Shown: piece by piece, positions 1-64,000 of the stretch
How the letters are laid out: each line of letters begins with the position of its first letter
Numbering within the stretch: position 1 is the stretch's first letter
DNA from: Cucumis sativus
Taxonomy: Eukaryota > Streptophyta > Magnoliopsida > Cucurbitales > Cucurbitaceae
Length of the DNA stretch: 64,000 nucleotides
Reading direction: 5' to 3'
NCBI RefSeq assembly: GCF_000004075.3
Contig: NC_026657.2
Span: forward strand, 8,122,001-8,186,000
Position numbers and translations under genes: made by a program
Notes under the pieces: generated by a model
Seen by the model: only the letters and a program-made list of their open reading frames with translations
What the model was told of the DNA's origin: nothing
Databases searched by the model: none

Positions 1-256
1 TAGGAAGCTCTTTTCATAAAAATTCTTGTATGCACAATAATATCGAAGGTCAATAACCAGAAGGCACTAGTAACATGTATTAAAAACTTCAGAAACCATC
101 CCTAAAATGCTCTTAAGATGATTCAGGAATATCACTAGAAGAACAAAATAATTATTTAGCAGAAAAAATTCATCTGATTGATTTCATCTGTTTTTTTTTT
201 TTCATCCAAAGCACGAATTGGTCTTCAAGGATCTAGATTTGGCTACAAACACCAAC

Positions 257-719
257 CTCTCCAACTGCTGCGCTTGGTACTGCTTCAAAAAACTCCTTAA
301 GTTTTTCAAGCCAGCCAGGAGTTCTTCCAGGAACATACCTAAATACAGCAAGCTGGGTGAATGTCATACAGTATACTTCATGATGGCAGAAAAAAAATTT
401 GTATGTGCTTACCAGGGATGAAGTCCGAAGGATGGAACTATGCAAGGATGCAATTCACTCAATTGCTTGACCAAATGCCAATCTTTCTATAAACTCAACA
501 GATGAAAAAGATGAGCAGGAGATGGCACATATAAAAAAATATATATATACAACACAAGATCCATAACTAATGTACCTCAGAGATTCCATTAACAGCAAAA
601 CGAACAACACCAGAATCCACTGCTGCACTAATTAATTGAGGTGCTTTATCAAATATTCTTGGATCTTGGAGGTGACAATGTGCATCAAATAGTCTCAACG
701 TAGAAGACAATTTAGCCAT
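257..719 (-). CDS. TatD-family metal-dependent hydrolase/DNase, N-terminal part
   Basis: Three coding exons of a gene that continues past the left edge. Exons read 719-576, 486-413 and 338-257, joined by GT-AG introns in matching phase (0, then 2). The start is the ATG at 719, two bases after an acceptor (GCAG|GA), so an upstream intron lies in the 5' leader. The protein begins MAKLSSTLRLFDAHCHLQD; DAHCH is the first metal-binding HxH motif of the TatD amidohydrolase fold. GLHPW and AAVGE follow, as in plant and bacterial TatD proteins, with the donor right after VGE. TatD proteins are Mg-dependent 3'-5' exonucleases linked to DNA repair and apoptotic DNA decay; that role is taken from the family. 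About 100 residues are visible of an expected 300 or so. The gene is probably whole but cut by the window edge. Confidence 0.85.
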
Positions 720-823
720 TCCTGCGTATAAAAGGAAAGGAGAGTTTCTTCTCGTGTCAGGAAAACAGATCCAAGGCAAAGAGTTTCTTCTTATGTCACC
801 AAAAAAAATTCAACTTAAAAATT

Positions 824-1700
824 CTTCAAAATGTAATTAATCTTTTCAAGAAAATGCATAAGAATATTTCCTGCTCGGAGAAAACCTACAGCTTCAATTA
901 CAGTTCAATGACAGTAGAAGCTTAAAAAAATTGAGCTCAACGATTGAGAAAACGCAAGTAAATTGCACAGCTAGAGCAGTACCGTCAATTTCCGTTTATG
1001 GATGATTAACTTAAAATTTAAAAGCCTATATCCATATACATTTAATATTTCATAATGTAATTCACCACATTGAGACAGTGCGTAAGAACATTTCCTTCTC
1101 GAGAAAACCTAATACAATAGCTACCGCAGAAGATTAAAGAAAATGGCGAATTTCAGCGAGCGAGAGAGACATATGAAAAATCGCACTGCGAATACAGTAC
1201 CTTAGCTATCAAACTGCGAAGGATTTCAACTCAAAAACCTATTATATATCTATTTCAGTTCAATTCATCATCAAGTAATTTATCATGTCGAGAAAGTACG
1301 TGCGAGTATTTTCTAATCAGAGAAAACCTACGACTTCATTTACTGCGGAGATTAAGTAACATGAGAACAAGAGATTTAAGAAAACCAAATACAATAGCTA
1401 CCGCAGAAGATTAAAGAAATTGGCGTATTTCAGCGAGCGAGAGAGACATGAAAAATCGCATTGCGAACACAGTACCTTAGCTATCAAACTGCGAAGGATT
1501 TCGACTCAAAAACCTATTATATATCTATTTCAGTTCCATTCATCATCAGGCAATTAATCATATCGAGAATGTACGTGCGAGTATTTTCTAATCAGAGATA
1601 ACCTACGGTTTCATTTACTGCTGGAGATTTAAGAAACAGGAGAACAAGAGAGCGAGAGAGAGTAATCACAAAGCTAACACAGTACCTTGTCTTCAAATCG
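824..1700 (-). repeat. Tandemly duplicated blocks in the 5' leader of the TatD-like gene
   Basis: Two close copies of a block of about 276 bp lie at about 1100-1376 and 1377-1652. They share long near-identical stretches, for example around 1111-1260 and 1388-1530. An older diverged copy lies at about 824-1099, and a partial copy carries the outermost donor near 1687. Read on the minus strand, each copy keeps a GGTACTG splice-donor-like site, with exon ends at about 1686, 1476, 1201 and 983. Copies also contain a pyrimidine-rich tract ending in CGCAG just before the donor segment. They lie directly upstream of the coding acceptor at 721, so they are probably alternative or cassette 5' UTR exons. 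Which donor is used cannot be told from sequence. Confidence 0.7.
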
Positions 1701-3017
1701 CGACAGTCCGAAGAACGCAGCGAAATAGAAACAAATCGGAAACGCTATGAATTTCGAAACAGTAAGAATACGTCAAAGTAGAGATCCAATTCAAGCGTCC
1801 GATAAAATAAACTGTAGAGAATAAAACTCAAACAAAAACCGCGAAAAAACGAATTGCAATAAACTTCACGACGACATCGACAGCCGGAGATACCTCGTCG
1901 GGCGATGGAAGCAGAACTTCGTCTCAGAAACCGCCTTCCGGCTGTGAAGAGCGCGCGCGCAAAACCTATTGCCGCGCACTTCACCTGAATAACAAAATAA
2001 CAAATAACAATGTCACGAAGCATTGTAAATGAGCTTGTTATTTATACCATCGCTAAATTACGTTTCGGGATTAAACTTTCAATATTTATATTTGGACACC
2101 AAAATTTTAAACTATTCCATTTTGTTACCAATTCCTAACCATACTTAACTTCCAACAATCATTTCCAAAATCGGTATAAGTTCAACGAAATGGTGATTTA
2201 AATTCTCCATTTTCTATAGAATTTGAAATATATATATATATATAAGAAGTGTTCATTAGTCGGTCATAATTAATTTATAAAAGAAAACAACTCAAATCGA
2301 TCATAGTTGGTTTAGTGTTAAGTCGATATCGATACCATCGATCACTAATTTAATACTTAAAAACATATTTTGAAAATTTTCGATATAATTTTTTTTGTAA
2401 CTAACCACGACCAACTCTTTTCGTTTCTGACCAACTTTGGTTTGATCAATTGGCTCATTTTTTCTGTCTATCATGCTTATCTCTAATACCATGTTGTTTA
2501 AAAATTGACTAAAAATTCATAAAATGCAAATGAATGGAAGAAATCATACTTTATTTTCATAAATCAATTAAAGAAACTTACAAATGGTATCTAAAGCTTT
2601 TTTTTTTTTTAATAATAAGTTAACAATTCTAACTAGTTTGATTTAAAAAGATGAAAAAAGAAAATGATTAATAGGTCTACACGATTGAGATTTAAATTTA
2701 ACTTTAATCTAACATGATACTCTTAAAATACATTAATAGTAACTAGATTAATCTAGAATAAAAAAATTAAATTTCAATTGACTATGTTTATAAATAATTT
2801 TTGAAAGTTATTACTTAGATACAAATTTTAAAAACTAAATTTATGATCTAAAACAAAACAAAAAGAATATTTGAGAAATCATTTCATGCGAAGAGGCAAG
2901 GGCAAAGAGGTAATTTCGTAAAAACTTATCGAGAAACTGTTAAGCACACCGAGCTAGCGCGCAGTCACAGCACTCTTCTGTTCTCCCCAGAAACCCCTCG
3001 GCGGAGCGAAGACGACG
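1701..3017. other. Head-to-head intergenic region, TatD-like / PPR
   Basis: This is the spacer between the TatD-like leader (minus) and the PPR gene (plus). The part up to about 2000 is relatively GC-rich and probably holds the TatD-like first exon and promoter. From about 2040 to 2880 it is very AT-rich, with a short TA run near 2230. The last 100 bases before 3018 become GC-rich again and look like the PPR 5' UTR. A diverged dispersed repeat lies at about 2268-2490 (separate entry). No other gene is visible. Confidence 0.5.
2268..2492. repeat. Diverged dispersed repeat, copy 1
   Basis: The stretch around 2438-2490 (tttggtttgatcaattggct, then a TTTT tract, then ctatcatgcttat) matches 20222-20275 in composition and order, including the motif tctatcat. 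The flanks of both copies are rich in gatc, cgat and aaccga words. It is too decayed to assign to a transposon class. No target-site duplication was identified. Confidence 0.35.
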
Positions 3018-5509
3018 ATGCTTCTCCAAACTTCTGTTCACCACCGTACCGTCTCTCTCCCCTCACCAATTTCTTATTCTCGTAAATTTCTGCCTCTAAT
3101 CCAATCTCAGCCCTTTTTCCATAATGTGAATTATCGGCGGCTTCCTCTTTCTGTAACTTGCTCTATCTCCCAAGTCCATAGCTATGGAACTGTGGACTTC
3201 GAGCGGAGGCCTATGTTTAAATGGAACGCTATTTATAGAAGGATATCGCTGATGGAGAATCCCGAGTTGGGCTCTGCGAGTGTGCTGAACCAGTGGGAGA
3301 ATGAGGGCAAGAACATTACGAAATGGGAGCTTTCTCGGGTCGTTAAGGAGTTAAGAAAGTACAAGCGGTTTGAGAGGGCTTTGGAGGTAACAAAGATGAT
3401 AAATGTTTGGGTGTTTATATTGGTGTTTATGAATTGTGGTATTGATTTCTTCAGTCTTTAGTTGAGTTAATGAAAAAAATGATGTCGATTTTTATGTAGG
3501 ATTAACTGATGTTCAGCTAAATCGATGAGGTTATAGGTTTGACTTCGAAATGGTTAAAATCACTTTTTTTTTCTTACATTTAAAATCAAATTCGATGGAA
3601 TGATAACCGCTTTTAGAAGTGTATAATAAACTATCGAATTAACTTTGAATGATTATAGGCATATTTGTTACTGATTTTGAATGTGAAAAAGCAATTCTAA
3701 CTGTTTAAAAATCACTCTCAAACATGTCTTTAAATAGATATTGTGGCAAGTATGAAAATCATTCTTGGTTGAATCTGTTTTTCACTTCGTAATTTGGATT
3801 GGCTTGTAAAGCTAAAGTTTCTTCTTCTTCATCACAAGAAATTTCAACTTTGTGTGGGCAAACACAAACTGTGCCAATGCTTTAGCGTTTTTTTATTCTG
3901 AGAAAATGATGCATTTCATTGAAGAATGTTATATACCATCTTTTGAACTTTTCCTTCTTTTTGGGTCTCCTATATTCCTAATACCTTGTGATTGAGGAAT
4001 TATAGGTCATCATCATTGAGCTGATCTCAATGCCTAATTTATTCTTACACATATTTGTAATGTATCTTCTTATATACATGTGTGTATGTGTGTATGATGT
4101 GGTTTTGATCATCTGATCTGGTTATATGATACTTTTCTAAACATCGAAGGGATCACGTGTAAAAATACTGAATTTGGCAATTTGTTGCATGTGTTACATA
4201 GATGATATATATGTATAGATTGTTAAAGCTGTTTCAATTCTAAAATTTCATTTTTTTTCTGAAGATATATGATTGGATGAGCAATAGGGAAGAGAGGTTT
4301 AGATTAACAACGAGTGATGCTGCCATTCAATTGGATCTTATATCGAAAGTCCGTGGCATTAAAAGTGCTGAAGAATACTTCCTCAGGCTGCCGAATCATT
4401 TGAAAGACAGGAGGATATATGGGGCTCTTCTGAACGCGTATGCAAAAGGAAGACAGAGAGAAAAAGCAGAAAATTTACTTGAAAAAATGAGAACCAAAGG
4501 CTTCACGACTCACCCGCTTCCGTTCAATGTAATGATGACTCTCTACATGAACGTTAAAGAGTATGAGAAAGTTGAGTCGTTAGTGTCAGAAATGACAGAA
4601 AATAGCATTCAGCTTGACATATATTCCTACAACATATGGCTATCATCTTGTGGGTTACAAGGATCTACTGAGAAGATGGAAGAAGTATACGAACAGATGA
4701 AACAAGACAGGACCATCAATGCCAATTGGACTACATTCAGCACAATGGCAACAATGTACATTAAGATGGGACTGATGGAAAAAGCTGAAGAATGCTTGAG
4801 AAGGGTTGAAAGTAGGATTGTAGGCCGTGATCGAATACCGTATCATTATCTGATAAGTCTGTATGGTAGTGTTGGTAATAAAGAAGAAATGTATCGGGTG
4901 TGGAACATTTACAAGAACGTTTTCCCCACAATTCCAAATCTGGGATACCATGCAATAATTTCTGCTCTAATCAGGGTTGGTGATGTTGAAGGTGCTGAAA
5001 AAATTTACGAGGAATGGCTAACTGTTAAATCAACCTACGACCCACGAATCGCTAATCTTTTCATAGGATGGTATGTTAAGGAAGGCAACACGAGCAAAGC
5101 TGAAAGCTTCTTCGATCACATGGTTGAAGTTGGGGGAAAGCCAAATTCAAGTACATGGGAGATTCTTGTTGACAGACATACTAAAGAGGGTCGGGTTTCT
5201 GATGCTTTAGCTAGTTGGAAAGAAGCCTTTTCTGCCGAGGGTTCTAAGAGTTGGAGGCCAAAGCCCTATAATGTGTTGGCTTACTTCGACCTCTGTGAGA
5301 AAGAAGGAGACATCGCCAGCAAGGAGGTTCTAGTTGGATTACTGAGGCAGCCCAAATATCTTCAAGACAAAACATATGCATCACTCATTGGTTTGTTAGA
5401 TGAGACAATCGATAACAATGAAGTCTCAGAGAAAGGTAGTAATATAAACGATGAAATCGATAAAACCGAGTACGAGTCTGATGATTCTGAGATGTTTCTC
5501 AAGCTGTGA
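3018..5509 (+). CDS. P-class pentatricopeptide repeat protein (At1g02150 type)
   Basis: Two exons, 3018-3386 and 4265-5509, joined in phase 0 (GAG|GTAACA ... TGAAG|ATA). The product is 537 residues. The N-terminus is Ser/Thr/Pro- and Arg-rich and lacks acidic residues for the first 50 or so residues, as expected of an organelle transit peptide. It continues VDFERRPMFKWNAIYRRISL, ALE/IYDWM at the junction, then about ten PPR-like helical pairs (for example HPLPFNVMMTLYMNVKEYEK and DIYSYNIWLSSCG). The tail is acidic. There is no E or DYW domain, so it belongs to the P class, which binds organelle RNA in processing, stability or translation. The order of motifs closely matches the Arabidopsis At1g02150 protein as I recall it. 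The intron after ALE sits at the first repeat. The RNA target is unknown. Confidence 0.9.
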
Positions 5510-6051
5510 CAGAATCAATGATATTGTCATCTATGGTTTCTCAGATTCGTAATTAGAATTTTGGCAAAGAATGCTCGTCAGTGGTTGTTCACTCTTCAAT
5601 AGTAAAGGGTGAAAACAATTTGGAATCTTTCTTTGGGGTTTAGGAGTTGGGTAATAAAGTAGAAAGTTATACTCAACAGAGGTATGTTTATTTATTTACA
5701 CTTTCAGCTCTCTCTGTCTCTTCTCCATCATTAGATCTTTCCATGAATTTTGAATGTAATTTCCGTAGGTAGAAGAAGTCTGGGATATATACTAAATAGG
5801 GTAGAAATTTTGTTGCAATTCCAATTTCCTAATGTTAGTTGTTCTAAAAGAATTCAACAAAATTTCAATTTTTAATTTGTAATCGAGTAATCTATGTAGC
5901 TGTGTAGAATGAGAGCATTGAAAGGGGAGGATATTAAATTTAGTTTGCTATATTGATGTATGATTGGTTAATCAGTGTTACAATTTTCTCCAAAAGATTC
6001 TGAAATCTTTCTACTTGCAGCTACACTAATCATATGCAAATTGCAAACCTA

Positions 6052-6090
<39 letters not shown>

Positions 6091-9000
6091 TAATTTAAAA
6101 TCATAAAACAAAAAATGAACAGCTAGTTAATCAATGATTTTCATGATATTTTTAATGGGCAATTCATGTTGTACATCTTTAGTATCTTTGAAGATCTTGT
6201 TGGTTGTATGGTAATATAAAAACAATATGAAATGAAGTCGTTTTCAGTCATGAATGGGAATTTAGTTTCAACTGTCAACAGCTCAAATCCTTGTGAGAAG
6301 TTTGCATCTTTAAGTTGGAAACAGCTTGCCAATTTCAAAATGGAATTTAAACAACCAATTCCAACTACTTTTTAACATGTCTTTGTTTTCCCCTTTTTCC
6401 CTTTTCTTAACCCAACCATTTGAATATAGTTTTTGAAATTAGAGACATTCTAATTTTACTAATTTGAGTTGTCAAGAATATGGTATCATTGTTTTTTCTT
6501 CGAGGGCAAACTCGTATAAATTCTTCTAAAACTTGAGCCCTTAAACTTATACAACTGTTACAATTTATAACTTAATTTTTATAACTAAAGATTGAGTATT
6601 AATTGCAACTATTATCGTAAGAAAAATTGCATTAGATGACAACAAAATTTAGAAAAAACAACTCATAACATCTCTTTTTTCATATTGCAAATTTGGTAAA
6701 TATGACAGTAATGAGACGGTAATCTGCTAATAATATGACGTAACCTATTTTTAAATTTGTAATTTTAAAAAGGTAAGTGACATGAGTTCTATTATCATAA
6801 TTTTTTTTGCTATTTTTGCAAACTCTCGTAAATCAACAGTAGTTTGGATAATTTCTCCATCCTCCAACTCCAAATACATTGTAAACATTTAAAATAAAAA
6901 AAGGAAGTAATATAGATATATTTTTTAGTACAATCAGGGTTTGAGATTTGAATCGTATGAACCTCGTTATCTTCCGTATGTACAAATTAAATGTTCGTTG
7001 ATGCAAGTCGTGTTAGCAAATAAATATGAATAATTGAGATTATTTGGTAACTGATTTAAAAAATAAATTTCTTGTTTTAAAAACAAAGAAGAATGAATTT
7101 TTGAAATTAAAAAAATCCTATATGTTTGAGTTTTTCATGTTGAAATATGCAAGATTGGTTACATAACTAAGTCCAAATTCATTTGATATCATATTAATTT
7201 ATTTATATAGACATGAATGAAACAAAATAATTATATAATGATATTTAAAAAGATATGATATTGAATACACATCTGTGACCTAATTCGAAAATCCAACCCA
7301 TAAAGGCTAAATCTTTGTGTGTATGGACCAAAAGCAACAGCATATGCTTATGCTTTGGATGAACTTAGCAAATCCATGTTGTGTCACTGAGTCAAATTGA
7401 ATCACTACACATGCTATCTATTTTCTCTCTCTCTCTTTTGGATCCCTAAACATTTTGATACCCATTTTTTTGCACATGTATTCACATGATCCTTAGGCCT
7501 TTCCCCAATTGCCCATCAATTGTGTTCGTTTATTTATTGAAAAAGGGAAGAAAAAAGTAAACTGTTTAATTAAACAATTTTAAAGAAAAAGAAGAGAATG
7601 TCAAAGGTCATCATAATCCATTATCATCTCTTTGCTTCTTTTTTCTTTTTTCCCCCTCTTGCAGGTTTCAAATATTAGTTAAAGAAACAAAAAAAAAAAC
7701 ATATTTTGATGATTTGAAAAATAATGATTTGAATCTCGATGTGTTTTCATATGTTATGTTTGCCGTTTAAGACCTTTGGTCTCTACTCAATCTCAACGAA
7801 GAAAATGGGATCTCTTATTATGAACTTGTTGACAATGATTCTGATCTAATTCATGGTCTATTAAGAGCAAAAGGCGCTCTGTTGAGACCCTCATGGGCAT
7901 AAAAAGATTGCAGTTGATTTGATAATAATCGAGGCATTGCTTTTTCAGCTTGAGTCCAGAAATCTCTTAGATAGGATACAAAATGGATTTTGTTCTATCG
8001 TCAAAGATTTTTCGATCAACAATATAAACTTGTGATTTTTTTTTAAATATAGCAAAATACTACAATCGCATGTACAGTAACATTTTTTTCTATACCTGTA
8101 AATAGTTTGGTTCATTTCTATATTTGACAACTGATGATAAAAATATTAATAGATTAATGAGAGTAATGATAATACGAATAATGTAAAACGGTCGTGATTA
8201 TTAAAAAAAAATATGAGAAATAAAATTAAAAAATTAGGTATATAGAAAATTAATAATGAAAGTTTTAAAAAAGGAAACCGAGTATAATCCAACTTCACAC
8301 CTTCTCTAATAATTACGAATTTGAATTCAAATCATCATTACCCCCAACTCAAAATCCCTCTCTATTGATATTTCAATGAAAGTAAAAAACAAATAATAAA
8401 AGTTTTAAATTTAAAAGATTTTTTTTTTTTTTTAAATTCTCTCTTTGGAAAGCCACTAAGCAAACCCCACCGAAGGGGACAAAGATGTCAATGTTCGAGT
8501 TCTTGTGTCCTTTTCAGTCATTAACTTTTTAACATTTTTCTTTTACCTATTTAGTGATGAGATGAAAATTCGTTTTTAAATTTATCATTTTTGTAATTTA
8601 GAAAATGTACATGAGAATGAAATTAACTCTATTATTATAATTTTTTTAAATATTTTTTTTAATAAATATATTAATTTATTTTATTATATTTAGAAAAATT
8701 ATTAAATATAAAATTTAAAGAGATATAAGAAAATTATTCTTTTAATAAAACATTTTCGAAAAAAATTAAGGAAATCATTAGAAACGGTAAAGTTGTGAAA
8801 ATATTTACAAAATTTTATATTATATCAATAGCAAACACTTATCTACACTTAAGGGTATAGAATCTAAAAAATTGTTATATTTTGTAAATAGTTTGTTATA
8901 TTATTTGAAAATACAAAAAAAAAAAAAAAAAAACCATTTTGAATCATTTTAGTCCCACTTTCATTTTGTGTCACACACCTATACCCTCTTTGACATTTTC

Positions 9001-9547
9001 CAAGTGGAAATTGAACCAACTAATATGTAAAATTTTAAAAAATAGAAACTCAAAAATCTAATACACAAACCGGTTGGAAGTTGATGATATTAACTTATAA
9101 ATTTAGCTTCAATGTCGTGCTTTTTATATACATAAATTAAATGTTCAAACTTCACTTCTTACATTTTTTTTCGTATTATCTTTACAGAATTACGAAGTTT
9201 CGTCAACTTAAACCGTAAACATAACTCAATTAATTCATATTTTTAGTATTTTTTACCGTAATAAATCAAACATCTAATCCAAAAGTTACTGATTTAGAGT
9301 CAATAATATGCTATTTTGAGTTTTGGGCATATTCTTTTTTGAGTTCAAAAGTAAACCAAAATAGTAATTAAACTAAAGCATAAAAAGATAAACATATTCC
9401 ATTAGCGCCCACGTCCTCCATTGTTGTGTGTGTGTGTGTATATATATGTATATATAAACCATGCAATTCCAATTTGCCGGAAACTCAAAAACAAAAAACA
9501 ACCAAAAGCAAAAACAAAAGCTCTGAAGCTTGCTTGATTGCTCATCA
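5510..9547. other. Gene-poor region with simple repeats and a plastid-DNA relic
   Basis: About 4 kb of AT-rich DNA without a supported gene. The first 400 bases are probably the PPR 3' UTR. An (AT)n run lies at 6057-6087, A and T runs are frequent (for example 8907-8933), and a TG/TA run at 9423-9456 lies just upstream of the cyclin gene. A decayed ycf2 fragment lies near 7798-8022 (separate entry). Segments around 8041-8100 and 8650-8900 resemble the dispersed AT-rich repeat family described in the findings. Confidence 0.5.
7798..8022 (+). pseudogene. ycf2: Nuclear plastid DNA relic: fragment of ycf2
   Basis: Translating the plus strand gives two coding-like runs in different frames. The first (7798-7900) contains [11 protein letters not shown] followed by KGALL. 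The second, starting about 7930, contains ESRNLLDRIQNGFCSI. Both match, in order, the C-terminal third of plastid Ycf2 as I remember it (DLVHGLLEVQGAL ... EPRNPLDMMQKGSCSI). The word KDCS between them is preserved in a frame broken by stops. This is a short, old insertion of chloroplast DNA into the nucleus, carrying at least one frame change and several in-frame stops. It is not expressed as protein. The ycf2 match is from memory and needs an alignment. Confidence 0.7.
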
Positions 9548-10787
9548 ATGGCGGAGCTAGAGGATTCAACTGTCATGGCGAAGCTAATCGATTTCCTTTC
9601 TTGTCTTCTTCAACGAGTGGCCGAATCCAACGATCGAAACCTCTCTGTTAATCTTCAACCTCACAAAATCTCTGCCTTCCATGGCTTAACTCGCCCCTCC
9701 ATTTCCATCCAAAGCTACTTAGACAGAATCTTTAAGTACGCCAATTGTAGCCCTTGTTGCTTCGTCATTGCCTACGTTTATCTCGATCGCTTTGTTCAAA
9801 GACAACCCTCTTTGCCTATCAATTCCTTCAATGTTCATCGCTTGCTTATCACTAGCGTTCTTGTTTCTGCCAAATTTATGGATGATACGTGAGTTTTTCT
9901 AATCTGATTGACAGAATTTTCGATGTGGGATTTGATTTGAGCCTTTTTTTTAGTTTGCCTGCTAAGTTCCTGATGAAATGCCTCAATGAGTTATGTTTTT
10001 GAGTTTTTTTTTTTAACTGTGACATAAGGGGTTTTAAGAGAACGTTTTGGGTTTTTTATTATGGGGTTTTTGGGTATAATTGGGATTAGAGATTGAATGG
10101 AACTTGATGTTTTGCAAAAGATTCTTTTATTTTCATTTTCAAGGATCTTTTTTGTGTGAGTTTGTCTTGATGAATGTGATGCTTTGAGCAAATTCTTGTT
10201 TATTCTTGATCTATTTCTTTGGTTGGTTTTCTGGGAATCTTTTTCTCCTTATGCATATCTATTCATCACATTATTTGCTGAATATGCTTCTCTCTCTCAT
10301 TTTCCACAGCTAGGCAGCCAGCTAAAAAGCATAATGAAACAATCATGAATTTTACTTTAAATAATACAAAAAGACTGCAAATTTTGGTTCCATAATCATC
10401 CTTTTTTCTTAAAATATTCAAAAGGGGGCTTCGATGTTTAGGCAATTTGAGTTAAAGTTTACTGAAATATGCAATGATGAAATTGTTTTCAGGTATTACA
10501 ACAATGCATATTATGCAAAAGTAGGAGGGATCAGCACAACAGAAATGAACTTTCTTGAAGTGGATTTTCTGTTTGGTTTAGGCTTTCATTTGAACGTCAC
10601 TCCCACCACTTTCCATTCTTATTACTCATATCTTCAAAGACAAATGCTTCTGCTTCAGCCTCCTTTGACGAGCAGTGCTTCTACAAAATCAGATCTGCTG
10701 CTTACTTCATCAAGAGCTCTAAAATCCCATTTCTGTTTTGATGAAGATGAAGCTTCCCATAAGAAGCAACAACTTGCAGCTGTTTGA
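9548..10787 (+). CDS. P/U-type cyclin (CYCU4-like)
   Basis: Two exons, 9548-9888 and 10493-10787, joined in phase 2 (GATGATAC|GTGAGT ... TTTTCAG|GTATTAC), giving 211 residues. The start chosen, [10 protein letters not shown], is the first in-frame ATG preceding the conserved region. Cyclin-box landmarks are [56 protein letters not shown] and [12 protein letters not shown]. The intron falls exactly between MDDT and YYNN, the usual place in this family. U-type cyclins resemble yeast Pho80, partner CDKs of the CDKA type, and are linked to phosphate signalling, brassinosteroid response and root development. That role is family knowledge. The C-terminal tail after the cyclin box is short and low in complexity. 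A TA/TG-rich run lies just upstream of the transcript start. Confidence 0.93.
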
Positions 10788-12950
10788 ACAAATTCAAACC
10801 CAAAATTTGGAATTCAAACTTTGGAGAATTATGGGCATAAATTCCTCAGCCCAAATGGAGCAAAACCCAGGTTTCAAAAATTGGATTCTCTCCAGTTTTA
10901 AGCATGAATTGGTTCTGTTGTTTGCCTGATTAGAATAGTAACATATTCAGTCACTGACTGGATGAGTTTGTAATGTATGTATCTCTCACATATACACACA
11001 CCAACACAGCTTTGCAATTTTGACTATGGCAGATCTTTGTTCTGTTTCTTTTCTCTTCTGTTTGTGGGGTCTTGATTTTGAAGTTCTGTACAGATGAGAT
11101 TCATTAGTGTTTTAAAAGATTTTGCAGCTTTTTGATGTAAATGTTGTGGTTATTATTAGGTGGCACTTGAAATCCTTGGATTTGTGTTGGTAATTCTTTT
11201 TTAAAGTACTTATACCTTTTTTAAACAACTATAATATCACCTTTTTCACTCTTTCAAAACAAAAAAAAAAAAAAAAAAAAAATCTTTTAACAATGTAGTG
11301 GTGACTTGGTACAAAAATTGAGACAAATGTTGCAAACCATTACAAGTCACCTCTAGTTTCAACTCCCAATTTTCATCCAAAGTTCTAGTACATAATGGTA
11401 ATTTTGAAATATTTATGAAAAAAAGGCTATTGGAATATTGTTCTCTAGAGAAAAGTAATATCTTTGCGTGAATTTGGTGGGTTTTGTTTTGAATTTTAAT
11501 CTCATTCTCTCTTAAGTCTCATCCATGGATGGTTCCAAACAGCAAACAAAACTTCCAAAACATGCCTCAAATCCTCATTGACCCATTTTGTTTCAATTTG
11601 AGGCACTGAGAAAGGTACAGATGCCATTGTCCTTCCAAATATGGGTGACAGAGTGTCTTAAAACAATCAAAACACTTCAATTTCAATTTTGAATTCGTTT
11701 GACACACTCAAGTATAGTTTAAGTGATTAATTAGGTCGTCGTAACGTGCTTTTGTGTCGGCCAACTCAAATAGGACCTTAATCCTTATAAATTCTCTTTA
11801 AAAGACTATAATTAAGTTCGAGGTTTGAAGTTACACTACATACATCAAATCTAACTGAGTATTCACATATGGAGTTGTCACCTTTTTTTTGAATTAAGGG
11901 TGACAAATTATGGTGACTAATGAAAAAAAGTTTTAAAAAATAAGATGAGAATTAAAATGGAAATGGCTTAATCATAAACTTTTTATATATACATATTTTG
12001 TTTGTAGCTATTAAAGCAATTGGTCATGTTTGACAGTTGTCTTGATTGTCTAAAGAGAAACAAAGAACATGTGCATTCATGGACATGCACCAACACGGAA
12101 TGAAAGATACAACATGGCTCCAACTCATTGGTAGTTGTCTTTATAATTTTTATTTATTCTTTCTTATTTTATATGTGGTTGTCAAATGTCCTTTACCCAT
12201 TATAATCAATTGCATTTCAATTTTGAATTTAATGTTCTCAAATTCACACCTATTTTCATTTTAAGTTACAATGTAACAAAATATAGTTCTTCCTCTGTCC
12301 CGAGTAAATAAAGATTCATTACAATTCAAATAATAGTTTATTACGATAAAAGGTAAAATTTTAGTATATTATTTGTAAGTTGTATTTAGGTACATTTCGT
12401 TGTATTTAAAAAGGAACTTTTATTTTATTTTATGGTTGGATTTAGTTTCAATTTAATTTTTGTATACTTTAGTTAAGGAAATATTTTTAAAATTAAAATA
12501 TTTACCAGCTACAATAAAATTTTGGATTTTATCAATAATAGAAACAGATAGATTTTTATCACTGTCTATCAACGTCACTGATAAAAACATATCATTGTGA
12601 CAATATATTGTAGATATATTTCATAAAAAAATGTATTGATTAATCGTAATTGCTTAATCTATATTCATAACAATTGAGATTAAGCTCAATCCATATAAAT
12701 TTAATAAGGGTTTAAAGAGAAAATGGCTAAAGATAATTATATTAATAATCAAACGGTTCTATTATTAATAATATAAGAGTGTCTCCACACACCTTGAAAA
12801 AAAATTCAAGAAATATTACATTACACGTAATATTTTATAAGTTTGTGTATAAATATATAAGCAATAATAATCTGATATTAATATTTTATAAGCAATAATA
12901 ATCTGATATTAATTTTTTCCAATCACCAACCTTCCAAATGTTGAGATTAT
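10788..12950. other. Intergenic region, cyclin 3' end to RFC3-like 3' end (convergent)
   Basis: The first 350 bases are likely the cyclin 3' UTR. The rest is AT-rich and I see no gene in it. A poly-A run lies at 11263-11282. Around 12480-12620 there is a copy of the dispersed AT-rich family (tatcactgtctatcaacgtc). A small tandem duplication lies at about 12855-12917. Confidence 0.5.
12855..12917. repeat. Short tandem duplication (about 31 bp unit, two copies)
   Basis: The unit containing ataagcaataataatctgat followed by attaat occurs twice in direct succession with no mismatch in its core. Near-identity means it is recent. It lies a few tens of bases downstream of the RFC3-like stop codon, so it is probably in that gene's 3' UTR or terminator region. 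Confidence 0.8.
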
Positions 12951-15900
12951 TTATTTATTTATTTTCATGGCATTTGCTTCTCCCTTGTAGCAGCTCATGA
13001 ACTTGGCTATGAATTCTGTACAAGAAAAAAAATGAAGAAATCAAGAGAGAATTTAATTCAATGTCATAGTTTGGTAATCAATTTGAAATTGAAATTTGGA
13101 TCAAGTAGGAAGCAAAATTATAACATTTTGCTATGAAATAATTTGAAATAAATCTAAAAATTTAAGAATTTTTAGCATAATATTTCGAAATCAAGAAAGG
13201 AAAAAATATATATTTTTTACTTAATTAGAATTAATTACCTTCAATCTTCAAGAAATGGTTAACATTCTTTCTAATTGAATCATGCTGCCCTTTGATAACT
13301 GCCTCTTCCCCACTGCCTTTTTCACTAACAAATACTTTTTCCTCCAATTTCTGAAATTCAAATTAATATCTAATTTAATATAATTTTTTTTATATATTTC
13401 AATTACATTATAATAAAATGACAAAACTTGCATTAATAAATCATCTACTCGCAAATCTAATCTATAAGTTTTTAAAAAAATGACAATAGACACTTACATT
13501 ATAATCAGCATAGAAACCTTCAACACGACGTTGTAATTCTTCATCCAAAAACTTCTTTAATTCATCTACTAAAGTCTGTACATGAACAAACTATCACATT
13601 ATGCATGTGAAGAGACTAAGAAAAAGAAAAATGTGAGAGAATAAATGTGATTGATGATACAATTTTTTTTAAAAAAACCACAACTAAAATTATATAAAAA
13701 AAAATGCATTTTTATGAAAATTACCCTAAAAATGAAATTGGGGGATACGTCATATTCAATAAGCTTTTTGAGTTTTCCACGAACTATATACAACCTGTAG
13801 ATGGACACAATGCAGCAATAAATCATTTATATTGCAATATGTAACATAGTGCTAAGTATTGTTATTATTATTATTAATTAGGGGGAAATAGTTGATTACT
13901 GTTTTGGGCTTTGCTCTTCGACTATCTTCTTAGCAACATCTGCAATGTCGTCTTCCCAACCCGTCAATAGTTTATTCTCATCTTCATCAAACAATTGACT
14001 GCAAAAACATTAATGTAATTTCACTGTCAAATTATAAAATTAATGACCCTAATTAATTTATAATTAATAAGAAGAAAAGATTAAGAATAATTAATATGAA
14101 AAGAATTATTAATTGTATTTCCCTAACCTTTTTTTCCAGGAAGCCTCTAAGGATCGTATGGCTTGTCGAAGATTGTTCCTGGAATTGTCGGCAATTCTCT
14201 CCGCCAATCGCTTCGACAAGTCGAATCCTTGTTGTTTTGCTATGAACTCCAACACTTCCACAATCTATTTTCATTTTTTCAATTTTATCATGATTAATAT
14301 AATAAAAACGACCATTAACTTCTTGTTAAAATATAGTTTTATTAACTATATTATTTACAAAATAGAGTAAGATTTTACATTTTAAATACGAATTTTTGTT
14401 TTAATATATATATGGTTATCGATGGTGTTTTTGTTTTGGTAATCGTTTTAGTTTTAGTTTTTAATTTTTAAAATTATGCAGACTTTTCTTTCCATATCTT
14501 GCATTTCAATAAAAAAATATATTAAATATTAAAAAAATAATAATTATGAAATGAAATTTTAATATTTAATTATTGAAAATTGGTTTAAAATAGCAAAATG
14601 AACAAACTGAGATTTTGTTTTTAGTGGTTTCTTTTTTCTTTTTCTTTTTTTTTTGTCATAAAGGGTAAATATTTATTATTAAAAGAACGCTTCAGTTTGT
14701 TCAAAAAAGAAAATCACCTGTAATTGTATGTTTTTATTTTTCCTTTCCTATATCAACCTTTTTATTTGTGTTTCATGCTTTTGATCCTAGAGTGATGTAT
14801 TTAAATATAGTTCAAACTTATTTATAAATATAACAACATTTTATTTTCTATATAATTGATAGATAGACCAAAATAGATATTTATCACTTAATTAATGATA
14901 GATATTAATAAATGACATGTTTACCTCTTGTTTTGACGGAGGGGAGAGACGAACGAGAGTGCAGAGAGAGCTAAGAAGGAGAAGCTTAGAGGCATCAGAA
15001 CAGCAGAAGAAGATTTTGCTGCAACCTTTGTACCTTTCCATTGCCCATTTTATGTACATTAGGGTTTCAATTGATAATTGATCTGCTTCACACAACAATA
15101 TCCCTACATTCTCAATGTCAAATCAAACAAAATAACATCAATACAAACATATTTATAAATATTGGAAAATTTTACTAAGGTACATTGTATCACTTTAAGT
15201 AATAGAGTATGATTGATGTTCATCTTAGAAAGGTAAATATTTTTAACAGTAATCATTTAAACTATTTTTTTTTACATAAATAAATCACATGTGTCGTCTT
15301 AATTATCCAATTGGAACTATATATATATATATGACGTGTTTACCTCGACAATTGGCATGATTACATGGCAAAGGGGAGTGAGATTCTTTCATGAGCTGGA
15401 CGATGACTTGTTTCTCAAACCCTTTGGTTTGTGACATATTGACTTCCACGTAATGAGATGATTCTTTCACTTTTACTTCTATGCTTCCCAACATTTCACT
15501 CTGCGGCCAAGTCGTCACATATAATAATTATTACTACTAATTAACCATAATTTAACCAAATACCCCTCCATATATATAACTAAATTAATGTTTATGGAAA
15601 GTTTAATATGTTAAGAGATGGGAAAATAGAATTTGATTGAACGTACCTTCAAGTCAAAAACCTTGACCACTTCTTTGATCTGTGAGAAAAGAACGAGGAA
15701 AAATAAGTCATTAGTTAAATTCCCATTTCAAAATTATGAATAATTTTTTATTTTAGTAGAGAATTGTCATGAATACACAAAAAAAATAGAAACTATAATT
15801 TCTTTGGATTGTATTTCTAAACTTCTAAATAGTTTATTTTGGACTTTTACTACCCAATTAAAAAAAAAAAAAAAAAAAAAAGCCGTAAAGAGACAGGGTG

Positions 15901-17565
15901 AGAATGATATGATTTGCATTTTGTAACGTATTAAGTCAATAAATAATAATCAACAATAAGACCAATATCATTTTACGTCAATTCCTAGGTCTCATACGTT
16001 TAAACTAAAAAATATATCTTATTTATTAATCCATAGCTTTGGAATGACCAAACTTAAAACTTGGTTATAATTATATTACAATTTGACCTAAATAAGTTGA
16101 GGATTTCTATTACTTCACTAAAAAAAAATTAAAAGGAAAAACGAAAAAAAAAGAAAAAAATGACTATTTTGTAGGGCAAAAAACCGAGAGATATCAAATA
16201 TTTAAAATAAACCAAAACCATACATTCACAAGGTCTAAAATTAGATTTATTTGTTAGTGTAACAATTGCAAAAGTGATATTTTATTCACCTACGTGATTA
16301 TACTCTATTTGGAAATTAAAATTACAACTTTCCTCTAAAACTATCAAAATTAAACTAAGTGAATTATATTTTCATGTCAACCCTAGCATCACATATTGGA
16401 GTTCTTACGTTTAATTAAGATGATAATTAGATGTAAGCTATGTTTTAGGGTGAGAGAACTAAAACTTCTAAAAGTATAAAAATGGCGGAACCAAACTCTA
16501 GAAGTTATTTAATGCCTAAAATAGTTTCAAAAACCAACCTAAATAAACCCATTTAGTAATGCATGCATGCATGATTTATATACATGTAGATGTGTATATA
16601 ATGTAGGGGGAATTGGGAAAGTTTATTAAGTCGTACTGATAATCCACCTCCATTGATTGATTTCCAAAAGCTTGACGAAGCATAGCTTGAATCATAGTCC
16701 TCTTCCCAACTCCAGGTGCTCCTTCAAATATATAGTAATGTCCACATCCCTTTTCTTTTACCATTTCCTTCAATTCAATTGCCGTTTTTTTATTACATAT
16801 AAAATCCTCCAAAACTTTTGGTCTACAACTATCTCCCCAACTATACCTCTCTTTTTCCATCTCCTCCACCACCACCACTCCTCCTCCACTGCTGCCACTT
16901 CCGCCACCGCTGTCACGACGCCCGCCACCGTTCGGTACGACTAATCTCTCCCTCAACAGCTTCTTCTTCGTCATCATCTCATCACTACTACTCATCTCCT
17001 CCTTGAAAGTCGCTGACGCTGACGTCGACCCCGAAGAGAACCACGTCGCTTTTGTCACAACAGTTGTAGCCGTTGTAACAGTTTGGATTCTCTGGTGTTG
17101 ACGTGGCACCTTGCGTGGACTAGTTTGGGGTGATTGTGGTTGTTGTTTGCGGAGGCATGGGGCCATGTAGTCCTTGAATTTGGAGACGATGGAGGATTGG
17201 GTGGAGGGGGCAGCTGAGGTGGCGTAGGTTACGTGGTAGGGGGTGGAATTGAGAGGGCCGTGATGGTAATTAATGGCGAGAGAGGAATCGGTGAGTCCAC
17301 GGTAGTAAGGGCTGGATTTTGGGGTTTTGTCGAGGGTATCGAGGTCATTGATTCGTTTGTTGTGAGCTTCAAGGCTTTCTTCGGTTAGGTCTGAGTCACG
17401 TGACAAGAAGGCTAAACGAGCCAGAAGTTTGCCTAGCTTTGAACTCCATGACGATTTTGACGATGTAGTTGAAATCGTCGCGCGGCGTCGGTTGCGTCGG
17501 CGGCGGTGATTGGAATCTGACAAGGAACGGCGGAGGGATGGTTGTTGTTCTTGTTGTGTGGCCAT
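12951..17565 (-). CDS. RFC3-like AAA+ clamp-loader paralogue with long plant-specific N-terminus
   Basis: Ten exons: 17565-16648, 15679-15647, 15500-15344, 15103-14925, 14264-14128, 13998-13900, 13794-13725, 13575-13498, 13350-13239 and 13015-12951. All junctions are GT-AG and in phase; the product is 615 residues. Residues 1-250 are basic and low in complexity (Ser, Arg, Gly). A P-loop follows, GAPGVGKRT, at about 282-290. The region from about 370 (GILLCEADQLS, KWAMERYKGCSKIFFCCSDA) and IADNSRNNLRQAIRSLEASW follows RFC3 order: Walker B, sensor 1, then the sensor-2 helical domain. Here the SRC arginine-finger motif of true RFC3 reads SLC. RFC3 is a clamp-loader subunit for PCNA; this paralogue's function is unknown. 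A 33-base micro-exon (IKEVVKVFDLK) is present. The start used is the first ATG, after a (GA)n-rich leader. Confidence 0.85.
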
Positions 17566-17570
17566 GAAAA

Positions 17571-17591
17571 GAGAGAGAGAGAGAGAGAGAG
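17571..17591. repeat. GA microsatellite in the 5' UTR of the RFC3-like gene
   Basis: A run of GA dinucleotides (CT on the coding strand) lies directly upstream of the ATG at 17565, followed by GA- and GGT-rich sequence to about 17660. CT-rich leaders are common near plant transcription starts. Length is likely to vary between accessions. Confidence 0.85.
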
Positions 17592-18799
17592 ATAGAGAGG
17601 GAGATGGAGATGGAGTCAAGTTGGAAGGAGGAGGTGGTGGTGGCGGCGGCGACGAAGGAGAGGGAAGAAAAGGTTGGAATTTGTTTCCATCTGAAAAGGG
17701 AGAGAAAATATGGATTGTGAAATGGGGTTTATAGAGAGAAAAAAATTTACGAGAGGATAAGGTTTTGGTATTTTCATTTATAATAATAATAATAATAATA
17801 ATAACCCTAACAAAAATAATATACTTTTTGCGCCTTCATTTGTTTGTTTTCCTATTAGTTAATTTTCAAATTTTGAAATAAATTTCTAGTTGTCTAAACT
17901 TCTCACGAAAATTACAAACTTTAGTTCGTAACAATTTGATAAAGTCTTTGTAGAATTTTGAATTTTACCTAATATATCTTGAATTTATAATAACTATATT
18001 TAGTTGAAAATTTTAGGAATTAAAATCTAAGGTCAAAATCTTATATATTTTTTATTAATTAAATTAGGTTCAAATTAATATAAATTCGATCTTAAAATTT
18101 AACAATAACCGTACATTGAATACATTTAGTAGATTCATTAAATTTTAAATGTACATAATTAGTTGTCATATGTTTAATAAATGTATATGAACACTAGTTG
18201 TAATTTGTTTCTTAACTAAGAAGTATTATTCGTACCTTATAAATCTAGCTGACAAATTTTTAATACAATAGTTTTATTAAAAAAATGTTTAATAATTAAA
18301 TACTTGAATATTAATTGATATCCGTTTCCTCAAGTTAATAAATTAAAGTTGAGAATCTATATTATTAAGTATAAAATATAGTTAAATATATATAACTCTA
18401 ACAAATATAACCTTATAAACATATAAACTTTGAATAATGTTAGAGTGTATATATATATAATAAGTTGGGAAATAATAAAATAGTTGAATATTCAATGTAT
18501 TTGAGTCAAATTAATATATAGTATAAAGTTTATTATTATAATTAAAATTTATGGGAAGTGATTTTGGTGGAGAATACAAAGAAGGAGGCGGTAGAAGCCA
18601 TGCAAATTCTTCCACAACCTATTTTGTTTGGGTATAGGGAGACCGGCGGATTTTACCAAGAATTTAGTTTGAAAAATCAATTGAATTAATTTTACAATAA
18701 ATAAATAAATAAAATATATATATATATTATATATATATATATATTATCATTTCAATTTTTGTGTCTGATTTTGTAATGATTTTGTTTCTCTCATATGTC

Positions 18800-19330
18800 T
18801 AATAAGGTCTAATAATGTATGGAGTTCTCGACATCTCAATATATGTTCTTTCAAGATGGATGTCTTTTATCGAAAAAAGGTAGACGAACTCCGACGTTTT
18901 TGAAAACGTTGAAAAATGTCGTAACAATTAAATAATTATTTCACCTTCTCCGATGTATCGGACCCTGGCATTCTGTCCTATACATCGGAAAAAGTGGACG
19001 GATCAAATAATTATTTCCACTTTCCCTGATGTATAAATTTGTAACGTTTGGAAAAGCCTATTAATAAATATAAAAATAAAATAAAAATGGTGGAGCTATC
19101 CCAATGTCTAAATGTAGACGTTGATATAGCTCCCCTCAGCTGATGCTTGCAACCGTGCGTTGTGGTTGGTAGGTCATTCCCGACACAACGTTGTTTTTCG
19201 ATTTCGTTACCTGCGTCAGAAGTCCTCTGATTTCTTGTAGAGTTAGATTGAATATTTGATTGGACTTTATGAGCTATAATTCCATGTTTGACGATATGAC
19301 AGAGTTTCATCGATCTATAAATCAATTTGC
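18800..19330. mobile_element. CACTA-like DNA transposon remnant (subterminal repeat region)
   Basis: The segment carries ccgacgtttttgaaaacgtt and repeated aataattattt...gatgtat units at 18931-18958 and 19006-19034, spaced 75 bp apart. A 10-bp inverted repeat (tccgatgtat / atacatcgga) lies at 18949-18958 and 18980-18989. Alternating CCGACG-type and CCGATG-type words with aataattattt spacers are what I recall from the subterminal arrays of plant CACTA (En/Spm) elements. No CACTA terminus or transposase frame was found, so this would be a short non-autonomous or decayed piece. The inner part, 19060-19330, is less AT-rich and shows no recognisable protein. Confidence 0.45.
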
Positions 19331-19959
19331 AAAGAGATAAGTAAGTTATTCATCTTATTAAGAGTAGAAATATGGTCATATATTGCTTTCTATCACACTA
19401 TACATATATATACATTCAACACTTAAACATGTTAGTGTCGTTGTTGTGTTATATATTTTGTACTAAGGAGAATGAATGTATTTTATTGTATGAAAGTAAA
19501 AGAAAAATGGAATCTCATCTTATTTGAATATTTGTATAGTTTAATCTATGTTTTATTAACAATTAATTATGTAATTTTCTTCAAACAAAAACTTGATTTA
19601 GACGTCTAATCTTTTTGTTCATTTGTTGGAGTGAATAAAAGTTTCATACATAAAGACAAGTATTTGAAGGTAGAAAAGATGGCGTCATCAATTTCTTTTA
19701 TAAATATTTATTAAAATTTATTCCAATAATATATATATATACATATATATATGTGTGTATGTATGTATATATTGTGCCAACTTTTGAAAAAATGTATATA
19801 TATATAAAAGATAAAAGTGGATAAGTTAGAATAAATCAAAGATGAAAGTGTAAAACCCTAAAGTCCTAAAACCCTAATGAGTTGATTTTAAAACACTTTT
19901 TGGATAAATTTGTCCAAACCCAACAATTTAGTTTTCAAATTGATAAATGAATTATAATC

Positions 19960-20275
19960 ATTTTCATTTATAAACTAAATTGGGATGATATTGATTTGTT
20001 GAAATCGATTTTTCGATCAAACCGACACTGAATCTAACTATGTATAATCGGGTTTTAGTAAATGTTTAAACTGACACTGATCATAAAGATATACAAACTA
20101 ATTAACATTTGGCCAGTTGATCATTTTATGTCTTTGATTTTTTTAAAATGTTGTTGTTTTGAAATTTCTCAAACTGACACCAACCGAACCTCTCATTGTT
20201 TCTAACTAACAACATTCAGCTTGATCGGTTTTGATCAATCAGTTCAATTTTTTATCTATCATATGTTCACCCCTA
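19960..20275. repeat. Diverged dispersed repeat, copy 2
   Basis: This segment contains aaaccgac, accaaccgaacc and a terminal block tgatcggttttgatcaatca leading to tttttatctatcatatgttc. The last block matches the copy at 2438-2490. A third region rich in ggttcggtt and gaaccg words lies at 63590-63940. This is probably the same kind of repeat, of unknown class. Confidence 0.4.
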
Positions 20276-21039
20276 ACGAAGATCAAGTCATTGCACAGTA
20301 AAAACTAATAATACTTACTTCTAGCAATATATTTTCAATAGAGATTAAATAGTTACAACTTTAGTTTTAGAAGTCTATTGATTAAATGGTTACAATTTAA
20401 ACATTAAAAACTAAATTGCCTAGAGGTTGAATTTGAGGCCAAAGAACGTTTTTCAACCAAAATTTTCTTACAACGCGTGAATGTAACTTTTGTCGTTGCT
20501 TTGTATTATTGAAAATTTGAAGGCAAAATGTATTGATTTCCTTTGCAAAATGATTCATATACATAATCAACAAGCAACAAAATATATATATATACACACA
20601 CTAACATATATATAAGGTTAGTAGATTATTAGCTATGTTATTATCGTTTAACCATAGACGAAAAATGATTAAGAATGTTTATCTTAAACTAATTAAAAGT
20701 TTGCCTAAATAAAAATCTTATTATTCTTAATCTAAATCAAAACTACAATCCATCCAAAGAAGAAGAAGAAAGGGCCAGAGAGAGAAAAATAGAAGATATA
20801 TAGAAGATATATTTTAAACAATTTAAAAATTCATGCAACAAAAATTACAATAGTCCTTCTAAAGAAACACAACAATATTTTAAAAAAAGTTGTAATACAT
20901 CATAAGCGTTGTAGAAGTATATTTTTGTTTTTGCAATTATGATAAGATTATACACTTCATAACAAATCTCTAAAATGTCTATCTATTATAATTATAAAAA
21001 ATAAAAAGAAATTAACTCGATATATGGTGGTTGGTCCGT

Positions 21040-21285
21040 ACTGTTTTGAGATAAAACCAAATTTCATGGGCCTCAAGCCCATCTGCACCTATAATGGTGC
21101 TGTCTTTTTGGACGAACATATTTGCGCCCATGGGCCTCGAGAGATTTATTGATTATTAGGCCTTTTCTGAGTTAGGATTTATTGATTACAACTAATTCTT
21201 TCAGGGGATTTTGGATGAAATCGCAAATTCGTGGGGCTCTTGAATTTTTTGTTCGTGGGGATTTTGAATTCTTCGGATTGTAAGG
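21040..21285 (+). promoter_or_regulatory. Promoter-like patch with clustered TGGGCC elements and a small exon-like ORF
   Basis: TGGGCC occurs at 21067-21072 and 21131-21136, the reverse form AGCCCA at 21076-21081 and GCCCAT at 21126-21131. Such TGGGCY (site II) clusters mark promoters of plant housekeeping and organelle-protein genes. About 80 bases downstream, an ATG at 21215 opens a 22-codon frame beginning MKSQIRGALEFF. A GTAAGG donor-like site at 21280 overlaps its stop. No following exon was recognised. It may be an orphan first exon, a non-coding transcript start or chance. Confidence 0.3.
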
Positions 21286-24200
21286 TTATTTTTTATTGCT
21301 AAAAGTCTTCCTAAACTTTATGAATTATTATTAATTCCTCAAATAATTTGTCTTTTTTATGAGTAATGTTGAAGTAATTAAGTGAGTCTCGTACTCGAAA
21401 ATATATTTTTAGTTATTTAGAATTTAATAGAATGATTTTGAAATTTTTAAAGACTAAAATACCCTTTTGGTTATGAACCTTGTGTAGTATGAGATTTTAT
21501 TTTAAAACCATTCGATAACGAAAGAATGATCGGTTATTTTTTTATTTTTCAATATTAGATTCTCAACCAAACAAACGACGTATAATATGTTATCTTTTTA
21601 TTAAATAATGAAAATAATTAAGAAGAAGAAAGAAAAGGTTTGTGCACAAGTGTTTGGCAACTTTATAACCTTCGGCGGAGATTTATGGATGACCATCCTT
21701 TTATGTTTATGCCCTTTATGTGGAGCTTTTAAGTAGAGTCAACGCAACACCGCAGCACCTCTTTTGTTGGCCCCAACCACACATTCTTTAACCAATTCTT
21801 TCACATCTTTAATTCCCAACACTTAAATTATTTACCATCTTTTTTCTTTTGTTTGGATTCACCAATTATTATTATGTCCTAGTATTGTTGCATTTTCTTT
21901 AATTTGTTTTATCTTATTCTACACTTTGTGTGCTATTTGACACAATATTGCAGTAAAGCTGTTTAGCTTATTCCCCTTCCTTCTTCCATTTTGTTACATT
22001 GTCAATGGATTATCGAGTAAATCATAGTACATTAGTGGAAGGGAATAAGTGTTTTTCTTTTCTTCTTCTTAGTTGGTGGATAATTAGAAGTGATTAGGGT
22101 TGGTTAGCATGTTTCATTCAGTGTGGTGTTATGTTGAGTTTAGACACCATTGAGTTTAGAGCATAAATTATAGATGATCACGCTAATGTTACTACTTTGA
22201 CGTTTGGTTTTTCTGATTTAATTTTATTTATGACTCTCTAATTTGTATAGAGACTAATGGTTAAACGTGAAATAGGTTGGATCGGAGCAAAGCATGTCCA
22301 TTTATTTTGATCCTGTCTAATAGGTTTCAATTAAGGGTCAATAAGGCGGTTGATCCTTTAACGGATTATCATCAAATGTTATATTCTTCATTAATTTTAT
22401 TTAGAACAAATATTAATTTATATTTTTCATCATCAAATGTTATAATAAATAAAACATTAAACTAAGATTATCAATATGCTAATTTATGCCTGACCTCTAA
22501 ATTTTGTTTAACAGAATAAAACTTCACAGTCAGTCAAACAAAATTTAGACATTTGTTACGATTACTTTTGAAAAATCATCCATTACCTTTAGTTCGCTTA
22601 AACATGTGTAGCCTTCTTTAAATTTCAATTCTATAAAATGAACAATTTTCACAAGTATAAATCGATCTATTTTATTTTATATGTTTCACAATTATCTTTG
22701 ACTTCAATTTCTGATGTTCTGAGAAGATAATCTACGGTTGTGAGACAAACATTTATACATATATATTATCAATTTCTTAAAAAATAAATAAATAATAGAT
22801 AGGATTAAAATTTGTAGCCTTCACTCATAATTACTTCACTTTAACATTTGAATTGATTAGAAAAATAGAATCCACATGAATGAATAATTGTATTCAAACA
22901 AAATCAACCAACCCATAAATATATTGATTTTTAACTATAAACTGTCTTAACAAAAAGGTATTTCCAAATTGAGAATAGTGACAATGAAATTAATGAATTA
23001 AAATGATATAAACTAAAATTTAAACACACATTAAATATGTGAATTACTTTAACTATTTTGGTTGAAAGTAAAAGTTTATAGAATTACTTTTGTAGAGAGA
23101 AAATGGAGTAAACAGTCAACACAACCGACGTTATCACTTTTATGCAAAATTTATCACATTAATAATTATTGCTTAAGAAAACCACTATTAAACCCAAGAA
23201 ATAATTATTAAATAAACAATAGTAAAGTAATAAATTAAAGTTGTTTCATATTGGAGCATATAAAATATAAAACAATAATGTGAAACTCGAGGGGGTTTCT
23301 GGTGTGCACCCAACTTGAATTAAAAACAACAAAACAAGTAATTGCTTTTTCATTAATTTATTACAAGATTAATTAATTCATTAATCCACAACTTTGGTTA
23401 AGATGAAAAAAATAATTAGTGGGGTCGAGCGGAATTTAATTTAGGGGTAAAGCAGAATTAATAGATTTCTCAAATCCAGAGCAGGATCAGTTTGATTGGT
23501 GGATGGAAGGGAATTTTGTATTAAATTAATATGACAGAAACGACAAGGAAATGCAAATGAAACGCAATGGGTTTGAGTTGATTTGCCCCCAAGTCGTCAG
23601 CTTCCACTTGTCCCCCTCTAATTGCTTTTTTAATTAATTAATTATGCTTCAATTAATTTATAATTACTGGGTGTGAAAGTTGGGAATTTCTTCTTTTTTT
23701 TTCTTTACATAAAAAATAGTTTTGAACAGTTTTTTGCACGTTGCTCACATTTTAGATCTGGAAATTAATGGAACTGGAAGTGCAAAGATAAAGGTGTAAA
23801 TACTTAACTTTGGTGTGTCACATTCTCGAAAACATTTTTATTATTATTCTCGTGCTTTAAATTGAAAAGTAATTCTTACTTTTTATATATATATATATAA
23901 ATTATACGTTCATCGCACTCGCACTTAGGTTTGCTCAAACCTAGTAATAATTTGAATATATGATTTTTTTCCTTTGAGGTATGTCTTAACTAATTAATGT
24001 TATAAGAATGGTTGATTATTATTATTATTATTCGGTAAAAAACATCGTTTAATTTTAATATTATATATGTGTTTATAAAGAAAACTTTTAAAAATATAAA
24101 AATTGACAAAATATTTGTTTTCCATACAAAAAAATTAAGTACTTTTAGTAATTTTTTTAAGGTAAATAGTTTGTTTAATTCTTTTTATAATATATAACTA

Positions 24201-27200
24201 AAAATATGGGGTTTGATGTAAATAAAAAAAATTAATTTAGATTGGGTTGGAATTAACTTGCAGGTGTTTAATTCAGTATAGAGAATAAATCATTTGGGAA
24301 AAAAAAGTCACTCAAATCAACTTTTATACTAAAAAGAAAAAATACCTCAAAACAACTTTTATGTCAAATATATTTTATAAATAAATATATAGAACATTTT
24401 TAAAAGCATTATTTTCTCTAATTAATCAAAGCTAGCAAAAACTATAATTGAATACAGTGTAGTTACGATATGATACTCGAACCAAGGTTAGAACCTAAAG
24501 GATAAATTTGTAAATTGATACTCTATTGAGAGATAATGATAAAACTCCGTCGTAGCACATGAGAACCATGGCGATCACAAACAATTCTTTCCATCACTCT
24601 TTTCTTAATATAAAAGAACTATTATTATTGGTATTAGTATTTTGTCTAGAAATACCTTTTTCTCTATACCGAATTTTTTTTTGTCATTTTCATATATAGC
24701 AAAAAAAATTAAAATATTTATTTACAAAATATAACAACATCTATCAAATTCTCAATTTAAGTTATGACTATATTTTTAATAGTTGAGTTAGTTTTTCCAT
24801 ACAATAATTAAATTTCCATAGCCACTTTTTGATTTTAAGATACCTTGAAATATCTAAAAACAATTACATATTTTTAGTTCAAGAAAATACAATCTTATAA
24901 ATCGAATTTTTTGAATGGTTCGTCACCTATTTTATGTTAGTTGAACCATGCTAATTAATATCGATAAAAAATTATTTCTAAATATCAACCTACTACTTAG
25001 AACACGAACACGTATATACATTAAAAAATATATAATACATTTGGATGGGAAAATGTACAATTTTGTATTTTTGTTAGTTGAATTTTATGTATTCTAGTTA
25101 GGGGAAATGCTATTTTTTTTTGGGTAAATAAAGGATCATTTAAATCTTCAAATGGGATTTTTTTTAATGGTAATTCAAATGTATACTTGTTCAACATATT
25201 TAAATTTAATCATAGTCAATGTTCTATAAGATAGTATTATTTATCATATATATAATAATAATAACGGTCTTAATTAAATAAATTAGACTTCTAAATGTGA
25301 AACCTTGCCATTTCTTCACCTTGAGAGAGTATATATTATAGAGAGACGAGCATTACTTAATTAAATAACAAGTCAAAATTACATTATTAAATTAAGATTA
25401 AAAAAGATTCCTATAGCTTTGGCATCATTATCAAACAAAGTATAATAATCTAAATAAATCTAACCCTTCATTGTCATCATATGAATTAATTATTAATTAT
25501 AATAACAATTGTTATTATTACTATTATTAATTTGTTAAAAAGATTAATTTTGGGAAAGTAGTGGGTGTAGTCACCAATTAAGATAACCCAAAGCCACGTC
25601 CTAAGCTATATACATTATATCGTATTAGTTTTTAATTTCCAAAAGTTGGTTAAGGTTATATATCCATCATATGGTGTGTTTGTGTGTGTGACACTAATTA
25701 TTTTAAGATTTATAAAGTATAGTATTAGTAATCATTTTGTTTATTTTTCTTTTAAATAGATATAGTGAATAGGGGCTGTCCTTCAATAATTGGCTCTATT
25801 TTTTTTTAATGTATATACTAATTTAAAATGAAACATAGATCAATTTTTTGGACTAAATTATTAAATTTTAATTGATTATTATGCTATAGTTGGATGGTTC
25901 AAGACTTTGAAATTTTTTGAAATATTGTTGATTTATGTTTTAAAAAAAAAATCAACAAGAAAGCACTTGGTTGGACGAGAATATGAATATATCTACATTA
26001 CGGTCTCTCCAATCGAACACAAAAGTAACACAAAAAAGAAATAGGCTAAATGCTAAGATCATTGGTCACATCTTACCACAACCATATAGATACACTTTTG
26101 CAATATTATCATTTTTTTAAAGTTATAAGTACAATATTTATCATCATTTTGATTAGACTAACAATTAAATATTAATTTGACATATCACTCTATAAGTCAA
26201 ATATAATATTTATAGTAAATAGTTCATCCCCTCATTAAAATTTAATCATATCACATAAAAATCTACCTTAGCTAGGTCTAAAATTCAATTTTATTATAAC
26301 TTTATCTCTCCAAACACTTCACTAACATGTCTTAAAAAGGTACTTTATTTTGTTTTCTTTAAAAATTAATTAGTTCACAATACCAAAAAAGAATTTTTTA
26401 AAATTAATTCTCTAATCTTTCTTATAATATTGTAAAGTCAGATTAAAAAATTGTCATAAGTTAAATTATAATTTACTCCAACCGTACATTAACTTAATCC
26501 ACTTTGTGTTTGTCACCTTTTCAATCACCTAATAATTATATATGTTTCCTCTTCATTAATTATTTTAATCAAAGAAACATAGTACTTTCCTAATTAGCTA
26601 ATTAGAAAGTATATATATTAACCATAATAATAATAATATATAATTTAACCTAACATGTTTAATTAATGTTGTTTTTATATAATTAATTTGTAGGATTATA
26701 TATATTCCCACCACTCATAATCATGCCTTAAAATATTACATTATTTATTATTTAATTTTGTGAATTCATGTTAGATTTTAATTAAATGGGTGTACATTTT
26801 TAAGTTTTTTAATAAAGGAATTAATTAGAGTGTGTTGATATTTATTTTAATTTCCAATGATAGTCCAAATCAAACAAATTAAATCAAAATTACACAGTAG
26901 TTCCTTCTTTTAAAAAAAAAAATTTAGAAATCATTTTCTTTAAATTCAATACAATTGCCTTGTTCTAGGCGATCAATTTTATCATTTTACTAAACTATTT
27001 ATATATATCATTATTATAGTAATTTTATTTTGAAAATTAACATGACATTTATTTTAGTTGAATAAGATGAGATTGAAGATTCAAACCTGAATTTGAAGTC
27101 CAAAATATATGTGTGTATATATACCGATTAAAATATGTTTAGATCAATATTACTCTTGTATTTATGAGGAAAGAACTAAATATATTAAAAGTGGGTTGAT

Positions 27201-27499
27201 TAGTTAAAATTAAACAGTTTGACTGAAAAAATAATTATTCATTAATCTTTTATATAGAATTTATCAAATTGAATAGTCTGTCCAATAGTATTTTAGTGTT
27301 GAAGATTTAAATTTTGAATGAAAAGAATAATATGACTAAATTAATTATTGTAGAAGGATCCGATGAACTAAAACAAACTAATGTAATGCATAACTCAAAG
27401 ACAAGCTCGTGGCTTTTTTTTTAATATATAAGTAATTTAAACCAATGTTTGGGAAGATAGATAAATAATTTTTGGATTAATCCACTAAATAATAGTTGT

Positions 27500-27790
27500 T
27501 TTATTGTGCTGGTCGTGTGCACTCTTCTGACTCTTATCAACTTACTAGTCTTGAACGGGTACTCTTAAGTTAAGTTAAAGCTCCTTTGAACTTCTCTTGA
27601 CTTGAGATTAATTTGAGCTTACCACATGAGTTATACGAAGTTGTCTACCTATGGGTACTTCTATTGAGCTCTTTCTTAGACTCGTAGAGCTTCTTTCGAA
27701 TTCACCTTACGAGTCCATTGAACGTTTACTAAGCTCGCTTAGACTCACTTCATAGGTTCATCGAACTCTCTCTAGGATCACAATATTTTT
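27500..27790. repeat. GC-richer island with short imperfect internal repeats
   Basis: This stretch stands out from the surrounding AT-rich DNA. Words such as cttagactcgtagagctt, cgcttagactcacttcat and aagctcctttgaacttctc recur at irregular spacing, all built on a gactc/gagct core. No reading frame of note is present. It could be a decayed tandem array or transposon piece; the class is unknown. Confidence 0.4.
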
Positions 27791-28488
27791 TTTAAATTTA
27801 TTTATTTATTTATATAATATTTCAAAAGTTAATTTGAATTTGTTTGACTATAAGTTTGAGCCTATTTGTATTTAGCAGAGACTGGCACATTTTCTTTTTT
27901 TTTTTTATAATATAAAAAAGTTGTTTTTATTCCGACTCATTTTAAATAAAAGTTATTTAATTCAATATTTAAAATTATAAACCTTTTTAAATAATTATAA
28001 ACACTCCAAATTTATTAAAATCATTTATGTTTCACACTAAACATTTCAAAAGTTAAATCTAACTCAATGTTTTAACTTTATTTTCTAAGTTACTTAATTT
28101 TAAGATTAAACCAAAACATAATATAAGTTCCATATCTAATAGAATTTGTAGAGACTTTTAATTTTTTAATGGAATATGAGTAACAATTAGACTCAATTGA
28201 AAAAAAGACGTCCATCAATATTAATATTTTTCTTAAAAGAATTAAGGCCTCTTTCGTTCGTGATTATTTTTAATTTTAGGCTTTCACAAATAAAAATACA
28301 AATAATAATAATAACAATAATAAAATGTGATTGGTATATTTGTCTTTTATTTTATTTTTTTAAAAATACATGAAATAGCCCGTTTTCAAAAACAATAAAT
28401 CTCCATTTTCTTTGTTTGTAAGCCTTGTTTTAAAAAAATGTAAAGATGAGAAAGAGTGTAATATTTCAAATTCACGACCAAACACAAA

Positions 28489-28660
28489 TTTTAAAATTTA
28501 AATGTATTTTCAAAAACAATAGAAAGAATAATTTATTTCTATTTTCAAAATAATGATTGAATCACAAACCAATTCATTTTAAAATTTGAATGTATTTTTA
28601 AAAACAATAGAAAAAAATAATTTAATTTTATTTTAAAAATAATTATTGAATCACAAATCA
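28489..28660. repeat. Tandem duplication, about 87 bp unit, two copies
   Basis: Copy 1 (about 28489-28573) and copy 2 (about 28574-28660) share the order ttttaaaattt.aatgtattt, aaaaacaatagaaa, then tgaatcacaaa. They differ at roughly one base in eight, so the duplication is not recent. It lies in an AT-rich spacer without genes. Confidence 0.7.
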
Positions 28661-29202
28661 AGTCTAAGTTTAACTTCTAAATTAAACCATCTTACATGAG
28701 ATTAGTAGGCGTGGACGTAAGTTGGTTCTAACATTTATATATTTATAAAACTTTTAAATCAATTTTGTGAAAAAAATAACATTAATTTGTATAGTTTTTG
28801 TAAAAAAAAACTAAATAATAAACAAATATATATACAAACACTCACTTTAGACACAAATTCAAAAGTAATCTGAATCTGTAATTTAGCTAAATATAATTTC
28901 ATCAATAAAAAAAACAGATAATTTCGATGGATTAGCCTAATAAAACGAAAAATAAAAAGCCAACAAAAGAAAGAAAAAGACGAAAAGAAGGTTAATTAGT
29001 CGAAAATTAAACTATATTTTATATATGCAACCATAAATGGAATTAATAAATAAAATAAAAATAAATTTCCATTGAATCTAATCTAATGAGTAGGAAAATA
29101 TATTTAAAAATAAGAAACAATATAATAACACTTAAAAAAAAAGTAAAGAATAAAAAAAATAAAGAAAACATGGTCAGTTTAAAATAATAAAAAAAACCCT
29201 AA

Positions 29203-29330
29203 AGTCTCTCTCTCTCTTTCATATTTTAATATAAATTTCTTGTTCATGGGAATCGCTTCACTTTTGCTTCTTCTTCCTCTCTCTCTCTCTCTCTCTCCTT
29301 CTTCATCTTCTCTCTTTCTCTCTCTCTTAT
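29203..29330 (+). promoter_or_regulatory. CT-rich leader / core promoter of the AHL gene
   Basis: CT dinucleotide tracts lie at 29204-29218, 29276-29298 and 29311-29327, about 60-190 bases upstream of the ATG at 29392. Pyrimidine-rich patches of this sort are typical of plant transcription start regions and 5' UTRs. The exact start site cannot be fixed. Confidence 0.5.
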
Positions 29331-29391
29331 AATTTATGTATTTTTCCCCTAATTATCATAATTACTATATTGTTTTTTTTTTAATCTGTTC

Positions 29392-30417
29392 ATGGCGGGC
29401 TTAGACTTGGGCTCTGCTTCTCACTTTGTTCATCAACTTCAGCACCGTTCTGTGGATCTCCACCTCCAACATCAGACCGATGTAGACGACGGTTCTGACC
29501 ACCAACCTAACTCCGGCGGAGAGATCGTTGCCCGACGGTCCAGAGGTAGACCGCCCGGTTCCAAGAATAAACCCAAACCACCGGTTATTATTACCAGAGA
29601 AAGCGCTAACACTCTTCGGGCCCACATCTTGGAAGTCAACACCGGTTGTGATGTCTTTGACTCCGTCGCCACTTATGCCCGGAAACGCCAGCGTGGCGTC
29701 TGCATCTTGAGCGGCACCGGCGCCGTTACTAACGTTACCTTACGGCAACCTTCATCAACTGGTGGCGCTATTACTCTTCCTGGAAGGTTTGTTAAAACAC
29801 CAGAGAACTCAAAGCTTTTAATTAACTTAATTAATAATTAGGGTTTTTTTTTTCTTTTCCAAATTTGATTTGGAATTAGGTCATTTTTTTATTTTCTAAA
29901 AATGAGATGGGGTTATGATAAATTTAATCTCTAATCTTATTATGATTTTTTTTTAAAAAATCATATACATCGCTCCTAGCGATGAGGAGTACTGCGAATT
30001 TAATCTTTAATCTTATTGGAATATAGTTATTGATTTTTTTTTGTTAGGTTTGAGATATTATCTTTAACGGGATCGTTTTTACCGCCACCGGCACCTCCGG
30101 GAGCTACGAGTTTGACTATCTTCCTTGCGGGTGGGCAAGGGCAAATCGTCGGAGGGAATGTTGTCGGGTCTTTGATTGCTTCAGGACCGGTGATCGTCAT
30201 TGCGTCGTCGTTTACCAATGTTGCTTACGAGAGGTTACCATTGGACGAGGAGGAACAACCGCCCAACGGTGGTGGGAGTCTTAGCAACCCATTTCCGGAC
30301 CCGTCGGTCGGGTTGCCGTTGTTTAATATGCCGTCGTCGAACATGGCGGGGAATCAAAATCAGCTGCCGGTGGACGGATGGGGCGGAGGGAATTCCGGTG
30401 GGAGAGCATCTTATTGA
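29392..30417 (+). CDS. AT-hook motif nuclear-localized (AHL) protein, clade A type, with an intron
   Basis: Two exons, 29392-29786 and 30048-30417, joined in phase 2 (GGAAG|GTTTG ... TTAG|GTTTG). The product is 254 residues. Residues 1-45 begin [18 protein letters not shown], followed by a type-I AT-hook ([14 protein letters not shown], about 51-64). The PPC/DUF296 domain runs from LRAHILEV to ERLPLD. It includes [27 protein letters not shown] and [16 protein letters not shown]. The tail is Gly-, Pro- and Asn-rich. AHL proteins bind AT-rich matrix-attachment DNA by the hook and form trimers by the PPC domain, recruiting other transcription factors to control hypocotyl growth, flowering and meristem fate. 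The closest remembered relatives are AHL23/AHL24. Those clade-A genes are usually intronless; this one has an intron inside the Arg codon of GRFEIL. Confidence 0.93.
29787..30047 (+). other. Intron of the AHL gene with a direct repeat inside
   Basis: The intron is 261 bases long with a GTTTGT donor and TGTTAG acceptor. It contains two related blocks, at 29920-29950 and 29996-30040, each reading aatttaatct(c/t)taatcttatt followed by a T-run. They are spaced 76 bp apart. The retained-intron reading would end the protein soon after GRF, truncating the PPC domain. Confidence 0.75.
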
Positions 30418-31634
30418 GCTTCTTCAAGATTGGGAAAAAAAAGGTTAGGGAATTTGATAATAATTGTTTGGATTAATATATATGCTAATTATATTTTAGT
30501 GTCTTCAAAACTTTGGTACAAAAAACCCAACTTTTTAGTTTGTTCCTTCTTTTTTTTTTCCCCTTTTCCTTTTGTTAATTTTCTGATTTGTAAGAGTGTG
30601 TGTTGATTCGATCTAATCTTAGCTATAATTTTGACCCATAACCACTTTCCTTTTTTGGTTTAAGATCGTTAATGACGTTTGGTAATTTAAATATTATTTT
30701 CATTAAAAACTTCATTTAAATTTATCCAAATTAAGTACATTTATTTTTTTAAAAAAAATTAATGACACAAGTAGAGTTATTAAAGATTTAGAGTACATAT
30801 GAGCCAAACTCTCATATTCTTCCCTTAAAGAAAATAAAATCTAATAACTAATTCTATGTGAGTAAAAAATATTTCTCCTTTGGATTATATTAATTATTGT
30901 TTTTTTTAAAGTATAGACATACTTTTTTTCCCCTAAATTTTTGTTATTACTTCAAAAATATCTTTAACAGGTGAAAAATATGAGTAAAAGATAGAAAATA
31001 AACTCAACTTCTAAAACCAAAAATTATAAATCATTATCAAATAAATTCTCAACTTATTTATTAATGATAATAATTGTCATTATTATTATTATTATTATTA
31101 TTAAAAAGGATAAGACTAGCTGGAAACGTAAACTCTGAGAAATTGTTGTATAATATAATGAATTTTAGATAAACATGAAAGTCTCTCAAGATCATGAAAC
31201 TAATTAATATATAAATGTACATAAATAAAACGTTGATTTATTTAGAAGCGTAGACAATTCGGTATGAACATATATATTAGATAATGGATGTATCTAATAT
31301 AACTGGAAATAATTTATTTTCTATTTTTATTGGTTTTTCAACACACACACACATATGATATATTGTTTAAATTTGAATTTTGTTTATTCATTTTTTAAAT
31401 AGAATGTACTTTTGGCTATTTAATTTTAGGGGAAAAATCAATTTCTATTCTAAAATTGCATATGCCATTTTAACCTTAAAAATAACTTAGAAGGGTGTAA
31501 TTTTTTTTTTTTCAATTTTATATATAACATGAATTGATAAATCATAATTAACTCATCGATTTTTAGAAATAGTAATTACAAACGTAGTTTTTGGAAAGAA
31601 AATTAAGATGACAATAGAACAGTTAATTACAATT
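30418..31634. other. Convergent intergenic region, AHL / HIPP
   Basis: The first 250 bases are likely the AHL 3' UTR. The rest is AT-rich, with an ATT run at 31077-31102 and a CA run near 31341-31353. No gene is visible. The tail near 31500-31634 is probably the 3' UTR of the HIPP gene on the other strand. Confidence 0.5.
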
Positions 31635-33740
31635 TTACATTACTCTACATGCATTTGGATTTTCATCACTAAACAATTGAGGAGCATAGACATAGTGAAT
31701 GAAATAAGGGACATTATTATTTTTATTATTAATATCATTAGAATTATTCTCTTTACTTTGAATCTCTGCAACAACAATAGTCTTCTTGTCAGTAGTAGTT
31801 ATTGTTGTTTCAGATGAAGCCTTTTCTTTTGGCTTCTCTTTTTTATCAGTATTACTTTCTTTCTTCTTCTCTGATGCTACCGCCGTCGACTTCGATGAAT
31901 CAGTCGATTTCGTATCCACTGTAATATCTACATGTTTCTGTAGCTTATTCTTCAAATAGGATTTGAACTTCTCTGCTTCAATGCTTCCTTCCATTGTTAG
32001 GGTTTGAGCTTTTATGTCTGTTTTCACACTATATATTCCTGCCAATATTAAAAATCATCATTATTGTTCTTCAAAATGGGGAATAATTTTTCGTGAATAT
32101 TTTGCAATAGACCCCATCTGAACTCATGCTGCTAAGTGTAGTAAAACAAGAGAAATAGTATTCAAACTTTATAATTGTATCATCATCTCAAGTTATGAAA
32201 AATTTCCTATTTGAATCTTTGAACACCATATTCTATATAATAATTTCGAGTTTAAGTCCTGGTGACCAAAAATGACAACTTCAAGTGATATCTAATAGGA
32301 TATATTTCTAGTAGGTAGAGATTAAAATAGATTTGTTACAAGAAAATGATAGATTAAAGCAAAAGCTATAAAAATAAAATAAATAGAATTTGGAAAGAAA
32401 ACATATTATTATTATTATTTTTGTAAGAAAAACCTATTTAATAATACTAAAAAAAAGGGATTAGTGTGCCACAAAAACCTTTATGCTTTAGCAACTTGTT
32501 CTTCAAGTCTTGCTCGCATTTGGGGCAGTGCAAGTGAACCTTAGCTGTTATTATGCGATTGACCTGCCAAAGTGGATCAAAAGAAAAACCCCATTTAATT
32601 TAATGTAATTAATTTTGTTATTTTATTAATATTTTCTTTCTCTTGATGGATGGATCTTTTCAATTGAATCTTACTATAAATTTGTAACTTCAAATCTACG
32701 TTTTTCATTATGTATTAACCAAATTTCTCTAAATTGTTATTTAATAAGATTTTAGTTAGAAAATAAGGGTCGTTTTTAAGGTAAGATAATAATTTTGTTA
32801 GGAAAAATGTTACTAAATTAACATTTTCCATGTAATTATTAAAAACATTTTCGCATAGTGCCTTTTCTATGCATGGCATAAAATTAGGTTTTACGGTTAA
32901 TATAATTTATACTCAATTAACTAACAATAATGATAAAAATTTTACTTTGAACGATGAAATCTAAATTAGTTTCCTAATGGAGAGTGTTGAGAATGATATG
33001 AACACTATGATCATGTGACATCAAAATATCATGTGTGTATATATATAGTTCGTAAAAAGCATTTAATTTGTGTATAAAGGTTGAGAATAATCATATAATC
33101 TTAATCAATTAGAAATAATTAAGCTTAAGAATTTATACTCACAATGGTTGGTTTGGGTTTGTCATCAATGGGTTTAGGAGGGTCTTTCTCTTTGGGCTTC
33201 ACTTTGGGAGAAATCAATTCAACTTTTTTCTTGCTCAACTTCTCTATTTGCTTCTGAATTTTTAGCACATCCAAATTTGAACCCTTCACCCTAATTTCAT
33301 TTTTCTCCATATCAACTTCAACATTTTGAACACCTAATTTCACCCACCCAGACAAAAAAAAATTATGAACCCAAACAATAAATATGAATTAAAAAAGAAA
33401 AAGTTAATTAACCAATCAACTCGAACAATTTACACATACATGCACTTCAAAGATATAGAAGGATGAAATAATAGTGTCATATCTCCAAATAAACATCCCG
33501 TATGTATATAAAACATTTTGAAAGTTAAGTTATCGTGTAAAAAAAAGTTCGATACTAACTAATAGCGGGAAAGAAATATAAATTTTAAAAACAAAGAACG
33601 GAAACTAATTGAAAATACATATATATGATGTTACCTTGTGTTGTGGAAAGAGGTTTTTTGATATCTCTCCAACATTGATGACAATGAAGATTTAGTTTGT
33701 AAATGGCAGTGATACCTTCAACCTTCTCTTTCTCTCCCAT
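31635..33740 (-). CDS. Heavy-metal-associated isoprenylated plant protein (HIPP) with two HMA domains
   Basis: Four exons: 33740-33635, 33333-33143, 32563-32479 and 32038-31635, joined in phases 1, 0 and 1. The product is 261 residues. HMA domain 1 (about 8-70) has the metal site LHCHQC. A Lys/Pro linker follows. HMA domain 2 (about 100-165) has LHCPKC. A Lys/Glu/Ser/Thr-rich linker leads to the C-terminal CRVM, a CaaX box predicted to be farnesylated. HIPPs bind Zn, Cd or Cu and act at membranes or in the nucleus in metal homeostasis and stress; some are susceptibility factors for pathogens. Exon 1 begins MGEKEKVEGITAIYKLNLHC, and its ATG is the first in frame. Each HMA domain is split by a phase-1 intron at the same place, a sign of internal duplication. 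Confidence 0.93.
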
Positions 33741-34296
33741 TATTTTTTGTGTACACAACAAAATTATATGCAGAAGAAATATTATATATATATATATATA
33801 TATAATATTTATGATCTTTACTTTATTTATAATTTTTAAAGAGTTTTACATTTTCCTCACGACATCGTTTTGGTGAGAATTCCTGAGAGTTTGTTCACCT
33901 GCCTGCCTGCCCTTGGTGATTCTCTTTGTTTTATTTTAATCCAATATTAGTCTTTGGTTATGCCAAATTATATCAACTCTTTTCCATTTCTAATAGTGTT
34001 AACTTTTAAGAACTTTAGGGTAACAAACAAGTTGGATTTGGTTAATTAATTTCCCCTCCATTAGATTTATATTCCCCCACTTCATGATTTCTTGAGCCAC
34101 GAGTAACCTGAAAAATGAAACGAAAATAGGATCTTAAATGCTATTGTGTGTATTGATTATAATATATACTACACAACATCTAAAGATGTGGTAGAATAAT
34201 ATAGAACTTTGTAGAAAAAAGAAAACAAATCAAAGTACATTATTTGCAAATAAAAGATGAAACTTTTTATGCATGGCGTTACACAAGAACTTTTTT
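33741..34296. other. Intergenic region, HIPP promoter / LEA 3' end
   Basis: Both neighbours are on the minus strand, so this holds the HIPP promoter and LEA 3' flank. An AT run lies at 33783-33807, and gcctgcctgcc at about 33900-33911. No gene is visible. Confidence 0.5.
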
Positions 34297-35213
34297 TTAC
34301 AGTAACTTCTTATTAACGGGAGAAGGAGCTCCGGCCATGTCGACGGTGCCAGGGGCTCCAACCATAGTCATGCCGGGAGCTACTGGTACGGAGTAATCAG
34401 GAAGGGTGGTGGTTCCGCCAGGAGACACAAAGGTATTGGTGTGAGTGTCAGCATACTTAGCCATCTCTTTCTCAGCCTTCATTCCAGCTTTGGCTACATG
34501 AAGATCCATCGCAGCTTCAGCCTCTCGTGCCAATCTTACCTCATGAGCCACTTCCACTCTTGCTTTTGCTAGCTCCTTCTCTGCCTGCCCATTTACCATT
34601 AAAATAAAATGAAAACTTGTATTTCATCGTTCAAATCTCAAATATCTTTGTTCGGGCAAGACATTTTCCTATAGTCATAACTAGCATGACTACTCTATAG
34701 GGCTTTTTCGGTGAGATCTCAACTAGGACGATGCATGACTTGAGATTGTACAGAAATTACATGGTGAATCACCCGATATCCATTTAAAAAAGTCATTTGA
34801 ATGTGTGGTAAATTCATTAGGAAATTTAGATAATTGAACAAAATAAAAATATCGGAGAGGATTTGATAAAAAAATTAGAAAACATACAAAAAAAAAGAAA
34901 AAAAAAGAAAAGATTGTGTATGATTTCTATATAAAAAAAAAAAGTTGATAGTTTGAGTTTGAGTGTGAGATGTAGATGTTAAATTTTTATTTGAATCTCG
35001 ATTGTTGTATATCTCAATCGAAAGGGATAAAAAAAACAGTACTAGTTACGGAAGATAAAACAATTAATAGGTATTCATGATATTTTCGAATTGAAGATGT
35101 TTTCAATAATACAACTAACATCATCGAGAGCTCACCTTCTCTTCGGCCTTTGCCTCGGCCTTGGCCTTGCGCATGACGCTCATATCGTGTAGCTTCTCCC
35201 TAACTGCTTGCAT
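34297..35213 (-). CDS. Group 1 (LEA_1, PF03760 type) late embryogenesis abundant protein
   Basis: Two exons, 35213-35136 and 34584-34297, joined in phase 0 (AAG|GTGAGC ... GGCAG|GCA), giving 121 residues. The protein starts MQAVREKLHDMSVMRKAKAE and continues as an Ala/Lys/Glu-rich amphipathic helix with no aromatic residues until about residue 70. It then becomes Gly/Pro/Val-rich and ends in NKKLL. This layout (charged helical N-terminal half, flexible Gly-rich C-terminal half, one intron after about 26 codons) is that of small LEA_1 proteins such as Arabidopsis LEA18/LEA46. These accumulate in maturing seeds and under drought and help protect membranes and enzymes during water loss. No clear ABRE cluster was confirmed upstream. 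The lack of Cys and Trp fits the family. Confidence 0.9.
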
Positions 35214-36157
35214 CTTTTTTGTTTATGGACTTGTAGAAATTGAAGATTGTCTATTTGAAATTCAGCCTTTGGAAAGCTTTAGAGAGAATGTTAATGGTTA
35301 AATCCAAAATTTATAACCAAATTTATAGTTTATTTGAATTCAAGTCTCTTGGTTGGTATATTGACAACTGTAGAATGAGCATTGATTCCAGGAAATAATT
35401 GGTGGTTCAATTTCAAGCACACTTCCTAAATAACCTGAAATTTGTGATCTTACTAATTTCATTTGTCCGACTCTTAAGTGGTGTGTTTTTAATAGCATCC
35501 AACTTTTTAACCAATGAAACTTACATTAAAAATTAAATTAACTAGCTTTATATAACCTATGTTTTGCCTTGACCAACTGCATAGCTTGACAATTAGATTG
35601 TACGAAATTTCTTGGTTGATCTTAGGTAGAAAACGAAGCTTCTTGACTTACTTGTAGTTTCTATTAATCTTTCCTTTCAATCAAGAAAATCCAAATCTAA
35701 TAGCCTCTTTTAGGTTAAGTCAAATTGATTTTAAAGTTTTAATTATCAAGGGTTGACTTTAAGCAGCTCTAATTTTCAAATATCTAAAGTTTTCATACCA
35801 AAACGAGCAATCAAATGAAAATCTTGATTGGTTTGAAATTTAGGTTGAAAGTCTTTCTATTGAAGTCTCCAAAATTGTTTGTTTGGCCATGAAATTTACA
35901 AACAAGATTCAAATACTTTGCACTTTAGGACCATCTTTCAATCATAAGCTGAAAATACTATCCAATTAATTATACATTGTAGACACATAAAAAAGACTTA
36001 AGCGCGAGTACAAGCTTCATGTAGATGATATCTAAATATTTATTACATAATTTGCATAAGAGTTTTTTTTTTATGTTATACAACATTTGATACCAATCGA
36101 CATTGCTTTATTCGTCTTTTGCTGAAACACCGAAACGGTCACATGCACAGAAAACTT
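35214..36157. other. Intergenic region, LEA promoter / TTL 3' end
   Basis: This is about 940 bases of promoter for the LEA gene and 3' flank for TTL, both on the minus strand. Composition is less AT-rich than other spacers, but no coding frame or recognised repeat is visible. Confidence 0.5.
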
Positions 36158-39100
36158 CTAGCTTCCACGATATGTGGAGAATGAAAATGGTGAAAGCAGG
36201 AGAGGGACATGGAAGTGTTCTAACTTCTGGGATTCCCTGATTTCGAACACAATGGAAACGTACGGAAAGAACCCAGCCGGGAAATACTTTCCCGTGTTAA
36301 AACTTATTCTGTAAATTCCTGGATTTATAGCTTCAACCATGCTCAACAATTGCCCACTTCTCCCATCTTTATCTGTTGCTGATGTCCCTTCGAGTGCCCA
36401 GCCCCCAACATCGGCCTCACCGAATAAGGGGCGTGGTTGAGTACCGATCCATCTTTCCAAACGGACGTCAATACCTGTAGCTGGAGATCCTCGTGCAACA
36501 TCTAACACATGGGTTGTAATTGGGGGTCGAGTTCGAGTTAAAATTTGTGATGTCTTTCCAGTTGAAGCTTCAGAAGTAGCACCTAGATGCCCTCCAATAA
36601 CGTTCACACGATCTTCTAGATTTTCAAAATGAGCAAATGAGGAGTGTTACCACAACATATCAATTCAATCAACCTATTATACTTGGAAATGATCATGTCA
36701 TGTTCATCCATCCAGCTTAACAGTTAACATTGGTATAGTAAAGGAAATAATTTAAAAGGATTGCTTTTAAACTGATCCCCTCCCGAACATCCTCACTGGT
36801 TCTTTCAGCCTCTCTAATAGGACCTAAAAATCCTATTATTCTCTCAAATCGGAAACGATACGCCAAACATTTAAAAGAATTAAGATGAATAATTATTGCT
36901 TAAAATGCAAGGAATCAAGAAAGCTCAATATATGTAACGATTGATAGCAGCACTTATATGGTTTTCATCTTAAAACAATGTGTGCGGTTTAAGAATTAAT
37001 TTTTTTCCCCCTCCTGAGAAACAGTTTTTTAATCGGTTCATCTCTTTGTTTTTTGAATTGATGCATTCTTAATTGGCAGATTAAACGAGAATTGGATTTC
37101 CAAGGATGCTATGAACACACAAAGATGAAACAGATAAAAGTACTCTTTGCAAGTTCTTTTTTTATATTTGTAAATGAAGTTTACCTTCTACTTTTCGTGC
37201 AAAATCCGGAGGAGGATGACTCTCTCTGGTTGAAGAGGTATTTTGTTTGGTTGAGAAAAGTTTGGCAAGACGCAGTTCTGTTATCTTCATTTGCTCCTGA
37301 GCAGCAATCTCAAACTCAACTATGGGTCTACTTGGATACCGTTTCTGCAACAGGCACAGTTTTCTCATACTACGATGAAAAGATTTTCAACTGAATGAAG
37401 AGGGGTCAATTAGAGTTTTAGATAAATGGAACATAACTCAAACTTCCAACTAAGAAACCCAGTCCTCAGTTGAATTCTAAGGATAGCTGACAAGATGATC
37501 TTAGGAATTGCACCCCTGACCCGAAAATATGAACAAATACTAGGAAAAGTAACTGATATTATTGCAATTCACCACAGTAATGCCAATGGCTTCTCATTAT
37601 TAAGCTGGGTGTCAATACAAATATACAGTCTTCCAGTAAGAATGAAAGGGTATTCCATTTAATTGAACTCAGTGACTGTGTTTTAAGCAAGAAGATGAAG
37701 CAACACAAAGATTATAGAAATCCTTTATCTAATTCATGTAATCGCCTCATTGGTATGTTGGTTGAAGTTTCCTAATAAACAGGTGCTCCTGAGATCACTA
37801 TACGCTTTAGACAAATTAGTCTATTGTATTATTTGAAACTATTCAATCCTAGAAAGGGTTAAAACAACGAACATCTAAGGTCCTATATGACACCCATTTT
37901 ACTTTTTTTTTTTAAAACTATGCTTAACGACAATATTTCCACCAATAGTCTTTTTCACCTACCACCCACGTTTTAAACATGTTTTCAGAAACCAAACCAA
38001 AATTTGAAGACTAAGAAAATTTGTTTTTGAAATTTTGTTTAGAATCCACGTGTTTAAGTAAAGTGGAAAACTAGCCAATAATACATAAGGAAACAAGCAT
38101 TAATTTCAAAAATAGAAAAATTAAAACCACAAAGCCTTAAATACTAGGGACCATCATCATGAATTTCGATGAAGGATCTACCTTCAATTCTGCTAGAATC
38201 TCGCTAGTGCTCCTTCCAGATGCACAAATAAGAAAAACAAAACCAAACTTCTGCTGATACTGAATATTCCATTCTGCTAGCTCCTGCAAAGGCCAGCAAG
38301 TATTATGCAAAAGTACACATTAGAAATCATTGACAATTAATCATCAATAACTCAAACCCAAACCCGTCTTCCAAAAAAGCAGTCAATTGGATGATACTAA
38401 AACAGACTCGAACTACTTTTTCGTATTTCTCAGTAAGAGGGCAGCATGCTATAACCTGTAAGCTAGAACCAGTGGCAGTTGCCATTGCAGTTGACTGTTC
38501 TCCCTTACTCCATCTATGAAGAATTTCATTGAAAAGTCACTTCACGTGTACAATATCATACATATTTATACAAGCAATCTAATCAACAGTTGAAAGGAAA
38601 AATGTAAGAACAACGAAAACCTATAATGAAGAAACGAAATTAAAGTCTCCTGCTAGGACATCACCCAACAAGACCCTAAATCTAAGATACATAGAAAGAT
38701 AAAAAGGATGAGGAACTACAAGATAAACCGAGTATAAGACATCGGAACCTCCCCTCTTGAGTATGCCAACCCAAGCCCTAAATCACACAACAATCGCATG
38801 CCTTCCCTCAATCCTCCTCCCTCTTTATAAGAAAATACACTAACTCACTTCCTAAAACTAGTATCCTTAACTAAGACCCTTACATCTCCCTGTTTCTGCT
38901 AAAAATATTTGATTTTCAGACAGCTACATATTGGTCCAATCCCCCTTTTCTCAGAGTGGATTGAGAACCATCAAAATTGGGCAGTTAAATAGCATATTCA
39001 CAGCCACAAAACTAGAAAGCAACAAATATGAGAAAAAAGAGAGGAAGCTTCAGAATCATACAACCCCAATTTCCAAACAAATTCAGTACTTGGCTATTGG

Positions 39101-39660
39101 CATCTGTTAAAATCAAAACCATAGATAGATCTCTCTCACAGGCAACCTGGAGTCAAGCTTCACGTTCCAGCATTCAATTGCATTCTAAGACAATACTATC
39201 TTATTCCAAATTTTGTTCAATTAACTGTAAGCAACAAGTGGATAAACTGATAACAGTGATTCAACCAACTCGATTTCTACGAGAAAGATAGATAATTAAG
39301 AATCTAGCATTTAAAGGGTCGGGGTCTTAACTGAGCACTAGTCTGATTGGATGATTTGGAGACTTGACCACCAATCCGTGGATGAGCAGAGAATGCTTCC
39401 AACCAACCACTCACATCGACCTTTAAAAGAGAAACATCAAATTTTCAGTCTCCATCGATCACAAACGATGATACAAAGAGCTCAAAAAAGGAAAAAAAAA
39501 AAAAAAAAATAGAGACCTGATTGAACCAGATGTGTCTAGCTGCAGCTATAGCTTGTTCCAAGGAGAAAAAAGGGGAAGCAGAAACCATTTCTTTGGCGAA
39601 TTTGGAGCTTCCACAGCATGCCTGAAACTCTTCCTCTACAAAATCATAATTCGACGCCAT
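36158..39660 (-). CDS. TTL: Uric acid degradation bifunctional protein TTL (OHCU decarboxylase + HIU hydrolase)
   Basis: Six exons: 39660-39517, 39420-39332, 38513-38456, 38283-38182, 37344-37185 and 36615-36158. All are in phase; the product is 336 residues. The start MASNYDFVEEEFQACCGSSK is the first ATG. The N-terminal OHCU decarboxylase half has AHPRIG (His61), GEQST (about 82-86) and FLICASGRS (about 114-122). The C-terminal 5-hydroxyisourate hydrolase half has PPITTHVLDVARG, SATDKDGRSG and ends HFHVPLLLSPFSFSTYRGS; YRGS is the family signature. It converts 5-hydroxyisourate to S-allantoin in the peroxisome. An internal PTS2 (RVNVIGGHL, 187-195) lies just after the exon 5/6 junction. The plant protein also binds the brassinosteroid receptor BRI1. 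The next gene, CHY1-like, is divergent. Confidence 0.96.
37880..38110. repeat. Possible decayed MITE-like segment in a TTL intron
   Basis: Inside the intron between exons 4 and 5 lies a segment rich in ttttaaac, gttttcagaaaccaaacc and atttgtttttgaaattttg words. Similar words occur in other AT-rich spacers here (for example 28380-28680). It recalls the short hAT-like elements common in cucurbit introns. No ends or target duplication were fixed, so this is weak. Confidence 0.25.
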
Positions 39661-40472
39661 CGTTATTGCCACCGATCACTCGTTCTTCCTTCTCTACAGT
39701 CGGAGTCTCTAAGCCTCACTCAACAGCCGATGTGTTCGTTAGATGGAAATCTGCAGCTGCGCTGGCGGTGGCGGCGTTTGTATATTAATCAAGTTTAGAT
39801 TCCTAATAATACAATTAATTTAATAAACATGAAGACACCAAAGTAAAAAAACGTTAAAATTTGTTATGTATTATATAATTAAATTAGCTCTCATGGAGTT
39901 AATGATTTATCATACCATTAGATAGAAATAAATAGGATTTAAGAATAATCCATCCATTTGAATACTCTTACTATCCAAGTATTATTCGAATTGAGTTAGT
40001 TCTCGGGTTAGAATTTGAAAAATTAATCTAAATTAATGATATTATATATATTTATATCAAGCTTTATAGCATGCTGTTTGAAATTTATTTGGATCTTAAT
40101 TCATATTTAACTATCCTATTTTATATGTTTTAGAACTTTATTTAGTATTATTTTATTAATATTGTAGTTTATGAATGCTTTTGGAGATGTGAATTTATTA
40201 GACGACGCCGTTTCAAGGGGATGACGAATCAACTCCATCCGAATCTCGGCCTACGTGTCGTCTACGGTTTATCTAAAAGGTCAAAGTTACATGTCGTTTT
40301 ATCAAGACGACATGTAGTTTCAGTGTCAGCTTCCTTCCAAAAACCCACGCTTAGAAGAGCAAACAAACGTAAAGCGCCAAAGCCCGAGTCTGGTAGCTGA
40401 ATCGTAAGCTATTTGGCTTCCGCACACTCTCTGTTTCCTTTTCACTTCATTGAACGAGACGATTTGCGATCA
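39661..40472. promoter_or_regulatory. Bidirectional promoter region between TTL and CHY1-like genes
   Basis: 812 bases separate the two divergent start codons. The CHY1 side is relatively GC-rich, containing gacgacgccgtttcaagg and ctacgtgtcgtctacgg (an ACGTGT core like an ABRE/G-box). A perfect 10-bp inverted repeat, TACATGTCGT with ACGACATGTA, lies at 40288-40316 around a 9-base loop, about 155 bases before the CHY1 ATG. Both gene products carry peroxisomal targeting signals, so joint control is plausible but unproven. The middle, 39830-40190, is AT-rich. Confidence 0.5.
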
Positions 40473-43400
40473 ATGGCATCTTTCGATTCTACCCGAACTG
40501 ATGAGGATCAGGTTCTCTCTCTCTCTCTATCGTGCTCTTGTTCAGATTAAACAATTGCCATTTTTGTGAAGCTTGGAAGATCCATATCGGAATTTGCTAC
40601 AATTTTCGTTTTATTAGCTTTAATTGAATGAGAAATTTCTTATAAAGAAGGTGATAATTCATCTCCACGAAGCCATTTAATCACTATGAAGTTCTTTTTA
40701 TTTTGTTGTTTATCTTTGTCGTTAGCTATAACTGTAAGTAAAGGAGGTTATAGATACTGAAATTTTATTTTCTGCGAATTTAGAACTGCCCGCTAATAAT
40801 ATGGGGATTATTAGCTTAGCTTTTCTCTATCTACACATACGGTTTAAATTGAGTTGTTGATTCTTATGAGAAATGGAGAGAGTTGCTGTCTTATATGTTT
40901 CAGTTGATAATTTTCTTTCCAACAGGTTTTAGTGGAAGAGAAGCGGTTTGTGAGATTATTGACTTTAAACCGAACTAAGCAGTTGAATGCTCTTTCATTT
41001 ACAATGGTGAGGCTTGCGATTAATCCCAGTCTTGCGTTTTTCTGTTCCAGTTGGAGCTTTGGCTGTTGCGTTTTCTTTTAGTTTTATATTTATAATTCTG
41101 CGTAATTGAAGTATTCCATATGTACGGAACGTTCACGGAGTTCATATGGATAAAGACAGAAAGAATAATGCTATTATTTCACGTAATGACGTGAGTTCTG
41201 TTGAAGTTTGAGAACATGGTAAGGTTTCGCCATGGATTAGCACTAATTAAACAATTCAATTCTTGTGCTCAGATTTTGGTGGAATTTACGATGCAATGAA
41301 GTTTCAGAGCTGAGAAAATAGATAGAACTCTCTAACTTGTACTTTTCTTCATCTTTCAATTCAGGTTTCCCGCCTATTAGAACTCTTTGTTGCCTATGAT
41401 GAGGCAGATCCCAGTGTGAAACTTGTGGTCGTCAAGGTATTGCACTTCTCCATTAATAATTTTTATATATCGATTTCATATCCATATCTCTTATTGTTCA
41501 CCACTTCACCTACGCTTCCCTTGTTATCTTGTTCAAATGGCACTAACCTATTATCTTCCTGGAAAATGTTTGGAGTTAATCGTGGAACTTGAAACCATAC
41601 CATGCCTCATTTTAAACCTCTTACACGGTTAGACACTCATTGCCTCCATTAACCAGGCCTTCATGAATTATTTGGACGATAAGAGCCCACAATTCTATTT
41701 TTTACAATAATATTTATTATTCATAAAAATTCATCGTTTCACAAATGAGTCAATTTTAACTTCATACTTAGCTGTGCAAAGTTATAATTTCATCAAATTA
41801 ATATTAAATTCAAACAAGGGATTTTTATAATTTATCAAGACCAAGTAGTAAAATTACCCAATTTTGTTATTAGATCTCCCAATTTAGCCAACGTAGCGTG
41901 TCAATCTAGTCTCAAAATAGTGAAAAATGACACGTTCCCTTATTTTTATTATCTTTGTAGATTTTGTTTGGGATTTTTTTTTTTTTTTTGGCATTGCAAC
42001 TTTGTAGGTAAGAATGAGAAATGAAAGATGATTTGGTGAATTGTATTTTAGTTAATGAGCTGGTCTATTATGATAGTCTGTATAAACTATACAAGAAATG
42101 CTGTTGATTACATAGTATACCAAAGGCATCTGACGTAAACAACAATATCAAATGCTCAAGCATTTGTTCTATTTTCTATGAAGTATTTGGTTGCAGTTTT
42201 ATTTTATTGTTGCCTACTTTTAATGAATAATTTGTGAATTAGTTGAGTATCTTATATGTGCTAGTAGGGGAAAGGAAGAGCCTTTTGTGCTGGGGGTGAT
42301 GTGTCAGCTGTGGTTCATGACATAAAAAGGGGTAAGTTTGTTTTTATTGTACAACTCACGGTATCAACTACTTCTCAGCACCCAATTGATGTTTGAGGTT
42401 GGAGTTTTAGATCATCATACCTGCTCATAATTTGAGGTGTTTACAGTTGGCTTGTTATCTAGCTGATAAGAGTTGTGGAGAAGTTAACTTGATAATATGG
42501 AAAAATATTTACTTAGCTAATCATAATCCTGGTTTATGTGAGTTAGGTGATTGGAAAAAAGGTGCTTATTTCTTCCGGAAAGAGTTCACCTTAAATTATT
42601 TGCTAGCAACTTTCAGCAAGCCACAGGTAATTTTGGTTGCACTAAGTGCAGGTAATTTTTGTCCAAGGTGATTTTACTTGATATTATTTTTTATTTCTTT
42701 GAATATTTTTAAGGTTTCTCTACTTGATGGTATTGTAATGGGAGGAGGCGCAGGTGTTTCAATACATGGTAGATTCCGTGTTGCAACGGAGAAATCGGTA
42801 TACCTTACTGAAGCTCTGAACGGTTCTCGAATTATTGATCTAATGCCCTTCTATAGTTCAAATAAAAAAAATAAATTAATTACACTATTCATTAATCTGG
42901 TAATTTACTTTCTGTAGGTGTTTGCAATGCCTGAAACTGCTTTAGGGCTCTTCCCAGATGTCGGTGCTTCTTATTACTTGTCAAGACTACCGGGGTTTTT
43001 TGGTATGACTAATTATCTTAACCTAGATAACACGTGTTTGTGTATCATGTATGTATGTAGATTTTTTAATATCGAGCATTATGGACATTAAAGCATACGG
43101 ACAATATTTGCTAACCAAACAAAGCAAGCCTTTTCCTTGGATGAGCTCGTCCTGGCTTAGTCAAGTTGAACCGAGTTGCATTCTGTCCCCACTTTCCTTA
43201 TGTGATTCATTTCGATTTTAGCTTGGTAACTTTATCGGGATAATCCAGCAATAAAGTTATCCTTTGTCAAGTTGAAGTTGAAGTGGGGGAAGAATGGAGG
43301 GCAGGTTCTATTAGCAAGTTGGCACTGATCAGTAACCTCAATAAAGGCATCGGTTGAGTTGCCTCAATATCTGAAATCAAATTGTTTCCCTGGTTCCAGT

Positions 43401-46400
43401 CAGAGACCCTTAGCTAGTGGCTTCTCTTATTCTTTCAACCATTTTTCTATTTCAATTATGTTGTAGAGAAGAAATATTCTTCTCCCTAGCTATTGTCTTT
43501 CATGACTCCGGTTGATTTCAGCATGGAGACCAACAAATTCCAATTTGCTGTTTTAATTGAATTCATGAACTTTTAGGTATGATTTCTGACTTTTTGATCG
43601 AAGCACCTGAAATATAAAGGAAATGAACAGACTTTATATTGGCTACTCGCGTGGATGATATACCTACACCCAGTAGATACATGATATTATAAACTATTAG
43701 TTCACATTACCTAGACATCTCTTTTTTCTGGACAGAATAAAGTTTTACTTCTTGAAGCATAGAATAATGAAGTTGCATTAATAGTTTCCCAAATTATTGG
43801 CATTGAAGCAATTAACTGTGAGAAAGAAAGAGCCATGCCTATTTGAAGGCCATTTCAAAATCATTGATTTCCCAGGGGCTGAGGCTTCCTCATCCCCCTC
43901 TTAGAACTTTATCTTAAATATCCATCATGAATGATAGAATAATATGTTTTCTGATTGAGGTTCTCTGGCTTGTTCTTAGTTGAGCATTGGCCGTGCCTAC
44001 TTATCTGCGTTGTCTGAATCCTTAGGTTTCTAACTGTTGAAGATTCCTCCTCTCCCTCAAAACTTTGATTCATATTGTTCACAGCCATCCATTATCATCA
44101 ATAAAATATTGGCTTTTTTACCCTCTTTTTTCCCCTCTTTTTCCCCCTTTTTATAGAAACAACTTTCATTGAGAAAAATATCACTTGATGGAATAATGGC
44201 ATTCCTAAGCTAGGATCTCTAGAATGTTCCTAGTTATATCTATAATTCACGTGATTGGTCTCTTAGGGATACTTGAAACACTTCTGCTCTAGTACATGAG
44301 CTGGTACTAAATCAATCTGTGGCTAATTTTTCTAGTTTCAGATACGTGGCCCTTCATGAGCAAAGTGACCAGAGTATGTTCGAATCTAAATAGTTGTTGA
44401 TCCTTAAAATATCTTAGGTTCAAAATAAGCGCAGGTTCCAATCAGAATCCAAATATTGTTCATTTGTGATCCGAGATCAGAACAGATTTCAGACTATGTT
44501 CTTTTATCCCCCTGCAATGATAGTGGAGAGATCAAGATCCAATAACTTCAGCTGAGGCCCACCCTGTAAATGTCTACCTTCTTAACTCAGGCTTCCTGCT
44601 GCATGGATTTTGTGACAAAGTAAACCTTTTTGAAACTTGGGTCTGAGTCTCTGACCCAGGGGTCAAAGCTTATCACTTCATTGTACTCAAGCTGAAGTTC
44701 ACTCTGCAGGCTCAAGCCCAAAGTCAAGTTTTGGAGAATCAGCATCAGCCCTTCTAAACCTTTGAAATGCCGCAACTTATGAAGTGAAAGCTCCTGCAAG
44801 TGTCTGCCTATGTACTTTCAATCTACGATGAAGATTACTGACGTAAAGATTTCCCCATGATCAATAAACATAGCTGGAAAATTATTTGTTTATGATCCAT
44901 GATACTTAAGAGAAATATTGGAAGCTCAACAAGAGAGCAGAGTACCTCCTTAAAATGTTTTTCATCTGACAACTAATGTAGTAAAAGTTCCTTGTGCTTG
45001 GAGGTACTCCATGCATCCAGCCTTATTAGTTTGGTAAACTTTTTGCAGGTGAATATGTTGGGCTAACAGGTGCCAGGTTGGATGGTGCTGAAATGCTTGC
45101 ATGTGGCCTTGCTACTCACTTTGTCACTTCAGAGGTATAATGCCTCCTAAATTTCTATGATGCTCAAATGATGAGTAGAAAAAAGAAAGATATTCGTATT
45201 CCCTGGTTAGGGAAAGAATTGTTTCAAATAAAAAAAAATGTCATATTGTGTAAGTTTTCAATAACATATGTAATAGGATAAGTGGTTGTTTCCTAACAGT
45301 GGTTGAGATATATATGACATGTCCACCCATGGTTATCTTTTGTAAAAGAAATAATTTATGTGGTTAATTGCTTAGAAATAACAATGTTAAGTGTATGTTT
45401 TTTAGTTTTTTCTTCAAAAAAGAAACTTAAAAAATATTAAGGAATTTGCAATTTTGATATTTCTGAGTATAGTGTTTGATTCAATTATCCTACTTCCCCG
45501 AGTAAAAATTGTTAAGAATCTTCATAGCTTGAATTTGTTATATTCTCAATCGAATTTAACTCATTTGGATTGTTCACTTTCTCTGCTAATTCGATTTTAG
45601 TTCTAATGATTTCACTTTTGGGGAAGTTCAAATTCTTTAACTAAGTGAGTAGTTGACATTAATTACTTGAACTCTGCAATGTGCTCACTTAAAATTTATC
45701 TTTCTTTTTCTATTTGAGTTATACCAAGCCCTACATCTCAGGTTTTCACTTTAATCTATATCTTCCATTATTTTATTAAAAAGATGATATTTCTTCTTCA
45801 TTTTTTGTTACTCGTATCAATGACCAGAAATTGACGCACTTAGAGGAAGCACTTTGCAGAGCAGATACAAGTGAACCAAGCATCATTTCATCAATTATTG
45901 ATAAATTTTCCCAAAGACCAATTCTGAAAGGGCAAAGTGTTTATCACCGGTGTGACTTCATCTTTGATTTATTACTTTTCTCTTTTTGCCCTAGTAGCAT
46001 TTTTTTCTTTGTGCATTGTTATTATCAACGATTTTCTCATATAGGGTATTTCTGTTTATAGGGCTTCCTATCAAAAACCCGATCTGAGTTCTTAGTAGTA
46101 AAAATATTTTATTTGTATAAATTGCAAAGCAGTATTTTATACCATCCTTTCTTTTAATAATTATTCACCTAGTAATCAGCCCCCTCATGTTGTCGTTATA
46201 ATATATTATATATCTTCATCTTTCCTAATTGTAAAATTTTGAAAGATTTAGAAGTTCAATTTAAAAGATAATTTTTGGTTTACAAACAGAGTCAATTCTG
46301 TGTTGTAACAGGTTGGATGTTATTGACAAGTGCTTCTCTCGAAGAACAGTTGAAGACATTTTGGCTGCTCTTGTAAGCTCATGTGGATAATACAATATCT

Positions 46401-47674
46401 TCTTGCCTATATGCTTCTTATAATATGACTCTTATCTTCTTATTTTTCTTGAAGTTCATTGGACATGTATGATTATGGTCATAGGAGGGATTGCTCCATT
46501 TAACTAATTATAGTCTGCTAATTTGCTCTTGTAGGAAGACGAGGCACTGAAAAAGAAAGATGATTGGATCACTTCAACGATTCAGGACTTGAAGAAGGCA
46601 TCACCAACAAGTCTCAAAATCTCATTGAGATCGGTGAGCGATCATCCTAATAAGTTTCAAACAGTACCTTTCTATGAAGGGCTTCTACTTGAAAGAAGTT
46701 TGATGATCGGTTATTGTTTTAGATATTGAGATTTCATGATGTTAATCAAAAAGAACTTTTGCATCATCTTAGATACTGTGACAGAATAAAATTTAAATGA
46801 AGTGAAGCCTTTTTCTTACCAAAGAGAGCACCCACAATGTGAAGGGAAAAGGGAGTAGATAATAGTGCACTCGAGGTTTTCACCAAGGGAAGTGTTCAGA
46901 ACTTTAACCTACTATCAATAACCATCCAAATAACCAAAGAGATTAAACCACTGCAGATCTGACTACCAACATTTAAACTACTATTGATAACCATCCAAAT
47001 AACCAACTCTCCTAACCGTCTTGTGGATAATCATCCTTTCTATTGGATGACTCACGCAACTCCCTAATAACTTCGTTGTCCTTTTTATTCTTTTTAATCT
47101 TCGGTATATAATGATCAATAACAGGAAGCTTAATATGGTCTCTTTCTGAATTGACAGATCAGAGAGGGTAGACTTCAAGGTGTTGGTCAGTGTCTCATTC
47201 GTGAATATAGAATGGTTTGTCATGTCCTGAGGGGGGAAGTCAGCAAAGATTTCGTGGAGGTCTTCAACTGACTTGGACTATTTTGGCCCGATCCCTCAAC
47301 TTTGACATTTTTATTATTAAAGATCATAATGCTGTTTCATTAAATGCAGGGTTGCCGAGCTATACTGTTGGATAAGGATCGGAACCCAAAGGTACACAAA
47401 ATCTCTTGCTTGTTATTATGTCTCCGAGATCTCTTGCATGTTATTGATAATACTCAGATGTACATTTTAAGGTTGTACATCCTTTCGCTTATCTTCTGTT
47501 TTCTTCTTTTTCCTTTTCTGGTCTATCTTTCTTTAGTGGGAACCCTCCAGTCTGGAGCTTGTCACTGATGCTATGGTCGAGAGGTACTTTTCTAGGATTG
47601 AAGACGAAGAGTGGGAAGACCTAAAGCTCCCTGCAAGATCCAACTTGCCCCCTTCAGCCATTTCAAAGCTCTAA
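40473..47674 (+). CDS. CHY1: 3-hydroxyisobutyryl-CoA hydrolase (CHY1 type), peroxisomal
   Basis: Fourteen exons: 40473-40511, 40926-41006, 41365-41436, 42268-42331, 42547-42626, 42714-42797, 42918-43002, 45049-45134, 45828-45949, 46312-46372, 46535-46633, 47158-47259, 47350-47391 and 47537-47674. All are in phase; the product is 384 residues. Crotonase-fold landmarks are [14 protein letters not shown] (oxyanion hole, 65-78), [18 protein letters not shown] and [19 protein letters not shown]. Glu146 and Asp154 sit where the catalytic pair of 3-hydroxyisobutyryl-CoA hydrolases lies. The C-terminus is SKL, a strong peroxisomal PTS1. The enzyme releases 3-hydroxyisobutyrate in valine breakdown. 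In Arabidopsis, loss of CHY1 also disturbs fatty-acid and auxin-precursor beta-oxidation. Intron 7 is about 2 kb. A paralogous role on a related acyl-CoA cannot be ruled out. Confidence 0.95.
43003..45048 (+). other. Long intron 7 of the CHY1-like gene
   Basis: This intron of 2,046 bases is much longer than the others in the gene. Its composition is more balanced than intergenic DNA (for example 43400-44800), yet neither strand has a frame with a recognised product. It may contain an old insertion, but no terminal repeats were identified. Confidence 0.55.
46902..47008 (+). repeat. Direct repeat in intron 11 of the CHY1-like gene
   Basis: Two copies of a block of about 37 bp lie at 46902-46938 and 46972-47008, offset by 70 bp. 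They share the core gataaccatccaaataacca, with one base changed in the first. This looks like a local tandem duplication. It does not touch an exon. Confidence 0.7.
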
Positions 47675-48045
47675 TTTCCCTGAGTTCGCTACTTACTTGA
47701 TAAATATATCTTAGTTCTTGGCTAGTTGTTTAGGTCTATTGGTGGTGGATGGGTAACTGTCAGAAATAAGGCTTCCAGTATGAGGAATCAGTAGTAGATT
47801 TAATTTATTCTACAACCACCGAACATATGTAAAATAAAGTATTTATGTTATTTATGAGGAATTGGTAATAGATTTAGTTTATTCTACACTGTTCAATGTT
47901 ATTTCTTGTAAGCCTATTTTCTATTTATGCAGGAGAAGGAATTAGCTCATTTCCTAACCCCATATTACACTAATTCTGTGGCTGTGATAGGGTAATATCA
48001 TTCAAATTTTTCTGCAGTGCCATGCATAGGTACATCATACACGCT
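47675..48045. other. Convergent 3' region between CHY1-like and DYW-PPR genes
   Basis: Only 371 bases separate the two stop codons, so the 3' UTRs may overlap. A direct repeat (gaggaatcagtagtagattt at about 47779 and gaggaattggtaatagattt at about 47857) lies here. No gene is visible. Confidence 0.6.
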
Positions 48046-50232
48046 TCACCAGTAATCTCTGCAAGAACAGGAACCATCTTTGAAGTGGTGGAAACGGTTT
48101 CGATCTCTTAACGTAATCTGCCTTTGGTAAATCTTTGAGACTAGTTTTATTAAAGTATGACAGTCTGAGCAGACCCTGAGGTTCTTCAGGATAACAATTC
48201 TTCCACCTATCTCTGATTTCAATAAGCCATAACATAAAGCTAGTTTTTCACTATGTTGAGAAACTGACTCTTCCTTCTTATTATCATCAATGTTGAGCAA
48301 TACTTCTGAGGTATCTGCAACATAACCTGCCAGCTTCAGTTTCTCTCTAACTTGTCGAAGCATTATAGATATTTCAGCTATTTCTGGGTGAGAACAATCT
48401 CCAGCCAGAAATGAATGGGCGATGTTATCTATAACAACTGAACTGCAACCAGGTGTTTTCTGAATTCCTTTCTCATTCATTAATTCTCTTACCTTTTTCA
48501 CTTCATTCCACATTTTCCTTTTTGCATAAATGTTAGAGAGCAAAATGTAAACTCCGTCATTTGTTGGTTCGAGTTTTAGCAGGAATCTCGCAGCTTCCTC
48601 TCCTAGCTCAAGATTGTTATATACTCTGCAAGCCCCAAGCATAGAGCCCCATATTGCACCATCTGGCTGTAAAGGCATTACTCGGATAAATTCCCGAGCT
48701 TCTGCCAGAAGTCCTGCTCTACATAAAAGATCTACCATGCACCCATAATGCTCCGACTTAAGTCTGACTCCATATAATGCTTCTATTTCATAGAATAGCT
48801 TCTTCCCCTCTTGAACTAACCCTGCGTGGCTGCAGGCAGTCAGTACCCCAATGAAAGTTATTTCATCTGGCTGTAAGTCTGTCGTCTGCATTAGACGGAA
48901 CTGAGCAAGAGCCTCCCTGCCAAGGCCGTGTAGAGCAAAACCATTCACCATAGAATTCCAAGAGATCAAATCTTTATACGACATGCTATCAAAGATTCTT
49001 TTAGCAGCATCTATGTCTCCACACTTTGAAAACATGTCAATCAACGAGTTGTTCAAACTAACAGAATGACCCTTCTGAGTCCTGGTAATGTAGTCATGAA
49101 CCCATCTCCCTGTTTCTAAGTCACCCAGTTGAGCACAGGCCGAAATGACGGCTAGAATTGTGACTTCATTGGGACGCATGTTTGAGCCGCCAGCCACTTC
49201 TCTAAATAACTGTAACGCCTCTGTGCTTCTATTGTTCTTGACATAACCGAAAATCAAAGCTGACCAAGCATATACGTCTTTATCAGACAATTTGTCAAAC
49301 ACTTGCCTTGCAGTTTTTAGATCCCCACATTTAGCATACATGTTAACCAAAGCACTTCCTAGAACAGCACAAATCTTCATATCCATCTCCCGAATATGAG
49401 AATGCAGCTTCATTCCAACGCCCAAATCTTTTAATTCAGCACAAGCTGATACAAGGGTCGCCATGGTAACTTCATCAGGGCTAAACCCATCTTCCTCCAT
49501 CTTCTTATACAATAGCAAAGCCTCATTAGGACAATGGTTTTTCATATAACCACTAATCATCGAAGTCCACACCACTTTATTTCTATGACCCATTCTCTCA
49601 AACAGGAACCTCGCAGATTTTAAATCTCCACAGGCTGCGTACATATTTAACAATGTGGTTTCTATGTACAGGTCCGAATGAAGCATATACTTGACAACTT
49701 GCCCGTGTAGAACCTTCCCAACTTTGAATTCCAATAAAAGTGCACAACCCTTTAGCAGAGAAGGAAATGTGAATCTATCAGGAACATTCCTCGACCGTTC
49801 GAGCATCTCAGTATAACTTTGGAGCGCCCTTCTCGGCATATTGGAATTCACAAAGGCTCTCAACATGGAATTCCAAGTAAGTACATCTAACTCTCTAGTG
49901 TGAGCAAAAACTGAATAAGCATAGCCAACTCCAAGCGAGCCCATTGAGAGGACATGGGCAATGAGCTTGTTTAATGATGGCTTATGGTGGATGAAGCCTG
50001 TAACTACCATTTGTGCATGAAGTTGTTGTAATTCTGTCAATTGTGTCCATTTTGTGCTTTTCTCTAAGAGGGGGAAAATGGGATATGGTTTTTGGTTGAA
50101 TTTGAGATTGGGTATTGAAGTGGGTTGGTAAGAAGAGGTGGAATGGCTTGTTGAACATAATGAAGAAACTGTTTGGAGCATATAATGAGGATGATTTGCA
50201 ACGAAGAAGTAGAGGGTTTGGTTCAAAACCAT
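48046..50232 (-). CDS. PLS-class DYW-type pentatricopeptide repeat protein (organelle RNA editing factor)
   Basis: One uninterrupted exon of 728 residues. The first 50 residues are hydrophobic, Ser-rich and Pro-rich, fitting an organelle transit peptide. A PLS array follows, with repeats such as VLTWNSMLRAFVNSNMPRRA, VVWTSMISGYMKNHCPNEAL, VYAWSALIFGYVKNNRSTEA and LISWNSMVNGFALHGLGREA. E and E+ motifs come next. The C-terminal DYW cytidine-deaminase domain has HSEKLA (zinc ligand His and catalytic Glu), CSDCH, and ends HHFKDGSCSCRDYW. DYW proteins convert specific C to U in plastid or mitochondrial transcripts. The target is unknown; the PPR code could be read to predict it. The whole domain is present with no sign of decay. 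It converges with the CHY1-like gene. Confidence 0.95.
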   Translation of the reverse strand: MVLNQTLYFFVANHPHYMLQTVSSLCSTSHSTSSYQPTSIPNLKFNQKPYPIFPLLEKSTKWTQLTELQQLHAQMVVTGFIHHKPSLNKLIAHVLSMGSLGVGYAYSVFAHTRELDVLTWNSMLRAFVNSNMPRRALQSYTEMLERSRNVPDRFTFPSLLKGCALLLEFKVGKVLHGQVVKYMLHSDLYIETTLLNMYAACGDLKSARFLFERMGHRNKVVWTSMISGYMKNHCPNEALLLYKKMEEDGFSPDEVTMATLVSACAELKDLGVGMKLHSHIREMDMKICAVLGSALVNMYAKCGDLKTARQVFDKLSDKDVYAWSALIFGYVKNNRSTEALQLFREVAGGSNMRPNEVTILAVISACAQLGDLETGRWVHDYITRTQKGHSVSLNNSLIDMFSKCGDIDAAKRIFDSMSYKDLISWNSMVNGFALHGLGREALAQFRLMQTTDLQPDEITFIGVLTACSHAGLVQEGKKLFYEIEALYGVRLKSEHYGCMVDLLCRAGLLAEAREFIRVMPLQPDGAIWGSMLGACRVYNNLELGEEAARFLLKLEPTNDGVYILLSNIYAKRKMWNEVKKVRELMNEKGIQKTPGCSSVVIDNIAHSFLAGDCSHPEIAEISIMLRQVREKLKLAGYVADTSEVLLNIDDNKKEESVSQHSEKLALCYGLLKSEIGGRIVILKNLRVCSDCHTLIKLVSKIYQRQITLRDRNRFHHFKDGSCSCRDYW

Positions 50233-53200
50233 CAGATTTGGTTTTGTTATAATTTCTTTCTATTGGGTTTAAACTATGTATTGCCAAAGATAAGGTTGCC
50301 CATTTGGACCATTCAATTTGAAAGAGATAAGGAGGACATGAATTGACTAATGGATGAAATGAGATTCAACTTGGTCGTTAGTGAAAATTTCAACATTAGT
50401 TGATTTAATGTTATGTTTAGTTTAGGTTCACGGATGCCGACCATTTAACTGACGTGAGTTGGACAATAAAAAGTCAGTTTCTTTTTCCTTTTTTGTTAAA
50501 AAAATTAAGAAAGTTAAAAACACTTTTGGCCCCTTGATTTTCATGAAAATAACAATTTAGTTTCGGAAGTAATAATCCAATCATTATACTTGGATTTGCA
50601 GCAATTTAGTTTTAACATAAAAAAGTACATCAAAACTAGATTTTAATTTTATTTTATGTGATGTAGGCTATGTATTTTGTTAATTTTTACCATCTAAATT
50701 AAATTGTTACCAATTTTGAAGAAAAGTATTAAATTATTACAAAATAAAATTTCAAATTGATGTTTCTGCTTTTATAGGGACTAAAAGTAAGTTTTTATTG
50801 TATTTAAATATTTTTTTATTATTACATTTATATCTTTAAAAAATCTTTTTATTTTGTATTAGGCTATTTTCGATTTGGTAGTCTAATTTGGTTTGAATGT
50901 TCTAGATTATATTAATTTCTCTTTGGAAAGAAAAATACATAATTTGATAATTCTTTCATTAATTTAAAAATTATGAGAGAATCCTACCCAACTCAACCAT
51001 ACGTTCATCATGCTCAATAATTTATTTATTTTGTAATTAATCTTAAAACCACTGATTGGTCCCAAAGGTTAATGGGTGCAGACATTTAATATATATCTAT
51101 CACTCTTTTGGCTCGAAATATGAATAAAGTCTTAACATGTGAGAGAGAAGATCATTGGAGAGGAAACAAGTAGGAGTTTGTATACAAGACATCTCGGATC
51201 ACATTGATCTAATACTATCTTAAATCACTAATTAACTTAAAACCTTCCGGAAGGAATTTAACTTTTTGGTTAGATTAAGTTATATTTGTGAGTAACTTTG
51301 ATAACCATGTTAATTCATTCTCAAATACATAAATTTAAAAGAAAGAAAATACCTCTATATATATATATATTCGAAGATTTGCCAATAAGTTTTAATGAAT
51401 TTGGAGCCAACGGTTAGGTAAGAAATATTTTTCAGCCAAACCCCATCAAAAAGACCTTTTTTTTAAAATTCCTTTTTGGCCCCAAAAACCAAATCAAAGT
51501 TTCTCCATCTTCCATTTGCAACCAACAGCCAACCTCTCTATTAATTAACTTTAATGGGATGTCCCACATTCTTCAAATAATAACTCAAGTAACTTCTTAT
51601 CAAAGGAAGCTGTTAGTTCATAATTTTTCAAGTACAAGTAATCTTATTGAAGAAGAATTATGAATGAATCTGCGCATAGAAGAAAACTAAAAATAAGAGA
51701 CTGAAGAGATGGCTTTATATATATATATATTGGATAACATAACTTCGATTGATTAAATAATATTCATCTTCAAATTTTCTAAGATCGATGTGCTGTCATT
51801 TACTTGGCAAGACACCCTCTATAAAATTGTAGTCTATGAACTTGTAATCAGGACAACTCAACTTCTTTTTAAGCAACTTAAATATATTTTATTACTATAT
51901 CCGTGAAATTATAGAAAATGTCATAAACATTGTTTTCAAATATTTGTAAAATATAGCAAAATAATTTTTTTGAAAGGATGTCATGATAGACCGCAATAGA
52001 TTATTATCTATGTCAAAAGCTTTGTTGTTTAAAATAATTTTCTAAACATAACTCTCCGTTTAAAGATTTTTTATAGAAAAATAAAAGAAACTGTGATGTT
52101 AGGTTTAAAATTTTTACAAAAGTTCATTAGAATGTTAGATAAGGATTGAGATCTAACATCACACCCATGTATTTGTGGGTTCAAATTTAATGCAAATGTT
52201 GATAAGTTTTTAATAGTTTTGAAATACTCAAAAGTTTTTTTTCTAAGAAGATTTTTTTCTTCAAGAAATTTAGGGTAAATTAGTTATAAGGAGGTGAGTT
52301 GAAGTGGTTGAGTAAAATGGGTTGGGTTGGGAAGGGTAAATAATGCTGATGTGCACTTTGTTCTTGCTTCCAACATAAGCATATTTGGATTATGCATACA
52401 AAAGAAAATGGGGGGGAAAAAAGGAAGCCTTTGTAAAGTGATTTAAAATAATTTTCTCAAGTGGGGTTTGACTATTTTTGGAGATAAAAATGAGTAGAAA
52501 TGCATAAAAAGATGGACCCAACCAAAGAAATTCAACTGTAAAAAGTGGAGAAATAATAATGGAAAGGAAAGGAGTGCATTCCTTCTGTTTATCCAAAAGT
52601 CTTCAATAACTCAAACATAAAACCATAATGACAAAAGAAAAAGGAAAACAAATACCCCACCAAATCTCTGTTGCTTTGATATTTTATTTTCAACATTATT
52701 AGTTTAATTTAAAGGGTCTTTTCGTTAAAATCAAAATAGACCATACATGGATTCACATCGATCGAGAGTTCAAACCATTCTTCAACTTTCTGTCCGTTGA
52801 ATTTATACATAAATGAGTTTGTATCAAAATCATAAAGCTTTCAGTCGACAATTTTTTTGAATATGTCATTCTTCTAGATACCAAGGTTCTCATTTCTAGT
52901 TAATTTTTCAAAATTCAACTTTAAAGATGGTTATGAAATATGAAGTGTGTAACATTCAAATTTAATTTTTGTTTTAATCATTTAAAAGTTTTCTTAGTTG
53001 TATTTTGATATAAATTTGAAACTCGAAACGTTGTAACTCTTCTAGACAATTCAATTTTATATTAAATAGGGTATGTAATTTTTTTTTAAACATTTGTTGG
53101 ACATTCAAAATGACGTGTTATTGAACGACTTCCACTTTGTAATTAACCTACTATGTATTACATCATTAAGGTAGGGAGAGAAATTTATGTATGGTCGTAA

Positions 53201-53925
53201 ATTTGTTAGACATTGTAACCATAAGTTAATGTATGGTGATGTATAGGTTTGATTTTTTTACCTTAAGAACGGTTAGTAGATAACATATTATATGATATCT
53301 TAATTAGTTAAGTTATGTTTGAGTTTGACATTTTGAAGGTAAATTTTTTATTCTAAAAGAAAACTTTTTCAAAAATGAAAAAAAATGGTGTTCAAGTTTT
53401 TAAGATTTGGAAAAACCCTTTTGATAATAATTAAATAAATAGTTTTAAAAGCTCAGTGAATAAGTTAACTTTTTAAGAACAAATAAAAAGTTTGAATTAT
53501 GATATTAAATTTTATCGATATGTCGATATTTATACATTGTCATGAACTCTTGATATTGATATGAGTGATAAATCGATATATAATTATTTCATAAAAAATT
53601 TCTCAAAATACAAAAATTAAACATTAAGATATACTAATATAAAATAACAAACCCGAGTAGTTCATACTTATAGAAAACTACCACAATTATAAGCTTTGAT
53701 CTAAAGAGAAAAAAAAAAATGAATTCAAACCATATTCACTACACAAACAAAACTCATCAAATAACTCAAAAACAAAAATCAATCATCATATATTTTTAAA
53801 AAATACCCTATTCAATTACTATATATTTCCAAAACTCAATTAAAATTGAGCAAAAATGTGTTACAAACGGATTATTATTATTATTATTTCCTATAGTATG
53901 TTGATTTCTTTAGCAAAGATCAATA
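50233..53925. other. Gene-poor region, DYW-PPR promoter side to PUB 3' end
   Basis: 3.7 kb of AT-rich DNA. An AT run lies at 51356-51371 and another at 51716-51731. A copy of the dispersed AT-rich family lies at about 51895-52030 (tatttgtaaaatatagcaaa, then tagaccgcaatagatta). No frame with a recognised product was found. The first 300 bases likely hold the PPR promoter. Confidence 0.5.
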
Positions 53926-55173
53926 TCATTCATCATTCACAAACTTCAAATAATTCTTCAACTCACTAGGAAAACATGGACTACGCCTCCATTTGTTCCC
54001 ATGCATCTTCAAAATCTTGATCACCTTCTCCTTGGTCGAACTCCGGCCACCGTCACCGACACCGGTGCTGTCCATGTGTAGTATCATCAGCAGCTTCTTC
54101 ACTGCCCCACATGCCATCATCTCATCTACAACCCTTTCCCTTGGGTGAAAACTACTAATCCAAAGCAAAATCTTCACCCCAATTTTTGTTGCTACATATG
54201 AAACATTCAAAATCTTCTTAGTCACAGCTGCAATTCCCATCCCATGTTCTACCAAAGCTAATCTCCCTTCAGCACATTCACATAAACTCTGCAGAATCTG
54301 CAGCATTCTCTCGCATTTCGATCGCCCCGACTCCGGTAAAAGCTCGATCAGAATCCACACTGCCCCAGCTTCGATCGCCTTCACTCGACTCCTTTTCGAG
54401 GATGAGAGAATTTCTATCATTACATCTAATGCACATGAGCTAGCCTTTGTGGGAAATTCGTCCGATACAAGCTCCAACAATGGCTTGAAGAAATCAATCC
54501 CCTGTTCTTCCATAATAGATCCCCAATTGTAATTGGTGTTTTTAGCAATATTTCTAAGGATTTTCACAGCGTAAAAACGCCCTTCTGCACTTCCCCTTTG
54601 TACAACAACAGCAATCGATTTCATCAATTCTTCTCTCTTATACATTTCGTCGAACAGTTTATCTTCATTTGAAATCGGAAACTGACACAGAACGCCCAAA
54701 GCCTCTTCACAAGTGTCCAACGTCGAGAAATCAGAACAATCAATAAGAATTTGAATCACAACATTAACAACAATCCCAATCCCACTCAATCTAATAAACT
54801 CCGATTTCATCCCATCGTTCATTTCAACCATCGATCTCAATTTCCTCAAAGAACTAACCTTGAATGGAGAAGACTCAACAGTAGCAAGAAGCGACGAGAC
54901 TTCCTCGAGCGCCGTCGCCGGCGTCAAGGCAGAATCATTGATTTTCCAAGCGAGAATGAGGCGCTTGAGATTCAGATTAGGGGTGATGACGAAGTCTTCA
55001 GCACCGGCAGCGAGTGTCTGCATCGTCGCCGGACAAGTTTTTTTATTGTAAGTAAAAAGCCATTTTTCAATGCTCTTTCTATCGTAGGTGACGCCGGTAG
55101 AGACAGTGACCGGATCTTCCATGAGCTCCATGGAAATGGGGCATCGAAAAAGAGGAGGAAAATCAGAATCCAT
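53926..55173 (-). CDS. U-box/ARM E3 ubiquitin ligase (PUB22/23-like group)
   Basis: A single exon of 415 residues starting MDSDFPPLFRCPISMELMED. The U-box (about 6-80) has PLFRCPISMELMEDPVTVST, GVTYDRKSIEKWL and CPATMQTL, followed by ITPNLNLKRLILAW. The rest is a string of ARM-like helical repeats, for example EEALGVLCQFPISNEDKLF, RFYAVKILRNIAKN and SSCALDVMIEIL. The U-box recruits the E2 enzyme; the ARM repeats bind the substrate. Intronless genes of this size and layout form the PUB20-PUB29 group. Several of its members (PUB22, 23, 24) dampen immune signalling and drought responses. Assignment to one member is not possible from sequence alone. The leader upstream of the ATG at 55173 is GA/CT-rich. 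Confidence 0.92.
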   Translation of the reverse strand: MDSDFPPLFRCPISMELMEDPVTVSTGVTYDRKSIEKWLFTYNKKTCPATMQTLAAGAEDFVITPNLNLKRLILAWKINDSALTPATALEEVSSLLATVESSPFKVSSLRKLRSMVEMNDGMKSEFIRLSGIGIVVNVVIQILIDCSDFSTLDTCEEALGVLCQFPISNEDKLFDEMYKREELMKSIAVVVQRGSAEGRFYAVKILRNIAKNTNYNWGSIMEEQGIDFFKPLLELVSDEFPTKASSCALDVMIEILSSSKRSRVKAIEAGAVWILIELLPESGRSKCERMLQILQSLCECAEGRLALVEHGMGIAAVTKKILNVSYVATKIGVKILLWISSFHPRERVVDEMMACGAVKKLLMILHMDSTGVGDGGRSSTKEKVIKILKMHGNKWRRSPCFPSELKNYLKFVNDE

Positions 55174-55309
55174 TGATGATGATAGAAGAATCTCTTTACT
55201 TCAAAGCTCCGATCAAACGCTCCAATGGCGACAACAGAGAGAAGAAGAAGGGTCTCGTCTTATAGGAAGCCGTTTGTAAGATGACGTCATAAACCCTTTT
55301 GACAAATTC

Positions 55310-55313
55310 AATA

Positions 55314-55352
<39 letters not shown>

Positions 55353-55362
55353 GAAATAAAAG
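55310..55362. repeat. Short tandem repeat (about 9 bp, AAATAAAAG-like)
   Basis: About five copies of a unit reading aaataaaag lie about 140 bases upstream of the PUB start codon. The last copies vary slightly. The array is in the promoter or leader of the PUB gene and may differ between accessions. Confidence 0.8.
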
Positions 55363-56767
55363 TCAAATGAAATCGGTGGGTTTGATTGCAAATAATGGAA
55401 GCTGTAATGTTAGAAATGGGAAGCAATACGAAACCTCTAGTAGTCTTTGTATTTTTTAACAATTTTAATTTCTTCCTATTTGCATTTTTTGTCAAATATT
55501 TTTAAGATTTAAATGGCAAATAGAATACATAGGAATTTTAATTTTAAAATCATAGGTTAAAAGTATTTAGTATGTGAATAATGAAAGAGCATGAAGATAG
55601 TTGAAGTGAATAGTATTAGTAAATATGTACATACCAAAAAATGCAATATATTTCAACCCAAAATTAGTTTGGTAATTTTATTAATTTGTAGTTGAACCAA
55701 CTCAGTGTTAATAATGCATATAAGTTGGATGCATCACAAGTAGGGCATTGACATTTCTTTTTTTTATAATAACTATTTCCCTTTTTTAATTCTCTAAATG
55801 TGCATTCATGTTACCCAATAACCCAATTAAACAATAAATTCTTATTCCAAATTTTCATTAATAATATGGATTAAATATAAGCATTGTTCTTAGCACGTAT
55901 ACGAAATTTTAAGGAATCGGTAATACGATAATTTTTATGTACGAAGTAGCCTAGCTATATAATTGTTTTTTCTTAATACAATCCTTTTATCTATAATAAA
56001 TTTGTAAAAAAATTCTTCTTTATTTTTTTAATTACTCGTACTTTGAAAATTTTTAAAAATTACACTTTGCGAGTTGGATACATTGTGAACATCCTCCAAA
56101 TAAACATCGATATATTATTACTATAATTTATAGAAATATTGGAACCATGTCGAATTTCAAATTCAACTTACAAATATAGAAAAAGATCAACAAGTATAGG
56201 TTCCAAACACAAAATTGTTTATGCAAAATTTTAAAAAAAATAAAAGATTTTTTTTTAAATAACAAAACTTCTAAAAAATACTTACAAATATAGAAAAAAA
56301 AAATCACAATCTATCTATAGTTTATTGTAATATATGGTAAATTATAATAAATTATAGATATATTTAGAATAACTTAAAAAAAATTGTTTTGAATGATAAA
56401 ACTTATGAAAATAATTATAAATATAGAAAATGATCCCAATATGTTAAGATAGACTATTGTTTATGTTAATTGTAGATAGACGATGATATTTTATAAATAT
56501 TTTATTTGTTTTAGTATAAAAAAAAATTGAATTCACAATTCTAATAAATGTGAAAATAAAGCAAAATAGAGGGTGTAGTAAACAAAACAAAGAAAATGAA
56601 AAATAGAAAATGGTTTGACTTTAGAAAAGAGTAATGTATTGTAAATTGAATTAGATCCGAAAGACTTGCCGGGATTAATATTAACCCATCTTTTATACCA
56701 TTCTTTCAAATACTCTATTTATATATATTTATATATATTTCTCTCTTTCTTTCTTTCTTTCTTTTTT

Positions 56768-56770
<3 letters not shown>

Positions 56771-56815
<45 letters not shown>
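56771..56815. repeat. (AT)n microsatellite
   Basis: An uninterrupted AT run of about 45 bases follows a tttc tract at 56746-56763. It is the longest simple repeat in the window and a likely site of length variation. Confidence 0.95.
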
Positions 56816-56820
<5 letters not shown>

Positions 56821-59545
56821 TTATTTTATTACTTAAACCCAAAAATGTGGGAAAATGTTTATTCATTAAATCCTCCCTCCACATTTGAATTCAACTCTCT
56901 TCAAAACTCTATTCCCTCTTTATTACTCTAAATTATTCTTTATCAATTCTAAATTATTAATTTAAACTAATAAAAGTAATTAATTCTTAATAATCTCGTT
57001 TTCCTTCCTCTCACCTTCAAACAAAAGTCGATGCCTTTATCTTTCATCTCTCTCTTTTTTATTTTTTTTTATTTATTGTATGTATGACATATTCTTATGC
57101 TTATATATGTGTGTGTTTACACTACTGCTAATAATAATTAATGCTTACTAATCTCATTTTCTTCCTCTTATATTTGATGAGTTTAATTAAACATTTCAAC
57201 TTTAATGAAAAACACCGTGTTAATTAATTACCATCGACCTACCTTACTTTGATAAACAATTTTTTTTCATTAAATTCCAATGGTTGATACATAATTACCC
57301 AAAATTTGTGAATAAAAATAATAAAAACCTTGAATTTTTTAATAATCCTTACTCTCTGATTTTGCTTTGGAATTATAATAGTTTTAGGGTAAATTTGTTG
57401 ATTTTTATGTATATTTTTTATTGATAGATATTTTAATTTTTCTTTTAAGAATCCTATGTCGAATAAACTAAAGGATAAAATTCCTATCAAATTGAAGTTT
57501 TTGTTAAAAAGTTACGTCATGATCAATCTATTTTATCAACTAAACAATTGAGAATTGTTTAAATTTTTTTAAACTAATCGTACGGTGATCATGTAACGCT
57601 CGTTTTCGAGCTAAAATATGAACCAAAATGGTTCATGTTTGACAAATTCTATTTTGATGAAGTTAATTATAGTTAATAAGGTCGTTATTAATTATATGAT
57701 AAAATACAAATTAGGAAGGAGAATGAAAACTTAAGTATAAATGATAAAAAGGGAAAAGTAAACCCAACTCTCACACTCAAAGAAAAAGAGAGAATTTGAA
57801 TGGACTTTGGAATATATTGTATGTTACCAAAACATTTACTTGATCAAAGCTCACTTATGAGGGAGAAGAATAATCTTCATAATGTAAAAAAAAAAAATGT
57901 TCATCAAAGTCAAAATAGATTATTATTAATTCCTTATCCTAATGTTCCCTAGAAAGTGATGTTTAACAAAGAAAAACTTACAAGAAACTGCTAAAGTTCC
58001 ATCAAACTTTTATTAATAAATTAGAAAAAAACAAAAAGGAAGAATCATTGGATTATGTACAAATTGCAATTGCATAATACAACTTAATTTCTTATCTTTT
58101 ATGTTTGTATTTAATAGGTCTTTTAATTTCAATTATTTTATCAAGCATTATATTTTTAACAATTTTTCTCGGTAGATCATAACTTTGAAAATGGTTATTG
58201 AATGGATCAATGACCCATTTAAACACAAAATCAAAGTTGGAAAATTCATTAGTTCTTTTTAATTTTGAAGTTACAAAATTTATTAGATAAGACCTAAACT
58301 TGAAAAGTGTATAATTAAACATGTAATTTCATATTAGATTCAAAGTTTCTTCCTTCTGTTTTCACTTAAAATCCATCTAATATCATGTGAAGAACACAAC
58401 ACACTACATAAATTTGAATATAAAAACATATAAAAGCAATGATAATATACTTTAATTTTTCTACTATGAATGTGTTATTTAAATTAAGGTCAAAGGATAT
58501 GAGATGTCTTTATCCTGAATTTAAGGGAAATTTAAGAACTAAACAATTCAAGAGATGGAAAGATTTAAGAAATTAATTAAGGAAAATTATGTGAAAAGAA
58601 CATTTTCTGTTGCCTCTCTTTTCTATTCAACAACAATTATGTTTATGATTCAGTCCTTGTGAAGAAGTGGGAATGAAATTTCTTACAAAGATACTTCTGC
58701 TCTTTACAAAGTTATGCTTAAAATAGTGTGAAAGTTCAAATTCAAATTCAAATTCAAATTTATTGTTTGTTGGTTTTGAAAGATTCATAAAAATCTGAAG
58801 GGTGTTTTCAAACTATTAATTTGGGCACAGCCATCAAAATCATAATGCATAACTCAACTGTGAAGGAAACAGCAATATTTGACTTAACTAACATTAATTC
58901 CATTTGAAAAGGTCTCATTGGTAGTTTCTGGAGGAATATCGGAAACATGTTATCATTTAACACCGACGAAAGTACTTTCAAAGAAGAAAATATGTGATGA
59001 AGATGAACGATATTCAAACCAATCCTTCCTTATACAACCAACTTTAATTTGGCTTCAAACTAAAGGAAGAAGAAGAAGAAGAAACGATGTATTCAATGAG
59101 AAGTTTGTCTCGAAATAGAGCTCTTTCTCTCTTAAATGAAAGATTCAAAGTTTTTCAACATTCTAAACTTATTCTACTTTCTCCCACTTCAAGTCAACAA
59201 TCAACTTGTTGACCAAATGCAGATAATAGATCAGGACTACATCAATCTAGGTTCTAACTTCAATCCAAAATTTCGAAGGATTTCTACTTGAATGGTAACT
59301 TTGAAGTATTTAACTTGTAACAGTGACTTCAAAACATGTCATTTTCAGAAGCAGCAAGGATATGGAATTATAGAGCATGGAAGAGTTGGAAAGAGGACAA
59401 ACTGTAGCAACTTTAAATTTTATTTGAACGAGGATTCCAGTGCAAAATTCACTACAAATGACACAAAAGAAGAATCCAAGATTTGGAATGCAATGTGTCT
59501 ATCTGTGAACGCCCATTATACTACATAAAAAGCTATAAACTCTCC

Positions 59546-61668
59546 TCACACAACAGTGCTGGAATTCTTACTGATTTTAGCCAAGCAATTGTCCTTTGGC
59601 CTTGAATGGGGCAGATACAAGATTTGACAATCAGGGGTCAGCCATTCAAGCCTGTAGAAAAAAATCAACCCGATTAACAACACAAATTGTTAATACAAAA
59701 AAACTCATTATATTTTGTCTTTTCCAAGTGAACTTACTTGTAATTGAGGAGAAAATAGTGAATGAAAATACAAATCTCTAATTTGGCTAGATCATTTCCT
59801 GGGCACAGCCTGCTTCCTGCTCCAAATGGAAGAAACTCTCCTGCTTTTGGGATAAATCCCTTTATACAAATACCAAACACAGTGTGGATATCAGATGGAT
59901 TTCATTTGATGTGATATAACTTTAATTTTTGTAAAAAGGATATTGAAACTATGAGTTTTAACATACATCCCATCTTGAAGGATCAAATTTCTTTGGGTCT
60001 GGGTAAACTTCATCGTCATAGTGAATGCTTCTGAACCAAGCCAGCACTTTCCAACCCTTGGGAATTAGATAGCCTGCAATCACACAAACACCATTCATAC
60101 AATGGAGAAATAAACAAGAGGAAATAATTATTCAGTGCCCATCACTCCTAACACTTGGATGCATAGGAAAGATTGTTCATGGATTTGAAAACCTGACTGT
60201 TTCTAATAACCTCTAGGTATAAGTTGGAAACACATTTATAGTTCATCTTTCATATATTCAACAGTGCAAAATTGCTAGCCACGTTGTAGCAGATTTATTG
60301 AATAATTTTCGAGCTCTCTCGCAAATATGTAATGGTATGAAACGACCAACCACATTGTTCCAATTCAAATAAGAGAGAGGCTAAAACATTCAATAAATAC
60401 TACTCTAGCGATTTCTATATTGTCAATTTGAGAATAGTTAATCAGTAGAGTTGATGGTTTGACCCTCCATTGTTAAAATGTAAACTGCTAATACGACAAT
60501 AAAAAAAAAGAGAGAGAGATAGGTATACCATTGAGATTGACATCCATTTGTGCTTCTCTGAAGACAACAAGGGAGAATGATACGTAGCGAAGAGTTTCAT
60601 CGACCACTTTCGAGAGATATTCCATATCCCTGCATTCTTTCAATGTCAATCCCTTTTGACCTGCAGGCCTCCTTCTCACAATCTCCTCCTGTTCCTCCTG
60701 TTCAGTTTATTAAACCAACTTTTATCATGATTGATCTTATATGATACCACACGAATTTTGTCACTAAGTATGAAAATATGACATGATTTTGAGTAACCAA
60801 ACAAGCTAATTAAGATCCTAATTTTGTATATACCTTGGCTTTCTTGAGAACTTCTGGGTGTTGATTCAACAAAATAGTTGCCCACATCATGGTATGGCCT
60901 GAAGATTCATGACCTGCATTCAAGTACATCACCAGAATGTCAATGATCTCCTCATCAGTCAACTTTCTGCCATTTTCATCTTCAACATCAATCAGAGCGT
61001 CCATCATGTCCTTCCTCTTCGGCGCCCAATTGCCCAATCTTCTCTTTCTTCGCTCCGTCACAATTCCTTGAAACGCAGCCACAAGATTCTTCCGAGCCTA
61101 AACATTCAACCGATGGTGTTTAATTGATCAAACAAATTCCAGAAACCAAAGTACACTTTTCGTAATTAATTGAGGCAAATTATCAAACACCTTGAGTGCT
61201 TTGTGGTAAGCAAATCCAGGAATGTTAATTCTCAGGGCTCGAACACCATAGTTAAGCCGAGTATACTCCTTCTCTAACGATTCCATTACCGACTCACTCT
61301 CCGCGCTAAGGAAAATGTACATGATAATGGTGAATGTGAGCTTACGAAGTTGAGTTAAGAATTCGATTGGTCCCATATTCGACCATTTATCCAAGGATTT
61401 CAATACATTCTCTTCAATGTAAGGAATGTAGTTGCTCAAAGCTTCAAAGCCGTTCACCGGAGCAGAGGTTAAGCGGCGGAGGCGCTTGTGTTCCTCGACC
61501 GGCATTTCGATGAAGGACTTCTTTCCAATGAGCTCTACAGCTGCTCGTGGCCAACCGGGCTGGAAGGCTTCGTCGTCGGTCAGAACTTTCCGGCATGTCT
61601 CCGGCGTCGTCACGACCACGCTGGGGTTTCCAAACAAATGAATTTTGTACACTCCGATTTTCCCAAAC
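59546..61668 (-). CDS. Cytochrome P450, CYP88 family (ent-kaurenoic acid oxidase-like), first exon outside the window
   Basis: Six exons: 61668-61191, 61097-60834, 60697-60529, 60073-59967, 59859-59738 and 59651-59546. All junctions are in phase, encoding about 415 residues. Motifs in order are [20 protein letters not shown], the I-helix [17 protein letters not shown], the ExxR helix [25 protein letters not shown], and the heme loop [11 protein letters not shown] with its Cys ligand. The C-terminal exon has [17 protein letters not shown]88A enzymes oxidise ent-kaurenoic acid to GA12 in gibberellin synthesis at the ER. In cucurbits a CYP88L branch acts on cucurbitadienol instead, and I cannot tell them apart here. 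The N-terminal 75 or so residues (membrane anchor and PPG hinge) are missing; exon 1 must lie beyond the right edge, or be lost. Confidence 0.9.
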
Positions 61669-64000
61669 CTATAATTAATTAAAAGAATTAGATTTCTAAT
61701 CTCCTCATCATCCTTCATACATAGTTCTAAACAAAACTCAAATTCAATCCTTCTAAAATACCAAAATAAATTTAAATATTTATCAACTATAACAAAATTT
61801 TGAATTCAATACTTCTATCACCCTTACCCATAAAATCTCAAATCCTTAATTTTAAAATAAAGTTTGTATAGATATGATCAACATTGTCCTTGCCAATGTA
61901 TCTATTAAAAAATGTATAGTAATATTAAAAAGAAGCAGCATAAATTATGTTACAATAGACGAAATGAGATTGTTTGGTTTCAAATAGATAATTGAAAATG
62001 ATGTATGAATATATAATTTATAGGTTTTATTTATTCATAAGAGAGAGACCTAGAAAATGATGACACAAAAGGACTCCTAGAATTGAGCAAACATAAGATC
62101 AACACAACACAAATTCTCCACTTCTTTTTTTTTTTTTCACTAGAAATGTCTAAACAATTAAAATTAGCAAAACCACACACCGACATTGAAATTATTCCAA
62201 CAAATTCAATTTTATCAATATCTTATTTATAGAAATATATATTCTTAAACAAATGATCATGGAAATTTCCCTATAAATTACTAAAAGAACTATAACAATA
62301 AATCATTCAAAAATAATAACAATAAAAGCATTATAATTAACGAATAATCTCCCTAGATTGAATAACTCTTGTTTGGATTAATTTTCTAAAAATTTTAAAA
62401 CTTTTTAAAAGGGAATAATATTGGAAATTTTTATTTATAAACTTTTTTAGAAAAAAAGAAAAAACTTGAATCAAATTCATTGTATGTCTGTCTGCTGTTT
62501 GCTTACTTCACTAACACAGTGCTCTACACTTTTTCATGCATTGCCTTTTCAAAACCTTTTAGGGTCATTATGGTAATTTTCCCTCCCCTGTCCTTTTCTT
62601 CGTTAAAATAAAATTTCAAAAACACAAACTATTCGGTAACTGTAAAAGAAAATGATTTTTTAAATCCAAATTTAAGGTTTAAATTACTTTCCCCAATTTT
62701 GTAATGCAAAATACAGAAAGCTTTTTGGAATAAAAATTGATTTCCTCTTCTTGTTATTTTAAATGAGGAAGAAATAACGAATAAGAAAAGAGAAAGGATT
62801 TCCGAAAAGGTATTCTTCGTGAGGAAGAAAGAGAGTGTTGAAATGAAAATACAAAGTTGCAATTTCGAGCCCATAAAATAGCCCTCATTCTCTTTACGTA
62901 ATTTAAAAACCTGAATTATATATTTCTGTGACTTGTCAGAAATGAGACAGAAGAAAACACAAATATAAAGCATTATTCAACTTCTCTATGATATAATCAA
63001 ACTAAGTATACTTCATTTGTTCTCTAAATAAACAAATAATTAGTACTTAAAACAACTTTTAAAACTCATTGATTCAAGTAAACTTTACAATAATCCATGT
63101 AGCATATGTTTTATATCACTCAACTAGACATGCATGCATGTAGTAAAGTTAAAGAAGAATTAAATAATGGTAAACCTCTAGGCATGGTAAACCGATAGAT
63201 TGTTTTTTACAAATCAAACATTCAAATTTTTCATGATCAAAAGAGAAAAAAGGTATTTTTGTGAAGTAAAAAAAGGATGAAACGTCTATCAATCATGCAT
63301 CAATCATGCATGCAACACTCACACCAAGGTATATTGGCTCTTATTAACTTTTTTGGACAAACAAGATTTTAAAAATATATCCAAAGAGAAAGGAAAAAAG
63401 TATCACTTTATATGTATTTCGAAAAATATATATTCTTAAAAAATATAGTTTTTTATACTGCTATGTAAAAAAAAACTTGCAAAATTTCCAAAATAAACTA
63501 TAGTTTTGAGCAGTTACAGGACCTTTTTTTTTTCTTCTTTAAAAAATGACAAAAGATATCATATTTAAAGTTTAATGTTTATAAAACATTCTTCTTCTTA
63601 TCCGGTTCGGTTTAATATTTTAAATCGATTCTAAAATTAAATCAAACTGCTTTATTTTTTAAAAAATTAAAGAAATGTTTATAAAGGTTTTGTTTATAAA
63701 GATCATTCAGAAATTTTGTAAAACTTGGTACTTTAGTGGGTCAAGATTGTCCAAAATTTAAAGAGAAAAGCAAATTTTATAATGCTTTGGTGGCGTGAAA
63801 TTTTCTAGGATTTAAACCGAACCGCATATAAAATTTGGTTTTGATTTAGGTTGACACAAACGTATGGTTTGGTTCGATTTCATATAAGATTTTTTTGTAT
63901 TTTGCGGTTCAGCTTCGAATCGAACCATGAACACCTATGGTCAGTACATTCAACCATGCATGTAGCAGTAAAGCATTGATGGACAGTCACGTTGAGATAT
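61669..64000. other. Likely first intron or upstream region of the CYP88 gene
   Basis: No CYP88 exon 1 (anchor plus proline-rich hinge) could be found on the minus strand here. The region is AT-rich with a T-run near 62128 and atcatgcatcaatcatgcat repeats near 63290-63312. A segment rich in ggttcggtt and cgaacc words lies at 63590-63940. No other gene is visible. Confidence 0.5.
63590..63940. repeat. Dispersed repeat rich in GGTTCGG / CCGAACC words
   Basis: Words such as tccggttcggttt (63600), aaaccgaaccgc (63813), ggtttggttcgattt (63867) and gcggttcagcttcgaatcga (63903) are scattered over 350 bases and end in gaaccatgaacacctatgg. This composition is common in plant dispersed repeats of unknown class and resembles the repeats at 2268-2492 and 19960-20275. 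No ends were found. Confidence 0.35.

Follow-up and report, generated by a model that had tools for sequence, protein, structure and literature searches.

Two candidate in-frame 3′ acceptors flank the internal PTS2 of a predicted TTL gene in Cucumis sativus, resembling a published splice switch

The closest described system is the TTL gene of Arabidopsis (At5g58220), for whose forms TTL1- and TTL2- the primary paper is said, in the papers that cite it, to be Lamberto et al. 2010 (Plant Cell 22:1564). Arabidopsis TTL is described as a fusion of OHCU decarboxylase and HIU hydrolase that carries an internal PTS2 in the region linking the two. The gene gives rise to two or more forms through 'internal alternative acceptor junctions', and the choice of acceptor keeps or removes the PTS2 (PMC3847293). 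Forms of 324 aa (peroxisomal) and of 311 and 286 aa (cytoplasmic) were reported (PMC2834698), and the acceptor choice was placed at the last intron (PMC10095807) and at the third intron (PMC10952736). A designed targeting tag likewise made use of a pair of alternative acceptors on either side of the TTL PTS2 (PMC3847293), and TTL splice variants were described more briefly elsewhere (PMC4324301, PMC3487989). The switch appears to be conserved in angiosperms (PMC9266299), with both PTS2-containing and PTS2-lacking predicted forms found in 35 eudicot and monocot species (PMC10952736). An acceptor event that removes a sole glutamate was reported in Glycine max and Solanum lycopersicum and was considered by its authors to be likely non-homologous with the Arabidopsis event (PMC10952736). 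As for the signal itself, plant TTL is one of only two proteins reported to carry an internal PTS2, to the knowledge of the authors of that report (PMC7710942).

Within the 64,000-nt stretch of C. sativus DNA analysed here (the window; NC_026657.2, positions 8,122,001 to 8,186,000), a minus-strand gene of six exons (Table 1) is predicted to encode a plant TTL (allantoin synthase), with OHCU decarboxylase fused to HIU hydrolase. Exon borders were set by eye from the sequence and checked by the open frame; in the resulting predicted model, introns 1–5 (96, 818, 172, 837 and 569 nt) are all GT-AG and the joined exons form a single open frame of 336 codons plus a stop codon ending at 36158. The N-terminal OHCU decarboxylase domain (PF09349; 126.9 bits, cut-off 24) spans residues 8–158 in exons 1–5, and the C-terminal HIU hydrolase/transthyretin domain (PF00576; 112.4 bits, cut-off 25.3) spans residues 217–335. 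The protein ends in STYRGS-stop and hence has at its C-terminus the Tyr-Arg-Gly-Ser motif that has been described for transthyretin-related proteins (PMC2834698). Among solved structures, the top match was 2q37 'OHCU decarboxylase' (7.2e-59, residues 7–164). A search of the same genome (226.6 Mb, 88 contigs) with the exon 6 protein, in which match counts are lower bounds, gave at least one HIU-hydrolase match, located at the TTL locus itself (E 1.3e-99). When viral contigs were scanned with the long TTL protein, four stretches matched the pattern and none was confirmed, so that no relative was found among them.

Table 1. Features of the predicted TTL gene (window coordinates). A slash marks a splice junction; Y, T and G are the fractions at positions –20 to –4 of the acceptor concerned.
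Feature	Positions	Strand	Remarks	Y	T	G
TTL exon 1	39517..39660	-	open, ATG at 39660, donor CAG/GTCTCT			
TTL exon 2	39332..39420	-	acceptor TTTTAAAG, donor TCA/GTTAAG	0.76	0.65	0.12
TTL exon 3	38456..38513	-	acceptor TTCATAG, donor CAG/GTTATA	0.59	0.41	0.06
TTL exon 4	38182..38283	-	acceptor TTTGCAG, donor AAG/GTAGAT	0.65	0.41	0.24
TTL exon 5	37185..37344	-	phase 1 end at AAG/GTAAAC	0.47	0.29	0.29
TTL exon 6, long form	36158..36615	-	HIU hydrolase/transthyretin domain, YRGS-stop at end			
Proximal acceptor ATCTAG (exon start 36615)	36616..36621	-	read from sequence	0.59	0.41	0.12
NAGNAG motif TAGAAG (second AG, exon start 36612)	36613..36618	-	one Glu lost, PTS2 kept	0.53	0.41	0.12
33-nt alternative segment	36583..36615	-	with last exon 5 base encodes EDRVNVIGGHL; dropped with distal acceptor			
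PTS2-type nonapeptide RVNVIGGHL, codons	36584..36610	-	residues 187-195			
Distal acceptor ATCTAG (exon start 36582)	36583..36588	-	PTS2 His-Leu codons plus first base of next Gly codon	0.47	0.29	0.35

The nonapeptide RVNVIGGHL sits between the two domains, as expected of an internal PTS2. It was the sole PTS2-type match in the TTL protein when scanned with [RK][LVIQ]xx[LVIHQ][LSGAK]x[HQ][LAF], a pattern related to published ones. This pattern occurred in 1.15% of 20,000 shuffled TTL proteins and in none of the three other window proteins tested; the match thus exceeds chance expectation. As to published motifs, RVNVIGGHL is accepted by [RK][LVI]x5[HQ][LAF] (PMC7710942); the narrower definition used for plants, R[LI]x5HL (PMC7086175), would pass over it because of the Val at position 2, which weighs against a functional signal here.

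Read along the minus strand, intron 5 can end at either of two acceptors, a proximal one (...GAAAATCTAG/AAGATC, exon 6 starting at 36615) and a distal one (...GGGCATCTAG/GTGCTA, exon 6 starting at 36582). Because the coding sequence upstream of exon 6 counts 553 nt (553 mod 3 = 1), intron 5 is in phase 1, and both products are therefore in frame, with the proximal site giving 336 aa and the distal site 325 aa, each open to the stop codon. Two in-frame 3′ acceptors of one intron, the last of five, thus flank the TTL PTS2. Both domains are retained by the 336- and 325-aa forms at closely similar E-values (1.3e-36 and 1.1e-36 for PF09349; 2e-32 and 1.9e-32 for PF00576), and therefore the linker alone differs. 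These coordinates and frames are those of the first-pass annotation, which had let exon 6 start at 36615 or 36582, each after ATCTAG and 33 nt apart; translation of both forms likewise confirmed its claim that the 11 residues removed (E-D-R-V-N-V-I-G-G-H-L) hold the whole PTS2.

A third candidate acceptor is provided by the NAGNAG motif, as the TTL product starting at 36612 is also open and in frame. Other in-frame AGs nearby, a GAG (exon start 36591) and an AAG (36567), would break or remove the PTS2. GAG acceptors are seldom used, and the one at 36591 was set aside on that ground. In-frame YAGs also occur within the HIU hydrolase domain (exon starts 36501, 36480 and 36474), where their use would cut the domain. 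The TAG at 36501 would remove 38 residues, exactly as many as separate the Arabidopsis forms of 324 and 286 aa; we judged this a coincidence, as the cut falls inside ITTHVLD of the HIU hydrolase domain. At the level of predicted acceptors, the TTL gene has the sequence for both the soybean/tomato-type and the PTS2-removing event. Four words resembling branch points precede the proximal exon start by 15–54 nt and the distal one by 48–87 nt, and therefore one branch point could serve both acceptors.

The mechanism is most likely that of the published TTL switch. We estimate at roughly 0.65 the probability that the cucumber TTL gene carries this localisation switch, with the proximal acceptor leading to a peroxisomal 336-aa enzyme and the distal acceptor to a cytosolic one of 325 aa. 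Specifically, the spliceosome would join exon 5 to 36615 to yield an enzyme that holds its PTS2 internally, in the linker that joins the two domains, and that the PTS2 receptor would then import into peroxisomes; joining exon 5 to 36582 would yield an enzyme with both domains intact and no PTS2, which would be cytosolic. The gene structure, both open frames, the domains and the PTS2 motif are read from the sequence of this locus; that both acceptors would be used, and that the two proteins would end up in different compartments, we infer from the published Arabidopsis work. Of the two TTL products, we would guess the long form to be the more abundant.

The pathway context fits this arrangement. 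At least three uricase matches were found in the same genome, on contig C5. The best of them is followed, some 1.2 kb further downstream, by a frame (L002:2930-3121) that ends in ...SLSRFSSKL-stop, with the PTS1 SKL, and probably belongs to the uricase. This leads us to expect HIU in the peroxisome, the predicted site of action of the long TTL form. Judged from the raw sequence, the published localisation switch of purine breakdown would be available in cucumber.

The earlier suggestion that a similar alternative-splicing switch operates in Arabidopsis TTL is borne out by the literature (PMC3847293, PMC2834698, PMC10095807). The novelty that the first-pass annotation saw in the tandem-acceptor design and its conservation is, in contrast, already in print (PMC10952736, PMC9266299). 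Its proposal that one gene makes a peroxisomal and a cytosolic form agrees with the anatomy of the locus and with the published Arabidopsis mechanism, but it overlooked the competing, PTS2-keeping site at 36612. Literature searches on cucumber TTL/allantoin splicing and on transthyretin-like together with NAGNAG found no paper, and a full-text search for the peptide IGGHL found no TTL paper by title. Among papers on alternative splicing, PTS2 and peroxisomes together with cucumber, none was on TTL by title, and one of them, PMC3487989, mentions TTL.

The 36612 site underlies the strongest alternative, namely that the wobble TAG/AAG/ between 36615 and 36612 constitutes the actual splice choice, costing one Glu, so that all TTL keeps its PTS2 and the distal site is silent. 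The presence of TAGAAG and the open, in-frame 36612 product argue for this, as does the sole-glutamate event of soybean and tomato described above. The proximal pair is also richer in pyrimidines (0.59 and 0.53, against 0.47 for the distal site). The distal context is among the weakest in the gene and weaker than the proximal one, which counts against the localisation switch, although it is about equal to that of the exon 5 acceptor. However, TAG/G is an acceptable acceptor core, and the distal site has it. The 35 species with both PTS2-containing and PTS2-lacking predicted forms (PMC10952736) further argue against a silent distal site, and we regard the wobble as an unlikely explanation on its own.

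The tandem arrangement was also set against chance. Among the AGs examined between 36725 and 36421, 9 of 14 gave an in-frame open product (36615 and eight downstream of it), and the remainder (three upstream and two downstream of 36615) did not. We then re-encoded the 30-residue linker with randomly drawn synonymous codons (100,000 samples, with codon counts from four coding stretches of the window, 1886 codons). An in-frame YAG appeared from the PTS2 Leu up to where the HIU hydrolase domain begins in 64% of the samples, from the sixth linker codon onward in 73%, and exactly at the Leu/Gly junction of the distal site in 31%. The tandem acceptor is thus not beyond chance and, because PTS2-removing YAGs are common in such samples, sequence alone is poor evidence for the use of the distal acceptor. 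That the proximal acceptor alone is used, the distal ATCTAG being a chance product of the His-Leu-Gly codons, would accord with these frequencies and with the additional in-frame YAGs inside the HIU hydrolase domain, but is decidedly improbable given that the same type of event has been published for TTL of other flowering plants (PMC10952736, PMC9266299).

Returning to the localisation switch as the preferred reading, the cucumber gene shares with Arabidopsis TTL the domain fusion, the internal PTS2 and the alternative 3′ acceptors of one intron that keep or remove it; in cucumber, this is the fifth and last intron. The two differ in that the 324- and 311-aa Arabidopsis forms are 13 residues apart, whereas the cucumber forms are 11 apart, and in that the Arabidopsis PTS2 is RLx5HL (PMC3847293) and that of cucumber RVx5HL. 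In cucumber, the distal acceptor is formed within the final codons of the PTS2. As in soybean and tomato TTL (PMC10952736), a one-glutamate change with the PTS2 kept would be possible in the cucumber gene, through its TAGAAG (36618-36613); the cucumber gene holds the candidate PTS2-removing site as well.

This might in turn point to a three-way TTL acceptor cluster, with a NAGNAG Glu wobble before the PTS2 and a distal site in the PTS2 His-Leu codons, a tentative reading that we hold to be somewhat unlikely. If both events were used, the soybean/tomato and Arabidopsis types could both derive from a single ancestral cluster of acceptors, in which case selection would act on the choice of Leu codon (CTA before G) for splicing as well as targeting. 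What the locus adds is a small comparative question, whether the one-glutamate and PTS2-removing events of different plants stem from one shared acceptor cluster, and the way in which the His and Leu codons of the PTS2 double as a candidate acceptor.

Elsewhere in the window, the minus-strand frame 31635-32054 contains KFKSYLKNKLQKHVDI and ends in CRVM; it had no Pfam match at 1e-3 and, judging by its motif, may be the terminal exon of a gene for a heavy-metal-associated isoprenylated protein. Also on the minus strand, one open frame at 53926-55200 encodes a plant U-box protein with ARM repeats, and a single 737-aa open frame at 48046-50259 carries PPR repeats, an E motif and a DYW deaminase domain. 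PPR repeats were likewise found in a plus-strand open frame at 4244-5509.
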